Of a stretch of DNA of 64,000 bases, positions 1 through 64,000 are shown piece after piece. Numbering within the stretch: position 1 is the stretch's first letter; the number at the start of each line of letters is the position of its first letter. The stretch covers positions 62,001 to 126,000 of the forward strand of contig CALUXF010000001.1 of the NCBI GenBank assembly GCA_944324655.1, given 5' to 3'. The notes under the pieces were generated by a model. It was not told where the DNA came from, ran no database searches, and was given only the letters and a program-made list of their open reading frames with translations. Origin of the DNA: Candidatus Avelusimicrobium aviculae. GTDB lineage: Bacteria > Elusimicrobiota > Elusimicrobia > Elusimicrobiales > Elusimicrobiaceae. The position numbers and the translations under genes were made by a program.

Positions 1-894
1 TATGACTTCCTGCGCGTACCCTAAAGCGATTTCGGAGAAAAGGCCTAAATCCGCCATGGCGCGGCTTTCGTTTTGTTCATAACCGTTGCCGCCGTTATGC
101 TGCGCCGCGGTTTGGATAATATCGGCGGCGTTGGGCAAATTGGAGGCGGCCGTTTGCGCGGCGGACAGCACTTCTTGCGCGGAGGAGCCGGCGCCTAAAG
201 CGGTATTGATGAAAGCGTTTGCCATGTCGGCAGCGGAGGCGTAATTGGTTTGCAGTAATGTATTGATAGCGTCCAGCGTGTTGGTGTCCGTAATGGTTTG
301 GGCCAGTATTTGCGCGGCGCGCTGGCTGTCTGTTTCCGCGGGGGGCGCGGTGTTGTCGCTAATATTCAAACCGGCGGTGCCGCCTTGATTCCCTAAGCCC
401 ACATTGACCGTGTCAATAACCGGCGTCACGCCCATAGTGCCTAAAGAACGTACGGATACGGCAAAGTTTTTAATTTTTATTCCCAGCCCGGCGTCCGCCC
501 CTACTACGGCGCCCAGGTTGTTTTTGGTTAAGTCTGAAATGTCGGACAAGCCCTCAAATAAAGTGGAAATATCCTGCGCGTTGGGCGCGCCGCCATAGGA
601 TATTTTATCGGATAAATTTTTATAGCGGTCGGACAAATCGTTTAAATTATCCAAGGCGTTCATTACGTCTTTGGTTGTTTCCATTTGCAGACCGGCGCTA
701 AGCAAAACGTTTTGTATTTCTTGGTCCGTATCTTTTAAAGCGGCGGGGTTCCAATATTGGGCGTCTGCCCCATATGCGGTAGCCACCCCGGCGCCTCCCA
801 TGCCCATCGCTCTGGGGCCCACCATTTGCCAAGGCTGTGCGTTTAAGGTAAAAGCGCTTGCGCTAAGCAGTACGGCTAGTAAAAACCGTTTCAT
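1..894 (-). CDS. Exported TraF/FadL-like outer-membrane protein, N-terminal part
   Basis: The gene starts at 894 behind a good AAGGAG site and runs off the left edge, so only about 298 residues are visible. A signal peptide (MKRFLLAVLLSASAFTLNAQ) is followed by a motif rich in GMGGAG and then ADAQYWNPAAL. This arrangement is typical of the N-terminus of outer-membrane barrels of the TraF_2/FadL/UPF0164 type, where the first strand carries an MGMGGA stretch and a YWNPA box. The rest is low-complexity, rich in Ala, Asn, Asp and Thr, as expected for barrel loops. The ligand or transport role cannot be read from the sequence. A FadL-like fatty-acid channel and a structural outer-membrane protein are both possible. 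Confidence 0.7.
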   Translation of the reverse strand, partial: MKRFLLAVLLSASAFTLNAQPWQMVGPRAMGMGGAGVATAYGADAQYWNPAALKDTDQEIQNVLLSAGLQMETTKDVMNALDNLNDLSDRYKNLSDKISYGGAPNAQDISTLFEGLSDISDLTKNNLGAVVGADAGLGIKIKNFAVSVRSLGTMGVTPVIDTVNVGLGNQGGTAGLNISDNTAPPAETDSQRAAQILAQTITDTNTLDAINTLLQTNYASAADMANAFINTALGAGSSAQEVLSAAQTAASNLPNAADIIQTAAQHNGGNGYEQNESRAMADLGLFSEIALGYAQEVI

Positions 895-986
895 TTTTTT
901 CTCCTTATAAATATTAAGATTTGAGATATCATAGCAAATAGCATGTTGGGGCGCAAGGAAAGATATTCACATGATGAAAGCTCTAT

Positions 987-1017
987 AAAAAGGGGTTCCT
1001 GTTTGAGGAACCCCTTT
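987..1017 (-). terminator. Rho-independent terminator
   Basis: A 10-bp stem (AAGGGGTTCC with GGAACCCCTT) has a 7-base loop. On the minus strand it is followed by a run of T. It sits just after the stop of the 1020-2240 gene and should end that transcript. Confidence 0.85.
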
Positions 1018-1019
1018 GG

Positions 1020-2240
1020 CTATTTTATAAACACAAACAAGTTTTTGTCGGTAGAGTAAGGATATGCTTTTTTTAGTTTTTTCTGTTCTTGTGTGGCGTT
1101 TAGTTTTTTAACCGCTTCTTCGTTGGGGTATATCCAAAAGATGTCTTTGGCGTTGTCCATTTCTTGGGTAAAGAAGGATATTTGGTCTGAAGCTTTATTT
1201 ATGATATCTTTATCCAGTCCATAGCAGGTGCCGTCTTGGCACAGCCCGTTTGTTTCGGCTATGTTGGATCTGTTTTCATAAAAGATTTTTTTATTTTCGG
1301 GCAGTTGTTCCATCGGAAGCAGTGAAATTAACAAGTAATCTGCCACATGCAACATGGGGGCTAAATCCATTGAATAGGTTGTGGCGAGGTGTCCCGCTCC
1401 AGCGTGGACGATAATGATGTCATAAAACGGCCGCAGCGCATTAATGCGCCGTGCCCATTGGCGGTTGCGTTCCCGCACCCCCCAGGGGGATACGCTGATT
1501 AATTGCATGCTAGAAAGAACCAAATCCTCCAGTTTATCTTGCTCGAGGTTTAAAGAGGGAACTTGATCTTCCAAAGAGGCATAGACGGCAAAATTTCCGA
1601 TCTTAACAATAGATATATTGTCTTGCGTTGTCCAAATGAAATCATCAAGGGCTAACTGGTCTATGTTTGCTTGGTCGGCCGCGCGGAACACCGGCATATA
1701 ACCCTCTGAGATATACAGATTTGTTTTTTCTCCGGCCTTTTTTAACAGGCCGGGCGCTTCATCTCCCAGCCAGTTTAAAAATTCACTGGCCAGCAAAATG
1801 CGGGCTTGCGGGTTTTCTTTCCGGATGATTCGGATTATGTTCGCCGCATGATTAATGGCAGAAGTGGTTTCATGATTAATGTCTTCCGCAATAAAAATGG
1901 TGTTTTGTCCTTTTATTAATTGGGAGTAGGGGGGAAGCCCTAGCGCATGATAAAAAAGGTTGGAATTGGCGTCTTCTTTAAGGGTTCCCAGCTGGTTGTT
2001 TAATAAATGGTTTTCCAACTTAGTAGAAGCTTTTTCCACTTCTTTTACATGTTCATTTTGTTTTAAAAACTCCTGCCAAGATAAGTGGGAGATTTTCTCA
2101 TTTTGTAATTGTTCCAATACCTGATTTAGGGAAAGGGTTTCGCTTTTTTGTTGGGCTTTTTGTGTTTGAGTACGCAAAATACTTTCCAGCTGGTTTGTGC
2201 CGGCTTGGGCCCACAGTGGACTGTTTATGAGTAGAGCCAA
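1020..2240 (-). CDS. Exported protein, possibly ChaN/TraB-like fold
   Basis: About 406 residues. The only in-frame start near the N-terminus is TTG at 2240, with no ribosome binding site, followed by a short hydrophobic stretch ending in a plausible cleavage site (AQA). An out-of-frame ATG at 2263 would give a fuller signal peptide if one T were added to the T5 run at 2239-2243, so the start may be frameshifted. The mature part begins with a charged, helical, coiled-coil-like region. It then has a block (IFIAEDINHE) and later HAGAGHLA, which recall the EreA/ChaN/TraB superfamily (haem-binding or esterase-like). That similarity is weak and no function is claimed. It ends at its own terminator. 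Confidence 0.6.
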   Translation of the reverse strand: MALLINSPLWAQAGTNQLESILRTQTQKAQQKSETLSLNQVLEQLQNEKISHLSWQEFLKQNEHVKEVEKASTKLENHLLNNQLGTLKEDANSNLFYHALGLPPYSQLIKGQNTIFIAEDINHETTSAINHAANIIRIIRKENPQARILLASEFLNWLGDEAPGLLKKAGEKTNLYISEGYMPVFRAADQANIDQLALDDFIWTTQDNISIVKIGNFAVYASLEDQVPSLNLEQDKLEDLVLSSMQLISVSPWGVRERNRQWARRINALRPFYDIIIVHAGAGHLATTYSMDLAPMLHVADYLLISLLPMEQLPENKKIFYENRSNIAETNGLCQDGTCYGLDKDIINKASDQISFFTQEMDNAKDIFWIYPNEEAVKKLNATQEQKKLKKAYPYSTDKNLFVFIK

Positions 2241-2263
2241 AAAGTATAGAGTAATATCTTCAT

Positions 2264-2278
2264 ATTATATATATTATA
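2264..2278 (-). promoter_or_regulatory. Overlapping -10 hexamers of the minus-strand gene
   Basis: Two TATAAT hexamers, at 2278-2273 and 2269-2264 on the minus strand, lie directly before the out-of-frame ATG at 2263. They imply a very short or absent 5' leader. Confidence 0.45.
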
Positions 2279-2324
2279 GTCTTTTTAAACGAACTTTCCA
2301 TATTTATAACTCATCATATGCTGT

Positions 2325-2344
2325 AAAGGGGTGGCCCCCCTTTT
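2325..2344 (+). terminator. Hairpin with short T run upstream of hpt
   Basis: AAAGGGG and CCCCTTT form a 7-bp stem with a 5-base loop and four T. It lies in the divergent gap between the exported protein and hpt. A -10-like TATTATATAT follows at about 2371, so the hairpin may separate the two transcription units. It could also be a leader element. Which role applies is unknown. Confidence 0.35.
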
Positions 2345-2397
2345 CTGGCGGGCAAAAAAAAGGTATCCTGTATTATATATTTTCTATTGGAGGGCTT

Positions 2398-2925
2398 ATG
2401 CCTGAAAACCCCGTTTTGGAACGCATATTATTTTCTGAAGAACAACTGGCGCAGCGCACGGCTGAGTTAGGGCGTCAAATTTCGGCCGATTACCGCGGCA
2501 AACTGCCGCTTTTTGTAGGTATTTTGCGCGGGTGCATTATGTTCTATGCCGATTTGATGAAAAACATCAGCGTGGATTGCAATATGGATTTTATGTGCCT
2601 TTCTTCCTATGCGGGGACAAACAGCACCGGCCAGGTGCGCACCATGCTGGACTTGCGCGAAAGCATTAAAGGCCGCCATGTGGTGATTGTGGAAGACATT
2701 GTGGATACGGGGCTTACGCTGGACTACTTGACCGCCAATTTAAAAAGCCGCGGCGCGGCCAGCCTGGAAATTTGCTGCTTGCTGGATAAACCCTGCAACC
2801 GCAAAGCGGATATCCACCCGAAATATGTGGGTTTTACCGTAGAAAATGAATTTGTAATCGGGTATGGTTTGGATTATAACGAGCTGTACCGCAATTTACC
2901 GTATATTGGGGTATTTAAGAAATAA
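2398..2925 (+). CDS. hpt: Hypoxanthine phosphoribosyltransferase
   Basis: Salvages hypoxanthine (and usually guanine) with PRPP in the cytoplasm. The 175-residue length fits the family. The PRPP loop reads VVIVEDIVDTGLT, the LRG motif is in GILRGCIMF, and the C-terminal block GYGLDYNELYRN is typical. The start at 2398 is chosen because GGAGGG lies 3 bases upstream; an in-frame upstream ATG has no support. The stop overlaps the ftsH start (TAATG). The hpt-ftsH order is common across bacteria. Confidence 0.95.
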   Translation: MPENPVLERILFSEEQLAQRTAELGRQISADYRGKLPLFVGILRGCIMFYADLMKNISVDCNMDFMCLSSYAGTNSTGQVRTMLDLRESIKGRHVVIVEDIVDTGLTLDYLTANLKSRGAASLEICCLLDKPCNRKADIHPKYVGFTVENEFVIGYGLDYNELYRNLPYIGVFKK

Positions 2926-4877
2926 TGAAAAACAAAAACACAAATAACCGCAGAATTGTTTCCGTGGGCCAGATTATGGTCTGGATAGTTATTTTTGCGG
3001 CGGCCGTATTCTTTTTTAACAATCCGGGGGAAAAACCTTCCATATTGGATTATTCGGAGTTTAAACAAAAAGTGGCTTTGGGGGAAGTGTCTGACTTAAC
3101 GGTGGCCCCCGGCGTAATCAGCGGTTTGTATAAAAACGAAAAGGGAGACTTCTCCAAATTCAAAACCGTTCGTATGGAAGACCCCAAACTGGTGGAGGAA
3201 CTTTCCGCCGGTAAAATTAAATTCAAGGCCGAGCAGGACAACAGCTGGCTGAGCAATATTTTATTTAACATTTTATGGATTGTGCTGTTGATCGGTTTCT
3301 GGTGGTTTGTTTTTATCCGTCCGCAAAGAAGCGACGGAAAAAGCGCCATGAATTTTGCCCGCAGCAAAGCCAAAATGCAGGATCCTTCCCAGCAAACCGT
3401 TACATTTAAAGACGTGGCCGGCTGTGAAGAAGCCAAAGAAGAGCTGGAAGACGTTATCAAATTTTTAAAAAATCCCAAAAAATTCCAAAAATTGGGGGGC
3501 AAACTGCCCAAGGGCGTGCTTTTGTACGGCGCACCCGGTACGGGTAAAACGCTGTTGGCTAAAGCCGTAGCCGGGGAAGCGGGCGTGGCGTTTTTCTCAG
3601 CCTCCGCCTCTGAATTTGTGGAAATGTTCGTGGGTGTGGGCGCTGCGCGCGTGCGCGATTTGTTTGACCAAGCCAAAAAGAACTCCCCCGCCATTATTTT
3701 TATTGACGAGCTGGACGCCGTGGGCCGCCGGCGTTTTGCCGGTATCGGCGGCGGGCATGACGAGCGCGAACAAACCCTCAACCAGCTGCTTATTGAGTTG
3801 GACGGTTTTGAAAGCAAGCAAGGCATTATTTTGATGGCTTCCACTAACCGCCCGGACGTGTTGGACCCGGCCCTCATCCGCCCCGGCCGTTTTGACCGGC
3901 ACATTTCCGTGCCCGCGCCGGATTTAAAAGGGCGTGAAGAAATTTTGGGGGTGCACGCCAAGAAAGTGAAACTTGCCAAAGATGTGGATTTAAAAACCAT
4001 TGCCAAAGGCACGCCCGGTTTTGTGGGGGCGGATTTGGCCAACGTCATTAACGAGGCCGCCATTTTGGCCGCCCGCGCCGATAAAGACGCCGTGGACCGC
4101 GCGGACTTGGACGAAGCGGTGGAACGCGTCATAGCCGGCCCGCAAAAGAAAAGCCGCATCATTTCTAAAAAAGAACAGCAAATTATTGCCGCGCACGAAG
4201 TGGGCCACACTGTGGTGGCGCGCTTAACCAATCATTCTGACCCGGTTCATAAAGTAACCATTATCCCCCGGGGGCAGGCGTTGGGGTATACGCTGCAGCT
4301 GCCGCTGGAAGACAAGTTCTTAACCAGCAAATCTGAAATTTTGGACAAGATTTGCATTCTGCTGGCCGGCCGCGCGGCGGAGCAAATTGTGTTTGGAGAG
4401 ATTACCTCCGGCGCCAGCGATGACCTGAACAAAGCCACCGCTTACGCGCGCAAAATGGTGATGGAGCTGGGCATGAGTGATAAAATAGGCCCTATCGCCC
4501 TGCCTAACGGAGACGACGGGGAAGTGTTTTTGGGGAGAGACTTGTCCCGCCATAAAGTGTATTCGGAAGAAATGGCCCGCAGCATTGATGCGGAAATTGT
4601 GGATTTGATTAAATCGTCTTATGAACGCGCGCAGGAAATTATTTTAAGCAACCGCGCCGCGTTTGATAAATTGGTGCAGACGCTGCTTGAAAAAGAAGTG
4701 GTGGAAGCGCCGGAAATAGACGTTATTTTGGGCTTGAAACCCGCTGTGCAGGAAGAACCCCCGCAGGAAAAAGAGGCTTCTTCTTCCGGCAAGCCCGCGC
4801 AGGACGAACCGCAGGAAGAGCAACCGAAGGCGCCGAAAGCTGTGCAGCCGGAGGCTAAACAGGCGGAGCTTTTCTAA
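2925..4877 (+). CDS. ftsH: ATP-dependent zinc metalloprotease FtsH
   Basis: Membrane-anchored AAA+ protease that degrades misfolded membrane proteins and regulatory proteins. At 650 residues it has the family length. TM1 is near residues 12-30 and TM2 near 110-130, with a small periplasmic domain between. Walker A is GAPGTGKT at 202-209, followed by the [13 protein letters not shown] pore region and the SRH ([11 protein letters not shown]). The zinc motif is HEVGH at 424-428. The C-terminus is a Pro/Glu/Lys/Ala-rich tail of about 50 residues, longer than in many homologues and probably disordered. It follows hpt with overlapping stop and start. Confidence 0.97.
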
Positions 4878-4947
4878 ACGTTTGTGTTTGTGCCGCAGGG
4901 TATTACCAGCGTGGAGGGCGTTGCCCCCCGCGCACAAGGACTTGTAT

Positions 4948-6300
4948 ATGGGAAAATATTTTGGAACGGACGGTATCCGCGCCGTAGCGGGTACATTTCC
5001 GTTGACGAGTGATTTTATTGAAAAATTAGGCTGGTGCGCGTTGGACGAATTAAAAACATACGCCCAAGCCGAAGGTTTAAAAAACCAAGTAATTATCGCG
5101 CAAGATTCCCGCGCTTCCGGGCCTGCTATCCTGCAGGCTCTGCAAAAAGGCATCCGCGCCGCGGGCGTAAACGTTATCAGCGTAGGCGTGGCGCCTACCC
5201 CGGCGGTAGCCAATATCGTTCGCCAAACGGGCAGCTTGTGCGGGGTGGTTATTTCCGCCAGCCATAACCCGGCGGAATTTAACGGCATTAAATTTTTTAC
5301 CAACCACGGTACCAAACTTCCCGAGGCGCTGGAAGCAAAAATAGAAGCCCGTATAGACGCGTGCGCGGCGCTTCCGGCCCCTAAAGCCCACTATCAAGAA
5401 GACGAAAGTTTAATTGATTTGTACGAGAATTTTTTAAAATCCACCGTGGACGCTTCTTTATTAAAAGGCACCAAAGTAGTGTTGGACTGCGCCAACGGCG
5501 CCAGCTATAAAATTGCCGCCAAAGTATTCCATGATTTAGGCATGGATTTGGTAGTTACCGGCGCCAAGCCGGACGGCACCAACATCAACCGCGGCGTCGG
5601 CGCGCTGCATACCCAGTTTATGCAGGATTTAACCGCCAAAGAAAAAGCCTATGCCGGTTTTAGTTTTGACGGAGACGCGGACCGCGTCATCGCTTCGGAC
5701 GAAAACGGCCGCCAGCTGGACGGGGACAATATCATCGCCTCTTCCGCCCTGTGTCTTAAGCAGGAAGGCCGCCTAAACGGCAACAAAGCCGTGCTTACCA
5801 TTATGGCTAACCTGGGCTGTATTAATTATTTAAAACAAAACGGCATTTGCGTGGAACTCACCAAAGTGGGGGATAAATACGTTTCGGAAGCGTTGGAAAA
5901 AGAAAACCTCTCTATTGGGGGGGAAACGTCCGGCCATATTATTTTTAGGGAGTTTTCCAACACGGGGGACGGTATCCTTTCCGCATTGCAATTTTTGCAA
6001 TGCGCCAAAAAATCCGGAAAGCCGTTAAGCTGGTTTGGCGATCAATGGAAAAAATATCCCAGTCTGTTGCGCGCGGTGGCGGTTTCTTCTAAGCCGGCGT
6101 TAGACACGCTGGAAGGTTTTTTGCCCGCGGTGTCTGAGTTGGAAAAACAAATGCAGGGCCGCGGACGCATTATTGTGCGTTACAGCGGCACGGAACCCAA
6201 ACTGCGTATTTTGGTGGAAGGGGAAGACGAGGCTTTGGTATCCCGTATCGCGCAAGAAGTGGAACGATTATATCTAAGCAAGACGGAGGTGCACTTATGA
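4948..6300 (+). CDS. glmM: Phosphoglucosamine mutase
   Basis: Converts glucosamine-6-phosphate to glucosamine-1-phosphate for UDP-GlcNAc, peptidoglycan and LPS. 450 residues, normal for GlmM. It begins GKYFGTDGIRAVAG, the family N-terminus. The phosphoserine loop SASHNP has the active Ser near 105, the metal loop is DGDADR, and the C-terminal phosphate-binding motif is RYSGTEPK. The ATG at 4948 is chosen because it matches the family N-terminus and has AAGGA upstream. glmS lies two genes downstream, so the hexosamine pathway is grouped here. pdxJ begins inside the last codons. Confidence 0.96.
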   Translation: MGKYFGTDGIRAVAGTFPLTSDFIEKLGWCALDELKTYAQAEGLKNQVIIAQDSRASGPAILQALQKGIRAAGVNVISVGVAPTPAVANIVRQTGSLCGVVISASHNPAEFNGIKFFTNHGTKLPEALEAKIEARIDACAALPAPKAHYQEDESLIDLYENFLKSTVDASLLKGTKVVLDCANGASYKIAAKVFHDLGMDLVVTGAKPDGTNINRGVGALHTQFMQDLTAKEKAYAGFSFDGDADRVIASDENGRQLDGDNIIASSALCLKQEGRLNGNKAVLTIMANLGCINYLKQNGICVELTKVGDKYVSEALEKENLSIGGETSGHIIFREFSNTGDGILSALQFLQCAKKSGKPLSWFGDQWKKYPSLLRAVAVSSKPALDTLEGFLPAVSELEKQMQGRGRIIVRYSGTEPKLRILVEGEDEALVSRIAQEVERLYLSKTEVHL

Positions 6301-7013
6301 GTTTAGCTTTAGGGGTGAATATAGACCATATCGCCACCCTGCGCCAAGCGCGCCGGGCCGGTTTTCCGGATCCCCTTTCTTATGCTTTTTTGGCTTTGGC
6401 CTGCGGGGCTGATTATATTGTAGTGCACTTGCGCAAGGACCGCCGCCATATCCAGGAAGAAGACCTGGCCCGCTTGTGTAAAAAACTGCGCAAACACATT
6501 CATTTGGAATGCTCCTACACGCCGCAAATGCAGGAAGCGGTTTTAAAATATAAACCCTATTCCGTTTGCATCGTGCCGGAGCTGCCGGGCGAGGTAACCA
6601 CTACGGGCGGTTTAAAATTTACCCCGGCCGTACAAAAACGCGTGGGGGAAATGGTGGAAGCGTTGCATAAAAAGGGCATACAGGTAAGTTTGTTTGTCAG
6701 TCCGGAAGCGTCCGACATCCGCGCCGCCGCCAAACTGGGGGCGGATATAGTGGAACTTTGCACGCGCGATTACAGCGAAGCCACCACCAAAAAACAAGCC
6801 CAAAAATTATTGCAGGATTTAGCGCTTTCCACCCTGCTTGCCAAAGAGCTGGGGCTTAAGGTGCACGCCGGGCACGGGCTGGATTATGATAACGTGCTGG
6901 CCGTGGCGGACATTGGCGGCATGGAGTGCATGAATATCGGTTTTTCCATTATCAACCGCTCACTGGAAGTGGGCTTTCCTTCTGCCGTGGCAGAAATGAA
7001 AGAGCTGATGTAA
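6297..7013 (+). CDS. pdxJ: Pyridoxine 5'-phosphate synthase
   Basis: Last step of DXP-dependent vitamin B6 synthesis, joining aminoacetone phosphate and deoxyxylulose phosphate to give PNP. 238 residues, normal size. N-terminal LGVNIDHIATLRQAR, then VHLRKDRRHIQ, and HAGHGLDYDN near the C-terminus are all PdxJ signatures. The start overlaps the glmM stop by four bases (ATGA), with GGAGG just upstream inside glmM. PLP is needed by several enzymes in this window, including NifS and CysK. Confidence 0.96.
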   Translation: MSLALGVNIDHIATLRQARRAGFPDPLSYAFLALACGADYIVVHLRKDRRHIQEEDLARLCKKLRKHIHLECSYTPQMQEAVLKYKPYSVCIVPELPGEVTTTGGLKFTPAVQKRVGEMVEALHKKGIQVSLFVSPEASDIRAAAKLGADIVELCTRDYSEATTKKQAQKLLQDLALSTLLAKELGLKVHAGHGLDYDNVLAVADIGGMECMNIGFSIINRSLEVGFPSAVAEMKELM

Positions 7014-7038
7014 AAAGCAAACAGAAAGAGGATTTTTT

Positions 7039-8880
7039 ATGTGCGGCATTATCGGCTACGTCGGCAAGAAAAACAGCGTCCCTTTTATTATAGACGGACT
7101 GAAAAAATTAGAATACCGCGGTTATGATTCCGCCGGTATTTCCATTTTGCAGGAAGGAAAATTGGTCACGGTGCGTTCCGTAGGCAAAGTGGCGGAATTG
7201 GAAAAAGCCGCCCTGCTTGCCAACCCCAAAGGGCAGTGCGGCATTGGCCACACGCGCTGGGCTACGCACGGAAAACCGTGTGAGGAAAACTCCCACCCCC
7301 ATACGGACTGCACGGGGGAAATTGTTGTCGTGCACAACGGCATTATTGAAAACTTTTTAACCTTGCGGGAAAAACTCTCTTCCCTTGGTCACCGTTTTAA
7401 AAGTGAAACGGATACAGAGGTCATTGCCCATTTAATTGAGGAAAATTTAAAAACAGCCCCCGGCGCCACGCCCAAAGAACGTTTGATTAACGCTGTGCGC
7501 AAAACCAACGGGGAAATTTCCGGCGCGTACGCTTACGGCGTGTTATGGGCGCGGGTGCCCGGGTTTTTGCTGGGGGTGAAAAACCAAAGCCCCATGGTAG
7601 TGGGCCTTGGAAAAGAGGAAAATTTTTTAGCGTCTGACGTTCCCGCTTTTTTAAAACATACCAATAAAGTTCTTTTCTTGGAAGACGGCGAAATGGCCGA
7701 ACTGACGGAAACCGGCGTGAAACTGTTGGATAAAAACGGCGCGGAAAAACCGCTCAAACCCGTTAAAATTAATTGGGACCAAAAGACTGCCGAAAAGGGC
7801 GGGTACGAGCATTTCATGCTCAAAGAAATTTATGACCAGCCCCAAGCCATAGAAGACACCCTTCGCACCGCGCAGACCGATTTTGGCAAACTGCTTAATT
7901 TAAATACGCGTGAGCTGCGCGCTTTGCAGCAAGTGCATATCATTGCCTGCGGTACGGCCTATCATGCGGGGTTGGTTGGCAAGTATTATATTGAAAACTT
8001 TGCCGGCATTCCCGTGACGGTGGATTTAGCGAGCGAATACAAATACCGCTGCGTTCCCCGTACGGCGGGTACGCTGGCTATTGCGGTCAGCCAGTCGGGC
8101 GAAACGGCCGACACCATCGGCGCCATACGCAAAGCCAAAGAACTGGGTTTTAAGACGTTGGCTATTTGCAATGTATTGGCTTCCACGCTTACGCGCGTGT
8201 GCGATGCTACTTTTTACACGCACTGCGGGCCGGAAATCAGCGTGGCTTCCACCAAAGCGTTTACCAGCCAGCTGACTTCGCTGTATGCGCTGGCGTTGTT
8301 TTTGGGCAAAGCCAAAGGAAACATAAGCGAAGCGGCTTTTAACAGTTTATATAAAGAACTGCTTACTCTTCCTAAATTCATGACGGACGCCGTAAAAATA
8401 GAATATGAGGTGCGCCATATTACCAAACGGGTATATAAAGCGCCTCATTTTTTGTTTTTAGGCAGAAACGTGAACTTCCCTATCGCTTTGGAAGGGGCGT
8501 TAAAATTAAAAGAAGTTTCTTACCGCAGCGCGGAAGGATTTGCCGCGGGGGAAATAAAACACGGGCCTATTTCTATTATAGAAAAGGGCACCCCCACCAT
8601 TGTTCTTATGCCGGCGGATTCATTGTTTGACAAAATGCTTTCCGCCTGTCAGGAATGCCGCGCGCGCGGCGCCTTTGTGATAGCCGTTACCACGCAGGAA
8701 GGCGCCCGCCTGGCCAAAGACAGCGTGGATAAAACCATTATTCTTCCCTATGCGGGGGAACTGTTACAGCCGGTATTAAACGTGGTGGCGCTGCAGTTCT
8801 TTTCTTATTGGACGGCCAAACGTTTGGGTTGTGAGATTGACCAGCCCCGTAATTTGGCTAAAAGCGTAACGGTGGAATAA
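7039..8880 (+). CDS. glmS: Glutamine-fructose-6-phosphate aminotransferase
   Basis: Makes glucosamine-6-phosphate from fructose-6-phosphate and glutamine, feeding GlmM upstream. 613 residues. The N-terminal class II glutamine amidotransferase domain starts with the catalytic Cys2 (MCGIIGYVG). Two SIS isomerase domains follow: ACGTAYHAG, SQSGETADT, then the GRNVNFPIALEGALKLKE region. The C-terminal LAKSVTVE ending is typical. It has an AGAGG site, and its stop overlaps acpS by one base. No glmS ribozyme is seen; the preceding gap is only 25 bases. Confidence 0.97.
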   Translation: MCGIIGYVGKKNSVPFIIDGLKKLEYRGYDSAGISILQEGKLVTVRSVGKVAELEKAALLANPKGQCGIGHTRWATHGKPCEENSHPHTDCTGEIVVVHNGIIENFLTLREKLSSLGHRFKSETDTEVIAHLIEENLKTAPGATPKERLINAVRKTNGEISGAYAYGVLWARVPGFLLGVKNQSPMVVGLGKEENFLASDVPAFLKHTNKVLFLEDGEMAELTETGVKLLDKNGAEKPLKPVKINWDQKTAEKGGYEHFMLKEIYDQPQAIEDTLRTAQTDFGKLLNLNTRELRALQQVHIIACGTAYHAGLVGKYYIENFAGIPVTVDLASEYKYRCVPRTAGTLAIAVSQSGETADTIGAIRKAKELGFKTLAICNVLASTLTRVCDATFYTHCGPEISVASTKAFTSQLTSLYALALFLGKAKGNISEAAFNSLYKELLTLPKFMTDAVKIEYEVRHITKRVYKAPHFLFLGRNVNFPIALEGALKLKEVSYRSAEGFAAGEIKHGPISIIEKGTPTIVLMPADSLFDKMLSACQECRARGAFVIAVTTQEGARLAKDSVDKTIILPYAGELLQPVLNVVALQFFSYWTAKRLGCEIDQPRNLAKSVTVE

Positions 8881-9236
8881 TGGCGATTGTGGGGTTGGGC
8901 ACGGATATTGTGGAAGTGCAGCGCATAGCGGATTTTGCCAAAAAGCCCGGCGCGTTGGAGCGGATTTTTTCCGCCGAAGAAATTGCCTATTGCCGCGCCC
9001 GTAAAAATTGTTTTGAACATTTGGCCGTACGTTTTGCCGCCAAAGAGGCGGTTTACAAAGCCTTGCCGTTTGGCGAAGTGGCTTTTAAAAAAATAACGGT
9101 ACATAACGGGCCGGACGGAGAACCCCGTATTAATATAGATGATGAAAGGTGCGCCGGTTTGCGGTTTTTTATCAGTCTGTCCCATACACAAAATTATGCC
9201 GTAGCTACGGCGGTGGTGGAAAATGCGCGAGATTAA
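8880..9236 (+). CDS. acpS: Holo-[acyl-carrier-protein] synthase
   Basis: Transfers 4'-phosphopantetheine from CoA to apo-ACP, enabling fatty acid synthesis. 118 residues, standard for AcpS. The N-terminal VGLGTDIVEVQRI carries the metal-binding Asp, and the central RFAAKEAVYKAL is the second family motif. It ends with the SLSHTQNYAVA block. It is tightly packed between glmS and nnrD, with overlaps on both sides. Confidence 0.96.
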   Translation: MAIVGLGTDIVEVQRIADFAKKPGALERIFSAEEIAYCRARKNCFEHLAVRFAAKEAVYKALPFGEVAFKKITVHNGPDGEPRINIDDERCAGLRFFISLSHTQNYAVATAVVENARD

Positions 9237-10110
9237 ACGTAAGACCATAAAATCTTTTTTGCCCAAAAGAGGGGCTGATTCCAACAAAGGCACTTTCGGC
9301 CGGGTGTTGGTGGTAGCCGGTTCCAATACCATGACGGGCGCGGCGGTGTTGTGTGCCAAAAGTGTTTTAAAAGCCGGGGCGGGGCTGGTGGTACTGGCTT
9401 TGCCTCAAAGCCGCCAGGCGGCGGCTATTGCCTCTTTGCCGGAAGTGATTACTTTCCCCTTGCCGGAAACGGACGGCGTGATTGATTTGCGCGCGCTGGG
9501 CGTGCTGGATGCTTTGCTAAAGGCTTTTAACCCGTGTTTGGCGGTAATTGGGCCGGGGCTGGGAGCATCTCCGGCGGCGGTTCCTTTTATGAAGCAGTGT
9601 CATTTGCCTTTGGTGGCGGATGCGGACGCGCTGAACCGCTTATCCGCAAGCGGGTTGGACAGCGTCTTCCCGCGTGAGCAAATTACCGTGCTTACACCCC
9701 ATCCGGGGGAAATGGCCCGCTTGCTGAAAACCGATATCGCCCGCGACAAAAAAACCCGGGAACAGCAAGTGCGTACATTAAAAGAAAAGACGGGCGCGGT
9801 CTGCCTGTTGAAAGGGAAGAACACCCTTTTGTGCGCCGGGGATGAAGTATGGCAAAACCCTACCGGCGGCAGCGCATTAGCCAAAGCGGGCTCGGGAGAC
9901 GTGCTGTGCGGCTTGTTGGCCGGTTTTTGGGCGCAGTTAGGATTGGCGGAAGGATTTAACTTCGCCAGCGCGCAAAAAGCCGCCGCCTGCGCCGTGTATT
10001 TACACGGTCTAAGCGGAGATTTGGCCGCCGTAGATTTAACAGATTATTGTGTTATGGCCGGTGAATTGCTGGACTACCTGCCAGACGCTATTAACCAAGT
10101 ATTAAAATAA
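9223..10110 (+). CDS. nnrD: ADP-dependent NAD(P)H-hydrate dehydratase
   Basis: Repairs hydrated NAD(P)H with ADP as the energy source. The 295 residues correspond to the YjeF C-terminal ribokinase-like domain. GRVLVVAGSNTMTGAA is the nucleotide-binding start, then TPHPGEMARLL, KGKNTLL, and AGSGDVLCG with the catalytic Asp. The NnrE epimerase domain that many bacteria fuse to the N-terminus is absent, so epimerisation would need another protein. Its start overlaps acpS by 14 bases. acpS-nnr adjacency is common. Confidence 0.92.
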   Translation: MREIKRKTIKSFLPKRGADSNKGTFGRVLVVAGSNTMTGAAVLCAKSVLKAGAGLVVLALPQSRQAAAIASLPEVITFPLPETDGVIDLRALGVLDALLKAFNPCLAVIGPGLGASPAAVPFMKQCHLPLVADADALNRLSASGLDSVFPREQITVLTPHPGEMARLLKTDIARDKKTREQQVRTLKEKTGAVCLLKGKNTLLCAGDEVWQNPTGGSALAKAGSGDVLCGLLAGFWAQLGLAEGFNFASAQKAAACAVYLHGLSGDLAAVDLTDYCVMAGELLDYLPDAINQVLK

Positions 10111-10122
10111 AGGAAACACACA

Positions 10123-11016
10123 ATGCATTGGTGGCATATTGTATTGCTTATTTTAATTTGTTTGGCCGCGTCCGCTTTAGGGCTGGTGTGGCTGTGTGCG
10201 TATACGGCTAAAAAAGTACTGCACCCGGTATCTAAACGCAAGGCGCTGTATCTGTGGCCGGACGAATATAAAATGCCTTATGACAATGTCTATTTTACCA
10301 CGGAAGATAAAGTAAACATCAAGGGCTGGTTTATCCCGTATGACGGCGCTGAAAAGACCATTATTTTAATGCACGGCTGGGGGATGAACCGCTCTGACAT
10401 TTTAAAGAATACGTATTTTTTGCACGATTTAGGTTTTAACTTGTTGTATTTTGATTTCCGCGCTTTGGGTGAAAGCGGCGGGAAGGTAAGTTCCATCGGT
10501 TATTTGGAAACGCGGGACGTGCGCGCCGCGATTAAATATTTAAAGGAGACCCGGCCGGAATCCTGCAAAAAAATAGGACTATACGGCTTGTCTATGGGGG
10601 CAATGGTGGCCATTTGCGAGGGGGCTTCCAACCCGCAAATCAGCTGTGTGGCGGCGGAAGCGTCTTACTACTCGTTTAGGCGGGTGGTTTCCCGCTGGGC
10701 GTGGGTACATCATAAGGTGCCTTCCTTCCCCATTATTCCCATTGTGCTGCACTATATTCGGCGGGATTTGCACGTTAACCCGGAGCGTTACAGCCCTAAA
10801 TATAATATCGGTAAGATTGCTCCCCGGCCGGTGCTTATTATTCACGGGCGTTATGACAGTATTGTTCCCGCCGCCCAGGCCAAGCTGCTGTTTAAACGCG
10901 CGGGAGACCCCAAAGAAATTTGGCTGGTTCCCGGAGCCAAACACAACAAATGCGCGGAAGTGGGCGGTTTTGAATACAAACAACGCCTGAGCGATTTTTT
11001 CCGCCGTTATTTATAA
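10123..11016 (+). CDS. Membrane-anchored alpha/beta hydrolase
   Basis: 297 residues with an N-terminal transmembrane helix (about residues 5-27), then an alpha/beta hydrolase fold. The likely triad is Ser157 (GLSMGA), Asp245 (GRYDS) and His274 (AKHN). HGWGMNRSD supplies the oxyanion-hole HG motif. It resembles the YqkD/BAAT-like 'alpha/beta hydrolase with extended N-terminus' group. The substrate is unknown; an esterase, acyl hydrolase or peptidase is possible. It follows nnrD by 12 bases in the same operon and is followed by a terminator. Confidence 0.8.
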   Translation: MHWWHIVLLILICLAASALGLVWLCAYTAKKVLHPVSKRKALYLWPDEYKMPYDNVYFTTEDKVNIKGWFIPYDGAEKTIILMHGWGMNRSDILKNTYFLHDLGFNLLYFDFRALGESGGKVSSIGYLETRDVRAAIKYLKETRPESCKKIGLYGLSMGAMVAICEGASNPQISCVAAEASYYSFRRVVSRWAWVHHKVPSFPIIPIVLHYIRRDLHVNPERYSPKYNIGKIAPRPVLIIHGRYDSIVPAAQAKLLFKRAGDPKEIWLVPGAKHNKCAEVGGFEYKQRLSDFFRRYL

Positions 11017-11030
11017 CGGCGCTTGTACCG

Positions 11031-11050
11031 GCCGCCTAAGGGCGGCTTTT
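11031..11050 (+). terminator. Rho-independent terminator
   Basis: GCCGCC-TAAG-GGCGGC stem-loop followed by TTTT, just after the hydrolase stop. It probably ends the hpt-to-hydrolase transcription unit. Confidence 0.75.
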
Positions 11051-11069
11051 ATATGAGGATTTGGGCAGT

Positions 11070-11720
11070 ATGAATACAAAGTTAGTTATTTTTGATTTGG
11101 ACGGCACCCTTTTGGATACCATCGCGGATTTGGCCGCCTCGGCCAATTATGCGTTAAAAACATTGGGTTTCCCACCGCGGGGGGAGGAAGAATGCCGCTC
11201 TTTTGTGGGCAACGGCGTTACCAAACTGTTGGAACGCGCCCTGCCGGACGGTGCCAAAACGCCTGAAAATATAGAAAAAATGCGTGCCGTTTTTCAAGCG
11301 CATTATGATAAGCACAACGCGGACGCCACATCCGTTTATCCCGGCATTATGGATGTATTAAAGACATTGAATTCCCGGGGGGTTAAACTGGCGGTTGCCT
11401 CTAATAAATACCACAGCGCCACTGAAAAATTAATTAAGCATTACTTTCCGGAAATCCCTTTTTGTTGCGTATTGGGAGCGCGGGATCATGTGCCGGTTAA
11501 GCCGAATCCGCAAATTGTGGTTGATATTCTGCGCGCGGCCCAAACCCCTAGAGAAGCCGTATTATATGTGGGAGACAGTGATGTAGACATGCAAACCGCT
11601 TTAAACGCTTCTTTGCGCGCATGCGCGGTGTTGTGGGGGTTCCGTTCGCGCGAACAGCTTGCCCCTTATAACCCTTCCTGTTGGGCGGGGAAGGCGCAGG
11701 ATATTTTAAAGCTTTTATAA
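11070..11720 (+). CDS. gph: HAD family hydrolase, phosphoglycolate phosphatase-like
   Basis: 216 residues of the HAD-IA subfamily. Motif I is DLDGT (Asp9, Asp11), motif II is ASNKYHS, the motif III Lys is in VKPNP and motif IV is VGDSDVD. Length and LLDTIADLAASANYAL match the Gph/PgpH-like clade that hydrolyses 2-phosphoglycolate or similar small phosphates. The true substrate cannot be fixed from sequence, so the symbol is tentative. The ATG at 11070 is chosen over an in-frame TTG at 11061 because GAGGAT lies 9 bases upstream. Confidence 0.8.
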   Translation: MNTKLVIFDLDGTLLDTIADLAASANYALKTLGFPPRGEEECRSFVGNGVTKLLERALPDGAKTPENIEKMRAVFQAHYDKHNADATSVYPGIMDVLKTLNSRGVKLAVASNKYHSATEKLIKHYFPEIPFCCVLGARDHVPVKPNPQIVVDILRAAQTPREAVLYVGDSDVDMQTALNASLRACAVLWGFRSREQLAPYNPSCWAGKAQDILKLL

Positions 11721-11751
11721 CAGAGCAGGGCTTTTGTAGGATAAAATCAAT

Positions 11752-12114
11752 ATGGCGGCTTTTTTATATGTAGGTTTAGGCGGTTTTTTGGGGGCGGCGC
11801 TTCGTTACGGCGTAACGCTGGGCGCGGCGGCGCTTATGTGGCGTGGACATTGGGCCACGCTGGCGGTAAACGCCGCGGGCAGTTTGCTGATTGGCTTTTT
11901 AGCTCCGTATTTTGATTCTCCTTCCCACCCGGCCCGTTTGTTTTTGGTGGTAGGCGTGTTGGGCGGGTTTACCACGTTTTCCAGTTTTTCGCTAGATACC
12001 TTAACTTTGTTAAACGGGAAAGAAACCGGGTTGGCGTTATTAAATGTTTTTCTAAATATAACCGTTTGCTTGCTGTTTGTTTGGTGTGGGTTTAAACTGC
12101 ACAGGCCTTTTTAA
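11752..12114 (+). CDS. crcB: Fluoride channel CrcB/Fluc
   Basis: Small four-helix membrane protein (120 residues) that exports fluoride as a dual-topology dimer. The hallmark GGFTTFSSFS and the VNAAGSLLIGF helix with its pore Asn are present, as is an early GGFLGAALRYG. A single full-length gene implies a homodimer. No fluoride riboswitch is evident in the 31-base upstream gap. There is no Shine-Dalgarno, and a -10-like TAAAAT lies four bases before the ATG. Confidence 0.93.
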   Translation: MAAFLYVGLGGFLGAALRYGVTLGAAALMWRGHWATLAVNAAGSLLIGFLAPYFDSPSHPARLFLVVGVLGGFTTFSSFSLDTLTLLNGKETGLALLNVFLNITVCLLFVWCGFKLHRPF

Positions 12115-12127
12115 AAAGAAAAACAAA

Positions 12128-12155
12128 AAGCCCTTCTTTAAGAAGGGCTTTTTTA
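12128..12155. terminator. Bidirectional terminator
   Basis: AAGCCCTTC and GAAGGGCTT form the stem. T follows on the plus strand and an A run precedes it, so it can serve crcB on the plus strand and the convergent REC-GGDEF gene on the minus strand. Confidence 0.85.
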
Positions 12156-12168
12156 TATGAAAACGGGA

Positions 12169-13101
12169 TTAAGCGGTGCGGCGGTCTAACACAAAATAAC
12201 TGAGGCCTTCATGCCGTTTAGCCAGGCATTTTAATTCACTGCCGATGTTGCTTACCATGGCAAAAGAAGTAAGCGGGCGCTGGCTGTTGTGCACAACGCC
12301 AATGCCTATGGACAAGAATTTAAAACGTTCCTTTTCCCCTTTGCGGTTAACGGATTCCATAAATCCTTGAGCCCGGTCCTGTTCATTATAAAAAGAAGGG
12401 GCCGTTGCGTCCAGTTGCTGGATAATGGTTTGTGCGATGTTTTGCGCTTTTTCAAAGGAACACACCACAATAAAATCATCCCCGCCTATGTGCCCCACAA
12501 AAGAGGTGTTATCCTGAGCGGAAGCCTGTATAATAATACCGGCCACGGAAACTAACACCCTATCCCCAGCGGCAAAGCCGTATTTGTCATTATAGGCTTT
12601 AAAATTATTTAAATCACAATATAAGACGGCAAATTGCCGGCCGGAGGCAATTTCGTTCTCCACCCGCGCTTGTATGGACGGGTTCCCCGGCAGGCGGGTA
12701 AGGGGGTTGCTGTCCATTTTTTGTTTATTGCGTTTTAATAATAATTTTACGCGGGCCACAATCTCATCCCCGTCCGCCGGTTTGTTTAAGTAGTCGTCTA
12801 TATCTAGGCCAAGGCCTTCCATTTTGGTGGATTTATGCGTATCCGCCGTAAAAATAATAATGGGCGTGTGCAAATAGCCGGTGCGGCTGCGTATTTCACG
12901 CACCACTTCAAAACCGGTTTTACGGGGCATATCGTAATCCAAAATAAGCAAATCCGGGTTTTCTTTATACGTCTTTTCCACGGCGTCCTGTCCGTCTTCT
13001 GCTTCCACCACGGTAAAGCCGGCTTCAGTTAATACTTCGGCCACTAAAAAACGCAGGGTGGGGGAATCGTCCGCCAGTAAAATTTTCGCATTGTGTTCCA
13101 T
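12169..13101 (-). CDS. Response regulator with GGDEF-like domain
   Basis: 310 residues. The receiver domain (about 5-122) has acidic residues Asp11/Asp12, phospho-acceptor Asp55 (LDYDMP) and the conserved Lys in LNKPAD. A GGDEF domain occupies about 135-305. Its signature is GGDDF at 206-210, with Asp replacing the usual Glu. It lacks an RxxD inhibitory site at the expected position. It may therefore be a weakened diguanylate cyclase or a sensor rather than an active enzyme. No partner histidine kinase is adjacent. It is transcribed towards crcB and diverges from the antiporter gene. Confidence 0.88.
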   Translation of the reverse strand: MEHNAKILLADDSPTLRFLVAEVLTEAGFTVVEAEDGQDAVEKTYKENPDLLILDYDMPRKTGFEVVREIRSRTGYLHTPIIIFTADTHKSTKMEGLGLDIDDYLNKPADGDEIVARVKLLLKRNKQKMDSNPLTRLPGNPSIQARVENEIASGRQFAVLYCDLNNFKAYNDKYGFAAGDRVLVSVAGIIIQASAQDNTSFVGHIGGDDFIVVCSFEKAQNIAQTIIQQLDATAPSFYNEQDRAQGFMESVNRKGEKERFKFLSIGIGVVHNSQRPLTSFAMVSNIGSELKCLAKRHEGLSYFVLDRRTA

Positions 13102-13151
13102 AATAATGTATTAAATGAAATATTGTTTCCCGGCGCAAGGATAAATTTTCA

Positions 13152-13164
13152 TATAATAACAGTA
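13152..13164 (+). promoter_or_regulatory. -10 element for a leaderless antiporter mRNA
   Basis: TATAAT at 13152-13157 is followed by exactly six bases and then the ATG. No Shine-Dalgarno is present. The predicted transcription start coincides with the start codon. Confidence 0.6.
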
Positions 13165-14465
13165 TGACTTACGCCATTTTGTTTATCGGTGCCGTTTTGT
13201 TCCTGGGGCAAATGTTTTCTTTCTTGTTTGAAAAAACCCGCCTTCCGGACGTATTGCCTTTGATGGTGCTGGGGATGATTATCGGCCCCGGCCTGCAGAT
13301 AGTAACGCCGGATATGTTTGGCTCCGCCGGGGAAATTTTTACCACGTTGGCGTTGATTGTGGTACTTTTTGAAAGCGGAATTGACTTTAAAGTTTCCTCT
13401 CTGCGCGGCGCGGTGGGGCAGGGGTTGCTGCTTACTACGGTTTGTTTTGTGCTGGTGGGGGTGGTGGTTTCTTTTGCCGTGCATTGGACGTTAGGCTTGC
13501 CGCTGATGGCCTCTTTTATTATCGGATCCATTGTGGCGAATAATTCCGCCGCTATTATTGTGCCTATGCTTGCCAAGTTGAAAATTGCCGATAATACCAA
13601 AACCATTCTTTTTTTGGAAGCCAACTTAACGGGCGTATACTCCATTGTGGTGGCGTTGGCTTTGCTGGGGGTTTTGGTGAAAGGGGAAGCCGTATCCGCC
13701 GGGCTGGTGGGGCTGCAGATTGTTAAATCCTTTGGTATTGGCATTTTGTTTGCGTTGGCGGCGGGGCTGTTTTGGATGGGGGTGTTAAACCGTATCCGCC
13801 GGATGGAAAATGCCGTTTCGCTTACCTTTGCTTTTGTGCTTTTAGTATACGGAGCCAGCGAGCTGTTGGGGGGAGACGGCGCCATCGCCACGCTTACCTT
13901 TGGCATTGTGGCGGGAAATATACGTTTGTTCAGCCGGTTGTGGCTTAAAAAATTTGAGTTTAAAGGCGTTGCTTTAAACGCGGAAGAACGCGTATTTTTT
14001 GATGAGCTGGAATTTATTTTTAAAACGCTTTTCTTTGTATATATGGGCATTTGCATGCGTATTGGAGAATGGCAGTTTGTGGCGGCGGGAGCCCTGTTGG
14101 CCGCAGTAAAATTGTTGGTACGCTGGCCGGTGGTGGATTTGTGCACCTCTAAGAAAATAAGCCGTACAGACGCTTCCGTTCTGCTGGCTATGTGCCCTAA
14201 CGGGCTGGTCAGCGCGGTGTTGGCGGCCATGGTGGCGCAGCAGTTGCCGGGGGACGGCGGCGCCGTGCAGGATGTAATTTATTCCGTTATTTTCTTTAGC
14301 GTTATTTTTTCCAATTTAATGTCTTTTCGTATAGAAAAAGGCGGGTTGAAATGGCTGGCGGACGGCGCTTTTACCCGCCACGAAGCGGCCGCCGTACCGT
14401 CGCCGGACCCCGCTTTGCAGCCGGCGCCCGCTCCAGACGGAGCCCAAGAACAAAATCCCTCTTAA
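13164..14465 (+). CDS. Cation/proton antiporter, NhaP/CPA family
   Basis: 433 residues with about 12 hydrophobic helices. Starts ILFIGAVLFLGQMFSFLF and continues with LPDVLPLMVLGMIIGPGL, typical of the sodium/hydrogen exchanger fold (CPA1/CPA2). FESGIDFK resembles the FxxGLE/D helix-4 motif of this fold. The cytoplasmic tail is a short Pro/Ala-rich segment without TrkA-N domains. Which ion it moves (Na or K) is not decidable here. It starts without a ribosome binding site directly after a -10 element and ends at its own terminator. Confidence 0.87.
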   Translation: MTYAILFIGAVLFLGQMFSFLFEKTRLPDVLPLMVLGMIIGPGLQIVTPDMFGSAGEIFTTLALIVVLFESGIDFKVSSLRGAVGQGLLLTTVCFVLVGVVVSFAVHWTLGLPLMASFIIGSIVANNSAAIIVPMLAKLKIADNTKTILFLEANLTGVYSIVVALALLGVLVKGEAVSAGLVGLQIVKSFGIGILFALAAGLFWMGVLNRIRRMENAVSLTFAFVLLVYGASELLGGDGAIATLTFGIVAGNIRLFSRLWLKKFEFKGVALNAEERVFFDELEFIFKTLFFVYMGICMRIGEWQFVAAGALLAAVKLLVRWPVVDLCTSKKISRTDASVLLAMCPNGLVSAVLAAMVAQQLPGDGGAVQDVIYSVIFFSVIFSNLMSFRIEKGGLKWLADGAFTRHEAAAVPSPDPALQPAPAPDGAQEQNPS

Positions 14466-14471
14466 ATAGAA

Positions 14472-14497
14472 AGCCCGGCTTGAATAAGCCGGGTTTT
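14472..14497. terminator. Bidirectional terminator
   Basis: CCCGGCTT-GAAT-AAGCCGGG stem-loop with flanking A and T. It lies between the convergent antiporter and glycerate kinase genes. Confidence 0.85.
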
Positions 14498-14550
14498 CGT
14501 TTAACGCAACTTCGGGTTTATATGTAATTTATTCCGTATGCAATCATTTT

Positions 14551-15654
14551 TTATAACGTCTTGCAAAGGCGTTTTAGGTATTTGGCGGCGTGCAGACGGC
14601 AATCCTGCGGGGAGCGGGCAAAATCACTCAGTACGGCTATTTGGTCCGGCAGGAAAGAGCGGTGTTTCAGCGCGTCCTTGCCCAATTGCCCGCAAATGAA
14701 CAGAACCGGTTTTTTATATTTTTTGGCCATTTTGATAACGGCCAAGGGGGCTTTGCCGCCGAAAGTTTGGCTGTCCAGTTTTCCTTCCGCCGTGATAATT
14801 AAATCCGCGCGTTGCGCTTGTTTATTAAAGTGCGCCTTATGAAGTAAAAAATCCGCGCCCAGCAAAATTTTTGCGTTAAACAAGCCGTACAGGCCGGCAC
14901 AAATGGCTCCAGCCGCCGCGGTGGAAGGCGTGTGGGCGATATCTTTGCCCAGTTCTTTTTTTATGCGGCGGGCGTAAACGGCCATAGCGCGGTCCAATAG
15001 TTTTACTTGGCTGGGATTAGCCCCTTTTTGCGGGCCGAATACTTTGGCGGAGCTTTTGGGCCCTAAAAGCGGGTTGGTAACGTCCGCCACGGCAAACAGG
15101 CGGACCCCTTTTAAATTTTTTACTAAACCCGTATTATCTATATGCGCCAGCTGCAATAAAGGCTGGGCGCCCAAGGCCAAGGGGAGTTTTTGTTTATCCG
15201 AAAAGCGGGTCCCGCAAGCGGTGGCGGCTCCGCTGCCGCCGTCATTGCAGGCTACGCCTCCTAAACCGATATAAATATTTTTAACCCCTTTTTTTACGGC
15301 GTGCATAATGGCTTGCCCCACTCCGTAGGAAGTGGCGTTTAGAGGGTCCAGCTCTTCTTTTTTTGCCGTGCCTAAACCGCAAATGCGGGCGGTTTCTATA
15401 ACGGCGGTTTTCCCGCCCGGCAACAGAAGATATGATGTTTTTTGATTTTTATAGAAAGCGTTTCGCGCGTGGAAATGTACTAAGCGCGAGGAGGGATACA
15501 GATATTTAAAAAAATCTATAAAGCCGTCTCCCCCGTCGGAGACCGGGGCGGAAAAAACACGGTGGCGGGGGGATAACTCTTTGTGCAAAATACGTGCCGC
15601 CTGCGGTGCGCTTAAAGAGCCTTTAAACGCATTGGGCAAAACGAGTATATTCAT
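14551..15654 (-). CDS. glxK: Glycerate kinase
   Basis: Phosphorylates D-glycerate (usually to 2-phosphoglycerate). 367 residues of the GarK/GlxK family, with N-terminal LVLPNAFKGSLSA, the VSDGGDGF motif, GLGGVACNDGG and a late TAEGKLDSQTFGGKAP. All are class-typical. The ATG directly follows the stop of the upstream outer-membrane protein gene, so translation is probably coupled. Its presence suggests use of glycerate from sugar-acid or serine metabolism, although no other gene of that route is nearby. Confidence 0.94.
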   Translation of the reverse strand: MNILVLPNAFKGSLSAPQAARILHKELSPRHRVFSAPVSDGGDGFIDFFKYLYPSSRLVHFHARNAFYKNQKTSYLLLPGGKTAVIETARICGLGTAKKEELDPLNATSYGVGQAIMHAVKKGVKNIYIGLGGVACNDGGSGAATACGTRFSDKQKLPLALGAQPLLQLAHIDNTGLVKNLKGVRLFAVADVTNPLLGPKSSAKVFGPQKGANPSQVKLLDRAMAVYARRIKKELGKDIAHTPSTAAAGAICAGLYGLFNAKILLGADFLLHKAHFNKQAQRADLIITAEGKLDSQTFGGKAPLAVIKMAKKYKKPVLFICGQLGKDALKHRSFLPDQIAVLSDFARSPQDCRLHAAKYLKRLCKTL

Positions 15655-16950
15655 CTAAAATTTCCAGCTGGCTTGTGCGCTAAACACAGTGTTGGAAGTT
15701 GCCGAGTCTTCCAGCTCATCATTACGGGTAACGAATTGCTGGCGTACTTCCAGCCCTAACAATAAATCGTCTATGCGGGTTTCTACCCCCGCCCCGGCGG
15801 AAGCAGATATGCCGTTAGATTTGAAGGAGCGGCTTTCCACCTCTCCCCGGTAATTAAGGGATAACATCTCATACCCGGCGTTGCCCGTTAAATAAAAAGC
15901 AAAGCGGTGTTGGGGGTTGATGTAATAATTTGCCGCCACGCCGATATTAAAAATTTGTCCGCTGGTTTTTACCGTAGGATTAGGATAGTGGCTCGGGTCA
16001 GCGGCGTTAGGGTCTAAATCCGGGAAGTCTACCCCGTCAATATTGGCTATGCTTAACGTGGGCCCCAGCCAGAAGTTGCTGTCCATTACCCGCCATAAAA
16101 ACTTACCCGCAACCACAACGCTGGTGCCGCTTAAATCTTTGGGTTCTGTTTGGCCCTCAAAGCCGGGCAGTTTGCTTACGTTTAATTGCAAATCCAGCGG
16201 CATGGCGCCCAGCTGGATAGCTAAATATTTATTAAAGTTTTTTTCATTTTTTAAAGGGGATTCTTTTTTAGGCTGTTTTTTGGAGGCCAACTCCGTTTTG
16301 GCCGCGGCGGCAAATTCCTGCTGGGTGACCGTGCCAGATTTTACCCCTTTTAAAAAGGCTTCCTCATCGCTTAACATTTTGGGGGCTTGGGCGGTGGGAG
16401 TGACGGGCTGGGTGGGGGTTTGGGTTACCACGCGCCCGCCTACCACGGTGGCGTTTTGGGCGTCAAACACTTTGTCTATATCAGAATCAAAAGACAATCC
16501 TCCCGCCGCTTCCACCGTGCCGGTTTGGGCAATCTGCTGTTGCTTTTGCGCGGCCTGGGCGGCGGTTTCTATTTTTTGCTCTACATATTGCTGTTGTTGT
16601 TTTTCGCCTTGGTCATAGTCATACACTTCAATATTGGCTATTTGGGGCATGTCTATGTTTACTACGCCGTTGTCTGTTTGAAGTTTCAGGTTAAATTCGT
16701 CCAAATCTAAAATAACGCCGACAAGCTGCGTCCCGCCTTTAAGCAAAATGCGGTGCTTGTCCGGCAAAATCTGTTCAATTTCTTTTTGGTTGAGGGTAAC
16801 AGTGCCGTAAGATGTGGCCAGGTTTAAAGTATATTGGGTTTGGCTTAAAATGGAACCGCTTAAAATAGTGCCGTCTTTTAACTTGATGCTTTCAGCCTGC
16901 AGGGCGGCGGCAGTGAGTAATGCGGTAAATAAAGCGATGCTTCTTTTCAT
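15655..16950 (-). CDS. Outer-membrane beta-barrel protein with Sm-like N-terminal repeats
   Basis: 431 residues. A signal peptide (ending LQAES) is followed by two short beta modules of the type IKLKDGTILSGSIL and ILLKGGTQLVGVIL, each ending in an acidic 'xxIEQI/IANIEVY' strand. They look like tandem Sm/SH3-like domains. A Gln-rich linker follows (about 120-230), then a C-terminal domain with alternating hydrophobic residues, Tyr/Gly-rich turns and a terminal aromatic (SAQASWKF), typical of an 8-stranded OmpA/OmpW-like barrel. It has an AGAGGGAG ribosome site. The function is unknown. Confidence 0.75.
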   Translation of the reverse strand: MKRSIALFTALLTAAALQAESIKLKDGTILSGSILSQTQYTLNLATSYGTVTLNQKEIEQILPDKHRILLKGGTQLVGVILDLDEFNLKLQTDNGVVNIDMPQIANIEVYDYDQGEKQQQQYVEQKIETAAQAAQKQQQIAQTGTVEAAGGLSFDSDIDKVFDAQNATVVGGRVVTQTPTQPVTPTAQAPKMLSDEEAFLKGVKSGTVTQQEFAAAAKTELASKKQPKKESPLKNEKNFNKYLAIQLGAMPLDLQLNVSKLPGFEGQTEPKDLSGTSVVVAGKFLWRVMDSNFWLGPTLSIANIDGVDFPDLDPNAADPSHYPNPTVKTSGQIFNIGVAANYYINPQHRFAFYLTGNAGYEMLSLNYRGEVESRSFKSNGISASAGAGVETRIDDLLLGLEVRQQFVTRNDELEDSATSNTVFSAQASWKF

Positions 16951-16961
16951 GCTCCCTCTCT

Positions 16962-16999
16962 TAAAAACGCGGCGGAGCCGTGTGCCAGCCCCGCCGCGC
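16962..16999 (-). terminator. Terminator after the 115-residue membrane protein gene
   Basis: On the minus strand CGCGGCGG pairs with CCGCCGCG and is followed by TTTTT. It separates the upstream small membrane gene from the outer-membrane protein gene. Confidence 0.8.
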
Positions 17000-17004
17000 T
17001 TAAA

Positions 17005-17352
17005 TTATTTGGATTCTTTTTCCACTACTTCTTGCGTGTTTACTTCCGGCTGAGCCGCGCAGGCGCAGGGAGCCACCGCGTGTTTGATTTTGCGCAGAAC
17101 TTTGATGATTTTAGCCAAAGTTAAGCTCATAATCATACCCAGCAAAATGGGCGTAATGGTATTAAGGATAAAGAACCATTTGTTCTGGCCGGCGTTTTCA
17201 AACACTCCGGCGGGAACCAACATGGCGCTGATGAAAAAGTACAGCGCGGAAACCAGCGTAAGATAAAACAACGCGATAAACACATAATACAAGTGTTTCA
17301 AGCAAAGCCAGTTATGCGGCCACCATTTGGCGCATTTGCAGCATTTAGACAT
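17005..17352 (-). CDS. Small Cys-rich membrane protein, unknown
   Basis: 115 residues, not recognised. The N-terminus is MSKCCKCAKWWPHNWLCLKH, with four Cys in the first 17 residues. Two transmembrane helices follow (about 24-47 and 60-83). The C-terminal tail has another CxC and ends in acidic and basic residues. The Cys cluster could bind metal or anchor a lipid. The start at 17352 is chosen for the AGGAGG site 8 bases upstream; a longer in-frame ATG at 17424 lacks one. It has its own promoter (17415-17442). Confidence 0.65.
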   Translation of the reverse strand: MSKCCKCAKWWPHNWLCLKHLYYVFIALFYLTLVSALYFFISAMLVPAGVFENAGQNKWFFILNTITPILLGMIMSLTLAKIIKVLRKIKHAVAPCACAAQPEVNTQEVVEKESK

Positions 17353-17414
17353 AATGTTCCTCCTGTTTGATAAGGGCACGCCTGCAACAACCCCCGGCGA
17401 ATCCTTATATTCAT

Positions 17415-17442
17415 ATTGTATCAAAAAGAAGGGCCCTGTAAA
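17415..17442 (-). promoter_or_regulatory. Sigma70-type promoter
   Basis: On the minus strand TTTACA (17442-17437), 16 bases, then TACAAT (17420-17415). It precedes the AGGAGG site of the 115-residue membrane protein gene. Confidence 0.6.
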
Positions 17443-17455
17443 GAATAAGAAGAGC

Positions 17456-17743
17456 TTATTTTTCTGCCGTTTGGCGGGAAACGGATTCCAACGTTTTAAA
17501 AACGGCTATTACGGCGGCCAGCAAAACCATTAAAAGCAAACTTTGCACGGCGGCCGCCGCCCAAATTTGTTGTACAGGGGCGGAATAAGATTCCGGCGGC
17601 GGGACGAAAAATAAATATGTCCATTGGAAGGCGCTGTATAAAAAGATAAGAAACGGAATATAAAAAAAGAAAACAAAAATCCGGCGCAAGCCTTTTAAAT
17701 CCAGCCAGCGGTGGGGGATAAAAATATTTTTATTTAGTTTCAT
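17456..17743 (-). CDS. Small two-helix membrane protein, unknown
   Basis: 95 residues, not recognised. A basic N-terminus (KLNKNIFIPHRWLDLKGLRR) precedes two hydrophobic helices (about 22-44 and 62-82) separated by a Pro-rich loop. It overlaps the 3' end of recN by 14 bases, so it is translationally linked to recN. No RecN-related role is implied. Confidence 0.6.
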   Translation of the reverse strand: MKLNKNIFIPHRWLDLKGLRRIFVFFFYIPFLIFLYSAFQWTYLFFVPPPESYSAPVQQIWAAAAVQSLLLMVLLAAVIAVFKTLESVSRQTAEK

Positions 17744-19400
17744 TTTTTCTGCCTGCCTGTTTTAATAATTCCTGCGCGTGTATATACGCGGCGGATTTTG
17801 GGTCTGCGTTGCCGCCCAGCATGCGGGCGATTTCCGCCGTAAGGCTTTTGCCGTTAAGCGGGGTGATGGTTACTTCGGTGTTGTCTTTTTGGGCGGTTTT
17901 GGCTACGTGAAAGTTTTCATCCGCTTGGGCGGCCACTTGCGCCAAATGGGTAACGCACAAAACCTGCCTTCCGTTGGACACCTCCTTTAATTTTTCGCCC
18001 ACCAGGTGAGCCGTTTCCCCGCCTATGCCGGCGTCTACTTCGTCAAACACCATAACGGGCACGGTGGGGGCCAGCACGGTTTTTAACCCCAGCATCACGC
18101 GGGAAATTTCCCCGCCGGAGGCGATATTTTTTAGCGGTCTAAGCGCTTGGCCTGGGTTGGGGGAAAATAAAAACTCCACTTTGTCTGCACCGGTGGGGCC
18201 CAGGTTTTCCTCATCCATTTCCACGCTGGCGCGGAAACGCACCGCGTTAAAACCCAGCGGGCGGATTTGCTCACACAATAATTGGGAAAGTTGTTCCGCG
18301 GCCTGCATGCGCTTGTCATGCATTTGCTGGGACAAACGCAGCAGCTGGGCGTGTTCTTTTTCCCATTCTTGGCGCAGGTGTTCTTCTTCCTCGTTTTGAT
18401 GTTCCAGCGCGTGCAGGCGCTGTTTTAAATCCTGCGCGGTTTTTAAAACGTCTTCTATCCCGGGGCCGTATTTGCTTTTTAAGCGTTTTATTTTTTCATG
18501 GCGCGAAAGCATATCGTCCAGCGCTTGCGGGTCCAGGTTAATGTCGTCTTTGTAAGCGGCTAAAGAGGAGGCGGCGTCTTCCAAAGCGGCCAGGGCGGAG
18601 TTTAGACTCTCTGCCAGCTCGGCGGCGTTTTCATCCAACTGAGCCATGTCTTCCAAACAGCGCGCCGCTTTGCCGGCGCGTTCCGTGGCGGAAGATTCAT
18701 CTTCGTATAATTCGTTATACGCGGTTTGGGCCAGCTCCAGCAATTTGCCGGAATTTTTCATTTTGGGCAGGCTTTGCTCCAGCTGCAAGTCTTCGTCCGC
18801 CGTGGGGTTTACATCCTCAATTTCTTTTAATTGGTAAGCGCATAAATCCCGCAGGCGTTCTTTTTCCTGCTCGGACAGGGTGGCTGCGTTTAAGCGTTCT
18901 TCTATATTTTTTAAATGCGTGTAAGACGCCAGCACTTTTTGCAGCAGGGCTTCCTGCTTGGCAAATTTATCCAGCAGTGTTAAATGTACGGACGGGTGCA
19001 GCAGGCTTTGGTGTTCATGCTGGCCGTGAAAGTCCACCAAATAACGCCCGATTTGGGCCAAGGCGGATACGGTAACCGGTTTGCCGTTTATATAGGCTTT
19101 GCCTTTGCCGTGGCGGTCCAACTCTCTTTTTAGGGTGAACGTGTCTTGGGTTAATTGGCGTTCTTGGCGGATGTTTTCCGGCAGCATGTCTGAAGAAAAT
19201 TCCGCGCTGACGGTCATTTTCTGCGCGCCGTCTTTAATGGCGTCCGCGTCCCCCCGCGCGCCCAGCACAAAGCCCAAGGCTTCTATTACAATGGATTTGC
19301 CGGCGCCCGTCTCCCCGGAGAATACATTTAACCCGGGCCCAAAGTGTAAACTTAAATTAGAAATGATGGCAAAATTTTGTATGCTTAATTTTTTTAACAT
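17730..19400 (-). CDS. recN: DNA repair protein RecN
   Basis: SMC-like ATPase acting early in double-strand break repair. 556 residues, normal length. Walker A is GETGAGKS near residue 30. A long coiled-coil middle region (about 150-360) is followed by the ABC signature IASGGEISRVMLGLK and Walker B VMVFDEVDAGIGG. The N-terminal LKKLSIQNFAIISNLSLHFGPG is typical of RecN. Its start overlaps the nadK stop by seven bases; the nadK-recN order is widespread. Confidence 0.96.
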   Translation of the reverse strand: MLKKLSIQNFAIISNLSLHFGPGLNVFSGETGAGKSIVIEALGFVLGARGDADAIKDGAQKMTVSAEFSSDMLPENIRQERQLTQDTFTLKRELDRHGKGKAYINGKPVTVSALAQIGRYLVDFHGQHEHQSLLHPSVHLTLLDKFAKQEALLQKVLASYTHLKNIEERLNAATLSEQEKERLRDLCAYQLKEIEDVNPTADEDLQLEQSLPKMKNSGKLLELAQTAYNELYEDESSATERAGKAARCLEDMAQLDENAAELAESLNSALAALEDAASSLAAYKDDINLDPQALDDMLSRHEKIKRLKSKYGPGIEDVLKTAQDLKQRLHALEHQNEEEEHLRQEWEKEHAQLLRLSQQMHDKRMQAAEQLSQLLCEQIRPLGFNAVRFRASVEMDEENLGPTGADKVEFLFSPNPGQALRPLKNIASGGEISRVMLGLKTVLAPTVPVMVFDEVDAGIGGETAHLVGEKLKEVSNGRQVLCVTHLAQVAAQADENFHVAKTAQKDNTEVTITPLNGKSLTAEIARMLGGNADPKSAAYIHAQELLKQAGRKNETK

Positions 19401-20236
19401 GAACGGTTACCCCATTTCAGCTTTTGGCCTAGAATACTAAAAAAATCTCTTCCCGGTAAAGTAATCAGCCGGGCGCGTACGGTGCTGCGGGATATGACAA
19501 CCCGGCTGCCCGCCTCCAGCGGAAAGTTGATTTGCCCGTCTAAGCTGGCGGTGGCTTGGTCTTCCGGATATTTAAAAGCGGGGGTAAAGATAATAGCCCC
19601 GTCCGCCGGCAAAATAAGCGGGCGTTGGCCCAGGGAGTGGGGGCAAATGGGGGTGAGTAAAAAAACGTCCACTTCCGGCGCGATAATGGGCCCGCCGGCG
19701 GCCAAAGAATACGCGGTGGAGCCGGTGGGGGTGGATACGATAATCCCGTCCCCAAAATATTTTTGCAGTTCCCGGCCGTTAAAGTCCGTCTCTAAAGAAA
19801 AAGCGCGCGCTTGGGCGGAGCGGATGACGCAGTCATTAAACGCCAGGCCTTCCCCAATTAAAGCGCCGCTTGCCGTTTTAACGGCGGTGTGCAGCATAAA
19901 ACGCGGGTTGATGATGCCTTTGCCGTCCAGCACGGCTTCCAACGCTTGGCGGCAGTTTTGCACTTCACAGCCGGATAAAAACCCCAATGTCCCGCAGTTG
20001 ACGCTAAATACGGGCAGGCCCAGCGGGGCCGCCGCGCGCGCCGCCTGCAGGGTGGAGCCGTCTCCCCCCAGACACACAACCAAATCCGCCCCTTGTTGGG
20101 CGGGCAGGAGGGAAAGGTCCGTCAAAATGTCGGCGCGAAGGTTTTTTTGGCGCGCCAGGGCAAGCAGCTCCTCTGCCAGCGGGCGGTTATGGGTTTTAAA
20201 GGCATTGTAAAAAATGACGGCGCGTTTAAATTTCAT
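19394..20236 (-). CDS. nadK: NAD kinase
   Basis: Phosphorylates NAD to NADP. 280 residues. The catalytic and nucleotide motifs are all present: GGDGSTLQAAR, VNCGTLGFLS, NDCVI and PTGSTAYSLAAGGPI. An AAGGAAC site precedes the ATG. It leads a four-gene minus-strand unit with recN and two small membrane proteins. Confidence 0.96.
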   Translation of the reverse strand: MKFKRAVIFYNAFKTHNRPLAEELLALARQKNLRADILTDLSLLPAQQGADLVVCLGGDGSTLQAARAAAPLGLPVFSVNCGTLGFLSGCEVQNCRQALEAVLDGKGIINPRFMLHTAVKTASGALIGEGLAFNDCVIRSAQARAFSLETDFNGRELQKYFGDGIIVSTPTGSTAYSLAAGGPIIAPEVDVFLLTPICPHSLGQRPLILPADGAIIFTPAFKYPEDQATASLDGQINFPLEAGSRVVISRSTVRARLITLPGRDFFSILGQKLKWGNRSC

Positions 20237-20309
20237 TGTTCCTTTATTTTAGCAAATATTACACTGCCCGCCGGTCCCGTTTAACCCGGGCGCGCGGCAG
20301 CCAAAATGA

Positions 20310-20337
20310 TATAATATAAATAAGTAATAAAGTGAGG
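20310..20337 (+). promoter_or_regulatory. Promoter and ribosome site of nifU
   Basis: TATAAT at 20310-20315 in the divergent gap with nadK, with GTGAGG at 20332-20337 before the ATG at 20344. No clear -35 hexamer. Confidence 0.5.
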
Positions 20338-20343
20338 TTTTGT

Positions 20344-21195
20344 ATGTGGGATTATACCGATAAAGTAATGGACCATTTTAAAAATCCGCGCAATGTGGGG
20401 GTTATCCCAAATGCGGACGGTACCGGCCAGGTGGGCAGCTTGGTATGCGGTGACGCATTGAAGCTTACCATTAAAGTAAATAAAGAAACCGATGTGATAG
20501 AAGACGCCAAGTTTGAAACGTTCGGCTGCGCCAGCGCCATAGCCTCGTCCTCCATGTTAACGGAAATGATTAAAGGCAAAACCATAGCAGAAGCCTCTAA
20601 AATCACCAATCAGGATATTGCCGACGCGCTGGGCACGCTGCCCGCGGAAAAAATGCACTGTTCCGTCATGGGTATGGAAGCGCTGGAAGCCGCCGTTAAA
20701 AGCTACCGCCAAGGCGGCAAACCCGTTACGTTTGAACAGGAAGAAGAAAAAATCATCTGCCATTGTTTTAACGTGTCGGAAGAAACGATTATTAAAGCCA
20801 TACGCGCCAACCACTTAACCACGGTGGAGGACGTAACCCACTTTACCAAAGCCGGCGGCGGCTGCGGGCGCTGCAAAGGGGAAATACAAAAGATTTTGGA
20901 TAAAGTAAACGCCTGCCAAGTTTCCGCGCCGAAAGCGGAAGAGAAAGATTTTTCCAAAATGACCCTGGTGGAAAAAATCCGCCGCATAGAAAAAGTGCTG
21001 GAAGAAGACGTGCGCCCTAAATTAAATATGGACGGCGGCTCCGTGGAGTTGGTGGATTTGGAAGGCGCCCAAGTAAAAGTGCGCCTGCTGGGCATGTGCA
21101 GCGGCTGTATGGGCGCCGCCGGCACCATTAAAAATTTGGTGGAAAAAGCTTTAAAAGAGAAAGTGGATCCTTCCTTAACGGTGGAGCATATTTAA
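20344..21195 (+). CDS. nifU: Three-domain Fe-S scaffold NifU
   Basis: Assembles Fe-S clusters with sulfur supplied by NifS. 283 residues with the full NifU architecture. The IscU-like domain (1-125) has Cys ligands at about 35, 62 and 106 (VCGDA, GCASA, HCSVMG). A central [2Fe-2S] BFD-like domain has ICHCF and GGGCGRCKG. The C-terminal Nfu domain has CSGCMGA. The start at 20344 begins MWDYTDKVMDHFKNP, the canonical N-terminus. It lies six bases before nifS. It probably serves general cluster assembly for the hydrogenase and dehydratase here rather than nitrogen fixation. Confidence 0.95.
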   Translation: MWDYTDKVMDHFKNPRNVGVIPNADGTGQVGSLVCGDALKLTIKVNKETDVIEDAKFETFGCASAIASSSMLTEMIKGKTIAEASKITNQDIADALGTLPAEKMHCSVMGMEALEAAVKSYRQGGKPVTFEQEEEKIICHCFNVSEETIIKAIRANHLTTVEDVTHFTKAGGGCGRCKGEIQKILDKVNACQVSAPKAEEKDFSKMTLVEKIRRIEKVLEEDVRPKLNMDGGSVELVDLEGAQVKVRLLGMCSGCMGAAGTIKNLVEKALKEKVDPSLTVEHI

Positions 21196-21200
21196 ATTGT

Positions 21201-22370
21201 ATGAAAACGGTTTATTTGGATAACAACGCCACCACCCAATGCCTGCCGGAAGTGATAGAGGCCATGCTGCCCTATTTTGGAGAAAAATACGGCAACGCCT
21301 CCAGCATGCACACCTTTGGCGGTTCCAACCGCAAAGCCATAGACATCGCCCGCCAGCAAGTGGCGGATTTAATCGGCGCGCAATACGCCGATGAAATCAT
21401 TTTTACTTCCTGCGCTTCGGAAAGCGACAACACGGCCATTTTGTCCGCCGTACGCACCCAACCCAAAAAGAAACATATTATCACTTCCGCCGTGGAACAC
21501 CCGGCGGTGATGGAACCCTTTAAATATTTAGAGGCTCAAGGTTACCGGGTGGATTTTATCGGCGTGGATGAAAAAGGCAATTTTGACATGGCCCGCTTTA
21601 AAGAAGTGTTGGACGAAGATACCGCCTTGGTGTCTGTCATGTGGGCCAACAGCGAAACGGGCACCTTGTTCCCGATAGAAGAAATCGCCCGCCTTGCCAA
21701 ACAAAAAGGCGCACTGTTTCATACAGACGCCGTGCAAGCGGTGGGAAAAGTACCCGTTAACGTAAGCGGCATAGATATAGACATGCTTTCTTTGTCCGCC
21801 CATAAAATTCACGGCCCCAAAGGGGTGGGCGTGTTGTATGTGCGGCGCGGCGGGCGCTTTATGCCCTTTTTAATGGGCGGCCACCAAGAAAAACACCGCC
21901 GCGCCGGTACGGAAAACGTACCCGGTATTGTGGGGTTGGGCGTGGCGGCCGTATTGGCCAAAACCCGCCTGCAGGACGGCACCATGCGGCGCGTAGCCGC
22001 CTTGCGTGACCGGCTGGAACAAGGGCTGACGTCCGCTATCGCCGATACTAAAATTAACGGCAACCCCGCGGCCCGCGTACCCAATACCACCAATATCAGT
22101 TTTGGGTATATTGAAGGGGAATCTATTTTGATGTTTTTAAATGATTACGGCATTTGCGCGTCTTCCGGGTCGGCTTGTACGTCCGGCTCGCTGGAGCCTT
22201 CGCACGTACTGCGGGCGATGGGTGTGCCGTTTCAGTTTGCGCACGGGTCTATCCGGTTTTCTCTCTCTGACCAAACCACCCAAGAGGATATAGACTTGGT
22301 GCTTAAAGTAATGCCCGGCATTGTGGAAAAACTGCGTAAGATTTCCCCGTTCAGCCGGATAGCCGCATAA
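21201..22370 (+). CDS. nifS: Cysteine desulfurase NifS
   Basis: PLP enzyme taking sulfur from cysteine for Fe-S assembly. 389 residues. Starts TVYLDNNATT, with PLP-binding Lys in SAHKIHGPKG and catalytic Cys in the loop SSGSACTSGS, as in NifS/IscS class I enzymes. It directly follows nifU, so the two are co-transcribed. A terminator follows. Confidence 0.96.
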   Translation: MKTVYLDNNATTQCLPEVIEAMLPYFGEKYGNASSMHTFGGSNRKAIDIARQQVADLIGAQYADEIIFTSCASESDNTAILSAVRTQPKKKHIITSAVEHPAVMEPFKYLEAQGYRVDFIGVDEKGNFDMARFKEVLDEDTALVSVMWANSETGTLFPIEEIARLAKQKGALFHTDAVQAVGKVPVNVSGIDIDMLSLSAHKIHGPKGVGVLYVRRGGRFMPFLMGGHQEKHRRAGTENVPGIVGLGVAAVLAKTRLQDGTMRRVAALRDRLEQGLTSAIADTKINGNPAARVPNTTNISFGYIEGESILMFLNDYGICASSGSACTSGSLEPSHVLRAMGVPFQFAHGSIRFSLSDQTTQEDIDLVLKVMPGIVEKLRKISPFSRIAA

Positions 22371-22375
22371 TTTAC

Positions 22376-22403
22376 GGGCCGCGGGGGAACCCGCGGTCCT
22401 TTT
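22376..22403 (+). terminator. Rho-independent terminator after nifS
   Basis: GGGCCGCGGG and CCCGCGGTCC form a 10-bp stem with one G-T pair, followed by TTTT. Confidence 0.8.
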
Positions 22404-22426
22404 GTTTAAGACCCAAGGGAGGTTGT

Positions 22427-23890
22427 ATGAAAAAAGTTGCCGTTTTGTTTGTGGCTGTGTTTTTCCCGGTGTTTTTATTTGCTAAAACCACGGTTATTTA
22501 TCACACCAGCGATACCCACGGTTTTTATTACCCCAAAGACGGACGGGGCGGCTTTGCCGCGTTAGCCGGGCTTTTACAGCAGGAAAAACGCCCCTATTTA
22601 TTGTTGGACTCGGGCGATTTTGCCAACGGCACCGTGGAAGCCAAAAATTCCCAAGGCGTAAAAAGCGTACTGTTAATGAATGCGGTGGGGTATGACGCTT
22701 CTACCTTGGGCAACCATGAATTTGATTTTAAGGACCCCGCAGTGGAGCCTATGCTGCGCGCGGCGGCGTTTCCTATTTTGTCCGCCAATTTTGTAGAACG
22801 CAAAAGCGGTACCCAGCCGGATTATTTACAGGCGTACCGTATTTTTGACGTGGACGGCGTAAAATATGCCGTCATTGGCCTAGGGCACGAATACCCCACC
22901 AACGATACGGAACAATACAAAATTTTAAAAACCTCCAAAGTGTTAAAAGAAGTGTTAGAAGAAGTAAAAAAACAAAACCCGGACGTGGTGGTTTTGTTGG
23001 ACCACAACTCTATTGCCGATGACAAGCACGGCAAGGATTCGGGATTACTCAAATTAGCTTTAAAACACAAAGAAGATATTGATATTGTGCTGGGCGGGCA
23101 TGCGCATAAAATCATTCAAAATGAATACCACGGAGGTATTTTGTTTGTGGAAAGCGGTTGCTATTTGCAAAACGTAAGCCGCATTACGGTGGAAACGGAC
23201 GATAAAACCGGCAAATTGGTGTCCGCCAAGTCAGAGTTAATTCCGTTAGATACGCAAAAAACCGGCCTGTACGCCCCGGTGGCCGCCCTGGCGGAAGCGT
23301 TAAAAGAACCGGGCATGGATAAAGTCTTGGGAACGGCGCAAGCTAAGTTATCGCGCTCGCCGGTTAAAGGAAACGAGGGAGACTCTCCCCTTAACAACTG
23401 GGTGGCGGATATTTGCCGCGATTACAGCGGCGCCGAAATATTTATACACAATAACGGCGGCACCCGCGTTGATTTGGAAAAAGGCACCGTTACCAAGCGG
23501 GATCTGGTCAACATGCACCCGTTTGGCAATACCATTACCAATGTAAAGGTAAGCGGCAAATTTTTGGAAAAATTTGTAAAGTTTGGCTTGGCACCGCGCA
23601 ATTTGTTTTCTTATTCCGGTTTAAAAATTGAATACAAACTGCGCAAAGGAAAAGTACAGGATTTAAAAATTTGGGTAAACGGCAAACCGCTGGATAAAAA
23701 CGCTACCTATATTGTGGGAACCAATTCCTACATCGCGGGCGGCGGCAGCGAAGGCTGGATGTTTAAAGAAATTGAAGATAAAGATAAAAAACAAGTAGGG
23801 GACGACAGCATCCAGGAAATTATGGAAGAAGCCATAGAGGAGCAAAGCCCCTTAAAACCCGTTCCTACCGGGCGTATTATCATTAAATAA
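22427..23890 (+). CDS. Exported bifunctional metallophosphatase/5'-nucleotidase
   Basis: Periplasmic UshA-like enzyme that dephosphorylates nucleotides or related substrates. 487 residues with a signal peptide ending LFAK. The N-terminal metallophosphatase domain has DTHGF, GNHEFDF, LDHNSIADD and GGHAHK, so all metal ligands are present. The C-terminal 5'-nucleotidase domain has NNGGTR and a substrate-stacking region with FSYSGLKIEY. AGGGAGG ribosome site. The neighbouring gene 4 bases downstream is a divergent, apparently inactive paralogue. Confidence 0.9.
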   Translation: MKKVAVLFVAVFFPVFLFAKTTVIYHTSDTHGFYYPKDGRGGFAALAGLLQQEKRPYLLLDSGDFANGTVEAKNSQGVKSVLLMNAVGYDASTLGNHEFDFKDPAVEPMLRAAAFPILSANFVERKSGTQPDYLQAYRIFDVDGVKYAVIGLGHEYPTNDTEQYKILKTSKVLKEVLEEVKKQNPDVVVLLDHNSIADDKHGKDSGLLKLALKHKEDIDIVLGGHAHKIIQNEYHGGILFVESGCYLQNVSRITVETDDKTGKLVSAKSELIPLDTQKTGLYAPVAALAEALKEPGMDKVLGTAQAKLSRSPVKGNEGDSPLNNWVADICRDYSGAEIFIHNNGGTRVDLEKGTVTKRDLVNMHPFGNTITNVKVSGKFLEKFVKFGLAPRNLFSYSGLKIEYKLRKGKVQDLKIWVNGKPLDKNATYIVGTNSYIAGGGSEGWMFKEIEDKDKKQVGDDSIQEIMEEAIEEQSPLKPVPTGRIIIK

Positions 23891-23893
23891 GGT

Positions 23894-25387
23894 ATGAATA
23901 AAAAAGTTTTTTTATGCGGTTTATTTGCGAGTTGTGTGCTGTTGGGCGGGTGCTTTAAAAAAGACGCCAAAACGGTGGATATTTTTTATACATCGGACAT
24001 ACAAGGCTTCTTTTGGACCCGCCCCGAACCCCGATTCGGCAACCGGGACGTGGGCGGCTACGCCGTATTAAAAAACTTTTTGGAAAAACAAAAACAGCCT
24101 TATTTATTGTTGGACGGCGGAAACTGGTTCAGCCAAACGCCGGAGGGACTTCTTTCCAAGGGGGAATTTTTGCCCCGGCTGGCGGGGTCTATCCCGTATA
24201 CGGCGGCCGCGGTGGCGGATAAAGATTTGGTTTTCGGCTGGCCTTCTTTGCGCCAAATTATCCAAAAAATGCCGTATCCGTATATCATTTCTAATTTGAC
24301 CATAGACGGCAAAAACCCTTGGCCCACCCACGATTATTTAATACGGGAAGTTAACGGCGTAAAAGTAGGTTTATTTGCTTTGTTGGACCCTAAACCGGTA
24401 AACACCACCCACCGCTTGACCGGCATGAAAGCCACGGACCCGGTAGCTGCCGCCAAAGAAATGAGCGAGCGGTTAAAAGAAAAAGGAGTGCATGTGGTGG
24501 TGTTGTTGAGTTCGGTGGGTTCCCCGGAAAAAGAAGGGGTGAGTGACGCCACTTTGGCGGAAGAAGCCCCCGCCATAGATTTAATTTTAAGTTCTAACAT
24601 GGACCGGGAAAACGCCGAAACGGACAAAATCAACAAAACCTTTATTGTTTATCCGGGCGCCAAGTTTGACAGTTTGGGCCGCATCCGTTTAACGTTTGAT
24701 AAAAACAACCAGCTAAGCAATATGGATTTTGAAGACATTTTACTGGCTAAAGACACTTTTGGGGAGGACACCCAAATCGCTTCCGCCACGGATACGCTAC
24801 GCAAAGAAACCCAGCATAAAATGAACGCGCGGGTAACTTCCGCCCAAGAAGAAATAAAAGGCAATTTGCATGGGGAATCCAGCCTGGGCAATATTTTAAC
24901 GGATTGTTTGCATAAATGGTCCCGCCTAGACGGAGCCGTTTTAAATGCAGACTCTATACGCGCTTCCCTGCCGGCCGGGCGCATCAGCGAATATGACGTT
25001 TACCGCATGTACCCTTACAGCGACGCCGTTACCTTTGTTACCATCAAAGGACGGGATTTGAAAAAAGCGCTGGAAGCTTCTTTGGCGGCCAAAGACAATT
25101 TTCCTCAAATATCTGGCATGAAAGTTTGGTATAACGCTTCGGATAAAGAGGCCCCCGCAATCACCCGCATTGTTTTTAACGGCGGGCGCGTATTGCGCCC
25201 CCAGGAAACTTACCGCATAGCAGTGACGGACCACATCATGGCCGGCGGTTTTGGACATGATGAATTTATTAACGCGTTGGAATTTAAAAATACATTTGTG
25301 GAAGCCCGCCAGATTATGCGTTCCTGCCTGATTAAATACAGAGAGCTGGACGTACCCCCTCTGGGCCGCTGGCAAAAGGAAGATTAA
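23894..25387 (+). CDS. Lipoprotein paralogue of 5'-nucleotidase, metal site degenerate
   Basis: 497 residues. Signal peptide with lipobox LLGGC (Cys near 20), so it is probably membrane-attached. The fold follows the UshA pattern of the upstream gene: FYTSDIQGFFW corresponds to YHTSDTHGFYY, and LLLDGGNWF to LLLDSGDFA. The metal-binding residues are missing: the DxH becomes DxQ, the GNHE motif is absent, and the GGHAH motif reads SSNMDREN. The C-terminal nucleotidase domain is better kept (LNADSIRASL, DHIMAGGFGHD). It is likely a catalytically dead binding protein or partner. dusB overlaps its stop. Confidence 0.85.
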   Translation: MNKKVFLCGLFASCVLLGGCFKKDAKTVDIFYTSDIQGFFWTRPEPRFGNRDVGGYAVLKNFLEKQKQPYLLLDGGNWFSQTPEGLLSKGEFLPRLAGSIPYTAAAVADKDLVFGWPSLRQIIQKMPYPYIISNLTIDGKNPWPTHDYLIREVNGVKVGLFALLDPKPVNTTHRLTGMKATDPVAAAKEMSERLKEKGVHVVVLLSSVGSPEKEGVSDATLAEEAPAIDLILSSNMDRENAETDKINKTFIVYPGAKFDSLGRIRLTFDKNNQLSNMDFEDILLAKDTFGEDTQIASATDTLRKETQHKMNARVTSAQEEIKGNLHGESSLGNILTDCLHKWSRLDGAVLNADSIRASLPAGRISEYDVYRMYPYSDAVTFVTIKGRDLKKALEASLAAKDNFPQISGMKVWYNASDKEAPAITRIVFNGGRVLRPQETYRIAVTDHIMAGGFGHDEFINALEFKNTFVEARQIMRSCLIKYRELDVPPLGRWQKED

Positions 25388-26373
25388 TGAATTTTATCCG
25401 CCCGCTTAAAATAGCCGGAGTTACCTGCGCCAATAATTTGGTATTGGCGCCCATGGCCGGGATAACGGATTCCCCTTTTCGCATTTTATGTTTGCGGGGC
25501 GGGGCGGGGCTTGTTTGCGCGGAAATGGTTTCCGCACACGCCCTGCATTACGGCAACGCGCGCAGCGGGAGAATGCTTCAGGTATCTGCTAAAGAGCACC
25601 CCGTTTCCATGCAAATTTTTGGTTCAGACGCGCCCACCATCGCCCAAGCCGCCCGCAACGCCCAGGCGGCCGGGGCGGATATTGTGGATTTAAACGCCGG
25701 CTGTCCCGTTAAAAAAATAAACAAGGCGGGGGCAGGCTGTGTACTGATGAAAGACCCGGACCATTTAGCCCGTCTGCTGGAAGCGGCGGTGAAAGCCGTC
25801 AGCATACCGGTTACGCTTAAAACGCGTATTGCGTTAAACCATAAAGAATTTTTGGGGGCCCGGTTGGCGTATTTGGCGCAGGAAGCGGGCGCGGCGGCTG
25901 TGGTTGTGCACGCGCGCGCCGCGGTGGACGTGCACAGCGGCCCGCCCAATATAGAAGCGCTGGCCCAGGTGTGCGCGGCGGTAAAAATACCTGTTATCGG
26001 AAACGGCGGCGTGCTGAACGCGCGGGACGCAAAGAATTTTTTTCAAGCGGGTTGCGCCGGCGTGATGATTGGGCGCGGGGCCGTGGGCAACCCGCTTATT
26101 TTCCGGGATATAGCCAATGAACTGCAAGGCCTGCCCGTTACCAGCCATACCCCTGCCCAGCGTTTGCAAACCTATTTGGCGCTAATAGAAGAAAACGTGG
26201 CCCATTATGGGGAGCGCATTGGCATTAACCGCAGCCGCAAAACGGCCGGGTATTGGATAAAGGATTTCCCCAACGCGGCCGAAGTGCGGGGCCGATTTGT
26301 ACGCCTGGATTTGCTGGAGCAGGTGCAAAGCCTGTTTAAAGAAGTGCTGGCCTCTTTACAGCCGGCAGCGTGA
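25387..26373 (+). CDS. dusB: tRNA-dihydrouridine synthase
   Basis: FMN enzyme reducing uridine in the tRNA D-loop. 328 residues. N-terminal LAPMAGITDSPFR, the catalytic Cys in NAGCPVKKI, then VTLKTRIA, IGNGGV and IGRGAVGNPLIF for FMN phosphate binding. This is the DusB-type pattern. The ATG overlaps the stop of the upstream lipoprotein gene by one base. Confidence 0.94.
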   Translation: MNFIRPLKIAGVTCANNLVLAPMAGITDSPFRILCLRGGAGLVCAEMVSAHALHYGNARSGRMLQVSAKEHPVSMQIFGSDAPTIAQAARNAQAAGADIVDLNAGCPVKKINKAGAGCVLMKDPDHLARLLEAAVKAVSIPVTLKTRIALNHKEFLGARLAYLAQEAGAAAVVVHARAAVDVHSGPPNIEALAQVCAAVKIPVIGNGGVLNARDAKNFFQAGCAGVMIGRGAVGNPLIFRDIANELQGLPVTSHTPAQRLQTYLALIEENVAHYGERIGINRSRKTAGYWIKDFPNAAEVRGRFVRLDLLEQVQSLFKEVLASLQPAA

Positions 26374-26403
26374 AAAACCTGCAAAAAACGCTGTTGATTT
26401 TGC

Positions 26404-26455
26404 TATAATATATAGGAAACCACGAGTCATTAAGACAGCGGCCACCACTCCGCTG
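26404..26455 (+). promoter_or_regulatory. rplM promoter and leader hairpin
   Basis: An extended -10 (TGC then TATAAT at 26404-26409) is followed by an 80-base leader. The leader contains a small CAGCGG/CCGCTG hairpin (26436-26455). The leader could hold an autoregulatory r-protein site, but the structure is too small to assign. Confidence 0.45.
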
Positions 26456-26485
26456 CGCATTAATTACAAAAGGTAGAAACAAAAC

Positions 26486-26911
26486 ATGACAAAAACTTTT
26501 TTGCCTTCCGTAAAGGAAGTTGAAACCTCCCGCAAATGGCATCACATTGACGCCAGCGGACAGACCTTAGGCAGACTGGCTACCCAAATCGCCGTGCTGC
26601 TGATGGGCAAACACAAAAGAACTTACACCCCCAGCATGGACTGCGGAGACTTTGTCGTAGTTACCAATGCTGCCAAAATAGCCGTTACCGGTAATAAATT
26701 GGAACAAAAAATTTATTTCACCCATTCCGGTTATGCCAAAGGCGGTAAAGAAACCCCGCTTAAAAGACAGATGGAAAAAGATCCTACCCGCGTGATTGAA
26801 CTGGCGGTAAAAAGAATGTTGGACGTGAACAGACTCCGCGCCCCCAGAATGAAACGCCTGCGCTTGTTCGCCGGTGAGGAACATGATTTTGGCCATCGTT
26901 TTGGCAAATAA
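26486..26911 (+). CDS. rplM: 50S ribosomal protein L13
   Basis: Early-assembly large-subunit protein. 141 residues, normal. WHHIDASGQTLGRLATQIA, LMGKHKRTYTP and GDFVVVTNA are diagnostic. It is paired with rpsI 14 bases downstream, the conserved rplM-rpsI operon. Confidence 0.97.
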   Translation: MTKTFLPSVKEVETSRKWHHIDASGQTLGRLATQIAVLLMGKHKRTYTPSMDCGDFVVVTNAAKIAVTGNKLEQKIYFTHSGYAKGGKETPLKRQMEKDPTRVIELAVKRMLDVNRLRAPRMKRLRLFAGEEHDFGHRFGK

Positions 26912-26925
26912 GAGGGAAACTATTT

Positions 26926-27321
26926 ATGAACAATACCAAAGAACTTAAAACCGGAAGAAGAAAAACCTCCGTCGCCCAGGTTGATCTCTTAAAAGGCAAG
27001 GGCGAAATTACCATCAATGCCAGAACTTTGGAAGACTACTTTGGCGGCTGTGAACGCTATAAAGCGGCGGTAAAAGCCCCGCTCGTGCTTACCAATTTGG
27101 ACAAAGAGTACGACGTGAAAGCCAAAGTAAACGGCGGCGGTGTAGCCGCTCAAGCCGGCGCCGTGCGCCACGCTATTGCCCGCTCCTTGGCTAATATCAG
27201 CGAAGATGTTAAAAAAGCTGTAAAGAAAGCCGGTTTCTTAACGCGCGACCCCAGAATGGTGGAACGCAAAAAACCGGGTCAGCCGGGTGCCCGCAAACGC
27301 TTCCAGTTCTCCAAACGTTAA
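26926..27321 (+). CDS. rpsI: 30S ribosomal protein S9
   Basis: Small-subunit protein whose C-terminal tail reaches the P-site tRNA. 131 residues. GRRKTSVAQV, INARTLEDYF, VNGGGVAAQAGAVRHAIARSL and the RKRFQFSKR tail identify it. The tail before this contains an insert rich in Pro/Gly (KKPGQPGAR), slightly unlike the common KYGLKKAR form. Confidence 0.97.
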   Translation: MNNTKELKTGRRKTSVAQVDLLKGKGEITINARTLEDYFGGCERYKAAVKAPLVLTNLDKEYDVKAKVNGGGVAAQAGAVRHAIARSLANISEDVKKAVKKAGFLTRDPRMVERKKPGQPGARKRFQFSKR

Positions 27322-27345
27322 TCGTTGGGCGGAACCAAGTTTTGC

Positions 27346-27374
27346 AAAACCCCTTTCCACAGGAAAGGGGTTTT
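27346..27374 (+). terminator. Terminator of the rplM-rpsI operon
   Basis: A 13-bp stem of AAAACCCCTTTCC with GGAAAGGGGTTTT. Confidence 0.9.
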
Positions 27375-27389
27375 CTATTTTAAAAAATA

Positions 27390-27458
27390 TAGGGCCTATA
27401 CAAAAGGTAGGCCCAAGGGCCCTGGTCCCCTGCGGCGGGGTTTTGTATGCTAATAAAT
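27390..27458 (+). promoter_or_regulatory. Shared upstream module, copy A
   Basis: Half-site TAGGGCC (27390) and core TAGGCCCAAGGGCCCTG (27408-27424), then GGTTTT (27439-27444) and -10-like TATGCT (27446-27451), seven bases before the ATG. The same core and spacing occur upstream of the genes at 57644 and 59248. There is no Shine-Dalgarno. It is probably an activator or alternative-sigma promoter, but the factor is unknown. Confidence 0.6.
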
Positions 27459-28058
27459 ATGAAGAAAGTGATTTTACTGGCTGTTTTATTCTTGTCCTTT
27501 ACAGTTCCTTCTTTCGCCCAAGGCTATCCTCAATGGGTTTATTACCTTTGGCAAGTAGATCAAGAACTCTACCCCGCCGGGCTTTTGGCGAATTGGTATG
27601 ACGCCCGCCACAAAAAAGAAGAAACCTACATTTCTATTTGTTATCATGATTTTATGATGCCGGAAAGTAAGTTTGTGAAGGCGGTGAAAGAGATTTATGG
27701 TGAAAGGGCGGATAACCAGCTTACGTCTTTATACGCTTTAATAAAAGGGCGCAGGGAGTGGCTGCAGCTGGAAACCAATAGCAATAAACTGTTTGCCCCA
27801 TATGCGGTGGCTGCCGGCAACCCGATGGATTTATCCACTATGAGTGAAGAGACTTTTTTAAGGCTGCGCGCTATGTTAAAGTTGGATTTTGACCATAAGA
27901 GCCGGTTTGCCGATAAAGTGGAACGCCGCGGAAATACTGTTTATGTATGGTTTCGGGACTGGACGACGGAGGACCGTATTATCCGGTTAGGCTTTGAGGT
28001 AAAAGAAAAAATATTGGATATTTGCCTGAACGATTGTGAACACGACCCTTTTAATTAA
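27459..28058 (+). CDS. Exported protein, unknown
   Basis: 199 residues, not recognised. Signal peptide of about 20 residues ending SFAQG. The mature part is soluble and rich in aromatics and charge (YPQWVYYLWQVDQELYPAGL), with two late Cys (ICLNDCEHD) that could form a disulfide. The start at 27459 fits both the signal peptide and the -10 element seven bases upstream. It shares its upstream module with the tandem exported genes near 58000-60000, but not obvious protein similarity. It ends at the terminator at 28073. Confidence 0.7.
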   Translation: MKKVILLAVLFLSFTVPSFAQGYPQWVYYLWQVDQELYPAGLLANWYDARHKKEETYISICYHDFMMPESKFVKAVKEIYGERADNQLTSLYALIKGRREWLQLETNSNKLFAPYAVAAGNPMDLSTMSEETFLRLRAMLKLDFDHKSRFADKVERRGNTVYVWFRDWTTEDRIIRLGFEVKEKILDICLNDCEHDPFN

Positions 28059-28072
28059 ACCGCTTTAAACAA

Positions 28073-28103
28073 AAAACCCCCGCTTTTAATAAGCGGGGGT
28101 TTT
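28073..28103 (+). terminator. Terminator, first copy of a repeat
   Basis: AAAACCCCCGCTT-TTAAT-AAGCGGGGGTTTT. Identical to the terminator at 28970-29000 over the whole hairpin and the following GTATTT. Confidence 0.9.
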
Positions 28104-28173
28104 GTATTTTATGATAGAAAACATTGTTTTTTGTTAGCTTTTTTATTATATTTATTATTAAGGAGATAAATAT

Positions 28174-28947
28174 ATGAAAAAAGATAACTCAATATTAGCA
28201 GTATTCCTTTTAAGTCTTTTTTTGTTTTCCTCGCTAGCGGTAAGTGCTGGCCCTGTGGGTAAAGAAGCTAACCCCGCTAAAGAGCCTTTGGCTTTACAGA
28301 GTTTGTTTCCTGTAGAGTTTAAAAATATCTTGCGTGACAAAGACGACGTGGTTGCCCGCGCAGAGGACGAAAAAGGGCAGTTGTGGGCGTTTTTACCCTC
28401 GTTTGAAAATCCCACTAGCTTAACTGGTTTTTCTATTCAACCAGGGCGCACTGTAAAAAAGATGTATATAAGTTGGGCTCAAATATTAGGCAATATAGAA
28501 GCGGTACTGTGTATGCAAGAAAATGGAGAAGAAAAGTGTTATGGAGTTAGCGAAGAGGAACTAAATAAAGCCATGCAAAAAACCTATTTCAGTAAGAAAG
28601 GGCTTATGCCCCCGGCACTTATTCGTAATTTTGCCAAAGAACAAAAGGCGCTCAGTAAAGCACAAAAACAAGAGCAAGCTTATATGCGGTGCCTTGGCGA
28701 AGAGCCGGTAGAAAAATGTGACGAACAATATTCCTCTTTTTCTGTAGAAGACAAGGACTACATAAAGTACCGGGTGTGGTGTTCTCCTTGGATTTTAATG
28801 GAAGACGTTTCCCGCTGTGAAAGTCATTTGTCCGTTGTTCTTAAAAAATATCCGGACAACGTATACTACCCCAGCATGGCCAAATGTGTGAAAGGTATTA
28901 AAAAAGGTACTGAAAAAGAGTATTGTATGCCGCAGTGGTTTTATTAA
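28174..28947 (+). CDS. Exported protein, unknown
   Basis: 257 residues, not recognised. Signal peptide ending AVSAG, AAGGAG ribosome site. The mature part is highly charged, with two central segments each carrying Cys pairs (VLCMQENGEEKC, MRCLGEEPVEKC) and further Cys near the C-terminus (WCSPW, RCESH, KCVKG, YCMPQ). The even count suggests disulfide bonding in the periplasm. It is flanked on both sides by the same terminator sequence and is A/T-richer than its neighbours, hinting at a cassette-like unit. Confidence 0.7.
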   Translation: MKKDNSILAVFLLSLFLFSSLAVSAGPVGKEANPAKEPLALQSLFPVEFKNILRDKDDVVARAEDEKGQLWAFLPSFENPTSLTGFSIQPGRTVKKMYISWAQILGNIEAVLCMQENGEEKCYGVSEEELNKAMQKTYFSKKGLMPPALIRNFAKEQKALSKAQKQEQAYMRCLGEEPVEKCDEQYSSFSVEDKDYIKYRVWCSPWILMEDVSRCESHLSVVLKKYPDNVYYPSMAKCVKGIKKGTEKEYCMPQWFY

Positions 28948-28969
28948 GTAATTTATATGGCATAAATAC

Positions 28970-29000
28970 AAAACCCCCGCTTTTAATAAGCGGGGGTTTT
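28970..29000. terminator. Bidirectional terminator, second copy of the repeat
   Basis: Same hairpin as 28073-28103. It lies between the convergent exported gene and hydrogenase gene and can serve both. Confidence 0.88.
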
Positions 29001-29017
29001 GTATTTATAAGACAAGC

Positions 29018-30499
29018 TTATTTGGCTTCTTTTTCATCCGCCTTTTTGCTTTCATGCAAAACGGCAGGTTTTACTTTGGGGCTTTTGGCTACCAAATCTT
29101 GAATAGGCTTGATAACCTGGGCTTGTTTTTTCATGGTACAGGGGCCGCCAATACATCCGCCCTTGCAGCTCATTACTTCTAAGAGCTGAAAATCACCAAT
29201 TCCTTTGGCGTAGGCTTGCAGCATAAGCATGGCTTTTTTATCCAGCCCATTAATAGCCATTTTTTTAATGGTCCGCCCGGGCAGGGCGTGTTCCACAGCT
29301 TGCGCTACGCCGCCGGTAACGCCGTAGTAACGGCCTTCACCGGAGATAGAGGGGTCTAAAGGAGTGTCTTCACATTCGGCAGGATTAATGCCTTTTGCGT
29401 CCAACATGGCGCCCAATTCTTCGTATGTCATTACATAGTCAATATTGGGGTTGTCCGTCGCTTCTACGCGTTTGGATACGCACGGCCCCACAAATACGGT
29501 GGTAAAACCGTTTTTCTTTTCCATTTCAGCCGTATAGGCCATGGGGGTCAACGTATCGGAAACGAAAGGCTTTAGGGTGGGCAAATGTTTTTTAACGGCC
29601 TGTATCCAGGCGGAGCAGCAGGACGTGGTCATAAACTTGTCTCCGCGTTCCAAGCGTTCCACCAGTTCAGCCGCTTCGTGGGCGGTGGTTACGTCCGCTC
29701 CCAAGGCTACCTCGGTTACTTTGTCAAAACCGGCTTTCTTAATGGCGGTCATCAGCTGCGGGAGGGTGCAGTCAAACTGGCCCACGATGGAAGGGGCTAT
29801 CATCGCGCATACTTTTTTGCCGCTTTTCATGGTGCTTAAAATGTCAATTAATTGGCTGCGTTCCATAATGGCGCCAAAGGGGCACGCGTCCATACAATGC
29901 CCGCAGGAAATGCATTTGTCAAAATCAATTTCAGCAAATCCATTTTCCCCTTTATGAATGGCGTTTACCGGGCAGGATTGTTCGCACGGAACGGGCACAT
30001 AAGTAATGGCGTTGTAGGGGCAGGCTTCTTTGCATTGCCCGCAGTTTTTGCATTTGTCCGGGTCAATTTTAGAGCGGCCGTTCTCAAAAGAGATAGCCCC
30101 GAATTTGCATGCCTGTTGGCACGGGCGTGCCAAACAGCCTTGGCAGGCTTCCGTTACGATATGGCGCGCTTTCACGCAGCCTTTGCAGGCAATATCCATT
30201 ACCGTAAGCGGGGTGGACGGGATGTCTTTGCGCAGCAACGCCTGTTTGGCGTATTCATTTAAAGAGGTTGCTTCGTCGTCTTGCTCCACACTGCCTCCTA
30301 AAGCGGCCAGTGTGCGGGCGCGGAAGACGGCCCGTTCTTTATAAATGCAGCAGCGCACGGCGGATTTGGAATCCGGCGGAATTACTTTAAAAGGAATGCG
30401 AAAAGCGTTTGTTTCCAGTTCGCCCCGGTCAAAGGCCTCAATTACTTCCCGCAAGGCCCGGCGTTTAAAAAATACGGCTTTATTGTCTGTTGTGTTCAT
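29018..30499 (-). CDS. Monomeric [FeFe] hydrogenase, group B type
   Basis: 493 residues. The N-terminal half carries several ferredoxin-like [4Fe-4S] motifs (CKGC, CQGC, CKNCGQCKEACP, CISCGHCMDACP). The H-cluster domain follows: L1 TTSCCSAW near 290, L2 GPCVSK near 336 and L3 MSCKGGCIGGP near 441. L2 has GPC where group A enzymes have MPC, and L1 lacks the usual Pro after CC. Both features are known for group B enzymes, which are poorly characterised. It probably oxidises or makes H2 with ferredoxin, or senses H2. No maturases (HydE/F/G) or electron-transfer partner lie nearby. Confidence 0.85.
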   Translation of the reverse strand: MNTTDNKAVFFKRRALREVIEAFDRGELETNAFRIPFKVIPPDSKSAVRCCIYKERAVFRARTLAALGGSVEQDDEATSLNEYAKQALLRKDIPSTPLTVMDIACKGCVKARHIVTEACQGCLARPCQQACKFGAISFENGRSKIDPDKCKNCGQCKEACPYNAITYVPVPCEQSCPVNAIHKGENGFAEIDFDKCISCGHCMDACPFGAIMERSQLIDILSTMKSGKKVCAMIAPSIVGQFDCTLPQLMTAIKKAGFDKVTEVALGADVTTAHEAAELVERLERGDKFMTTSCCSAWIQAVKKHLPTLKPFVSDTLTPMAYTAEMEKKNGFTTVFVGPCVSKRVEATDNPNIDYVMTYEELGAMLDAKGINPAECEDTPLDPSISGEGRYYGVTGGVAQAVEHALPGRTIKKMAINGLDKKAMLMLQAYAKGIGDFQLLEVMSCKGGCIGGPCTMKKQAQVIKPIQDLVAKSPKVKPAVLHESKKADEKEAK

Positions 30500-30554
30500 A
30501 ATTGTTTCGTAAAAATAAGCTATTTTTTATATTTTAGCATATTTGGAAAGGGGG

Positions 30555-31295
30555 TTATTGCACTTCCAGCAGGGCGGTAAGGGGGTTATGGTCCGACGCG
30601 GGGGAAGGAAGCGCTTCCGCGTGCAGCAGTTTTAACCCGCGCGTAAATATAAAATCCAGTTTTTTGCCAAAAAAGCAAGAGCGATTGTCCGGTTCAAACG
30701 CTATTTCTTTTAATTGTAAAGATTGCGCCGTTTGGAGCATGGCGTTTAAACGTTTTTTGCTCCACACGTTAAAATCACCCGCCACCAAAGCGGGGCCGTC
30801 AAACCCGCGCAAGAGTTCCGCCGCGGCCGCCATATGCAGGTTAAACGGCTTTAATCCTCTAAAATTGATGGCATGTAAATTAATTACCAACAGCGGGTCC
30901 CGTTCGGTGGGGTAAAGGGTGCTAAGCGTCATTTTAGGGGTTTGTACGAAAGGTTCAAACACGTTGGCGCGGTAATCGGCGCGCAGCGCCGGGGCGCGGC
31001 ACCCGGTGGCTATACCTATAGGGGCTTTGCGCAGAAAGGAAAAAAAGCTGACGGCGGACGTCCATTCCAGCCCGGCGGAGCAAAAACTGTTTTCTTCTTC
31101 CGGCCGGAACATGATTTCCTGTGCAAGAAACAAATCGCTCTTTTGGCAGTGAAGGGCAAATTCTTCTTTCCAGCCGTGGTTTTTGCATTTATGCAGGTTC
31201 CATACACATAAAGCAAACTGGCGCGGAAGGCAGGGCCTTTGCGCTTTTCCTTTTATAATTAGGATATGATCTTTTTCCGGTTTGGTGTAAAACAT
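30555..31295 (-). CDS. Endonuclease/exonuclease/phosphatase family protein
   Basis: 246 residues of the EEP (DNase I-like) superfamily. The order WNLHKCKN, QE, VAGDFNVW and a C-terminal SDHNPLTALLE supplies the metal and catalytic Asn/Glu/Asp/His residues. No signal peptide is obvious. The ATG comes one base after the stop of cardiolipin synthase, so the two are coupled and a phospholipid-related substrate is possible. Nuclease and phosphodiesterase roles also remain possible. Confidence 0.8.
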   Translation of the reverse strand: MFYTKPEKDHILIIKGKAQRPCLPRQFALCVWNLHKCKNHGWKEEFALHCQKSDLFLAQEIMFRPEEENSFCSAGLEWTSAVSFFSFLRKAPIGIATGCRAPALRADYRANVFEPFVQTPKMTLSTLYPTERDPLLVINLHAINFRGLKPFNLHMAAAAELLRGFDGPALVAGDFNVWSKKRLNAMLQTAQSLQLKEIAFEPDNRSCFFGKKLDFIFTRGLKLLHAEALPSPASDHNPLTALLEVQ

Positions 31296-31296
31296 A

Positions 31297-32736
31297 TCAG
31301 TAGTAAGGGGTTAACAGTTTAAAGGCGTTGTTCCTTATTAATTTCCACATAGGCGGGCGTTGGTGCGGGTTGAGCACTTCCGCCTTGGCGTTTTGTTTTT
31401 TTGCGTGAATGATTTTAAGCGTTTGGGCGGCAGGGCCCGGGCCTAAACATTCCAAATTGCACTCAAAATTAAGCCGGAAGCTGCGCACGTCCCAATTGGC
31501 GGAGCCGATAAATGTCCACACTTCGTCCACCACGAGAAGCTTGCTGTGGTCAAAAGGAGGAGGGGTATGATAAATTTTAACGCCTCTTCTTAGCAAGCGG
31601 GGAAAGTTGGCCTGCATGGCCCAGTCCATCCCCCATATGTTGCTTTTGGAAGGAAGGATAATTTCCACATGTACCCCGCGCATACTGGCCAACACCAAGG
31701 CGTTAAGCACGTCCCTTTCCGGCAGGAAATACGGCGTAACGATATGTATGGATTTTTGGGCGCAGACCAAAGCCCCCATAATTAATGTTTTAATTTTGCC
31801 AAAATCATTATCCGGCCCGTCCGGAATAATGCGCGCGGGGGTGGCTCCGGGAAGGATGATTTTTTCCGAAACAGAAAACGGAATAAAATGCTTTTTCCCG
31901 GAAAAAATCCAATCTTCCTCAAAAACCCGTATCATTTGTTGTACTACTGGCCCCTGTACTTTAAAGGTTACGTCTTGGATAGGTTCTTTAGGCTGTTGGG
32001 CTACCAAGTTGCCCTGCGCAATATTCATGCCGCCAAAAAAGGCTTCTTTCCCGTCTATAATCATTATTTTGCGGTGATTGCGCAAATTAAGAAAAGGCAG
32101 AGTAACCGGGCTTTTGGAGGGGAGGAAAACGCTAAACTCTATGCCCTTGTATTTTTTAACGGCGCGCGCTAAATTGGGTTTGGAATAATTGAGCCCCACC
32201 CCGTCTACCAGAATTTTTACTTTTGCCCCGTTTTTTACGGCGTTTTGTGCGGCGGATAAAATCATTTGGCCGGCCTTGTCATTATTAAAAATATAGCTGG
32301 AAATTAAAACTTCTTTTTGGGCGGAAGATATAAGGCGGCACATTTCCGGGTAGGCGGCGTCTCCGTTAATATAAGGAGTGATTCGGTTCCCGGCGGCAAA
32401 ATGTTGCGGGTGTACTTTATAACCCAAACGAAGCAACTGTATAAAAGCGGGGGGTATGTGGCGTTGGGCTTCTGTCATATTGGGGTTAGAATGTGTAATG
32501 ATATTGGGCCCGCTGTTGCGCAGGGACAGGGCCTTGCGGTGTATGCGGTTTATCCCCAATAATACATAGATGACCGTACCCAATAACGGGGTAAGCCAAA
32601 TAAGGCCCATCCAGCCTATGGCGCTGGGGACTTCGTCCTTATGTAATAAAATATGTATGGTAACGCTGAGCTGCAAAACAACATACAGCGCGCCGGCTAT
32701 ACCAAAAGAAGATAGGGCTATTGGGTCCATATGCAT
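31297..32736 (-). CDS. cls: Cardiolipin synthase
   Basis: Condenses phosphatidylglycerol to cardiolipin at the inner membrane. 479 residues. Two N-terminal transmembrane helices separated by a short loop, then two HKD (phospholipase D) motifs: NHRKIMIIDG and DHSKLLVVDE, each followed by GGMN or GSANWD. Size and layout match ClsA. The start at 32736 lies exactly six bases after TATAAT with no ribosome site, suggesting a leaderless message. Confidence 0.92.
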   Translation of the reverse strand: MHMDPIALSSFGIAGALYVVLQLSVTIHILLHKDEVPSAIGWMGLIWLTPLLGTVIYVLLGINRIHRKALSLRNSGPNIITHSNPNMTEAQRHIPPAFIQLLRLGYKVHPQHFAAGNRITPYINGDAAYPEMCRLISSAQKEVLISSYIFNNDKAGQMILSAAQNAVKNGAKVKILVDGVGLNYSKPNLARAVKKYKGIEFSVFLPSKSPVTLPFLNLRNHRKIMIIDGKEAFFGGMNIAQGNLVAQQPKEPIQDVTFKVQGPVVQQMIRVFEEDWIFSGKKHFIPFSVSEKIILPGATPARIIPDGPDNDFGKIKTLIMGALVCAQKSIHIVTPYFLPERDVLNALVLASMRGVHVEIILPSKSNIWGMDWAMQANFPRLLRRGVKIYHTPPPFDHSKLLVVDEVWTFIGSANWDVRSFRLNFECNLECLGPGPAAQTLKIIHAKKQNAKAEVLNPHQRPPMWKLIRNNAFKLLTPYY

Positions 32737-32748
32737 ATACCCATTATA
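32736..32748 (-). promoter_or_regulatory. -10 element of a leaderless cls mRNA
   Basis: TATAAT on the minus strand (32748-32743), six bases, then ATG at 32736. No Shine-Dalgarno. Confidence 0.55.
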
Positions 32749-32838
32749 GGAAATCCGCCGGGGTTAGTATGTTAAAAAATTTAGTTAGCGGAATTTTTAA
32801 CATGTTTGTGCCTGGGAAAGACTGGCAACCGCTTGTGG

Positions 32839-33684
32839 TTATTTTTTATTTTGTTCTTCTTGTTGTTTTTTGCGGCGTTCCAACGCGGCGCCTTTTATCA
32901 AGCGCGGGCCGTATAAATATTGTTCCGTGGTGCCGCCTTCCACCAAGGCGCGCTGCCATTTGGCGGCTTCCCGGCGTTTTTGTTCTTCTTGTTTTTGCAG
33001 GGCTTTTTGGCGGGCGGCCTCGGCTTCTTGTTTTTTCTTTTCCTGCGCTTGCGTGTAGTTTTTGTTAGCGTCTGAGATTTTCTTTAAATAAGCGTTATAG
33101 GATTCGTCGTCAAAAAAAGCGCGGGTAAGCCGGTCGTCCTCAAATACATAATAAGTGAAAATAGGTTTTTTAGGGTTTTGTTGTAATTGAAAAACGATTT
33201 GCGTGGTGTTGTTTTGCAAGTCGCTTACATTTAAAAAAGTGGCTTTTGGGTAAGCTTTCTCAAAAGCGGTGCGGGTAACGGTCATATCCACGTTATATTT
33301 TTGTTGCAGGGCCAATACTTCCGGCACTGTAGAGGCGGCGGCTAAAAACCGGGTGGGTTCTTGGGCGGAAAACAAAAATTTTCGGAAAGAGTCCTCGTCC
33401 CCGTAGCGCAGCAGGACGTATTCTTCTCCGGAAGAAGCCGTTAATGTGTCTTGTATGCTGGGCACGGTGGTGGCGGCTGTAAGCACTTGGGATACGGTTT
33501 TGTTTTTAAATGCTTTTTCAAGCTGGCGGGTGGAACTTTTCCAGACGGACACACTGGGTTCAGAGGAAGAAGAGGGATAATCTTTTCCGTCCATTTCTAT
33601 TATAATAATATCTTCCTGCGCGGCCCACCCGGCTTGCGAGGCGGTTAATAAAAGAATACAAGCGAGGGCATGCTTAAGTTTCAT
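32839..33684 (-). CDS. Exported protein with coiled-coil tail, unknown
   Basis: 281 residues, not recognised. Signal peptide ending GWAAQ, a Ser-rich segment, a compact alpha/beta region (about 60-200), then a Gln/Glu/Lys/Arg-rich coiled coil (about 205-245) and a basic tail. Its start overlaps the cysK stop by four bases, so it is co-translated with cysK. A link to sulfur metabolism is not supported by sequence. Confidence 0.7.
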   Translation of the reverse strand: MKLKHALACILLLTASQAGWAAQEDIIIIEMDGKDYPSSSSEPSVSVWKSSTRQLEKAFKNKTVSQVLTAATTVPSIQDTLTASSGEEYVLLRYGDEDSFRKFLFSAQEPTRFLAAASTVPEVLALQQKYNVDMTVTRTAFEKAYPKATFLNVSDLQNNTTQIVFQLQQNPKKPIFTYYVFEDDRLTRAFFDDESYNAYLKKISDANKNYTQAQEKKKQEAEAARQKALQKQEEQKRREAAKWQRALVEGGTTEQYLYGPRLIKGAALERRKKQQEEQNKK

Positions 33685-34595
33685 TCTTCAAACTCCCAAG
33701 TGCTTAAATATCTTTCTCCGCTGTCTGGAAAGATGACCACAATATTTTTCCCTTCATTTTGCGGGCGGGCCGCTACTTGTAAAGCCGCCCACAGCGCCGC
33801 GCCGGAACTGATGCCGGCCAAAATCCCCTCGGACCTAGCCAGCGCCCGGGCCGTATGGCCGGCGTTTCCCGCCGTGACGGGGATAATTTCATCTATCAGC
33901 TTGGTGTCTAAAATGTTGGGGATAAATCCCGCCCCAATACCCTGCAGTTTGTGTGGGCCGGGCTTGCCTCCGGAAAGGACAGGGCTGTCCTGCGGTTCTA
34001 CGGCTACGGTATACAAGCCGGGGCAATGTTTTTTTAACTCTTGGGCCGTACCGGTTAATGTCCCTCCGGTTCCCACTCCGCAGACTAATATGTCTGCGCG
34101 GTTATCTAAATCTTTTAGGATTTCCAAAGCGGTTTGGCTGTGGGCTTGCGCGTTAGCGGGGTTTTCAAATTGGGAAGGCATAAACGCCCCGGGATTTTGG
34201 GCCAAAATTTCCTGTGCTTTATGGATGGCACCGTTCATGGCTTTGGATGCGGGGGTGAGCACAATGTTTGCCCCCAGCGCTTTTAGCAGTTTCACGCGTT
34301 CCGGGCTCATGTTTTCGGGCATGGTAAGGGTAATTTCATATCCTTTCACCGCCGCTAAAAAAGCTAATGCGATTCCCATATTCCCGCTGGTGGGCTCTAC
34401 AATGTGTCCGCCGGGTTTTAGCTGTCCTGATCGCTCGGCCTGTTGCAATATATTTAAGGCGGCGCGGTCTTTAATGCTGTACGGATTAAACATCTCCAGC
34501 TTGGCGTATAATAAACCGGGCCCCGGGTTTAACTTTTGTATGCGCACCAAGGGTGTATCGCCAATTAATTGTGATATATCTTCTGCCACTTTCAT
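33681..34595 (-). CDS. cysK: Cysteine synthase A
   Basis: Makes L-cysteine from O-acetylserine and sulfide. 304 residues. LIGDTPLVRI start, PLP Lys in NPYSIKDRAA, PTSGNMGIALAF loop, GVGTGGTLTG phosphate loop and EGILAGISSGAALWA. The ATG at 34595 is chosen because AGGGGGA lies upstream. The gene upstream encodes a hexapeptide acetyltransferase of the sugar/maltose type, not a typical CysE. Cysteine made here could supply NifS. Confidence 0.93.
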   Translation of the reverse strand: MKVAEDISQLIGDTPLVRIQKLNPGPGLLYAKLEMFNPYSIKDRAALNILQQAERSGQLKPGGHIVEPTSGNMGIALAFLAAVKGYEITLTMPENMSPERVKLLKALGANIVLTPASKAMNGAIHKAQEILAQNPGAFMPSQFENPANAQAHSQTALEILKDLDNRADILVCGVGTGGTLTGTAQELKKHCPGLYTVAVEPQDSPVLSGGKPGPHKLQGIGAGFIPNILDTKLIDEIIPVTAGNAGHTARALARSEGILAGISSGAALWAALQVAARPQNEGKNIVVIFPDSGERYLSTWEFEE

Positions 34596-34688
34596 AAAAT
34601 CCCCCTTAACCGAAAGCCAAAACGCCTGTTTAAACAATAGGCAGCGTACCGGCGGACAACTCGGAAATTTTATTTACGCCAAATACAA

Positions 34689-35246
34689 TCAGCCCAAAAA
34701 ACGGCGGATTATTTTTGCCGGGCTTCCCGCCACTACTGTGTTGGGGGCCACGTCGCGCGTAACTACGGCGCCGGCCGCCACAACGGCGTTATCGCCCACC
34801 CATACGCCGGGCAATATGATGCACCCTCCTCCCAGCCACACGTTTTTGCCGATGCGTACTTTTTGGGCGGACTCCAACCCTTCCAGCCGTTTTTGCGGCT
34901 GTAGCGGGTGGGTGGCCGTGTATATTTGCACGTTGGGACCAATAAGGGTATTATCCCCTATTTCCACTTGGGCGCAGTCCAAAATGGTGCAGTTAAAATT
35001 AATAAAAACATTTTTGCCCGTATATATTTGGGCTCCATAGTCACAAAAGAAAGGGTATTCTATGTGCAGGTCTTCGGCGGCGTTAGGCAACATTTCCTTT
35101 TGCAGCTGGGCGCGCAGGGCCGCATCTTGCGGGGAGGTAAAATTTAATTTCTTTAACAATTCCCTGGCGCGGTTTCTTTCTTGCAGCAGTTCCGGGTCTG
35201 CCGCGTTATATGGGCGGCTTTCCAACATGTTTTGTTTTTCACTCAT
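34689..35246 (-). CDS. Maltose/galactoside O-acetyltransferase-like hexapeptide protein
   Basis: 185 residues with an N-terminal Mac domain (MLESRPYNAADPELLQER) and a left-handed beta-helix: NFNCTILDCAQVEIGD, IGPNVQIYTATHPL with the catalytic His, and IGKNVWLGGGCIILPGV. It fits the Maa/LacA/NodL group that acetylates sugars with acetyl-CoA. The N-terminus argues against serine acetyltransferase, although cysK is next door. It starts six bases after TACAAT with no ribosome site. Confidence 0.85.
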   Translation of the reverse strand: MSEKQNMLESRPYNAADPELLQERNRARELLKKLNFTSPQDAALRAQLQKEMLPNAAEDLHIEYPFFCDYGAQIYTGKNVFINFNCTILDCAQVEIGDNTLIGPNVQIYTATHPLQPQKRLEGLESAQKVRIGKNVWLGGGCIILPGVWVGDNAVVAAGAVVTRDVAPNTVVAGSPAKIIRRFLG

Positions 35247-35258
35247 ATATGTATTGTA
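35246..35258 (-). promoter_or_regulatory. -10 element of a leaderless acetyltransferase mRNA
   Basis: TACAAT on the minus strand (35258-35253), six bases, then ATG at 35246. No Shine-Dalgarno. Confidence 0.5.
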
Positions 35259-35294
35259 GCAATTCCTAGAATAAATGCCAGCGGTTAAAATTTA

Positions 35295-35336
35295 TTTACC
35301 GAGCGGTAAACAAAATTGTTAAAAACTTGCTATAAT
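35295..35336 (+). promoter_or_regulatory. TetR-type operator and extended -10 promoter of the efflux operon
   Basis: A perfect palindrome, TTTACCG-AG-CGGTAAA (35295-35310), lies immediately upstream of an extended -10 (TGC TATAAT, hexamer at 35331-35336). Its right arm covers the -35 position, the usual place for a TetR/AcrR repressor. No regulator gene is adjacent. Confidence 0.7.
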
Positions 35337-35372
35337 TTTAAAGGATGTTTATTTTACAAAAGAGGATACGTT

Positions 35373-36719
35373 ATGCAAAAAGTAGCTAGAAGTTTAGTAG
35401 GGGTTTTGCTTTTAACAGGCGTGTTATGCAGTGTTGCCTGTAAAGATAAAACGGTTGCCGGGCAGAGTGCCCCGGTGGCGGTAAATGCCATTAAAGTGCT
35501 TAAGACGGATTTGCCTTGGAATATAGAATATCCTGCCCAGGTGGCGGGTTCTTTGCAGGTGAATATTCGCGCCCAAGTAGGCGGAATTTTAGAAGCGCGC
35601 CTGTTTAATGAAGGGGAATATGTAAAAGAAGGTACCCAGCTTTTTCAAATAGATGACAAAGAATACAAAGCGGCTTTAGCAAAAGCAAAAGGCGCTTTGG
35701 CGCAAGCCCAGGCGCAGGAGCGCAGCACCCGGCGGGAATACAACCGCATGAAAACGTTGCGCGCGGACAATGCCGTCAGCCAAAAAAATTACGATGACGC
35801 CCTTTCCGCTTTTGAAGCGGCTCAAGCGGACGTGCAAGTGGCCGAAGCGGAAGTACGCAACGCGGAAATTAATTTGGGTTACACCAAAGTAACGGCTCCC
35901 ATTTCCGGTATTACCGGGCGGGAAGCTCAGTCCGTTGGCAGTTTAATTTCCCCTGCCGGGGAAACGGGTTTTCTTACCACCATGGTACAAATTAACCCGC
36001 TGTGGGTAAATTTTTCCATGCCGGGCCGCCAGTTTGAAAAATTAGCCAGCGGTTATGTGTCAGGGCAGATTGTATTGGGGGATAAAGAATCCGCCCCTGC
36101 TATTGATCCGAAAGTATACCGCGAGGTGGCCCCTTCCAAAGCGCCCGTTTATGTAGAGGTTGTCCTTTCTAACGGCAAAGTATATCCGGAAAAAGGAAAA
36201 ATTATTTTCTTTGACAGTACGGAAAACGCCCAAACTTCCAGCTTGGCTATGAAAGCCCAGTTTGCCAATCCCAATAACAGCCGCCAGCTTATGCCCGGCC
36301 AATTTGTGCGCGTGCGTTTAGTGGGCGCTACTTATAAAGATGCGGTTTTGGTTCCCTCTTCCGCCGTGTTGAATACGCCCAACGGCATGATTGTATATGT
36401 GGTGGATGAAAATAACGCCGTTTTGGCCCGCCCGGTGCAGGGGGAATTGCAGGATAATATGTACATTATCACGGAAGGCTTAAAAGGCGGGGAAACCATT
36501 GTTTCCGGCGGGTTGATTAAAATTAAACCCGGCATGCAGGTAAACGTAACGATGAAAGATTTCTCTTTGCCGGCCTCTTTAGGCGGTAAAAAAGAAGAGG
36601 ATAAAGAAGCCCCGTCCGCGCAGGAAACGGAGGCCGATGCTTCCGCCCAGCCTGCCCAAGACCAAGAACAGCCTGCCGCCCAACAGCCAGAGGCCGCGGC
36701 GGACCAAGCGGAAAAATAA
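35373..36719 (+). CDS. acrA: RND efflux periplasmic adaptor
   Basis: Membrane-fusion protein linking AcrB to the outer-membrane channel. 448 residues with a lipobox (VLCSVAC). The biotinyl-lipoyl half motifs (VNIRAQVGGILEARLFNEGE and TKVTAPISGITGR) bracket a coiled-coil hairpin; beta-barrel and membrane-proximal domains follow. A Gln/Glu/Ala/Pro-rich tail of about 50 residues is unusual. The start at 35373 has AGAGGA and leaves the signal peptide intact. The substrates of the pump are unknown. Confidence 0.93.
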   Translation: MQKVARSLVGVLLLTGVLCSVACKDKTVAGQSAPVAVNAIKVLKTDLPWNIEYPAQVAGSLQVNIRAQVGGILEARLFNEGEYVKEGTQLFQIDDKEYKAALAKAKGALAQAQAQERSTRREYNRMKTLRADNAVSQKNYDDALSAFEAAQADVQVAEAEVRNAEINLGYTKVTAPISGITGREAQSVGSLISPAGETGFLTTMVQINPLWVNFSMPGRQFEKLASGYVSGQIVLGDKESAPAIDPKVYREVAPSKAPVYVEVVLSNGKVYPEKGKIIFFDSTENAQTSSLAMKAQFANPNNSRQLMPGQFVRVRLVGATYKDAVLVPSSAVLNTPNGMIVYVVDENNAVLARPVQGELQDNMYIITEGLKGGETIVSGGLIKIKPGMQVNVTMKDFSLPASLGGKKEEDKEAPSAQETEADASAQPAQDQEQPAAQQPEAAADQAEK

Positions 36720-36728
36720 GAGGGAGCC

Positions 36729-39700
36729 ATGTTCTCAAAATTTTTTATTAACCGGCCGATATTTTCCACGGTCATTTCGCTTCTTATCGTATTGTTCGGG
36801 GTGGTGTCTATCACTATGCTGCCCATTGAGCAATACCCCAATTTAACGCCTCCCACTATTCAGGTCTCGGCCACTTATCCCGGGGCCAGCCCGGAGGTAA
36901 TTGCCGAAACGGTGGCCGCCCCCATTGAACAGCAGGTAAACGGCGTGGAGGACATGCTGTACATGAACTCCACCTCCGCCTCTAACGGGGACATGAACCT
37001 GATTGTTACCTTTAAAGTAGGTACCGACCCGGACCAGGCCATGATTAACGTAAACAACCGCGTACAGGGCGCCACGGCTTCCTTGCCGGAAGAGGTGCGC
37101 CGCTACGGTATTACGGTGGATAAAAAGTCCTCTTCCATTTTGCAGTTTATCGCTTTTTATTCTCCCAGCGGTTTAACGGATACCACCACCATCGGCAACT
37201 ACGCCTTAATCAATATTGTGGATGATTTAAAACGTATTGAAGGCGTGGGCGACGCCATGGTCATGGCCGCTAACGACTATTCTATACGTATTTGGATTAA
37301 GCCGGACGTATTGTCCCAGCGGGGGTTGTCCGTCAGTGATTTAATCGCCGCCGTGCAAGCCCAAAACGTGCAGCGCGCCGCCGGTAAAATCGGCCAGCCG
37401 CCGCTGCCGCAGTCGGTGGACCGGATGTACTCTATCATCGCGCCCGGCCGTTTTACCAAGCCGGAAGAATTTGGCGAGATTATTTTGCGCGCCAATGCGG
37501 ACGGAACCTCCCTGCGCTTAAAAGACGTAGCCCGCATAGAGCTGGGCAGCCAAAACTATGAATTTAACGGCAACTTAAACGGCAAGCCGGCTGTGCCGGT
37601 GGGGGTGTATTTGTCCCCCGGCGCCAACGCGGTGGCTACGGCCAAAGCGGTGGACGCGCGTTTAAAAGAACTGGCGGCGAACTTTCCGCCGGATTTGGAT
37701 ATTGACTATAAAGTAGCTTACGACACCACGCTGTTTGTAACCGCCTCCATTAAAGAAGTAATCCACACCTTAATTGAAGCCATGATTTTGGTGTTCTTGG
37801 TGGTGTATTTGTTCTTAAAAGACTGGCGGGCTACGCTAATCCCCTGTTTGGCGGTGCCGGTATCTGTTATCGGGGCGTTTGCGGGGATGATGTTGTTTGG
37901 TTTCTCCATTAATACGCTTACGCTGTTTGGGTTGGTGTTGGCTATCGGCATTGTGGTGGACGACGCCATTGTAGTGATTGAAAACGTGGAACGCATTATG
38001 CGCACCGAACACCTGCCCGTTAAAGAAGCCACCATTAAAGCCATGGACGAAGTATCCGGCCCGGTGGTTGCCATTGTGCTGGTGCTGTGTTCCGTGTTTG
38101 TGCCGGTGGCGTTCATGGGCGGTTTAACCGGGGTAATGTACCAGCAGTTTGCCATTACCATCGCGGTGTCTGTGGTGATTTCCGGCCTGGTGGCGCTTAC
38201 GCTTACGCCGGCTTTGTGCGCGCTTCTGTTGCGCCACCGCGAAGAACCTACCCACGGTTTCTTTTATCAGTTTGACCGTTTCTTTGAAAAATTAACCAAT
38301 AAATATACCGGTGCGGTGGCTTTCTTTATCCGCCGTATACCGGTAGCGCTGGTTTGTATTGTGCTGTTATTTGCCGGGGCGCTGGGCTTGTTTAAAATTG
38401 TGCCCAGCAGTTTGCTGCCGGACGAGGACCAGGGCATGGTGATGGTGGCGACTCAGTTGGATCCTGCCGCTTCCCTTACTCAAAGCCAGCAAGTAGCCAG
38501 CGAGTTGGAAAAATTAATTCAGTCCCAGCCCAGCGTGGCGGACGAGTTGACTTTTTCCGGCTTTGATATGCTTAGCAGCACGCAAAAAAGCAATGGCATA
38601 GCTTCTTTTATCCGCTTAAAACCGTGGGATGAACGCAAGACGGAAGCTTTGTCTTCTTTTGGTTTGGTGGGAACTATTTTTAAACTTTCCCAAACCAAAA
38701 TACCGGACGCGTTGGTCATGCCGTTTAACCCGCCCGCCATTACGGGTATGAGTACCACCGGCGGTTTGGAAGGTTATATTCAAAACCGCGGCTCCGGCGG
38801 CAGCAAAGAACTGGAAGCCCAAACCAATGCTTTCTTGGAGGCAATCAAAAAACTCCCTCAGATTGCCAGCGCAAGCACTACGTTCTCTTCCGCCGTTCCG
38901 CAGTATCAGATGACGGTGGACGAAATCAAAGCGCAGAGCATGGGCGTTTCTTTAAGCGAGCTTTATACCACCATCCAAGGTACTTTCGGTACAGCCTATG
39001 TAAATGACTTCACTTATTCCGGCCGCAGCTTTAAAGTAATGATGCAGGCCGAGGGCGAATACCGCGCCCGCCCGGAACAAATAGCCGGGATTTACGTGCG
39101 CTCCAGTTCCGGTTCCATGGTGCCGCTGTCTTCCTTGGTAACGCTTACGCCCACGTTGGGGCCGGATATGGTGGAACGCTTTAACGTGTTCCCCGCGGCC
39201 AAAATTATCGCCACGCCCGCCGCCGGATACAGCAGCGGCGACGCGATTGAAGCGCTTGAAAAAACCGCCAAAGAGGTGTTGGACCCCAGCTTTACATTGG
39301 CTTGGACCGGCACCACCTACCAAGAAAAACTTTCCGGTTCTTCTTCCGCTTCCGCCTTATTATTAGGCATGCTGGTGGTGTTTTTGATTTTAGCCGCCCA
39401 GTATGAAAAATGGAGCCTGCCCATTGCCGTATTATTGGCGGTTCCGTTTGCCATTTTCGGCGCTTTGGCCGGCACGTTCGCGCGCGGTTTATCCAACGAT
39501 ATTTATTTCCAAATCGCTTTGGTGGCGCTGGTGGGCTTGGCGGCAAAGAACGCTATTTTGATTGTGGAATTTGCCGTACTGCTTAAAGAGCAAGGCTTAG
39601 ACGCGGCCAAAGCCGCCGTACAGGCGGCCCAGCTTCGCTTCCGCCCGATTGTGATGACTTCTTTGGCCTTTATCTTAGGCTGCGTGCCGTTGGCTATCAG

Positions 39701-39908
39701 TTCCGGCGCGGGTGCGGCCAGCCGCCACGCCATTGGTACGGCCGTGGTATTTGGTATGTTGGCGGCTACGTTAATCGCTCCGTTATTTGTTCCGTTATTC
39801 TTTGTACTGCTTGGCGGAAAAAGCGCCGCAAGAACGGAAACCGGGGCTGAAATGAATTTGGAACAAAAACCGGCGCAGCAGGCGTCCGGCCAGGAGGAAC
39901 AAGCATGA
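36729..39908 (+). CDS. acrB: RND multidrug efflux transporter, inner-membrane pump
   Basis: Proton-driven HAE-1 pump. 1059 residues, full length. N-terminal FFINRPIFSTVISLLIVLFG, the QNVQRAAGKIGQPP porter region, the GLVLAIGIVVDDAIVVIENVER helix 4 with its proton-relay Asp pair, and a second half with ILAAQYEKWSLPIAVLLAVPF and GLAAKNAILIVEFA. It sits between adaptor and channel genes and overlaps the latter by four bases. Confidence 0.96.
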   Translation: MFSKFFINRPIFSTVISLLIVLFGVVSITMLPIEQYPNLTPPTIQVSATYPGASPEVIAETVAAPIEQQVNGVEDMLYMNSTSASNGDMNLIVTFKVGTDPDQAMINVNNRVQGATASLPEEVRRYGITVDKKSSSILQFIAFYSPSGLTDTTTIGNYALINIVDDLKRIEGVGDAMVMAANDYSIRIWIKPDVLSQRGLSVSDLIAAVQAQNVQRAAGKIGQPPLPQSVDRMYSIIAPGRFTKPEEFGEIILRANADGTSLRLKDVARIELGSQNYEFNGNLNGKPAVPVGVYLSPGANAVATAKAVDARLKELAANFPPDLDIDYKVAYDTTLFVTASIKEVIHTLIEAMILVFLVVYLFLKDWRATLIPCLAVPVSVIGAFAGMMLFGFSINTLTLFGLVLAIGIVVDDAIVVIENVERIMRTEHLPVKEATIKAMDEVSGPVVAIVLVLCSVFVPVAFMGGLTGVMYQQFAITIAVSVVISGLVALTLTPALCALLLRHREEPTHGFFYQFDRFFEKLTNKYTGAVAFFIRRIPVALVCIVLLFAGALGLFKIVPSSLLPDEDQGMVMVATQLDPAASLTQSQQVASELEKLIQSQPSVADELTFSGFDMLSSTQKSNGIASFIRLKPWDERKTEALSSFGLVGTIFKLSQTKIPDALVMPFNPPAITGMSTTGGLEGYIQNRGSGGSKELEAQTNAFLEAIKKLPQIASASTTFSSAVPQYQMTVDEIKAQSMGVSLSELYTTIQGTFGTAYVNDFTYSGRSFKVMMQAEGEYRARPEQIAGIYVRSSSGSMVPLSSLVTLTPTLGPDMVERFNVFPAAKIIATPAAGYSSGDAIEALEKTAKEVLDPSFTLAWTGTTYQEKLSGSSSASALLLGMLVVFLILAAQYEKWSLPIAVLLAVPFAIFGALAGTFARGLSNDIYFQIALVALVGLAAKNAILIVEFAVLLKEQGLDAAKAAVQAAQLRFRPIVMTSLAFILGCVPLAISSGAGAASRHAIGTAVVFGMLAATLIAPLFVPLFFVLLGGKSAARTETGAEMNLEQKPAQQASGQEEQA

Positions 39909-41320
39909 AATTAAAACAATTTGCGCTTTTATTTGCGGGCGCTTTGTTTGCGGGGGGCTGTATGCTGGGGCCCAATTACAAAAAACCGGAAACCCAACTT
40001 CCCGCCGCTTCGCAGGAAGATTTCAGCATTTTTACCACCACCAAATGGTGGGAAGTGTTTGAAGACCCCGTGTTAAACAAAATGGAAGATGAAGCCTTGG
40101 CTTATAATAAAGACTTGCAATTAGCCATTGCCCGTGTGGACGAAGCCCGCGCCAATGTGGGCCTTGCCACGGCGGACCAGCTCCCTTCCCTCAGCGCCGT
40201 GGGGGAAACCGGCCGCGCCGGCAATGCGCAGGGCTCGGGCCAAACCCAAAGCACCGCCAACGCCGTGGTGTCTTTTGAGTTGGATTTATGGGGCAAATAC
40301 CGCCGCTTGAGCGAGGCGGCCCGCGCGCAGCTTCTATCCAGCGAAGCCAACCGCGATACGGTGCGTTTGGCTTTAACCGCGGATGTGGCGCGCAATTATT
40401 TTACTTTGCGCTCGTTGGATGAACAGCTTGCCATTGCCACCCGCACGCTGGAAGCCCGCAAAGAAAACGTGCGTATTTATGAAAGCCGCTACAAAAACGG
40501 CTATTGCACGGAAGTGGATTTAAAACGCGTGCAGGCCAGTATGTCTTCCGTAGAGGCGCAGCAGCGGGAGTTAACGCTTAAAATAGCCCAAACGGAAACG
40601 GCGTTGTCCGTGCTTTTGGGCAGAAGCCCGCGCGCCATCGCGCAGGACGGCGTGGAAAGAGGCAAAAAACTTTCCGCCATTACGCTTATTCCCAATGTGC
40701 CGGAGGGCCTTCCTTCTGATTTATTAACCCGCCGGCCGGACGTACGCCAGGCGGAGGGGCAGTTAATCGCCGCCAATGCCAATATCGGCGCGGCGCGCGC
40801 GGCGTATTTCCCGTCTATTCCGTTAACGGCTTCCGCCGGGTATGCCAGCGGGGCGTTAAATGAGTTGTTTGCCGGCGGTTCTTCTGGCGTGTGGAATTTG
40901 GCGGCCGGGGTAACGGCTCCCATCTTTGAGGGCGGAAAAATCCGTTCCCAAAACAAAGCGGCCGAGGCCCAATACCGCCAGATGCTGGCTGCGTATGAAA
41001 AAACGGTGCAGGGAGCGTTTAAAGAAGCGTTGGACGCGCTCTCCGCCAACCGCATTAACCGGGAAGTGTTTGACTCTTACAAAGAACAAACCCAAGCCAT
41101 GCAGCGCAGCTATGATTTAACTAAAAAGCAGGAAGCGGCCGGGCTGATTGGCGTTACGGATTTATTGGATGTGGAAAGCAATTTGCTTTCTGCTGAAATG
41201 AGTCTTTCCACCGCCCGCTTAAACGAGCTCAACGCCGTGGTCACTTTGTGCCAGGCGTTAGGAGGCGGCTGGACGGAGCAGGACGGGTTTGCCCAAACGC
41301 AAACTGCTGCGGCGGAGTAA
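39905..41320 (+). CDS. oprM: RND efflux outer-membrane channel, NodT/OprM family
   Basis: TolC-like channel completing the tripartite pump. 471 residues, signal peptide with lipobox (LFAGGC), so a lipoprotein as in OprM. Repeated helical blocks, GPNYKKPE start, FELDLWGKYRR, RPDVRQAEGQLIAANANIGAARAAYFP (split here by Ala/Gly-rich turns) and a second coiled-coil repeat fit the family. Ends in the AcrAB unit; a terminator follows. Confidence 0.93.
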   Translation: MKLKQFALLFAGALFAGGCMLGPNYKKPETQLPAASQEDFSIFTTTKWWEVFEDPVLNKMEDEALAYNKDLQLAIARVDEARANVGLATADQLPSLSAVGETGRAGNAQGSGQTQSTANAVVSFELDLWGKYRRLSEAARAQLLSSEANRDTVRLALTADVARNYFTLRSLDEQLAIATRTLEARKENVRIYESRYKNGYCTEVDLKRVQASMSSVEAQQRELTLKIAQTETALSVLLGRSPRAIAQDGVERGKKLSAITLIPNVPEGLPSDLLTRRPDVRQAEGQLIAANANIGAARAAYFPSIPLTASAGYASGALNELFAGGSSGVWNLAAGVTAPIFEGGKIRSQNKAAEAQYRQMLAAYEKTVQGAFKEALDALSANRINREVFDSYKEQTQAMQRSYDLTKKQEAAGLIGVTDLLDVESNLLSAEMSLSTARLNELNAVVTLCQALGGGWTEQDGFAQTQTAAAE

Positions 41321-41336
41321 TTGGTTTTTTATCCGT

Positions 41337-41374
41337 ATACCTGGGGGAAAGCGTATTTCCCCCGGGTATTTTTA
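41337..41374 (+). terminator. Terminator of the efflux operon
   Basis: ATACCTGGGGGAAA pairs with TTTCCCCCGGGTAT around a GCGTA loop (one G-T pair), followed by T. The next gene's -10 overlaps its 3' end. Confidence 0.85.
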
Positions 41375-41386
41375 TACAATAAAGAT
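41375..41386 (+). promoter_or_regulatory. -10 element of a leaderless ankyrin-gene mRNA
   Basis: TACAAT at 41375-41380, six bases, then ATG at 41387. No Shine-Dalgarno. Confidence 0.55.
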
Positions 41387-42265
41387 ATGTTTAAAAAGAA
41401 AAATTTGAAAAAGATGGTTTGGGGTCTTGCGCTGTTGGCGGCGGCGGGGCTGGTTTGTTTCGGCGTTTTGCGCGCCTGCCAGCGCAGCTGGCTTTTAAAA
41501 GGGGTGGAAGAAGATAACCCGGCGCTTATTGCAAAAGCGCTTAAATGGGGGTTTCCGAAAGACGCCGTGGCCCAGCCGGGTTTGCCGGTTTTATCCAAAG
41601 CGGTATTATTAGGGCATTCAAAGGCGGCGCGCGCGTTGGTGGAGCAAGGGGTCAATTTACAAGCTAGAACAACGGAAAAAATTCCATCTTCCGCTAAGGA
41701 AGACGCGCCGGTCATTGCGGTGGGAACGAGTCCTTTGGGAGTGGCTGCTTTTGTTTGTTATTTGCCCGGCAGCCAGGAAACGGCCCGTTTGCTGTTGGAA
41801 AACGGCCTCAGCCCCGATGATCTAGTGGACGGGGTTTCCCTGGCGGAAGTAGTGGCGGAGGGGGGAGAAACTTATCCGGAACAGCCGAATTGTTGGGAAG
41901 TTCTCCGCTCTTTTCTGGAAGCGGGTTTGGATGTAAACTCCACCCAAGGGGAAGAACTTTTTATGGATGTGATAAGCGGGGCTCCTTTATGGGTGCGTTT
42001 GATTTCCCCGCATATCCCGGCGGAGTTAATTGAAAGCGCGGTGGCTGTGCCGGATGTAAATTTAAACGCCCAAAGCAAAGGGGGAATTTCCGGCTTAATG
42101 CAGGCGGCCCTTTTAAACCGGTCCGATATTGCCGAGGTGCTTTTAAAGGCTGGGGCGGACCCCAATTTAGCGGCGCCCAAGGGGTTTACCGCGTTGGAAA
42201 TCAGCAAAAGGCAGAAATATTCTCAAGTAGAAAAAGTTTTGCGCGCCCATGGCGCCGTTAAATAA
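41387..42265 (+). CDS. Ankyrin-repeat protein with N-terminal membrane anchor
   Basis: 292 residues. A basic N-terminus and one transmembrane helix (about 11-32) anchor a domain of about five ankyrin repeats. The clearest are GHSKAARALVEQGVNL, SQETARLLLENGLSP and NRSDIAEVLLKAGADPN. Ankyrin repeats mediate protein binding; the partner is unknown. The start at 41387 is placed six bases after a -10 hexamer; a longer reading through the upstream terminator is unlikely. Confidence 0.8.
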   Translation: MFKKKNLKKMVWGLALLAAAGLVCFGVLRACQRSWLLKGVEEDNPALIAKALKWGFPKDAVAQPGLPVLSKAVLLGHSKAARALVEQGVNLQARTTEKIPSSAKEDAPVIAVGTSPLGVAAFVCYLPGSQETARLLLENGLSPDDLVDGVSLAEVVAEGGETYPEQPNCWEVLRSFLEAGLDVNSTQGEELFMDVISGAPLWVRLISPHIPAELIESAVAVPDVNLNAQSKGGISGLMQAALLNRSDIAEVLLKAGADPNLAAPKGFTALEISKRQKYSQVEKVLRAHGAVK

Positions 42266-42266
42266 T

Positions 42267-42293
42267 AAAACCCCCGCTTAAGCGGGGGTTTTT
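42267..42293 (+). terminator. Rho-independent terminator
   Basis: CCCCCGCTT-AAGCGGGGG with A before and T after, directly following the ankyrin gene. Confidence 0.85.
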
Positions 42294-42320
42294 GCTTACA
42301 GGTCCCCAATACGAATTTGG

Positions 42321-42333
42321 TAAAATATAAATA
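42321..42333 (+). promoter_or_regulatory. -10 element of purB
   Basis: Extended TGG TAAAAT (hexamer at 42321-42326), seven bases before the purB ATG. No Shine-Dalgarno, so the message may be leaderless. Confidence 0.5.
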
Positions 42334-43725
42334 ATGAAAGAAAACATTCTCTGCCCGTTAGACGGGCGTTATGCCCATAAAGTAAGCACCTTGGCCCGGT
42401 ACATGGGGGAGGACTCCTTGGCATTTGCCCGCGTACGTACGGAGTGCGCTTGGCTGGAGGAAATTCTTTCTTTGCGTTTGCCCGGTGTGCCCGCGCCGGT
42501 TAAAGCGCAGTTAAAAATTTTACAACAAATACCTTGTTTAAGCGAAAAGGATTTGGCCGCTTTGCAAGAATATGAATTTTCCGGCCGTAACGGCCGCCCG
42601 GCCACCAATCATGACGTGAAAGCGGTGGAATATTTTATCCAAGAAAAGCTATCCGCCGCCGCACTTAAAAAATACACCCCTTGGATACACTTTGCCCTTA
42701 CCAGCGAAGACATAAACAGCGTGTCTTACGCGATGCTGTTGTCTGACGGGTTAGAAAAAGGATTGCTTCCCGCGCTTGAAAATTTACGCCGTTCTTTGGC
42801 GGCTTTAGCGCGCAAAGAAGCCAAAAGCGTGCTTTTGGCCCGCACGCATGGGCAGCCTGCCGTGCCTACCACTTTTGGCAAAGAAGTGCGCGTATTTGAA
42901 AGCCGCCTGGCCCGCCAGCTGGAGCAGTTAAGGAAAACCCGTATTTCCTGCAAATTCAGCGGTGCGGTAGGATGCTATAACGCCCATATGGCGGCATTTG
43001 CGCGGATAGACTGGCCCCGCGCCGCGCGGCGTTTGGTGGATAAACTCAACAAAGGACGCAAAATAAAACTTTTTTTAAGCCCGCTTTCCACCCAAATAGA
43101 CAACCGGGATTCTTATGCGGAGCTGTTTGATAATCTGCGCCGGGTGAACGTCATTTTGCTGGGGCTCTGCCAAGATTTCTGGCGTTATATCAGCGACGGC
43201 CTGTTAAAACAAAACGCCCGGCCCGGGGAAGTGGGTTCTTCCACCATGCCGCAAAAAATAAACCCGATTGATTTTGAAAATGCGGAAGGCAACTTGCAGC
43301 TTTGCAACGCACTGCTGAGTTTCTTTTCGCAAAAACTGCCACTTTCCCGTTTGCAAAGGGACTTGTCGGACTCTACGGTTCTTCGTAATATGGGGATGGC
43401 GTTTGGGTATGCGTTGGCGGCTTATGATTCTTTAGTAAAAGGAATAAACAAAGTTTCTTTTAACCGCCAGGCCGCGCGGGAGCAACTGGCTGCCCATCCG
43501 GAGGTATTAGCCGAGGGCCTGCAAACTATTTTGCGCGCGGCGGGGATACCTGACGCTTATGAAAAAGTAAAAGCGTTTACCCGGGGGCGCTCCTTTAACA
43601 AACAGGATTTGCAGGATTTTATTAATGAGTTGGATGTAGATGCACAAACCAAAGAGCGTTTGCGCGCGTTAACCGTATTTTCTTATGTGGGGTTGGCGCC
43701 GCGCCAAGCCGGAGGCAAATTATGA
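42334..43725 (+). CDS. purB: Adenylosuccinate lyase
   Basis: Acts twice in purine synthesis, releasing fumarate from SAICAR and adenylosuccinate. 463 residues. CPLDGRYAHKVSTL start, HFALTSEDINSVS, LARTHGQPAVPTTFGKE and the signature GSSTMPQKINPIDFENAEGN with catalytic Ser follow the E. coli-type (not the shorter Bacillus-type) PurB. It overlaps purA by four bases, putting the last two steps to AMP together. Confidence 0.95.
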   Translation: MKENILCPLDGRYAHKVSTLARYMGEDSLAFARVRTECAWLEEILSLRLPGVPAPVKAQLKILQQIPCLSEKDLAALQEYEFSGRNGRPATNHDVKAVEYFIQEKLSAAALKKYTPWIHFALTSEDINSVSYAMLLSDGLEKGLLPALENLRRSLAALARKEAKSVLLARTHGQPAVPTTFGKEVRVFESRLARQLEQLRKTRISCKFSGAVGCYNAHMAAFARIDWPRAARRLVDKLNKGRKIKLFLSPLSTQIDNRDSYAELFDNLRRVNVILLGLCQDFWRYISDGLLKQNARPGEVGSSTMPQKINPIDFENAEGNLQLCNALLSFFSQKLPLSRLQRDLSDSTVLRNMGMAFGYALAAYDSLVKGINKVSFNRQAAREQLAAHPEVLAEGLQTILRAAGIPDAYEKVKAFTRGRSFNKQDLQDFINELDVDAQTKERLRALTVFSYVGLAPRQAGGKL

Positions 43726-44738
43726 TAGACATCGTATGCGGCGGTCAAGCCGGAGACGAAGGAAAAGGAAAAATTTCCGCCTATTTATCTTATAAAGGCA
43801 ATTACAGCTATTGTGTGCGCGTGGGCGGCCCAAACGCCGGGCATACCGTGGTGTGCAACGGGAAATCTTATACGTTAAAAAATATTCCGTCCGGGTTTTT
43901 AAATCCCAATACCAAACTGGTTTTGGGGGCGGGCGCTTATACAAAAACCGAATGGCTTTTAAAAGAAGTGGAACTTACCGGCACGCGCGATCGGTTGATT
44001 ATTGACCCGCTTGCCGTATTGATTAGCGATGAGGAAACCTCCGCCGAGAAGAACGCCTCCCATTTTATGCAGCATATCGGCAGTGTGGGCACCGGCTTAG
44101 GCCAGGCGGTGAAACACCGCATTGAACGGAGAGAAGTGAAATTTGCCAAAGACGAGCCTTTGCTGAAAGATTTTATCCAGGACGTTCCTTCCCTGCTTAA
44201 CGGCGCGTTGGATAAAGGGGAAGATATTTTGCTGGAAGGCACCCAGGGGATAAAACTGTCTTTGCTGCATGGGGAATATCCGTTTGTCACTTCACGCGAC
44301 ACTACGGCCTCCACTTTCTTGGGGGAGGCCGGCCTAGGCCCTAAAAGCGTGCGGGACGTATACGTGGTTTTTAAACCGTATGTTACGCGCGTAGGCCCCG
44401 GCCCGCTGGACCATGAACTTACCGATAAAAAACAGCTGGAAGTTTATCACACCAAAGGGCATGAGATAGGCAGCGTCAGCAAACGTCTGCGCCGCATTGG
44501 CGCGTTTGAAGAACGTTCCGCCGCGCGTGCTATTATGATTAACAACTGTACCAAAATCGCCATTACGCATATTGATATGTTTGCGGGAAATGACCAAATA
44601 AAATCCTACGAAGATTTTACCCCGCAGGCCAAAGAGTTTTTAGAAGGTTTGAAAGAGCTGGCCAAACAAACATATCCGCACCCGCAGCTGGCTTTGATTT
44701 CCACCGGGCCGGATATGGAGGACACCTTGGTTTTATAG
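43722..44738 (+). CDS. purA: Adenylosuccinate synthetase, short form
   Basis: Makes adenylosuccinate from IMP, aspartate and GTP. GGQAGDEGKGK has the catalytic Asp12; the remainder includes GGPNAGHTVV, GTGLGQAVKHR, EGTQG and THIDMFAGN. At 338 residues it is about 90 shorter than typical bacterial PurA and resembles the compact archaeal form. The kept catalytic Asp favours PurA over the phage PurZ enzyme for 2-aminoadenine. It overlaps purB. Confidence 0.9.
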   Translation: MIDIVCGGQAGDEGKGKISAYLSYKGNYSYCVRVGGPNAGHTVVCNGKSYTLKNIPSGFLNPNTKLVLGAGAYTKTEWLLKEVELTGTRDRLIIDPLAVLISDEETSAEKNASHFMQHIGSVGTGLGQAVKHRIERREVKFAKDEPLLKDFIQDVPSLLNGALDKGEDILLEGTQGIKLSLLHGEYPFVTSRDTTASTFLGEAGLGPKSVRDVYVVFKPYVTRVGPGPLDHELTDKKQLEVYHTKGHEIGSVSKRLRRIGAFEERSAARAIMINNCTKIAITHIDMFAGNDQIKSYEDFTPQAKEFLEGLKELAKQTYPHPQLALISTGPDMEDTLVL

Positions 44739-44741
44739 CGT

Positions 44742-44772
44742 AAAAATGCCAGGTTAACCGCCTGGCGTTTTT
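44742..44772 (+). terminator. Terminator of purB-purA
   Basis: GCCAGG and CCTGGC stem extended by A and T runs, followed by TTTTT. Confidence 0.8.
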
Positions 44773-44857
44773 ATAAAAAACAGGTATAAAATCCCATTGA
44801 AAATGCGGCAAGCTAAAGTTATAATAAAAACGAAGGGACAACTTATCAGGGGGAAAC

Positions 44858-45481
44858 ATGAAGAATATCGTGTTTGATTTTGGAGGCGTACTGATTGATT
44901 GGAACCCGCGGTATTTATACCGTAAGATTTTTTCTTCCACACAAGAAATGGAATGGTTTTTAAACAATATTTGCACCTTGGAATGGAACGCCCGCCAAGA
45001 CGCGGGGCGCAGTTTCTCCGAAGGAATTGCGGAGCTGAAAGCCAAATATCCGCGCTACTCCGCCCAAATTGACGACTATTACCTGCGCTGGGAGGAAATG
45101 CTGGGCGGCCTGATTAAAGGCAGTGTTGAAATTATGAAAGAACTCTATGACCAAGGATATAAAATTTACGGTTTAACCAACTGGTCCGCCGAAACCATTT
45201 CATTGGCTAAGGAAAGATACAATTTCTTCCCGCTGTTTTCCGGGGTGGTTATTTCCGGAGAGGAAAAAACCATTAAGCCGGATTTGGCTTTATATAAAAT
45301 TTTGTTGGAGCGTTACCAGTTAAACCCGGCGGAAACATTGTTTATTGACGATAAGACGGAAAACACCATCGCAGCCGCCAAAGTGGGCATGAAAACCATT
45401 GATTTCCACTCCCCGCAGCAGCTGAGACAGGAGTTAATCAAAAAAGGGATTCTGTCCGCTAGCAAGCTGGTTTGTATTTAA
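44858..45481 (+). CDS. HAD-IA family phosphatase, YihX-like
   Basis: 207 residues. FDFGGVLIDWNPRYLY is the motif I form of YihX/epoxide-hydrolase-like HADs, with LTNWSAE (motif II), EEKTIKPDLALY (motif III Lys) and FIDDKTENTIAA (motif IV). Such enzymes remove phosphate from sugar phosphates; the substrate here is unknown. It has its own promoter (TATAAT at 44820) and an AGGGGG site, with a terminator after it. Confidence 0.83.
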   Translation: MKNIVFDFGGVLIDWNPRYLYRKIFSSTQEMEWFLNNICTLEWNARQDAGRSFSEGIAELKAKYPRYSAQIDDYYLRWEEMLGGLIKGSVEIMKELYDQGYKIYGLTNWSAETISLAKERYNFFPLFSGVVISGEEKTIKPDLALYKILLERYQLNPAETLFIDDKTENTIAAAKVGMKTIDFHSPQQLRQELIKKGILSASKLVCI

Positions 45482-45502
45482 TTTTGCCAACTAAGCTTAA
45501 TA

Positions 45503-45532
45503 AAAACCCCGGGCTTTTGCCCGGAGTTTTTT
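45503..45532. terminator. Bidirectional terminator
   Basis: CCGGGC-TTTT-GCCCGG stem with A before and T after, between convergent HAD and CNNM genes. Confidence 0.82.
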
Positions 45533-45540
45533 ACTGCAAG

Positions 45541-46836
45541 TTAAATATTTCCTTTTGTTACCATGGCTTCCATCAGCCGGTGGCGGCGGAATTTGCGCGG
45601 GTCCACGCATAGGCCGTCCGCGGAGATTTTGTCTTCTTTGGCAACCGGACGCCCCAATTTTTGTTCGGCCCATTTTTCCAAAGAAACTTTTGCCATTTCC
45701 GCCGGTACGGGCAGGTTCAGCGCGGCGTAAATATCCGTGATGTTTGCCGCCGCGCTGGCTACTACGCCGTTCCCAAACGGGCGGATATAGGCGGCAAAAA
45801 AGTCATACTCGTCCTCAATCTCGCCCACCATTTCTTCAAAAATGTCTTCCAAAGTGACAATGCCGGTTATTTTCCCTTTTTCCGTTACCAGGCAAATATG
45901 CTGGTGGGTTTTTATCATTTTATCCAAGGCGGCGGAAATAATAGTGTCCGCTTCTAAGCTGACAATCGGGCGCATGATGGAACGCGCCGTGGTGGGCTTG
46001 CCGGCGGAAAGTTTGGTGGCTTGGAAAATGTCCTTAAAGTTTAAATACCCGATAATGCTTTGCAAGTTGTCTTTTTGGTCACACACGGGGAAGCGGGTGT
46101 GCATGTCCATATGGGCTTTTAAATAGGTGTCTGCAATAGAGTCGTTTGCGTACAGCACATATACTTGGTCTATGGGTACTTGTATTTCCCGTATTTTACG
46201 CACGTAAAAAAGCGCGCTGGAAAGCATAATCTTTTCTTCCGCTTTGCCAAATAAACGGGAAGAAGAGGCGATAGACACCGCGGTGCGCAAATCCGCCAGG
46301 GCGGCTTGTTGGGCTTCTTTGGGGTCTGTTTCCTGCTTAAAAGATTTTTGTGTGGTCAGTTTTACCAAAGACTCCATAATGCGCACGATGGGGAAAAGCA
46401 CCGCGTACATCAGGCGCATAGCGGGGGAAAATTTAAGCACCACCCACTCTTTGTTTTTAATGGCAAAGGTTTTGGGGGTAAGTTCCGCAAATACAATGGT
46501 AATAAAGCTTAGCGGCAGTACCACCACGGCGACGGACAGCATATCCGCCAGCCGTTTGGGCAGGGCGAACCATTCCTGCAGCTTGGGGGAAAAAGCTTCA
46601 TCGGCGCTTGCCCCGCCGGAAGCAGCCGCCACCGCGCCCACTAATGTAATGCCAATTTGTACAACAGCCAGGCTGCCTTCCATATGGTCTTTCATAAACA
46701 GCGCGTTTTCCGCGCCGGGTTTCTTTTCCTGCGCCAAAATAGACAGCTTGGTGCGGGAAACAGAGGCCAAGGCCATTTCGTAAGCGGCCAACAGTGCGTT
46801 TAGCACTAACATCAGTATGATAATAAGTATAGTCAT
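45541..46836 (-). CDS. CNNM/CorC-family integral membrane protein with CBS pair
   Basis: Magnesium or cation transporter-like protein once called hemolysin C family. A DUF21 membrane domain with about four helices (about 1-190; AYEMALASVSRTKL, VQIGITLVGAVAAA), two CBS domains (about 200-330; FPVCDQKDNLQSIIGYLNFKD, LVTEKGKITGIVTLEDIFEEMVG) and a C-terminal CorC_HlyC domain. The ATG at 46836 is preferred over an in-frame TTG at 46857 because neither has a clear ribosome site. 431 residues. Confidence 0.87.
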   Translation of the reverse strand: MTILIIILMLVLNALLAAYEMALASVSRTKLSILAQEKKPGAENALFMKDHMEGSLAVVQIGITLVGAVAAASGGASADEAFSPKLQEWFALPKRLADMLSVAVVVLPLSFITIVFAELTPKTFAIKNKEWVVLKFSPAMRLMYAVLFPIVRIMESLVKLTTQKSFKQETDPKEAQQAALADLRTAVSIASSSRLFGKAEEKIMLSSALFYVRKIREIQVPIDQVYVLYANDSIADTYLKAHMDMHTRFPVCDQKDNLQSIIGYLNFKDIFQATKLSAGKPTTARSIMRPIVSLEADTIISAALDKMIKTHQHICLVTEKGKITGIVTLEDIFEEMVGEIEDEYDFFAAYIRPFGNGVVASAAANITDIYAALNLPVPAEMAKVSLEKWAEQKLGRPVAKEDKISADGLCVDPRKFRRHRLMEAMVTKGNI

Positions 46837-46937
46837 AGACGAGTAATAGTCTAGCAAAAAAGAACAAATCTAACAAATGAAAGAAATGTTTTTGGGCTTG
46901 TTTATTGTTTGGGTAAAAAGCAAACCGCTAAATGATA

Positions 46938-46979
46938 TATAATAATGATATACCCCCCAGGGGTGGGGTATTTGGAGGA
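46938..46979 (+). promoter_or_regulatory. copA promoter with CsoR-type operator
   Basis: TATAAT at 46938-46943, then an inverted repeat ATACCCC / GGGGTAT (46950-46956 and 46965-46971) with an 8-base G/C-rich spacer that begins at the expected transcription start. G/C-tract repeats of this type bind CsoR. csoR itself lies downstream of copA, so the operon is probably self-repressed and induced by Cu(I). Confidence 0.75.
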
Positions 46980-46981
46980 AT

Positions 46982-49483
46982 ATGCCGCAATTTGTTTTTA
47001 AAGTATCAGGCATGAGCTGCGCCGCCTGTTCCGCCCATGTGGAAAAAGCCGCTTCAAGCGCGCCGGGCGTTAAAACGGCAGCGGTTAATTTACTGCAAAA
47101 TACGCTGCGTGTAGAGACGGACGACGCCTTTAACGCGCAGCGTTTAAAAGACGCTGTGGAACAGGCCGGTTACACGCTGATTATCTTGCCGGAACAACCC
47201 GTTCCCGCAGGAAAGGAAAAGCCCTCCTCTTCCTCGGAAAGCGAGGAGCGGGCTTTGCGTTTGCGCTTGCAATATTCCCTTTTGTTTTTGCTTCCCCTTT
47301 TTTATATTGCCATGGGGCATATGTTTTCGTTGCCTTTGCCTGCCGTTTTAACGCAAAACCCGGGCGTGTTTGCTTTAACGCAAGGGTTGTTGCTGGTTCC
47401 TGTTCTTTTTATTAATCGGGTAATATTTATTAGTGGTTTTAAATCTTTGTTGCGCGGCGTACCGAATATGAATAGTCTGATTGCCGTGGGCGCGGGTGCG
47501 GCGGTGGCGTCCGGCTTGTGGACGTTATACCGCGTGCTGATCCTGATGCAAGATGCGCCAAAATGGGCGCCCGCTTTTGAGGCGTTGCACGGCCTGTATT
47601 TTGAATCCGCCGGTATGATTTTAACGCTGATTACGCTGGGAAAATATTTGGAAACGCGCGCCAAACGCAAAACTTCCGGCGCCATTGAGCAACTGCTTCA
47701 GCTCGCCCCACCCAAGGCCTTGCGGGTGGAACAAGACGTAGAGCGGGAAATAGACTCCGCCAATATTCAACCGGGGGACATTTTAGCCGTGAGAGCGGGC
47801 ATGGCTGTGGCGGCGGACGGCATTATCCTCAGCGGGCGTGGCGCGTTGGATGAATCCGCCTTAACGGGGGAAAGTTTGCCTGTGGATAAAGAAGCCGGGG
47901 CGCCGGTGCGCGCGGGCACGATAAACCGGGCGGGGTATTTTCGTTTTCAAGTAACCCATGCCGGAAAGCAGACGCTTCTTTCCCAAATCATACGGCTGGT
48001 GGAAGAGGCTTCCTCCTCCAAAGCGCCCATTGGCAGACTGGCCGATAAAGTAAGCGGGGTTTTTGTGCCGGTGGTGATTGGTTTGTCGGCGGTAACGGCT
48101 GCCGGGTGGCTGCTGGCCGGTTACGGCTGGGGCTGGGCGATAGGGTGCGCCGTGGCGGTGTTGGTGATTTCCTGCCCGTGCGCGCTGGGGTTGGCTACGC
48201 CTACCGCCGTAATGGTGGGGACAGGCACCGGGGCCCGCAACGGGATTTTATTTAAATCGGCCGAAGTATTGGAAACCGCCCGCTTGGCGGATACGGTGGT
48301 TTTTGACAAAACCGGCACGCTTACCCAAGGCAAGCCGGAAGTAACCGATTTCCTGCTGGCGGACGGCATGGCGGAACGGGATTTTTGGAATTACGCCGTT
48401 TGGGCGGAGAGCCCGTCCGAACATCCGCTTTCGCGCGCCGTACTGCGCGCCCAACAGGCGCAGGGAATTGCCCCGCAGCTTGCGCAGGAGTTTGAAACCC
48501 TGCCGGGGGCGGGCATTTGCGCCCGCGTAAACGGGAAACAAATTATCGCCGGAAATGAAAGGCTGATGCGCCGGTGCCGTGTGGTTATTGTTTCTTCTTT
48601 CGCTCAGCAGGCCCAAGCTTGGGCCAAACAGGGCAAAACGGTGCTGTTTTTTGCTTTTGACGGACAACTGGCCGGTATACTGGCGTTGGCGGATTCGTTA
48701 AACCCGTCCGCGCGGGAGAGCGTTTGCCAATTGCGCCAAATGGGCCTAAACGTAGTACTCCTAACGGGGGATAATGAATCCGCCGCCCGTTTTATAGGAA
48801 GACAGCTGGGAATTACAACCATTATTGCCGGCGTGTTTCCGCAGGACAAAGAAGCGCAAATACGCCGTTTGCAAAAGAGCGGAAAAGTAATTATGGTGGG
48901 GGACGGCATCAACGACGCCCCCGCCCTGGCGCGGGCCGATGTGGGCGTGGCCGTGGGTTCGGGGACTGATATCGCGTTGGAAACGTCTGACGTGGTGCTT
49001 GTAAAAAATGATTTAACCGGCGTAGCGGCTGCCGTGCGCCTTTCTCGCGCGGTGATAAGCAATATTAAGCAAAACCTGTTTTGGGCGTTTATTTATAACG
49101 TATGCGGCATACCGCTGGCGGCGGGAGTTTTTTATCATTGGCTGGGGTGGAAATTAAACCCCATGTTTGCGGCGGCGTGTATGAGTTTAAGTTCTGTTTT
49201 CGTGGTTACTAATGCTTTGCGGCTTAGGTATTTTAAGCCGTATAAAATGAAAAAAGGAAAGGAGGATACCCCTCTTATGGTACAGGTATTAACGGTGGAA
49301 GGCATGATGTGCGCCCATTGCGCCGGCCGCGTGCAAGGCGCGCTGCAGGCGGTGGCCGGCGTAAAAAAAGTACAGGTGAATTTAACCGCTAAAGAAGTAA
49401 CGGTGGAGGGGGAAAATCTTTCCCCGCAGGCGTTGCGCGGCGCGGTGGAACAGGCCGGATATCAGGTAAAAAATATCCGTTAG
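46982..49483 (+). CDS. copA: Cu(I)-exporting P1B-type ATPase with a CopZ-like C-terminal domain
   Basis: 833 residues. An N-terminal heavy-metal domain (GMSCAAC, Cys13/Cys16), the P1B core with membrane motif CPC (398-400), phosphorylation site DKTGT (Asp442) and GDGINDAPALA. Residues 766-833 form a second heavy-metal domain (VEGMMCAHC), unusual at the C-terminus. This domain has an internal AAAGGAGGAT and in-frame ATG at 49277, so a free 68-residue CopZ-like chaperone may also be made. Followed 8 bases later by csoR. Confidence 0.92.
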   Translation: MPQFVFKVSGMSCAACSAHVEKAASSAPGVKTAAVNLLQNTLRVETDDAFNAQRLKDAVEQAGYTLIILPEQPVPAGKEKPSSSSESEERALRLRLQYSLLFLLPLFYIAMGHMFSLPLPAVLTQNPGVFALTQGLLLVPVLFINRVIFISGFKSLLRGVPNMNSLIAVGAGAAVASGLWTLYRVLILMQDAPKWAPAFEALHGLYFESAGMILTLITLGKYLETRAKRKTSGAIEQLLQLAPPKALRVEQDVEREIDSANIQPGDILAVRAGMAVAADGIILSGRGALDESALTGESLPVDKEAGAPVRAGTINRAGYFRFQVTHAGKQTLLSQIIRLVEEASSSKAPIGRLADKVSGVFVPVVIGLSAVTAAGWLLAGYGWGWAIGCAVAVLVISCPCALGLATPTAVMVGTGTGARNGILFKSAEVLETARLADTVVFDKTGTLTQGKPEVTDFLLADGMAERDFWNYAVWAESPSEHPLSRAVLRAQQAQGIAPQLAQEFETLPGAGICARVNGKQIIAGNERLMRRCRVVIVSSFAQQAQAWAKQGKTVLFFAFDGQLAGILALADSLNPSARESVCQLRQMGLNVVLLTGDNESAARFIGRQLGITTIIAGVFPQDKEAQIRRLQKSGKVIMVGDGINDAPALARADVGVAVGSGTDIALETSDVVLVKNDLTGVAAAVRLSRAVISNIKQNLFWAFIYNVCGIPLAAGVFYHWLGWKLNPMFAAACMSLSSVFVVTNALRLRYFKPYKMKKGKEDTPLMVQVLTVEGMMCAHCAGRVQGALQAVAGVKKVQVNLTAKEVTVEGENLSPQALRGAVEQAGYQVKNIR
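49258..49279 (+). promoter_or_regulatory. Internal ribosome binding site and start inside copA
   Basis: AAAGGAGGAT at 49258-49267 precedes an in-frame ATG at 49277, spaced about 10 bases. Translation from here would give a 68-residue heavy-metal-binding protein the size of CopZ. Confidence 0.5.
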
Positions 49484-49491
49484 GAGAAATT

Positions 49492-49761
49492 ATGCAGGCA
49501 GACCATAAAAAAATTACGCGTTTGTTAAAAACCGCCCGCGGACAGGTGGAAGGCGTACTTAAAATGGTGGAGGAGGACCGCTACTGCATTGATATCGTCA
49601 ACCAGCTGTTGGCGGCCCAAGCCGTTTTGCGCCGCGCCCATTGTGAGGTGCTTCGCGCCCATTTGGGGCATTGCGTGGCGGGGGCCTTTGGCTCCGGCGG
49701 GAAAGAAGCCCGCCAAAAAGCGGCCGAGATGGTGGATATAATTGATAAAATATCCAACTAA
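49492..49761 (+). CDS. csoR: Copper-sensing repressor CsoR
   Basis: Helical DNA-binding repressor released by Cu(I). 89 residues. The C-H-C metal site is Cys32, His57 and Cys61 with the canonical spacing, and GQVEGVLKMVEEDRYC is the family start. It lacks the long tail of RcnR. It is co-transcribed with copA and should act at the repeat at 46950. Confidence 0.92.
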   Translation: MQADHKKITRLLKTARGQVEGVLKMVEEDRYCIDIVNQLLAAQAVLRRAHCEVLRAHLGHCVAGAFGSGGKEARQKAAEMVDIIDKISN

Positions 49762-49793
49762 TATTACTTTATCGGCGGGACAGTCAAAATAAA

Positions 49794-50864
49794 ATGCCAA
49801 AAGATTCCCTTTTTGATGTGGTCATTGTTGGGTTGGGGCCGGCCGGCAGTACGCTGGCGCGGCTGTTGCCCGGCAAAAAAGTATTATGTTTGGATAAAAA
49901 AACTTTTCAGCCCGGCGGCTTTGCAAAACCCTGCGGCGGCCTGTTGGCGCCGGACGCGCAAAAAACGCTGGCCCGATTTGATTTAACTTTGCCCAAATCT
50001 ATTTTAGTGGACCCGCAGCTTTTTGCCGTGCGCACGCTGGATTTGGCAACCGGCCTGTGCCGCCATTACCAGCGTTTTTACGTGAATATGGACCGCCAAC
50101 AGTTTGACCGCTGGCTGATGTCTCTTATCCCCGCGCACGTACAGGTGCAAACGGGGGTGCAGGTGGTCCGTTTGGAGCGGCGGCCGGACGGCTTGTTTTG
50201 CGTGTCTTATACGCGGGACGGGCAAACCCATACGGTTTGCGCCAAACGCGTTGTAGGGGCGGACGGGGCCGATTCCATCGTGCGCCGCACGTTTTTCCCG
50301 CATCATAAAATACGCAGTTACGTTGCCTTGCAGCAATGGTTTAAAGAAACGCATAAAAGTCCGTTTTATTCCTGTATTTTTGACCCGGCCCAAACCGATT
50401 GTTACTCCTGGTCCGTATCCAAAGACGGGTATTTTATTTTTGGCGGGGCGTATCCCGCGGCTAACTGCCGCGAACGTTTTGAAGCCCAAAAGCGGGCGCT
50501 TGAAAATTACGGTTTTAAGTTTGGAGAAGTTTATAAAACCGAAGCCTGCCGCGTGCTTCGCCCGGCCGGTTGGCGGGAGTTTTGCCTGGGCCAAGACGGC
50601 GTTTTTTTAATTGGGGAGGCGGCGGGCTTCATCAGCCCCAGCAGCTTGGAAGGCCTGTCCAGCGCCATGCTAAGCGCCTTGCGTTTGGCCTTTGCAATGG
50701 GAGAAAACCCTTCCCCGAAGGAACACCGCCGCTACGCGCGCGCCACGTTTTTACTGCGGCTGAAATTATGGTTTAAACTGCTTAAATGCCCGTTTATGTA
50801 CTGGCCGTTATTGCGCAAATGGGTAATGAAAAGCGGGCTGGAAAGCATTTCCATTATCCGTTAA
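49794..50864 (+). CDS. FAD-dependent oxidoreductase, geranylgeranyl-reductase-like
   Basis: 356 residues. N-terminal dinucleotide fold VIVGLGPAGSTLARLL, then CGGLLAPDAQKTL, a GADGADSIVRR second FAD motif and GEAAGFISPSSLEGL. This is the geranylgeranyl reductase (ChlP)-like clade that reduces isoprenoid double bonds or acts as a monooxygenase. The substrate is unknown. It follows csoR by 32 bases but lies outside any obvious copper role. Confidence 0.8.
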   Translation: MPKDSLFDVVIVGLGPAGSTLARLLPGKKVLCLDKKTFQPGGFAKPCGGLLAPDAQKTLARFDLTLPKSILVDPQLFAVRTLDLATGLCRHYQRFYVNMDRQQFDRWLMSLIPAHVQVQTGVQVVRLERRPDGLFCVSYTRDGQTHTVCAKRVVGADGADSIVRRTFFPHHKIRSYVALQQWFKETHKSPFYSCIFDPAQTDCYSWSVSKDGYFIFGGAYPAANCRERFEAQKRALENYGFKFGEVYKTEACRVLRPAGWREFCLGQDGVFLIGEAAGFISPSSLEGLSSAMLSALRLAFAMGENPSPKEHRRYARATFLLRLKLWFKLLKCPFMYWPLLRKWVMKSGLESISIIR

Positions 50865-50897
50865 AAGGTTTTTGTAAAGGGAAACCTCCCTTCTATG

Positions 50898-50923
50898 CGC
50901 CGCCTGCCAGCGGCGTTTGTTTT
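50898..50923 (+). terminator. Weak terminator
   Basis: CGCCGC-CTGCCA-GCGGCG with an interrupted T run, between the reductase and the sigma factor gene. Confidence 0.5.
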
Positions 50924-50980
50924 GGAAGGAAATTTTGTGATACTTTTTGTACTTATGCATAGTATGAGTAGGAAGACGTT

Positions 50981-51466
50981 ATGAATTTTGCCTCTTTATA
51001 CCAAGAATTTTTTAAGCCTGTGTTTGCTTATATTTTGTGCCGCGTGGGCCAGCGTGCGCTGGCGGAGGATCTGGCCGCCTGCGCTTGGCGCAAAGCGTAT
51101 GAAAAAATGGCTTTGTTTGACTCGCAAAAAGGTACGTTTCGCCAATGGATATTTACCATTGCCCGTAACGAAATTAATATGTATTACCGTTTGTATTACG
51201 TGCGTAAATTTTTATCTTTAACCGGGTTTGAGGAAAACGCCTTTTTGTCCCTTCCGCAAGAAGACGCTTTACAGCAAGAGGACACACGGGTTTTGCTTAA
51301 CGCCATGTCCATATTAAACCGGAAAGAAAGAGATTTGGTTGCCTTAAAGTTTTATTCCGGCATGAACAACCGGGAAATTGCCCGCCAAACCGGGCTGAGT
51401 GAAAGCAATGTGGGTACCATTTTGCACCGCAGTATCGCCAAGCTGCGCAAGGAGATGAATGTATGA
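50981..51466 (+). CDS. ECF-type RNA polymerase sigma factor
   Basis: 161 residues. Region 2 (FFKPVFAYILCRVG, GTFRQWIFTIARNEINMYYR) and region 4 (LNRKERDLVALKFYSGMNNREIARQTGLSESNVGT, with helix-turn-helix) without region 3: an ECF factor. Directly followed by a membrane protein gene overlapping by four bases that is the probable anti-sigma factor. AGGAAG site upstream. Target promoters are unknown. Confidence 0.9.
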   Translation: MNFASLYQEFFKPVFAYILCRVGQRALAEDLAACAWRKAYEKMALFDSQKGTFRQWIFTIARNEINMYYRLYYVRKFLSLTGFEENAFLSLPQEDALQQEDTRVLLNAMSILNRKERDLVALKFYSGMNNREIARQTGLSESNVGTILHRSIAKLRKEMNV

Positions 51467-51942
51467 ACAGGCAGGAAGATTTTTTAAATACGTATTCCCG
51501 GTTGGATTTTGACGCGTCCGGCGCGGCGCAGGAACGTGTTTGGCAGCGCATACACACTTCTGCCGTTAAAAGGCCGCTTTGGCGCACGGCGGCCGCCTGG
51601 GGGGTTTGCGCGCTGTTTTTTGCGGCGGGTATGGGCGCTTCGGCCGTGTTTTCCGCCCGCGCCGTGCGTGCCCCGTATGGGGGCAATTTCTCCTCTTCCG
51701 GGCAAACCCCGGGACAGGAAGCCGTTTGGGTATGCGTGCTGGACAGAGAGAATTCTCACCCCTCCGGCTGCCATTGTTGGAAACACCGCGCGGCGGGCGG
51801 CGTTCCCGCGCAGGAAATGGTTTTCCCGCTGGAAAGCGGTTCTTTGTCCCATTGCCGCCAAACGCCGCCGCACGCGCAAAAATGCGAGGGAGGGACGTAT
51901 CCGTCCGCTCCGTCTTTTTATGACTTTTGTGAGGAATGTTAA
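51463..51942 (+). CDS. Putative membrane anti-sigma factor, Cys/His-rich
   Basis: 159 residues, not recognised by family. A short N-terminal region (about 1-40) faces the cytoplasm and precedes one transmembrane helix (about 43-65). The periplasmic part is rich in Cys and His ([32 protein letters not shown]), unlike common anti-sigma factors. Its overlap with the ECF gene (ATGA) and the TM position suggest an anti-sigma role. The Cys/His residues could sense redox or metal. Other frames are also open here because of GC bias, so this is tentative. Confidence 0.6.
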
Positions 51943-51947
51943 AAACT

Positions 51948-53360
51948 ATGATTAAAAAATGTGTTTTTCTGGTCGGTTTATTGCTGGTTTTGTTTTTACC
52001 GGTTTTTGCCCAAGGGCAAACGGCGGCTGCCCCCCAAGTACGGGTGGTGTATTTTGGCTCTCCTTATTGTTTGCATTGCCGTCACATGGAAAAAGAATTT
52101 TTGGACGGGTTTTTGCGCCGCAACGCTTTCCGCATAGAATTTGTACGGGTAGACGTGACAAAATATAATTTGGCTTTCCTGCACGCCATGCGGGAATATG
52201 GCATAGAGCGCGGCGGCACGCCTGCCATGGTAATAGGGGAAGAATTTTTAATGGGGTATCCGTCAGAAATTAAAGACCGGGCGGATTTGGCGGTTTCCAA
52301 AGCGTTAATGAACAAAGAAAACACCCGGGTGCAAATTCCCGCGGAACTGCTTGCTGAAGGGGAGGAGCAAGCAAAAACAAATCTTTTTGGAAAAGAAAAC
52401 CCCGCCCCGGCCAATACAGGCGTTTCTCAGCCTAAAGAGCCGTCCGTTCCCTCCGTAAAACAGCAGAAAGCCCAATCCCCGGCTAAAGAAACAGACGGCC
52501 TAACTAAATCCGGCTTACCGCTCAGCCCAACCGCAAAAGAAGAGGTTTCCCAAAAAACCGCTTCGCCCGCTGCTGCGCAAGAGCCCGAACTGACCGAAAC
52601 CCAGCCCACCCACCGGGACGTTTTTAACCAACTTACTTTTTGGATGATTGCCGGCGCGGGGCTGGTGGACGGGATTAACCCGTGCGCCTTTGCGGTGATT
52701 GTGTTTTTTATTTCTTTTCTTTCCGTTTATAAATACGAAAAGCGGGAAATTATTGCCGTAGGCTCGGCCTATTGCGCGGCTGTTTTTATTGCATATGTGC
52801 TGCTTGGGCTGGGTGCGTTTAAATTTTTATACGCCATGCAGGGTTTTTACTATGTGATGTGGGGTCTTAAAATGATAACGGTTCTTTTATGCGCGGCCTT
52901 CTTGTTGTTAAGCGCGTATGACTGCTGGCATTACTGCCGCACCAAAGACGCTTCCGGCATTATTTTACAGCTGCCGGTTAAGTACAAAACCTTTATTCAT
53001 AAAGTAATGCACGCTTTTTTAAAAGACCGCAATAAAAGCGTTTGGCGGCTGGGCGCGGCGGCTTTGATAGTGGGGTTTGTGGTGTCTTTGGTGGAGGCGG
53101 TTTGCACGGGGCAGGTTTATTTGCCCACCATTGTGGTGGTGCTGAAAGAAGCCGGGGATAATTTTTGGCGCGCGGCGGAATTTTTGCTGATATACAATTT
53201 GATGTTTATTGTGCCATTGGTACTGGTGTTTATGTTAGCCTTGGCGGGGTATGAGTCCGCCACGTTTAGCGGGTGGCTTAAAAAACATTTGGGCTTGGCC
53301 AAACTATTGTTATGCGGGGTGTTTGCGGCGCTTTTGGTGTTATTGTTGAGAAATTGGTAA
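51948..53360 (+). CDS. Thioredoxin-CcdA (DsbD-like) fusion protein
   Basis: 470 residues. Signal peptide, then a thioredoxin-like domain (about 25-125) with [11 protein letters not shown], CxxC at the N-terminus of the fold. A Pro/Gln/Lys-rich linker (about 130-220) follows. The C-terminal half has six to seven helices with [11 protein letters not shown] and [11 protein letters not shown], the two Cys motifs of CcdA/DsbD that move electrons across the membrane. It probably supplies reductant to the periplasm. The ATG at 51948 is preferred because the nearest AGGA leaves no spacing to 51936. In operon with the sigma factor. Confidence 0.82.
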
Positions 53361-53368
53361 ATGTTCCC

Positions 53369-53404
53369 AACCAAAAACCCCGGGGTTCCCCGGGGTTTTT
53401 GGTT
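53369..53404. terminator. Bidirectional terminator
   Basis: A 17-bp stem AACCAAAAACCCCGGGG with its complement around a TT loop, between convergent genes. Confidence 0.85.
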
Positions 53405-53439
53405 GTTTTTAAAGCGGCCCGCCCGGGGCGGGGAGTTTG

Positions 53440-54648
53440 TTACTCGTGCAGAAAACTCTTTCCAAACGGCAGCGGCGCAAGCCCAAAAAATTCTGCGGCG
53501 GTTTGTCCTAAGTCCGCGTATGTTTCGCGCGCGCCTATATTTTTGGAGGTTACCTGCGGGCCAAATAAAATAGCGGGTACGTGCTCGCGGGTGTGGTCGG
53601 TTCCTTGGTAAGTGGGGTCGCACCCGTGGTCCGCCGTGATAAACGCAATGTCCTGCGGGCCCATTAGGGCGGCCAGCTCCGGCAGGCGCTGGTCAAAATA
53701 TTCCAGCCCTTGGGCGTAGCCTTCCGTATCGCGCCGGTGGCCCCAAGTCATGTCAAAATCTACAAAATTGGTAAATACCAAACTGCCGGGTTGGGCTTCT
53801 TTAAAGGCTTGCAGGGTGGCGTTCCACAATTCTTCCAGCCCGCTGGCTTTTATGGCCCGGGTAATGCCTTGCTTGGCAAAAATATCGGCAATTTTACCTA
53901 CGGATATTACTTCTCCCCCGGCGTTTTTTAGCGCGTCCAACAGGGTGGGGTTTGGCGGAGTGACGGAATAATCGTGGCGGTTTTTGGTGCGTTTAAACGT
54001 GGCGGGTGCGTCCCCTTCAAAAGGGCGCGCAATCACGCGGGCGATATTATAGGGTTTAACGTGCTTAAAAGCAATTTCACACACTTTGTATAAACGCTCC
54101 AGCCCAAAATGTTTTTCATGCGCGGCGATTTGAAAGACGCTGTCCGCCGAAGTGTAGCAAATGGGTTTGCCTGTTTTTATGTGCTCCAGGCCCAATTCTT
54201 CAATAATGGCGGTGCCGGAGGCGGCTTTGTTTCCTAAAATGCCGGGCAGGCCGGCTTCTTGGCAGATTTTATCCACCAGTTCCTGCGGGAAAGAAGGATA
54301 CTGCGGCGGAAAGTAACCCCAGTCAAACTGTACGGGGCAGCCCGCCATTTCCCAATGGCCGGAGGAAGTGTCTTTCCCGCGGCTGATTTCTTTCATAAAA
54401 CCGTATTTGGAAGGCATCTGTATGCGGGCGGGGGACTGCGGGCCGGTTTGCGGTTTACTCCCGCAAGAGTCTTCTGCCGCCTGCAGCAGGCCCAAAGCGG
54501 TTAAGTTGGGAATATTTAATTTTTTGCGGGTTTGGGCAATGTGTCCCAGGGTGTTGGCGCCTTCATCGTTAAATTGGGCGGCGTCTTCCGCCCCGCCTAT
54601 ACCAAAAGAGTCCATCATTAAAATGACCGCTTTGCCTGTTTTATTCAT
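53440..54648 (-). CDS. deoB: Phosphopentomutase
   Basis: Interconverts (deoxy)ribose-1- and 5-phosphates in nucleoside salvage. 402 residues. MMDSFGIGGAEDAAQFNDEGANTLGH begins the alkaline-phosphatase fold; VDFDMTWGHRRDT and FITADHGCDPTYQGTDHTREHVP (split motifs) hold the metal ligands. Normal length. AGGAGA ribosome site; own terminator. Confidence 0.94.
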   Translation of the reverse strand: MNKTGKAVILMMDSFGIGGAEDAAQFNDEGANTLGHIAQTRKKLNIPNLTALGLLQAAEDSCGSKPQTGPQSPARIQMPSKYGFMKEISRGKDTSSGHWEMAGCPVQFDWGYFPPQYPSFPQELVDKICQEAGLPGILGNKAASGTAIIEELGLEHIKTGKPICYTSADSVFQIAAHEKHFGLERLYKVCEIAFKHVKPYNIARVIARPFEGDAPATFKRTKNRHDYSVTPPNPTLLDALKNAGGEVISVGKIADIFAKQGITRAIKASGLEELWNATLQAFKEAQPGSLVFTNFVDFDMTWGHRRDTEGYAQGLEYFDQRLPELAALMGPQDIAFITADHGCDPTYQGTDHTREHVPAILFGPQVTSKNIGARETYADLGQTAAEFFGLAPLPFGKSFLHE

Positions 54649-54777
54649 AAGATGTCTCCTAAAAAACTTTCTTTTATTATACTCTTTGTGCTCGGTTTTG
54701 GGTAGACGGCTAATGTGTTATTGCTTTTGAAAATGCCGCTCATAAAATGATACTATGGGCTCAATAGGAGATTGTAT

Positions 54778-55284
54778 ATGAATAAAGCGTATCAGAATAT
54801 GAGGGGTTTTTGGCTGGATGTGAAAAATTTGGAAAACAGAAAAGGCGTTATGGAGCTAGGGCCGGATAAAATATCCATTGCCGGGGTGGAAATGCCCGTT
54901 CAAGACGGGCAGGAAGTAAAATATTTGTTAATTGCCACCAATTCGTTGGGGGACAGCAGCCTGTATTTTGAAAACAACAGCAAAAGTGGTTTGGGCGGAA
55001 TTATTGGCGGGCATGGCAATGAAAAACTGCAAGAAATTGCCGCCCGTATGCTGGCCCACGCCAGCAAGCTGACGGATAAAATGGAAAAATCCACCCAACT
55101 TCCTGCCGCGCAGCCCGGCAGTGTTACGCTATTTGCCGTGGCTAAAGACCAGCTGTTTTATAAAGAACTTCCCGAAGCGCAAGCGCGTGATACGCAAAAC
55201 CCGTTTTACCCCATGTTTGCCTACTCCCAGCAGCTGGTGGGGGCTTTCCGCGCGCAGGGACAGGATAACCCGGGGCATTGTTAG
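54778..55284 (+). CDS. Small soluble protein, unknown
   Basis: 168 residues, not recognised. No signal or transmembrane segment. KYLLIATNSLGDSSLYFENN resembles a short beta-rich core; a Gly-rich turn (GLGGIIGGHGNEK) and a helical region follow. TAGGAG lies seven bases before the ATG. It ends nine bases before a degenerate Cache-GGDEF-EAL gene, so it is probably a partner in that signalling unit. Confidence 0.65.
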   Translation: MNKAYQNMRGFWLDVKNLENRKGVMELGPDKISIAGVEMPVQDGQEVKYLLIATNSLGDSSLYFENNSKSGLGGIIGGHGNEKLQEIAARMLAHASKLTDKMEKSTQLPAAQPGSVTLFAVAKDQLFYKELPEAQARDTQNPFYPMFAYSQQLVGAFRAQGQDNPGHC

Positions 55285-55292
55285 GGGGAAAA

Positions 55293-57527
55293 ATGAAATT
55301 TAAAGAACTGAAAAACAAATATCCGTTTTTGTTCCCGTTTTTGGCGGTAACGGGTTTTTTGGCTGTTTTGGCTTTAATGAGCTTGCTGTATGTGGGCCGG
55401 CTCCAGCGCACGCTGGAGAGTGAGGTCCGTTCCAGCCTGGAAGAAGTAGCCCGCCAGGGAGTGAAAATTTTACAGACACAAATTGAGGGGGATGAGGATT
55501 CTCTCAAATCCATGGCCACGGCTATTTCCGGGTATACTTCTTTAAATAAAGAAGAAATGATGGATTTGCTGAATGCGGCAACGAAAAACAATGCTTTTAA
55601 ACGCATGGCTTTTATCCGTCCGAATGGATACGCCGTATTTAATGACGGGTCTGTCATGGACGCCTCTTCCCAGCCGGCCTTTGTGCAAGCCATGCAGGGC
55701 AAGGCCGCCCTGTCCCAGCGCCGCAAAGATTCTACGGACGGTAAAGAAATTATTGTGCAGGCGGTACCCGTTTTTAAAGACGGAGAAGTAAAAGGCGTTT
55801 TGGCTTCTACCCGCTCCATTGCCTCGTATACGGATATCTTATCCGTATACAGTTTTGGCGGACAGGGATACAATGTAATTGTTCGTTCCAACGGGGATAA
55901 GGTCATTAACGCCAATCATGAAACAGCCATTGAAAATTTTACCAATATCTTTGCGGATCGTGATAACCTTACCTGGCATACCCAAGAAGACGTTTCTAAA
56001 ATGAAAGAGGATATGCGGGCCGGACGTACCGGGAGTCTGTTGTTCACCACACGCAAAGGAGGGCGCATGTACGCCAGCTATGTGCCGGTGGGCATAAATG
56101 ACTGGTATATGGTTTCCTTGGTACCTGAGAAAGTGCTTTTGGTGAAAACCGCCCGTTTGGTGTGGCTGACGCTTGCGTTTATGGCGGCGGGGCTGGGTTT
56201 AATTGCTTTGTTGTTGTACTATATTTTGGCGGTGCAGAAATCCAACCGCTTTGCCTTGGAGCGCGCAACGTATGAAGACCCCATTACCGGACTGCCTAAT
56301 TGGAATAAAATGCAGCAAGTGATGGCTTCTTTATTAAAAGCCAACCCGCAGCAGGCTTATGCTTTTGTAACGCTGGATGTGGACCGTTTTAAAATTATTT
56401 CCAATATTTACGGCCCGGGCAGCGGGGATGAATTGCTAAAACATATTTCCCAAATACTATCCAGCCATATAAAAGAGGGGGAGGAATTCTCCCGCATGGA
56501 AACGGACCGCTTCCAACTGTTGTTAAAGTATCAGGACGAGCAATCCCTTCGCAACCGGCTGGAATTGATAAATGAGGAGATAGTGTCCACCCCCGGTAAA
56601 AAAACGCCTTCTTTGCGTTTGCTTCTTTCTTTTGGCGTATACCTTATTAAAGACAAGCAAATGCCCGTAGAAGAAATGGTAAACCGTTCTTTTTTGGCGC
56701 GCCGCAGCGTAAAATACAGCGTGGAGGCGGTTGCCTTTTTTAACGAGGATATGCTCGCCCAGGCCAATCTGGAAAAACGGCTGGAAAATGATATGGAAGG
56801 GGCCTTTTCCCGCGGTGAGTTTAAGCTTATGCTTATGCCGGTGCGGGATTTGGAATCCGGCCGCATCGTGCGCGCGGCCGCGCGGGTGCTTTGGCGGCAC
56901 CCGGCGCTGGGGGATTTGCACGGGCACACCTTTCGCCCTATTTTTGAGAGGAACGGTTTTGCCCGCAGAATAGATATGTTTGTGGTGGAAGAACTGTTTA
57001 AACTTATTAAAACGCTGCGGGCCCGGGGCAGGCAAGAGGGGCCTTTTTCGGTAACTTTATCTCCGCTGCATATATATAATCCGTATTTCGCCGCCGCGTT
57101 GAAAAAGCTGGCTGACAGTTATCAAGTAAACCCGGCGGATTTGGAATTGGATCTTTCCCAAAATTCCTTGGAGCATAATATCGCAGACTTGATTGATTTG
57201 GGCACCCGCCTGCAAAAAGAAGGTTTTGTGATTGGGGTAAGCCGTTTTGGGGAAGGGCTTTCCGCCATTCAATTTTTGGCCAAGGTAAAAGCCCAATGGC
57301 TTAAAGTGCAGGTAGTGGCGGTGCCGGATTCCCAAGATTTAGAACGCATGAAACAAATGTTTGATTCTTTTAAATATTTGGCTTCCGCTTTGGGTGCCGA
57401 GCTTGAGTTTGACGGAGTGACCACTTCCAAACAGGCAGAGTTCTTAAAACAAAACGGCATACGTTTTGTTTCCGGCTCTTTATGGGGAGACCCGCTTCCT
57501 GCGGAGGAATTTCTAAAAAGCCTTTAA
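55293..57527 (+). CDS. Membrane sensor with degenerate GGDEF and EAL domains
   Basis: 744 residues. TM1 at about 11-32, an extracytoplasmic Cache-like domain (about 33-285; DGKEIIVQAVPVFKDGEVKGVL), TM2 at about 285-310. A GGDEF-fold domain starts DPITGLPNWNK, but the signature is ETDRF (403-407), not GGDEF. An EAL-fold domain has AAR (529-531) where EAL is expected. Both catalytic centres therefore look lost, and c-di-GMP synthesis or breakdown is unlikely. It probably binds a ligand outside and controls a partner inside. AGGGGG site; terminator follows. Confidence 0.85.
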   Translation: MKFKELKNKYPFLFPFLAVTGFLAVLALMSLLYVGRLQRTLESEVRSSLEEVARQGVKILQTQIEGDEDSLKSMATAISGYTSLNKEEMMDLLNAATKNNAFKRMAFIRPNGYAVFNDGSVMDASSQPAFVQAMQGKAALSQRRKDSTDGKEIIVQAVPVFKDGEVKGVLASTRSIASYTDILSVYSFGGQGYNVIVRSNGDKVINANHETAIENFTNIFADRDNLTWHTQEDVSKMKEDMRAGRTGSLLFTTRKGGRMYASYVPVGINDWYMVSLVPEKVLLVKTARLVWLTLAFMAAGLGLIALLLYYILAVQKSNRFALERATYEDPITGLPNWNKMQQVMASLLKANPQQAYAFVTLDVDRFKIISNIYGPGSGDELLKHISQILSSHIKEGEEFSRMETDRFQLLLKYQDEQSLRNRLELINEEIVSTPGKKTPSLRLLLSFGVYLIKDKQMPVEEMVNRSFLARRSVKYSVEAVAFFNEDMLAQANLEKRLENDMEGAFSRGEFKLMLMPVRDLESGRIVRAAARVLWRHPALGDLHGHTFRPIFERNGFARRIDMFVVEELFKLIKTLRARGRQEGPFSVTLSPLHIYNPYFAAALKKLADSYQVNPADLELDLSQNSLEHNIADLIDLGTRLQKEGFVIGVSRFGEGLSAIQFLAKVKAQWLKVQVVAVPDSQDLERMKQMFDSFKYLASALGAELEFDGVTTSKQAEFLKQNGIRFVSGSLWGDPLPAEEFLKSL

Positions 57528-57531
57528 TAAC

Positions 57532-57558
57532 CCCCCGCTTTGAAAGCGGGGGTTTTTT
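57532..57558 (+). terminator. Rho-independent terminator
   Basis: CCCCCGCTT-TGA-AAGCGGGGG followed by six T, after the degenerate sensor gene. Confidence 0.88.
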
Positions 57559-57570
57559 ATTTAAAAAGAT

Positions 57571-57643
57571 GGGGCTAAAAAACGGTTAAGTATAGGACTT
57601 TGGGCCCTGTCTCTAATTGCGGTTTTTATTGTATTTTATTGGT
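57571..57643 (+). promoter_or_regulatory. Shared upstream module, copy B
   Basis: GGGGCTAAAAAAC (57571), core TAGGACTTTGGGCCCTG (57593-57609), GGTTTT (57621-57626), -10-like TATTTT (57632-57637), six bases, ATG at 57644. Same core and spacing as copies A and C. No Shine-Dalgarno. Confidence 0.6.
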
Positions 57644-59089
57644 ATGATAAAAAAACTATTTTATGGCATCTTATTTGTTTTGTTTGTTTCTTCCCTCTCT
57701 TTTGCCCAAAAGACTGTTATAAAATCTTTTTGCAAGAACGCGGAATCTTTTGGCGTCAAAGCGACGGAAAGAGACCTCCAAGAATTGGAAAAACGTTTTA
57801 TTTTGCTAAGGAAGGATCCTTCCCCCACCAGTTTGCAAAGAGTTTCCGTTCTGTTAAAAAACAGGGTGGAACCCGGCCCCCAGCGTGATGAGCTGGAGTC
57901 TTTGTTTTCGTCCGGTAAATATCTGCAGGCGCAGGCCAAGGTGCATATGTGGCTGACGGGGGAGGATTTGTTTAATCCGCCTGCTCCCGTTAAACCTAAA
58001 AGCCGCCGCGAAGAATTTGCCAGCTGCTTTTTGGGTTTTGACCTTTCTAAAGGCGCGGAGTTACAAAAAGCGGTTTCTTTTTTACATGCGGGCTGGCAGA
58101 CAAGATTGCTAAACGTAAAAGAATACCGCAATATTATATGGTCTCTTTCCCGTATGGACTTTCGCAACGCGGAATACATTTTAACCCGTAATGACAAAGC
58201 CGTTTTGCACCATACGATTCCGCTCTCCCAATACGAAAGGGCTCAGCTTCAGCTTGCCAAAATGTATGAATGGGAAGATCTAAATCCACGTCCGATGGAA
58301 ATACCCCCTTTGGACAATGTGTCCCGCAGAGAGGCTGTCCGCCAGGTATTGGGGCCATTATCGGGGGGAAAGAAGAAGCCCTTGTCTGTCCACCAAGCCT
58401 ATTATGAACAGCTTCCGCCTTGGCGTCAGCAAGAATTGGACGCGCAAATAGACCAAATGGAAAAAATAATTGCCCAGCGTGCGTTGCAAGCCAGCTCTTC
58501 CAACAAGGGGCATATGGATAAACGGCGTTTTTCTTTGGCTTTGGCCAGTTTTGTAACCGGGAAGGTCAATTCTTCTTGGACGGTGATGCAGGTGCTTTAC
58601 AGCCCTTATGTGTCCGCGTCGGCCCGCCTTGCGGCTGAGAAAGCCTTGTCCAGCAACCTTTCTTATTGGGAAGGAGTAAAAGCAGGGGAATATTTATATG
58701 AGGATTATTCTAAAAATTTAGAAAAAAATTTAGTAGTGTCTCCAGAAATGCAACGTATGCAGGAACTTTTTCAGGAATTAGATAATTATTTATCTAAAAA
58801 CCGCCAATGGCCGCAGGAGGGAGTTGACTTATTTCCCCGTTTGCAGGAACTGGAAACTGCTCCCGGGCTGGAAGGGGCCAAACTGATGATAAAACGCTTG
58901 AAACAGCAGCAACAGAAATTGCCGGAAAAAGAAATATATATTTCCCTTCAAAATTATATTGCCCAGCATGGCAAGCTTCCGCCGTCTACCTCTTCGCTGT
59001 ACCATGCGATTATGCGCTATAAAAAAATACCCGGGCCGTATCGGGAGAGTTTCCGTAAGCTTTTTGAAAAATATCATTATAAAAAATAG
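57644..59089 (+). CDS. Exported repeat-type protein, unknown (paralogue 1)
   Basis: 481 residues, not recognised. Signal peptide ending SFAQK. The rest is helical and charged, with no transmembrane segments after the signal. It shares block order with the next gene: LQELEKRFILLRK, PQRDELESLFSSG, KEYRNIIWSLSRMDFRNAE, QQELDAQIDQMEK, LYSPYVSASARLAAE and a C-terminal SSLYHAIMRYKKIPGPYRE. The repeated helical pattern may form a solenoid. Module B drives it; a terminator follows. Confidence 0.75.
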   Translation: MIKKLFYGILFVLFVSSLSFAQKTVIKSFCKNAESFGVKATERDLQELEKRFILLRKDPSPTSLQRVSVLLKNRVEPGPQRDELESLFSSGKYLQAQAKVHMWLTGEDLFNPPAPVKPKSRREEFASCFLGFDLSKGAELQKAVSFLHAGWQTRLLNVKEYRNIIWSLSRMDFRNAEYILTRNDKAVLHHTIPLSQYERAQLQLAKMYEWEDLNPRPMEIPPLDNVSRREAVRQVLGPLSGGKKKPLSVHQAYYEQLPPWRQQELDAQIDQMEKIIAQRALQASSSNKGHMDKRRFSLALASFVTGKVNSSWTVMQVLYSPYVSASARLAAEKALSSNLSYWEGVKAGEYLYEDYSKNLEKNLVVSPEMQRMQELFQELDNYLSKNRQWPQEGVDLFPRLQELETAPGLEGAKLMIKRLKQQQQKLPEKEIYISLQNYIAQHGKLPPSTSSLYHAIMRYKKIPGPYRESFRKLFEKYHYKK

Positions 59090-59104
59090 GTTTTATGCCT
59101 CTTT

Positions 59105-59129
59105 GCCCCCGTTTAAACGGGGGCTTTTT
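59105..59129 (+). terminator. Rho-independent terminator
   Basis: Palindromic GCCCCCGTTTAAACGGGGGC followed by T, after paralogue 1. Confidence 0.85.
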
Positions 59130-59156
59130 AATGGAATTATTCCATAAATAAACGCT

Positions 59157-59247
59157 AGGGCCTTGCCAGAACATAGGTCTAAAAAACACGGGAGTTAGGT
59201 CTTAAGGCCCTGGCTGGGAGTATTGGGGTTTTGATATCTTAAAAATA
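59157..59247 (+). promoter_or_regulatory. Shared upstream module, copy C
   Basis: Half-sites TAGGGCC (59157) and TAGGTCTAAAAAAC (59174), core TAGGTCTTAAGGCCCTG (59196-59212), GGTTTT (59227-59232), -10-like TATCTT (59235-59240), seven bases, ATG at 59248. No Shine-Dalgarno. Confidence 0.6.
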
Positions 59248-60702
59248 ATGAAGAAACTATCTTGCTTTATTTTGTTATTGCTGGTTGTATGCCCGGCTGT
59301 TTTTGCTCAGAAGCCGGTAATTGGTGCGGTTAGCAAGAAACTGGCCTCTAGCGGTGTAAAAGCCGCCGAAAAAGACCTTTTGGAATTGGAAAAGCGGTTT
59401 GCTAAATTAAGAGGATTTCGTTCCTGCAAAGATTTACAGCGGGTTTCTTTTTTGTTGTTAAAACGTTTTCCCGCCAGCCCCCAGCGTGATGAGTTGGACG
59501 CTCTTTTCCGTTCCGGCCGGTACGCGCAGGCCCAGTCTTTGGTGCATGGCTGGCTGACGGGGGAAGAACTCGCTTTGTCGGAAAGTTCTCCTACCAAAGA
59601 CATCTCTTCCCGCAGGGATTTAAACCAACAATTTCTGAAATTTGATTTATATGACGGGGCGGACCTTCAACAAGCGGTTGCTTTCTTAAACGGCGCCGTA
59701 CAGGAAAAACTGCTTACACAAAACGAGTACCGCAATATTTTATGGTCCCTTTCCAAGCTGGATTTTTCAAACGCCAGGAATATTCTGGCCCGTAATGATA
59801 AAGCTTTCCTTTATCAACGCATTTCAACTGTGCAGCATAATAAAAATTTAACGGTTCTTTCCCAAATGTATAAATGGAATGATTTGCATCCGGAGCAAAT
59901 GCTCCTTCCCGCGCCGGAAGAAACCGTCCGCCGGGAGGCCGTCCGGCGGGTAATGGGTTCCGTATATGGAGGCCCCCAGCAGCCGCTGGAGGTTTATAAA
60001 CAACATTATGATAAACTTTTTCCTTGGCAACAGCAAGAAATATCCCAGCGTATTGACCAGATGGAAAAAACGCTTTCCTCTCGTTTGGCGCAACTTAGCG
60101 TAAAGAGAAAAAAGGAAGGCGTGAGATCTGGTTTTGGGCAATCTTTTAAGGCTTTTGCCGAAGGCGAAGCTTTTATTTCCTGGAAAACAATAAAAATATT
60201 GTACAGCCCGTATGTGTCCGCCGGTGCCCGGCGCGAAGCCGAACAGGCGCTTGGGGAAAATGTTTCCGCGGCAGAAAAGTACCAGGCGGGGTTGGCGTTA
60301 TATGACCACTATGCTTCCAATTTGGCAAAGGGCATAATGGCGGGAGGCGAAACCCACGCGCGGGTATTAAGTGTTTTGGAAGAATTAAAAACTTATTTGC
60401 TTCAAACCCGCCAATGGCCGCAAGAAGGGTCTGCCTTATACTCCAAGCTCAGAACCCTGCAGGATAACCCGGATTTTCCAGCTGCCAACCTTCTTGTGCG
60501 GCGTTTACAGCAGCAACAGGAGTCTTTGCCTGAAAAAGGCCTTTATGCCAGATTGTTGGATTATATATCCCGTTACGGTAAGTATCCTCCTTCCTCTTCT
60601 TCGCTGTATAGTGTATCCAATTACTATAAAACAATTCCCGGCCCATACCGTGATAAATTTCAGGAATTGTTCCAAAAGTATCACCGGAACAAACCCAAGT
60701 AA
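59248..60702 (+). CDS. Exported repeat-type protein, unknown (paralogue 2)
   Basis: 484 residues, not recognised. Signal peptide ending VFAQK. It matches the preceding gene along its whole length (LLELEKRFAKLRG, PQRDELDALFRSG, NEYRNILWSLSKLDFSNA, QQEISQRIDQMEK, LYSPYVSAGARREAE, IPGPYRDKFQ), so the pair arose by tandem duplication. No enzyme motif is visible. Module C and a terminator frame it as its own unit. Confidence 0.75.
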   Translation: MKKLSCFILLLLVVCPAVFAQKPVIGAVSKKLASSGVKAAEKDLLELEKRFAKLRGFRSCKDLQRVSFLLLKRFPASPQRDELDALFRSGRYAQAQSLVHGWLTGEELALSESSPTKDISSRRDLNQQFLKFDLYDGADLQQAVAFLNGAVQEKLLTQNEYRNILWSLSKLDFSNARNILARNDKAFLYQRISTVQHNKNLTVLSQMYKWNDLHPEQMLLPAPEETVRREAVRRVMGSVYGGPQQPLEVYKQHYDKLFPWQQQEISQRIDQMEKTLSSRLAQLSVKRKKEGVRSGFGQSFKAFAEGEAFISWKTIKILYSPYVSAGARREAEQALGENVSAAEKYQAGLALYDHYASNLAKGIMAGGETHARVLSVLEELKTYLLQTRQWPQEGSALYSKLRTLQDNPDFPAANLLVRRLQQQQESLPEKGLYARLLDYISRYGKYPPSSSSLYSVSNYYKTIPGPYRDKFQELFQKYHRNKPK

Positions 60703-60714
60703 AGTTTTTATTTT

Positions 60715-60739
60715 CCCCGCTGTTTCAGGCGGGGTTTTT
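60715..60739 (+). terminator. Rho-independent terminator
   Basis: CCCCGC and GCGGGG around an 8-base loop, followed by TTTTT, after paralogue 2. Confidence 0.8.
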
Positions 60740-60825
60740 ATTTATGGCTTTTATTAATTTTAGCCGGACAGCGTGTACAAATATGCTAAAATCTACGAAT
60801 ATAAAAAGATTTTGGAGGGCCCGAT

Positions 60826-62085
60826 ATGAAGCATACGATTTGGATTGTAGACGTGACCAACCGGGACGGGGTGCAAACCTCCCGCTTAGGCCTGTCTAAA
60901 TTTCAAAAAACCATGTTGAATTGTTACCTTAATGAGCTGGGGGTCGCTTTTTCTGAATTTGGTTTTCCCACCACCAGCCACGAAACCAATTATTTAAACG
61001 CCAATTTGGAACTGGTAAAACAAGGTATTATCACCAAAACCCGTTTAAGCGGCTGGCTGCGCGCGGTGGAAGAGGATGTGGAGCTGGCTTATAAAAACGT
61101 GCCCGGCTTGCAGTATTGCAATTTGTCTATGTCCACGTCAGACCAAATGCTGGCGGGTAAATTTGGCGGCCGTTTTGACCGCAAGGCCATTTTAAATAAA
61201 GCCGTACATGCGGTAAAAGAGGCTAAAGCCAAAGGCGCTTTAGGCGTGGGGGTAAACGCGGAGGACGCCTCCCGCACGGACCTGGATTTTTTGGTTGAGT
61301 TCGCCTGCGCCGCCAAAGAAGCCGGCGCTTCTCGCTTTCGCTATTGCGACACGCTGGGCTATGACACGCCGGACGTTATCTATACCCGCATACGCAAAAT
61401 TGCCGAGGCTTCCGGCATTGGCATAGAATTGCATTGTCATAATGATTTGGGTATGGCGGTGGCCAACTCCGTCATGGGCGCCAAAGGCGCGGTGGACGGC
61501 GGGGTGGAAGCCTTCATTAACACCACCGTAAACGGCTTGGGGGAACGCGCCGGCAATGCGGATTTGGTTTCCTGCCTGTTGGCCATTGTGCATGGCAGCG
61601 GCATGGGGGATTATAAATTAAACCCCAATATCCGTTTAAACAAAGCCTGGCAGTTGGCTAAGTACGCGTCTTACGCGTTTGGCGTGCCGATACCCATCAA
61701 CCAGCCGGCGGTGGGGGCCAACGCGTTTGCGCACGAGTCCGGCATTCACGCGGACGGCGCTTTAAAAGACCGCCGCAATTATGAACTGTATGATTTTGAA
61801 GAACTTGGCCGCGGGGAACCGGAAGTGATAGAAACCGGCCGCGTAATTACCACCGGGGAGTATGGCGGCATTAAAGGCTTTCGCAACGTGTACGAAAAGC
61901 TGGAGCTGGAATTTAAGAACGATGCCCACGCCCGCGAAATTTTGGAACTGGTGCGCTACGCCAACGTGCACAACCAGCTGCCGCTGGTGGAAAGCGAACT
62001 GCGCTTTATCTATCATCACCCGGACATTGCCGCCAAAGTAATGACCATTACCCCGCATTATTTGGGAGAAGAAAAAAATGCTTAA
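60826..62085 (+). CDS. Homocitrate synthase / Re-citrate synthase-family enzyme
   Basis: 419 residues of the DRE-TIM (isopropylmalate/homocitrate synthase) superfamily. WIVDVTNRDGVQTSRLGLSK holds the DRE-type acidic/basic motif (NRDG); ELHCHNDLG supplies the metal His pair; GLGERAGNAD and an AHESGIHADG segment close the barrel. The VDVTNRDGVQTSRL start recalls the Re-citrate synthase group of anaerobes as well as homocitrate synthases. The product (citrate or homocitrate) cannot be decided from sequence. GGAGG site. It leads the operon with an aconitase-like pair and a dehydrogenase. Confidence 0.82.
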   Translation: MKHTIWIVDVTNRDGVQTSRLGLSKFQKTMLNCYLNELGVAFSEFGFPTTSHETNYLNANLELVKQGIITKTRLSGWLRAVEEDVELAYKNVPGLQYCNLSMSTSDQMLAGKFGGRFDRKAILNKAVHAVKEAKAKGALGVGVNAEDASRTDLDFLVEFACAAKEAGASRFRYCDTLGYDTPDVIYTRIRKIAEASGIGIELHCHNDLGMAVANSVMGAKGAVDGGVEAFINTTVNGLGERAGNADLVSCLLAIVHGSGMGDYKLNPNIRLNKAWQLAKYASYAFGVPIPINQPAVGANAFAHESGIHADGALKDRRNYELYDFEELGRGEPEVIETGRVITTGEYGGIKGFRNVYEKLELEFKNDAHAREILELVRYANVHNQLPLVESELRFIYHHPDIAAKVMTITPHYLGEEKNA

Positions 62086-63331
62086 ACAGACGTTAGCCGA
62101 AAAAATCATTTCCGCCCATGCTCCCGCGCCGGTGCGCGCGGGTGATTTTGTGGTGGCGGATGTAGACGTTACCGCCGTGCAGGACGGCACCGGCCCCCTT
62201 ACGGTGGCCGAATTGGAAAAAGCCGGTTTTAGCACCGTCAAAAATCCTTCCCGCACCATTTTATTTATTGACCACGCCGCCCCCAGCCCCCGCAAAGAAC
62301 TTTCCAACACCCATGTGGTTTTGCGGGATTTTGCCAAACGCACAGGTGCCGTCCTTAGCGAAATTGGCGAAGGCGTATGCCACCAGTTGCTGGTGGAAAA
62401 ATACGTAAACCCCGGGGAAATTTTAATCGGGGCGGATTCCCACACCTGCACTTCCGGCGCGCTGGGCGCGTTTGCCACGGGCATGGGTTCCACGGACGTA
62501 GCCGTAGGCATGGCTATTGGCAAAACCTGGCTGAAAGTGCCCTCCACGTTTAAGGTGGAAGTAACGGGCAAATTCCAGCCCGGCGTGGGAGCCAAAGACT
62601 TAATTTTGCATTTAATCGGCCTTATCGGGGCGGACGGCGCCACCTATAAAGCGTTGGAATTTTGCGGAGACACCATTGAAAACATGGAAATGGCGGACCG
62701 CTTCACCCTTTCCAACATGGCCGTGGAAGCCGGCGCTAAGGCCGGGCTGATTGCCACGGACGAAAAAACCAAAAAGTATTTGCAGGAACACGGCCGCGGC
62801 GATAAATTTAAAGAAGTAAAAGCGGACGATGGCGCCGAATACGAACGCGTCATTAAAATAGACGCGTCTAAGCTGGAGCCGGTGGTTTCCTGCCCGCACA
62901 CGGTGGACAATGTGAAAAAAGCCAAAGAATTGGCGGACGTCAAAATCAACCAAATTTATATTGGCACCTGCACCAACGGGCGTATAGAAGATTTGCGCGC
63001 GGCCGCGGGTATTTTAAAAGGCAAAAAAGTGGCTGACGGCGTACGTTTGTTTATTACACCCGCTTCGCGCGATGTAATGCTGCAAGCCTTAAAAGAAGGC
63101 TTGATTGAAACTTTTGTGGAAAGCGGCGCCAGCGTGCAAACCCCGGGCTGCGGCCCCTGCGTGGGCGTGCACGGCGGTATTTTGGGCGATGGGGAAGCCT
63201 GCCTTTCTACCCAAAACCGCAACTTTCAGGGCCGTATGGGCAACACCAAAGGGTTTATTTACCTGTGCAGCCCCGCCACGGCGGCAGCCAGCGCGTTGAC
63301 CGGGCACATTACAGACCCGAGGGAGATTTAA
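62078..63331 (+). CDS. Aconitase-family dehydratase, large subunit (LeuC/homoaconitase-type)
   Basis: Isomerises a tricarboxylate via a [4Fe-4S] cluster. 417 residues. IGADSHTCTSGALGAFATGMGSTD (split motif), GTCTNGR and PGCGPCVG hold the cluster Cys. The length fits the short archaeal LeuC/HacA/AksD type. It overlaps the synthase by eight bases. Substrate (citrate, homocitrate or isopropylmalate) is set by the operon and is undecided. Confidence 0.9.
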   Translation: MLKQTLAEKIISAHAPAPVRAGDFVVADVDVTAVQDGTGPLTVAELEKAGFSTVKNPSRTILFIDHAAPSPRKELSNTHVVLRDFAKRTGAVLSEIGEGVCHQLLVEKYVNPGEILIGADSHTCTSGALGAFATGMGSTDVAVGMAIGKTWLKVPSTFKVEVTGKFQPGVGAKDLILHLIGLIGADGATYKALEFCGDTIENMEMADRFTLSNMAVEAGAKAGLIATDEKTKKYLQEHGRGDKFKEVKADDGAEYERVIKIDASKLEPVVSCPHTVDNVKKAKELADVKINQIYIGTCTNGRIEDLRAAAGILKGKKVADGVRLFITPASRDVMLQALKEGLIETFVESGASVQTPGCGPCVGVHGGILGDGEACLSTQNRNFQGRMGNTKGFIYLCSPATAAASALTGHITDPREI

Positions 63332-63332
63332 T

Positions 63333-63833
63333 ATGCAATTAAAAGGAAAAGCTTGGAAATTTAGCGACGATATCAGCACGGACCACATCGCTCCCGGCCG
63401 CTTGTTTCATTTGCGCAGCAATCTGCCGGAAATGGCCAAACACGTTTTGGAAGACGCGGACCCGGCGTTTGCCTCCTCCATGCAAAAAGGGGATTTTGTG
63501 GTAGCCGGCAAAAATTTTGGGCTGGGTTCCTCGCGCGAGCACGCCCCCACCATTATCAAACTGGCGGGCGTAAACGCGGTGCTGGCTAAAAGTTTTGCGC
63601 GTATTTTCTTTCGCAACGCCATTAATATCGGGCTACTTTTGGTGGAGTGCGATACGGATAAAATCAACGCCGGGGACGAATTGGAAGTGGACGTAAAAGC
63701 CGGCGTAGTGCATAACCTGACGCAAAAAACGGACATTCCCGTTACCCCGCTGCCGGACGTAATGATTAAAATTTTAAACGAAGGCGGCCTGATGGCGCAT
63801 ATTAAGAAACACGGCGGGTTTGATTTGGTATGA
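63333..63833 (+). CDS. Aconitase-family dehydratase, small subunit (LeuD-type)
   Basis: 166 residues. Swivel domain with [12 protein letters not shown], the YLRT-equivalent region and the [10 protein letters not shown] active-site loop. It pairs with the large subunit one base upstream. GGGAG site. The short form matches the archaeal-type heterodimers. Confidence 0.9.
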
Positions 63834-64000
63834 CAAAAAAACATTTGGTGACCTTAATCCCGGGGGATGGCATCGGGCCGGAAATTACCCGCGCGGTTAC
63901 TTCCATTTTGCAGGCGGCGGGCGCGCCCATAGAGTGGGAAGAACAAAGCGCCGGCGCCGCCGTGCTGGAGGCGGAAGGGGAAGTGCTCCCCCAGCGCGTG
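63830..64000 (+). CDS. Isocitrate/isopropylmalate/homoisocitrate dehydrogenase, N-terminal part
   Basis: Begins at 63830, overlapping the small-subunit stop, and runs off the right edge; 57 residues visible. [15 protein letters not shown] is the family nucleotide-binding start. The full chain would decide among isocitrate, isopropylmalate and homoisocitrate activity. Confidence 0.82.

What the first reader, a model, noticed from the sequence alone, without database searches (positions are those of the whole stretch)
23894..25387. Lipoprotein copy of 5'-nucleotidase with the metal site erased
Next to an intact UshA-like enzyme, this paralogue keeps both domains but has DxQ for DxH, no GNHE and no GGHAH. 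The change from soluble to lipid-anchored and the loss of all main metal ligands suggest a new role, such as a nucleotide-binding receptor or a regulator of the active enzyme.
Basis: partly seen in the sequence, partly recalled or inferred. Interest (0 to 1): 0.55.

Follow-up and report, generated by a model that had tools for sequence, protein, structure and literature searches.

The report
Lipid-anchored dead twin of a nucleotidase
A bacterial gene next to a nucleotide-cutting enzyme makes a membrane-tethered copy that has lost the cutting site yet has been kept for a very long time across a whole bacterial order, so it probably now works as a helper or holder rather than as an enzyme.

Summary
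The ORF at 23894-25387 is a predicted lipoprotein with the full two-domain UshA/CD73 fold (AlphaFold2 mean pLDDT 92.6). Only 1 of 7 core metal/catalytic residues remains (Asp35).

It is not a local oddity. In 82 distinct relatives from the same order, nearly always the second gene of a tandem pair, none keeps more than 4 of 7 core residues and 81 keep at most 2. All 103 upstream or single copies keep 7 of 7. The dead copies form one clade, so the loss is old. They are under strong purifying selection (dN/dS 0.045-0.081).

In the window's genus the C-domain pocket is rebuilt but nearly invariant (Arg-Tyr-Asp-His). In the sister family that pocket drifts freely. What nearly all share is the anchor, the fold, a Cys pair, an EFxN motif and the place behind an active enzyme. 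I favour a membrane-anchored non-catalytic partner of the soluble enzyme; binding is inferred, not shown.

Extra: in the sister family the next gene is an AphA-type phosphatase that has also lost its nucleophile (27 of 27). Two unrelated phosphatases in one operon have become pseudoenzymes.

The parts
22427..23890 (+). g1: intact soluble UshA-like 5'-nucleotidase (487 aa), all metal and catalytic residues present
   Evidence: Metallophos 54 bits and 5_nucleotid_C 106 bits; D29,H31,D64,N96,H97,H193,H225,H227; AF2 pLDDT 95.5, best solved match 2z1a Z 37.8
23894..25387 (+). g2: lipoprotein pseudo-nucleotidase (497 aa); starts 3 bases after g1 stop
23894..23953 (+). lipoprotein signal peptide, lipobox LLGGC, Cys20 at 23951-23953
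   Evidence: sequence; the same in relatives
23996..24004 (+). D35-I-Q37 in place of the DxH metal motif
24113..24124 (+). DGGN77 in place of DSGD (metal-bridging Asp lost)
24212..24232 (+). VADKDLV in place of the GNHEFD region (catalytic Asn-His and Asp lost; Lys110 at the His position)
24512..24514 (+). Ser207 at the H217 position
   Evidence: alignment
24590..24604 (+). SSN235-M-D237 in place of GGHxH
24905..24907 (+). Cys338, one of a conserved Cys pair (putative disulfide with Cys478)
   Evidence: both Cys in 74 of 82 dead copies and 0 of 84 active paralogues of the order
24959..25024 (+). C-domain ligand pocket: Arg356 (R410), Tyr375 (F429), Asp377 (N431); with His447 (F498) at 25232-25234
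   Evidence: R 38/38, Y 38/38, D 38/38, H 36/38 in the genus
25280..25294 (+). E463-F-K-N-T motif specific to the dead clade
   Evidence: E463 in 80 of 82, F464 in 79 of 82
25325..25327 (+). Cys478, partner of Cys338
25387..26373 (+). dus-like gene overlapping the g2 stop by one base; follows g2 in the window's family
   Evidence: the function name is recalled from the sequence, not tested

Best explanation
g2 is an ancient, selected pseudoenzyme: a UshA-family protein that lost its dimetal centre and catalytic Asn-His, carries a lipid anchor, and is made next to its soluble active sister. Most likely it works as the non-catalytic membrane-anchored partner of that sister: it holds the nucleotidase at the envelope and/or modulates it through its C-domain, and in the window's family it may also bind the substrate or product in its retained pocket. 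Shown: loss of residues, intact predicted fold, lipobox, single origin, purifying selection, order-wide pairing. Inferred: loss of activity, lipidation, physical contact with the sister, effect on it.
For: Residue loss in 82 of 82 downstream copies against 103 of 103 intact other copies. One clade for the dead copies, 100/99, and one for the order's active copies, 100/99 (ligand columns masked). 78 of 82 lie directly behind an intact copy: 76 by script, 2 more (L081, L111) by coordinates; 3 are cut by contig ends and 1 (L107) has a stub. The pair stays together although its neighbours differ: nifU-nifS-g1-g2-dus-rplM-rpsI in family f1, rplM-rpsI-g1-g2 in f2. Lipobox in 77 of 82 dead by pattern, 4 more by eye, 1 truncated; pattern hits in 6 of 103 active. 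dN/dS of g2 0.045-0.081 in 10 pairs. AF2 model pLDDT 92.6. Clade-specific conservation lies mostly in the C-domain: C338, W342, D446, E463-F464, N466, C478. In the sister family a second operon member is also a dead phosphatase, which suits a multi-subunit assembly better than three separate enzymes.
Against: No complex was modelled or measured. The mirror-tree test did not single out the pair: partial correlation g1-g2 given dus 0.515, but g2-dus given g1 0.662 (48 loci). In G197 g2 survives without an adjacent g1, although an intact g1 lies on another contig. Shared operons often do not mean contact. The conserved C-domain residues could be only structural.
Confidence: 0.45

Rival explanations
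1. Ligand-binding lipoprotein: g2 binds a nucleoside, nucleotide or UDP-sugar in the C-domain pocket and acts as receptor, buffer or substrate-delivery protein, independent of contact with g1.
For: In the window's genus the pocket positions are R 38/38, Y 38/38, D 38/38, H 36/38, among the most conserved columns, with systematic changes from the active R-F-N-Y/F.
Against: In family f2 the same pocket is lost and drifts (R410 position more variable than 67% of columns, F429 93%, N431 69%), so it cannot be the function shared by the order.
Confidence: 0.3
2. Envelope structural protein with a role unrelated to nucleotides or to g1, using the old fold as a scaffold.
For: Strongest order-wide conservation is outside both old sites (EFxN, Cys pair); extreme divergence in genera g8 and g14.
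Against: It is kept behind an active nucleotidase in 78 of 82 cases.
Confidence: 0.15
3. Altered enzyme: the new set D35, Q/E37, N77, D109, N235, D237 is all oxygen donors and might bind Ca or Mg for another reaction.
For: D41 position D 38/38, H252->N 37/38, D84->N 33/38 in the genus.
Against: The catalytic His is gone in 82 of 82; its position is Lys in 35 of 38 of the genus, which would put a positive charge into the site; in f2 the D41 position is Arg in 19 of 30.
Confidence: 0.08
4. Decaying pseudogene or assembly artefact.
For: In G125 the g2 ORF is split in two (L085).
Against: Open and selected elsewhere: dN/dS 0.045-0.081; strong matches in 61 of 61 genus genomes, some in fragments.
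Confidence: 0.01

Closest known systems
UshA / CD73-type 5'-nucleotidases (solved: 2z1a, 3ivd/3ive, 1ush, CD73 entries)
   Same: Two-domain fold over the whole length (6vc9 Z 35.5, rmsd 4.5, 459 residues; 3ivd Z 34.4, rmsd 8.6, 461 residues); C-domain Pfam family PF02872
   Different: No dimetal ligands, no catalytic Asn-His; base-stacking Phe replaced; Cys338-Cys478 pair; EFxN motif
Membrane-bound bacterial 5'-nucleotidases with a lipobox (Vibrio parahaemolyticus, passages of PMC8475336)
   Same: UshA family with lipoprotein-type signal
   Different: Those are described as active enzymes; here the anchored copy is dead and the active copy is soluble
UshA_like_PCGU (NF041198, UshA-like (seleno)protein)
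   Same: 85 bits over the N-terminal part, one of the better NCBIfam hits
   Different: Below its cut-off of 275 bits; g2 has no PCG motif in its sequence
Pseudophosphatases that partner active phosphatases (inactive myotubularins; abstract start of PMC3688503)
   Same: Works-like analogy: a catalytically inactive paralogue pairs with an active member
   Different: Unrelated fold, eukaryotic; analogy only

Membership tests
UshA / secreted 5'-nucleotidase family | Two-domain fold (metallophosphoesterase + 5_nucleotid_C) | tested here: met
   AF2 model pLDDT 92.6, whole-length matches; Pfam hit only for the C-domain
UshA / secreted 5'-nucleotidase family | Dimetal ligands D41, H43, D84, N116, H217, H252, Q254 | tested here: not met
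   Only D41 kept
UshA / secreted 5'-nucleotidase family | Catalytic His117 with Asp120 | tested here: not met
   Lys110 and Val113
UshA / secreted 5'-nucleotidase family | C-domain nucleotide pocket (R410, F429, N431, F498) | tested here: inconclusive
   R kept, others Y, D, H; invariant or nearly so in the genus, lost in f2
UshA / secreted 5'-nucleotidase family | 5'-nucleotidase activity | not testable with these tools
   needs protein
Bacterial lipoprotein | N-terminal signal with lipobox and Cys | tested here: met
   LLGGC, Cys20; pattern in 77 of 82 relatives
Bacterial lipoprotein | Lipidation and membrane sorting | not testable with these tools
   needs labelling or fractionation
Pseudoenzyme (conserved non-catalytic paralogue) | Loss of catalytic residues conserved among orthologues | tested here: met
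   82 of 82 downstream copies
Pseudoenzyme (conserved non-catalytic paralogue) | Purifying selection after the loss | tested here: met
   dN/dS 0.045-0.081
UshA_like_PCGU (NF041198) | Score above curated cut-off and PCG[U/C] motif | tested here: not met
   85.1 bits against 275; motif inferred from the family name, absent from the g2 sequence
AphA class B acid phosphatase (downstream gene X of family f2) | Homology to AphA | tested here: met
   Profile against 1z5g E 3.6e-16; TIGR01672 hit below its equivalog cut-off (32-55 bits against 195.8)
AphA class B acid phosphatase (downstream gene X of family f2) | HAD nucleophile Asp in DxDxT and Mg ligand in GDSD | tested here: not met
   Nucleophile Asp->Glu in 27 of 27, Mg-ligand Asp lost in 27 of 27 of f2; all eight positions intact in 4 of 7 outside the order

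The most novel reading that the evidence does not exclude
The order carries an envelope phosphatase assembly built from a single catalytic subunit plus dead ones: a lipid-anchored pseudo-UshA and, in one family, a membrane-anchored pseudo-AphA, recruited from two unrelated phosphatase folds in the same operon. The class's single UshA-AphA operon would be the ancestral two-enzyme state, turned stepwise into one enzyme with non-catalytic subunits.
Probability: 0.25. Interest if true: 0.75.

Novelty: new variant of a known kind. Interest (0 to 1): 0.55.

Why it matters
Bacterial pseudoenzymes of this kind are, to my knowledge (recalled), little documented, and here one can follow the loss: an intermediate (L052) keeps 4 of 7 core residues, the rest at most 2, with the active sister beside it as a built-in control. 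If the partner role is right, it shows how a bacterium turns a soluble periplasmic nucleotidase into a membrane-held one without altering the enzyme. The parallel loss in an AphA-type neighbour makes the question 'why keep two dead phosphatases beside a live one' directly testable.

Tried and rejected
Rebuilt metal site: an all-oxygen set exists in the window's genus, but the Lys at the catalytic His position and the Arg at the D41 position in f2 speak against it. Order-wide nucleotide receptor: rejected because the pocket drifts in f2. Mirror-tree as evidence of contact: inconclusive. Duplication inside the order against an older one: not settled; dead copies group with f7/f8 single enzymes at 72/79 support, but a clade with the order's active copies is not rejected (p-AU 0.26). 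The Cys pair shared with 8 of 19 non-order enzymes fits the former. Coordinates of the models were not on hand, so distances, buried surfaces and the disulfide could not be measured. Structure jobs are single-chain, so no complex was modelled. Rows left out: duplicates by identical core (150 to 136 sequences); from X, 5 of 39 hits that I judged to be frame-shifted shadow ORFs. The tree used 72 of the aligned sequences, chosen by me; the structure alignments A2 and A3 used 70 and 64. Literature searches; none listed a paper on a dead UshA lipoprotein or on this gene pair, but the library holds open-licence papers only. Of papers I saw search listings, and passages of PMC10454023 and PMC8475336; nothing was read whole.

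Full report
What is there. The window comes from an uncultured Elusimicrobiales-type bacterium (nearest named records are Elusimicrobiales MAGs). Gene g1 (22427-23890) and gene g2 (23894-25387) are two UshA-family proteins in tandem, 26% identical. g1 ends with TAA at 23888-23890 and g2 starts 3 bases on; the g2 stop overlaps the start of a dus-like gene by one base, so the three look like one transcript. g1 has an ordinary signal peptide and all ligands. g2 has the lipobox LLGGC and a ruined site.

The site. Mapped on E. coli UshA (residue numbers recalled), g2 reads Asp, Gln, Asn, Asp, Lys, Ser, Asn, Asp at D41, H43, D84, N116, H117, H217, H252, Q254. Only D41 survives. Pfam's Metallophos model no longer sees the N-domain, yet AlphaFold2 with a 70-row family alignment gives a confident whole-length model (pLDDT 92.6, pTM 0.87) that aligns along its full length with solved 5'-nucleotidases: CD73 6vc9 Z 35.5, rmsd 4.5 over 459 residues; E. 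coli c4898 nucleotidase 3ivd Z 34.4, rmsd 8.6 over 461 residues. The large rmsd of most rows probably reflects a different domain angle (inference). The g1 model matches closed-form enzymes more tightly (2z1a Z 37.8, rmsd 3.6).

How widespread. The search with g2 found matches in 61 of 61 genomes of the genus and in 86 of 149 genomes of the phylum. A profile of seven dead copies of the second family (f2) plus L052 matched in 120 of 121 genomes of the order; these counts include active copies, which the profile also hits. I fetched the neighbourhoods and aligned 185 distinct family members plus E. coli UshA. Of these, 103 keep all seven core residues (54 in family f1, 30 in f2, 19 outside the order) and 82 do not (52 in f1, 30 in f2). 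The 82 are the downstream copies; no upstream or single copy is among them. Residues retained of 7: f1 0 (4 copies), 1 (47), 4 (1); f2 0 (20), 1 (5), 2 (5). The exception with 4 is L052, from a deep genus of f1: it keeps D41, H43, D84 and H217 but has lost Asn-His and H252, so it looks like an intermediate. Of the 82, 78 sit directly behind an intact copy (76 by script, L081 and L111 by coordinates), 3 lie at contig ends, and in L107 (G197) only a stub of g1 remains, with an intact g1 on another contig. Two good-quality genomes that seemed to lack the dead copy (G145, G157) also lack a match for the neighbouring ribosomal gene rpsI, so the locus may be missing from those assemblies. In G184 a lipoprotein ORF is again found at the right place, but I did not align it.

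History. On a 72-row tree with the active-site columns masked, the dead copies of f1, f2 and L052 are one side of a branch (100/99) and the active copies of the order another (100/99). The duplication is therefore at least as old as the order. Whether it is older is open. The Cys338-Cys478 pair is in 74 of 82 dead copies, in 0 of 84 active copies of the order and in 8 of 19 active enzymes outside it, all of families f7/f8, which hints that g2 is the ancestral lineage and g1 the newcomer.

Selection. In five close species, g2 has dN/dS 0.045-0.081 over 10 pairs; g1 0.018-0.060 and dus 0.046-0.074 in the pairs with the window's genome (some of the other g1 and dus rows carry a few pre-start codons). 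g2 is not decaying.

What is conserved instead. Order-wide, though not in every copy: the lipobox, Cys338, W342, D446, E463-F464, N466, R472, Cys478. In the window's genus (38 dead copies) the C-domain pocket is R, Y, D, H at R410, F429, N431, F498 in 38, 38, 38 and 36 of 38, and D41 is kept in 38 of 38. In f2 these same positions mostly belong to the more variable part of the protein, except F498, which is Ser in 25 of 30. So the pocket has a role in the window's lineage but is not the common denominator.

A second dead phosphatase. In f2 the next gene downstream of g2 is a ~195-residue protein X with an apparent N-terminal membrane helix. Pfam gives nothing at E<=0.1 for five f2 members, but a 20-row profile matches AphA class B acid phosphatases (1z5g, E 3.6e-16), and TIGR01672 is the best NCBIfam hit in 4 of 4 proteins scanned, below its cut-off. 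X also follows the single UshA in seven loci of families f5, f7 and f8. Catalytic positions (AphA numbering recalled): nucleophile Asp is Glu in 27 of 27 f2 members, the motif Thr is lost in 27 of 27 and the Mg-ligand Asp in 27 of 27; outside the order 4 of 7 have all eight checked positions intact and 3 have lost the nucleophile. In the window's genus X is absent: 25 genomes searched, 3 with weak short hits only (E 0.0007-0.003).

Mechanism. Shown: an old, selected pseudo-nucleotidase in a conserved pair, predicted to be lipid-anchored, with the fold intact in the model. Inferred: that it is inactive; that it meets g1; that it tethers or tunes g1. I prefer the partner reading because the two genes stay together while their neighbours change, because anchored and dead go together against soluble and active, and because the operon of the sister family adds a further dead phosphatase. 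Against it, the mirror-tree test is inconclusive and no complex was modelled.

Comparison with what is known. Lipid-anchored UshA-type enzymes are described in Vibrio, as active enzymes (PMC8475336, passages). A survey of ushA-like genes marks Elusimicrobiota as without them (PMC10454023, passages); the present data show intact copies in several families of the phylum. I found no paper on a dead UshA lipoprotein in the ten searches listed under Tried and rejected. The nearest works-like cases are eukaryotic pseudophosphatases that pair with active ones (listing).

Noticed in passing
Family f2 loci, e.g. L069:1914-2555 (-), L066:2387-3010 (-), L088:5170-5757 (+); outside the order L058:2726-3484 (-): AphA-like gene X downstream of g2 (f2) or of the single UshA (f5, f7, f8). 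Nucleophile Asp->Glu in 27 of 27 f2 members; intact in 4 of 7 outside the order: a second pseudo-phosphatase in the same operon.
   Followed up: partly
L052:2874-4499 (+): Downstream copy in a deep genus of family f1 that keeps D41, H43, D84, H217 but has lost Asn-His and H252: an intermediate stage of loss.
   Followed up: partly
L107:3708-3863 (-), genome G197: Only a C-terminal stub of g1 lies upstream of an intact g2; a full g1 is on another contig (G197:C256).
   Followed up: partly
L024:928-2448 (+) and many genus genomes: A third tandem UshA copy upstream of the pair; the L024 one reads GNHEFA, with the Asp120 position changed to Ala.
   Followed up: no
L092:2184-3863 (+), L093:1822-3486 (-): An unlinked UshA-like gene in some genus genomes with all core residues intact.
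   Followed up: no
L085:4194-5171 and 5137-5703 (+): g2 split into two ORFs in G125: a frameshift in assembly or a true break.
   Followed up: no
rplM-rpsI neighbourhood, loci L022-L116: UshA-type genes lie near rplM-rpsI in families f1, f2 and some of f7, an old linkage of a periplasmic enzyme with ribosomal protein genes.
   Followed up: partly
Phylum, against PMC10454023: That survey lists Elusimicrobiota as lacking ushA-like genes; intact two-domain copies are present here, perhaps too diverged for its probes.
   Followed up: no
G090 (L044, L084): Single contig of 1,643,562 bases, from recalled size probably the cultured Elusimicrobium minutum Pei191; it carries the pair.
   Followed up: no

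What the first reader, a model, noticed from the sequence alone, without database searches (positions are those of the whole stretch)
57571..59248. Conserved upstream module TAGG-N6-GGCCCTG before exported-protein genes
Copies at 57593-57609 and 59196-59212 (and a third at 27408-27424) share TAGG, exactly six bases, then GGCCCTG. Each is followed by GGTTTT and a TANNNT hexamer that begins 21-22 bases after the core and ends 6-7 bases before the ATG. Copies B and C also share an upstream CTAAAAAAC 17-18 bases before the core; copies A and C have additional TAGGGCC half-sites. The core is an imperfect inverted repeat and sits where an activator would bind just upstream of the -35 position. All three target genes encode exported proteins of unknown family. 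This points to an undescribed regulon.
Basis: partly seen in the sequence, partly recalled or inferred. Interest (0 to 1): 0.8.

Follow-up and report, generated by a model that had tools for sequence, protein, structure and literature searches.

The report
Class-wide promoter switch for exported proteins
A short DNA sign found in front of about 30 genes of an uncultured gut bacterium, and across its whole class, is almost certainly where an activator protein switches on a set of mostly uncharacterised secreted proteins, and the evidence points to one particular response regulator as that switch.

Summary
In the 1.62-Mb genome TAGG-N6-GGCCCTG occurs 13 times (0 for the reversed control). The underlying element is a 17-bp dyad, TAGGNCYWWWRGNCCTA. 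A -10 hexamer starts 21±1 bp after it, so it is centred at about -42, where a class II activator sits. A second copy often lies about 24 bp upstream. In this genome 26 of 29 downstream genes encode predicted signal peptides, against 13 of 51 other window genes (p = 2e-8). About a third of promoters place the ATG where transcription should begin, which predicts leaderless mRNAs; all three window copies do this.

Across 341 genomes of the phylum the composite module occurs in 155 and in none of 127 genomes from families outside one group of related families. Best candidate regulator: a NarL-type response regulator beside a Tad-pilus cluster. Its phylogenetic profile matches the motif's. Its recognition helix is invariant in 123 orthologues and carries the three DosR base-contacting residues. 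The genome's other clear NarL-type regulator and the CRP/FNR family are excluded as common regulators. No binding or expression data exist. I found no description of the regulon in the open-access papers searched.

The parts
57593..57609 (+). activator site, copy B (TAGGACTTTGGGCCCTG)
   Evidence: PWM 23.7 of 28.3
   Evidence: read; group statistic for upstream sites
57632..57637 (+). -10 hexamer TATTTT, 22 bp after the core
   Evidence: spacing distribution
57644..59089 (+). target gene, 481 aa exported protein, no Pfam or NCBIfam family; ATG 6 nt after -10 (predicted leaderless)
59196..59212 (+). activator site, copy C (TAGGTCTTAAGGCCCTG)
   Evidence: PWM 26.4
59174..59190 (+). second site 22 bp upstream (TAGGTCTAAAAAACACG); a further TAGGGCC half-site at 59156-59162
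   Evidence: read; group statistic
59235..59240 (+). -10 hexamer TATCTT, 22 bp after the core
59248..60702 (+). target gene, 484 aa exported protein, paralogue of 57644-59089; predicted leaderless
27408..27424 (+). activator site, copy A (TAGGCCCAAGGGCCCTG)
   Evidence: PWM 24.3
27390..27398 (+). additional upstream half-site TAGGGCCTA
   Evidence: read
27446..27451 (+). -10 hexamer TATGCT, 21 bp after the core
27459..28058 (+). target gene (the listed ORF starts at 27447, inside the -10; likely start ATG 27459), exported protein, no known family; predicted leaderless

Best explanation
The motif is the operator of a transcription activator that controls a secretome regulon of about 30 promoters in this Elusimicrobiaceae genome, and of smaller or larger regulons in related families. 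An activator dimer binds the 17-bp dyad TAGGNCYWWWRGNCCTA centred near -42, overlapping the -35 region; in about a third of promoters a second dimer binds about 24 bp upstream. It recruits RNA polymerase to an otherwise weak promoter (TATAAT-like -10, poor -35), as class II activators do. The most likely activator is the NarL/DosR-type response regulator (RR2) encoded at C4:51166-51852 of the same genome, together with two adjacent sensor kinases (one dCache-HAMP, one receiver-kinase hybrid) and next to Tad-pilus genes. Shown by sequence: motif, spacing, pairing, link to signal-peptide genes, class-wide conservation, matching profile and conserved recognition helix. Inferred: that this protein binds, that it activates, that many mRNAs are leaderless, and what signal is sensed.
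For: Motif 13 vs 0 control. Core plus -10: 155 of 341 genomes hit, with only a handful of control hits. -10 offset 21±1 in 108 of 117 promoters with a scorable hexamer; information peaks at +38/+39/+43 from core start. 26 of 29 own targets have signal peptides vs 13 of 51 background, p = 2e-8. Second site at -27 to -21 in 38 of 139 vs 0.09 shuffled, and a few more at -47/-48. Regulator RR2: orthologues in 203 genomes, motif in 147 of those vs 8 of 138 without it; 0 of 127 genomes in families f3-f8 and f16-f29 have the motif. RR1 is restricted to the own family. CRP family absent from three motif-bearing genomes. RR2 helix [VI]KT[IV]KNH in 123 of 123 orthologues, matching DosR Lys179/Lys182/Asn183 (PMC4082495). 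Conserved kinase-RR2-Tad neighbourhood.
Against: The link to RR2 is correlative, and the profile largely reflects a single clade. No copy of the motif lies in the RR2/Tad locus. Family f11 (4 genomes) and f12 (2 genomes) have RR2 but no hit to the strict pattern. G060 (93% complete) lacks any GerE-type protein yet has 2 hits. The DosR box is an even-length dyad and this one is odd-length. Other transcription-factor families were not surveyed. Signal peptides were called by a simple heuristic.
Confidence: 0.65

Rival explanations
1. Same operator and activator logic, but the binding protein belongs to another transcription-factor family (for example TetR, LysR or MarR type) that is also conserved in the clade.
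For: Only the GerE and CRP families were surveyed. The profile match of RR2 is mostly one clade. The RR2 locus has no motif.
Against: RR2 has the expected recognition residues, invariant across families, and the site position fits LuxR/NarL-type class II activators.
Confidence: 0.27
2. The site is a repressor operator overlapping the -35 region; the exported-protein genes are kept off until a signal releases it.
For: The dyad overlaps the -35 position; paired palindromes are common for repressors.
Against: The -35 hexamer at the 17-bp-spacer position is poor (113 of 139 promoters match TTGACA at 3 or fewer positions), which suggests the promoter needs help. Spacing to the -10 is held at 21±1 bp, which repressors do not require.
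Confidence: 0.1
3. The block is a promoter element read directly by an alternative sigma factor.
For: Fixed distance from the -10; an ECF-type sigma gene lies in the window at 50981-51466.
Against: The -10 is an ordinary TATAAT type. A 17-bp dyad present as pairs in either orientation, 24 bp apart, is unlike a sigma -35 element.
Confidence: 0.04
4. The second NarL-type regulator RR1 (C2:15311-15955) is the common regulator.
For: It is a NarL-type response regulator present in nearly every genome of the genus.
Against: It is missing from the f2 and f15 genomes that carry the motif, and it has N, H, V at the three DosR contact positions (sequence).
Confidence: 0.03

Closest known systems
DosR/DevR regulon of Mycobacterium tuberculosis
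   Same: NarL-family response regulator; GG-rich dyad (TTSGGGACTWWAGTCCCSAA, a sequence printed in PMC2275270) controlling about 50 genes; the three base-contacting residues Lys179, Lys182, Asn183 are identical in RR2; often more than one box per promoter (from memory).
   Different: The site here is an odd-length dyad with one more central base and a different flank; targets are exported proteins, not a hypoxia set; RR2 is paired with HisKA-type kinases beside a Tad cluster, not haem sensors.
GerE of Bacillus subtilis
   Same: Recognition helix KTVRNH resembles KTIKNH; its reported half-site TRGGY (from memory, not confirmed here) resembles TAGGYC.
   Different: GerE lacks a receiver domain and acts in sporulation (from memory).
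LuxR-type and CRP/FNR class II activators
   Same: Operator centred near -42, overlapping the -35 region (from memory).
   Different: CRP/FNR proteins are absent from three motif-bearing genomes; RR2 has a phospho-receiver domain, not an autoinducer domain.
VraR/LiaR response regulators
   Same: Closest solved full-length relatives of RR2 (7ve6, 4gvp).
   Different: RR2 falls far below every NCBIfam equivalog cut-off listed; the recognition helix has KN where VraR has KT.

Membership tests
NarL/FixJ-type two-component regulator (RR2) | Receiver domain plus GerE-type HTH | tested here: met
   PF00072 E 2e-29, PF00196 E 1e-17
NarL/FixJ-type two-component regulator (RR2) | Cognate sensor kinase alongside | tested here: met
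   two kinases directly upstream, conserved in other families; that they phosphorylate RR2 is inferred
DosR-like regulon | DosR base-contacting residues Lys179, Lys182, Asn183 | tested here: met
   ungapped alignment, 123 of 123 orthologues
DosR-like regulon | 20-bp even-length GGGACT/AGTCCC dyad | tested here: not met
   site is 17 bp with a central base, AGGNC-N5-GNCCT; therefore not filed as a DosR box
DosR-like regulon | The regulator binds the site | not testable with these tools
   needs EMSA or footprint
Class II activator-dependent promoter | Operator centred near -41 to -43 at fixed distance from the -10 | tested here: met
   21±1 bp from core end to -10
Class II activator-dependent promoter | Weak -35 element | tested here: met
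Class II activator-dependent promoter | Activation in vivo | not testable with these tools
   no expression data
CRP/FNR regulon | CRP-type HTH protein in the genome | tested here: not met
   no PF13545 match in G000, G030, G111

The most novel reading that the evidence does not exclude
A single Tad-linked, phosphorylation-controlled regulator has commanded the secretome of a whole bacterial class. It acts through arrays of dimers about 24 bp apart, and at a third of its promoters it drives leaderless mRNAs, so that output would depend on leaderless translation as well as on the regulator.
Probability: 0.35. Interest if true: 0.75.

Novelty: new member of a known kind. Interest (0 to 1): 0.6.

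Why it matters
It gives a class of largely uncultured bacteria, with almost no known regulation, a concrete regulon: a site, promoter geometry, a target list of mostly unannotated exported proteins, and a named candidate regulator with kinases. That makes a first regulatory network for Elusimicrobia testable, suggests a link between adhesion-type (Tad) genes and secretion, and gives a sequence-only way to pick out exported proteins that work together in gut members.

Tried and rejected
Chance occurrence: rejected. Structured RNA: no Rfam match in the window, and the paired sites lie upstream of the promoter. GGTTTT and CTAAAAAAC as module parts: rejected. RR1 as common regulator: rejected. CRP/FNR: rejected. 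The window site at 4486 is inside a coding ORF and has no promoter context: treated as chance. A structure of the exported protein P0002 from two sequences was too poor to use (mean pLDDT 52.6, mostly helical), so no fold search was run. P0002 has no match on plasmids. Literature searches found nothing describing this motif. One Pfam call failed on wrong coordinates and was not repeated.

Full report
Observation. In the window alone the count is only moderately above chance. In the whole 1.62-Mb assembly the pattern TAGG-N6-GGCCCTG has 13 exact matches and its reversed control none. The looser dyad GGNCYWWWRGNCC has 35 places against 15, and RGGNCYWWWGGCCC has 29 against 6.

Anatomy. Aligning sites from own and related genomes gives a 17-bp dyad TAGGNCYWWWRGNCCTA whose downstream half is the better conserved (GGCCCT; part of that bias comes from the search pattern). 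A TANNNT hexamer starts 21 bp after it in 78 promoters, with 20 in 12 and 22 in 18, of 117 scored. With the -10 at -12 to -7 the dyad centre is near -42. The bases where a -35 would fall, at a 17-bp spacer, overlap the end of the dyad and match TTGACA poorly. A second dyad starts 22-26 bp upstream in 38 of 139 promoters against 0.09 after shuffling, and four lie at -47/-48, so the sites repeat at about 24 bp; the second dyad is found equally often in either orientation. In genome G030 some pairs are nearly perfect back-to-back inverted repeats. The window's CTAAAAAAC belongs to such a degenerate upstream site in copies B and C.

Targets. In the own genome a scan of the fetched stretches found 29 promoters with an ORF; 26 ORFs start with a signal-peptide-like segment, against 13 of 51 other window ORFs (Fisher p = 2e-8; simple heuristic). 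Most targets have no Pfam family. Exceptions are two trypsin-like proteins, an M20-peptidase-like protein, weak ChaN/TIKI-like matches and a zinc-ribbon protein. Targets fall into several small paralogous groups plus 59 singletons among 142, so the shared promoter is not simply inherited with one gene family.

Leaderless class. Start codons fall in two groups: 44 of 139 lie 31-37 bp after the core, that is mostly 6-7 nt after the -10, and 1 of these 44 has a Shine-Dalgarno-like stretch; of the other 95, 77 have one. The first group predicts mRNAs that begin at or next to the ATG. All three window genes belong to it. This is an inference from promoter geometry; no transcript data were available.

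Distribution. Over 341 genomes of the phylum the composite pattern occurs in 83 of 90 genomes of the own family, 45 of 59 of the sister family f2, 21 of 44 of f15 and a few in f9, f10, f13 and f14. It occurs in none of 21 genomes of f3-f8 and none of 106 genomes of f16-f29 (family counts added by hand from the table; they sum to the tool's 155 and 341). Targets outside the own family again mostly start with signal peptides (by eye). The closest named records for the candidate regulator are Elusimicrobiaceae, including Candidatus Avelusimicrobium; the genus of the window itself is inferred from this.

Regulator. GerE-type proteins in the genome: RR1 (C2:15311-15955), RR2 (C4:51166-51852) and a weak match that is an ECF sigma factor in the window. 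RR1 orthologues are confined to the own family. RR2 orthologues are present in 203 genomes by my cut-off of E < 1e-50; the motif is found in 147 of those and in 8 of the 138 others, and all 8 belong to f1 or f2, where gaps in draft genomes are a likely reason. The Fisher p of 6e-38 overstates the case because the genomes are related. RR2's recognition helix is VKT[IV]KNH in 122 orthologues and IKTIKNH in one. Lys, Lys and Asn fall, without gaps, on DosR Lys179, Lys182 and Asn183 (chain numbering), which contact DNA bases (PMC4082495); RR1 has Asn, His and Val there. CRP/FNR-type HTH proteins are missing in G000, G030 and G111. RR2 sits after a dCache-HAMP kinase and a receiver-kinase hybrid and before TadG/TadE-like genes; the order kinase, RR2, TadG-like recurs in other families.

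Mechanism. Best reading: signal to kinase(s) to RR2~P; RR2 dimers fill one or two dyads; the promoter-proximal dimer at -42 contacts RNA polymerase at the poor -35 and turns on exported-protein genes. The operator and activator geometry are strongly supported by sequence; the identity of the protein is moderately supported; activation, signal and leaderless initiation are inferred.

Novelty. The regulator type and class II geometry are known. The regulon, its site and its class-wide scope were not found described in the open-access library searched, which does not cover subscription journals.

Noticed in passing
window 50981-51466: ECF-type sigma factor gene (PF04542, PF08281) about 6 kb upstream of copies B and C; its own promoter targets were not looked for.
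   Followed up: no
promoters of 57644, 59248 and 27459; 44 of 139 promoters overall: ATG falls 6-7 nt after the -10 with no Shine-Dalgarno, predicting leaderless mRNAs, while most other targets of the same regulon have a Shine-Dalgarno.
   Followed up: partly
L155:1560-1571, L155:3753-3764, L154:1694-1705 (genome G030): Nearly perfect back-to-back inverted repeats of the dyad, 24 bp apart, in front of exported-protein genes.
   Followed up: partly
L160:541-1740: A target in genome G035 matches Gln_deamidase_2 (PF18626, E 5e-6), a glutaminase-type domain.
   Followed up: no
L191:3432-4910, L192, L193, L194: A target conserved across genus genomes with a shared spacer end AGATT-TACAAT; it clusters with the M20-peptidase-like target L113.
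   Followed up: partly
genome G060: 93% complete genome without any GerE-type protein but with 2 module hits.
   Followed up: no
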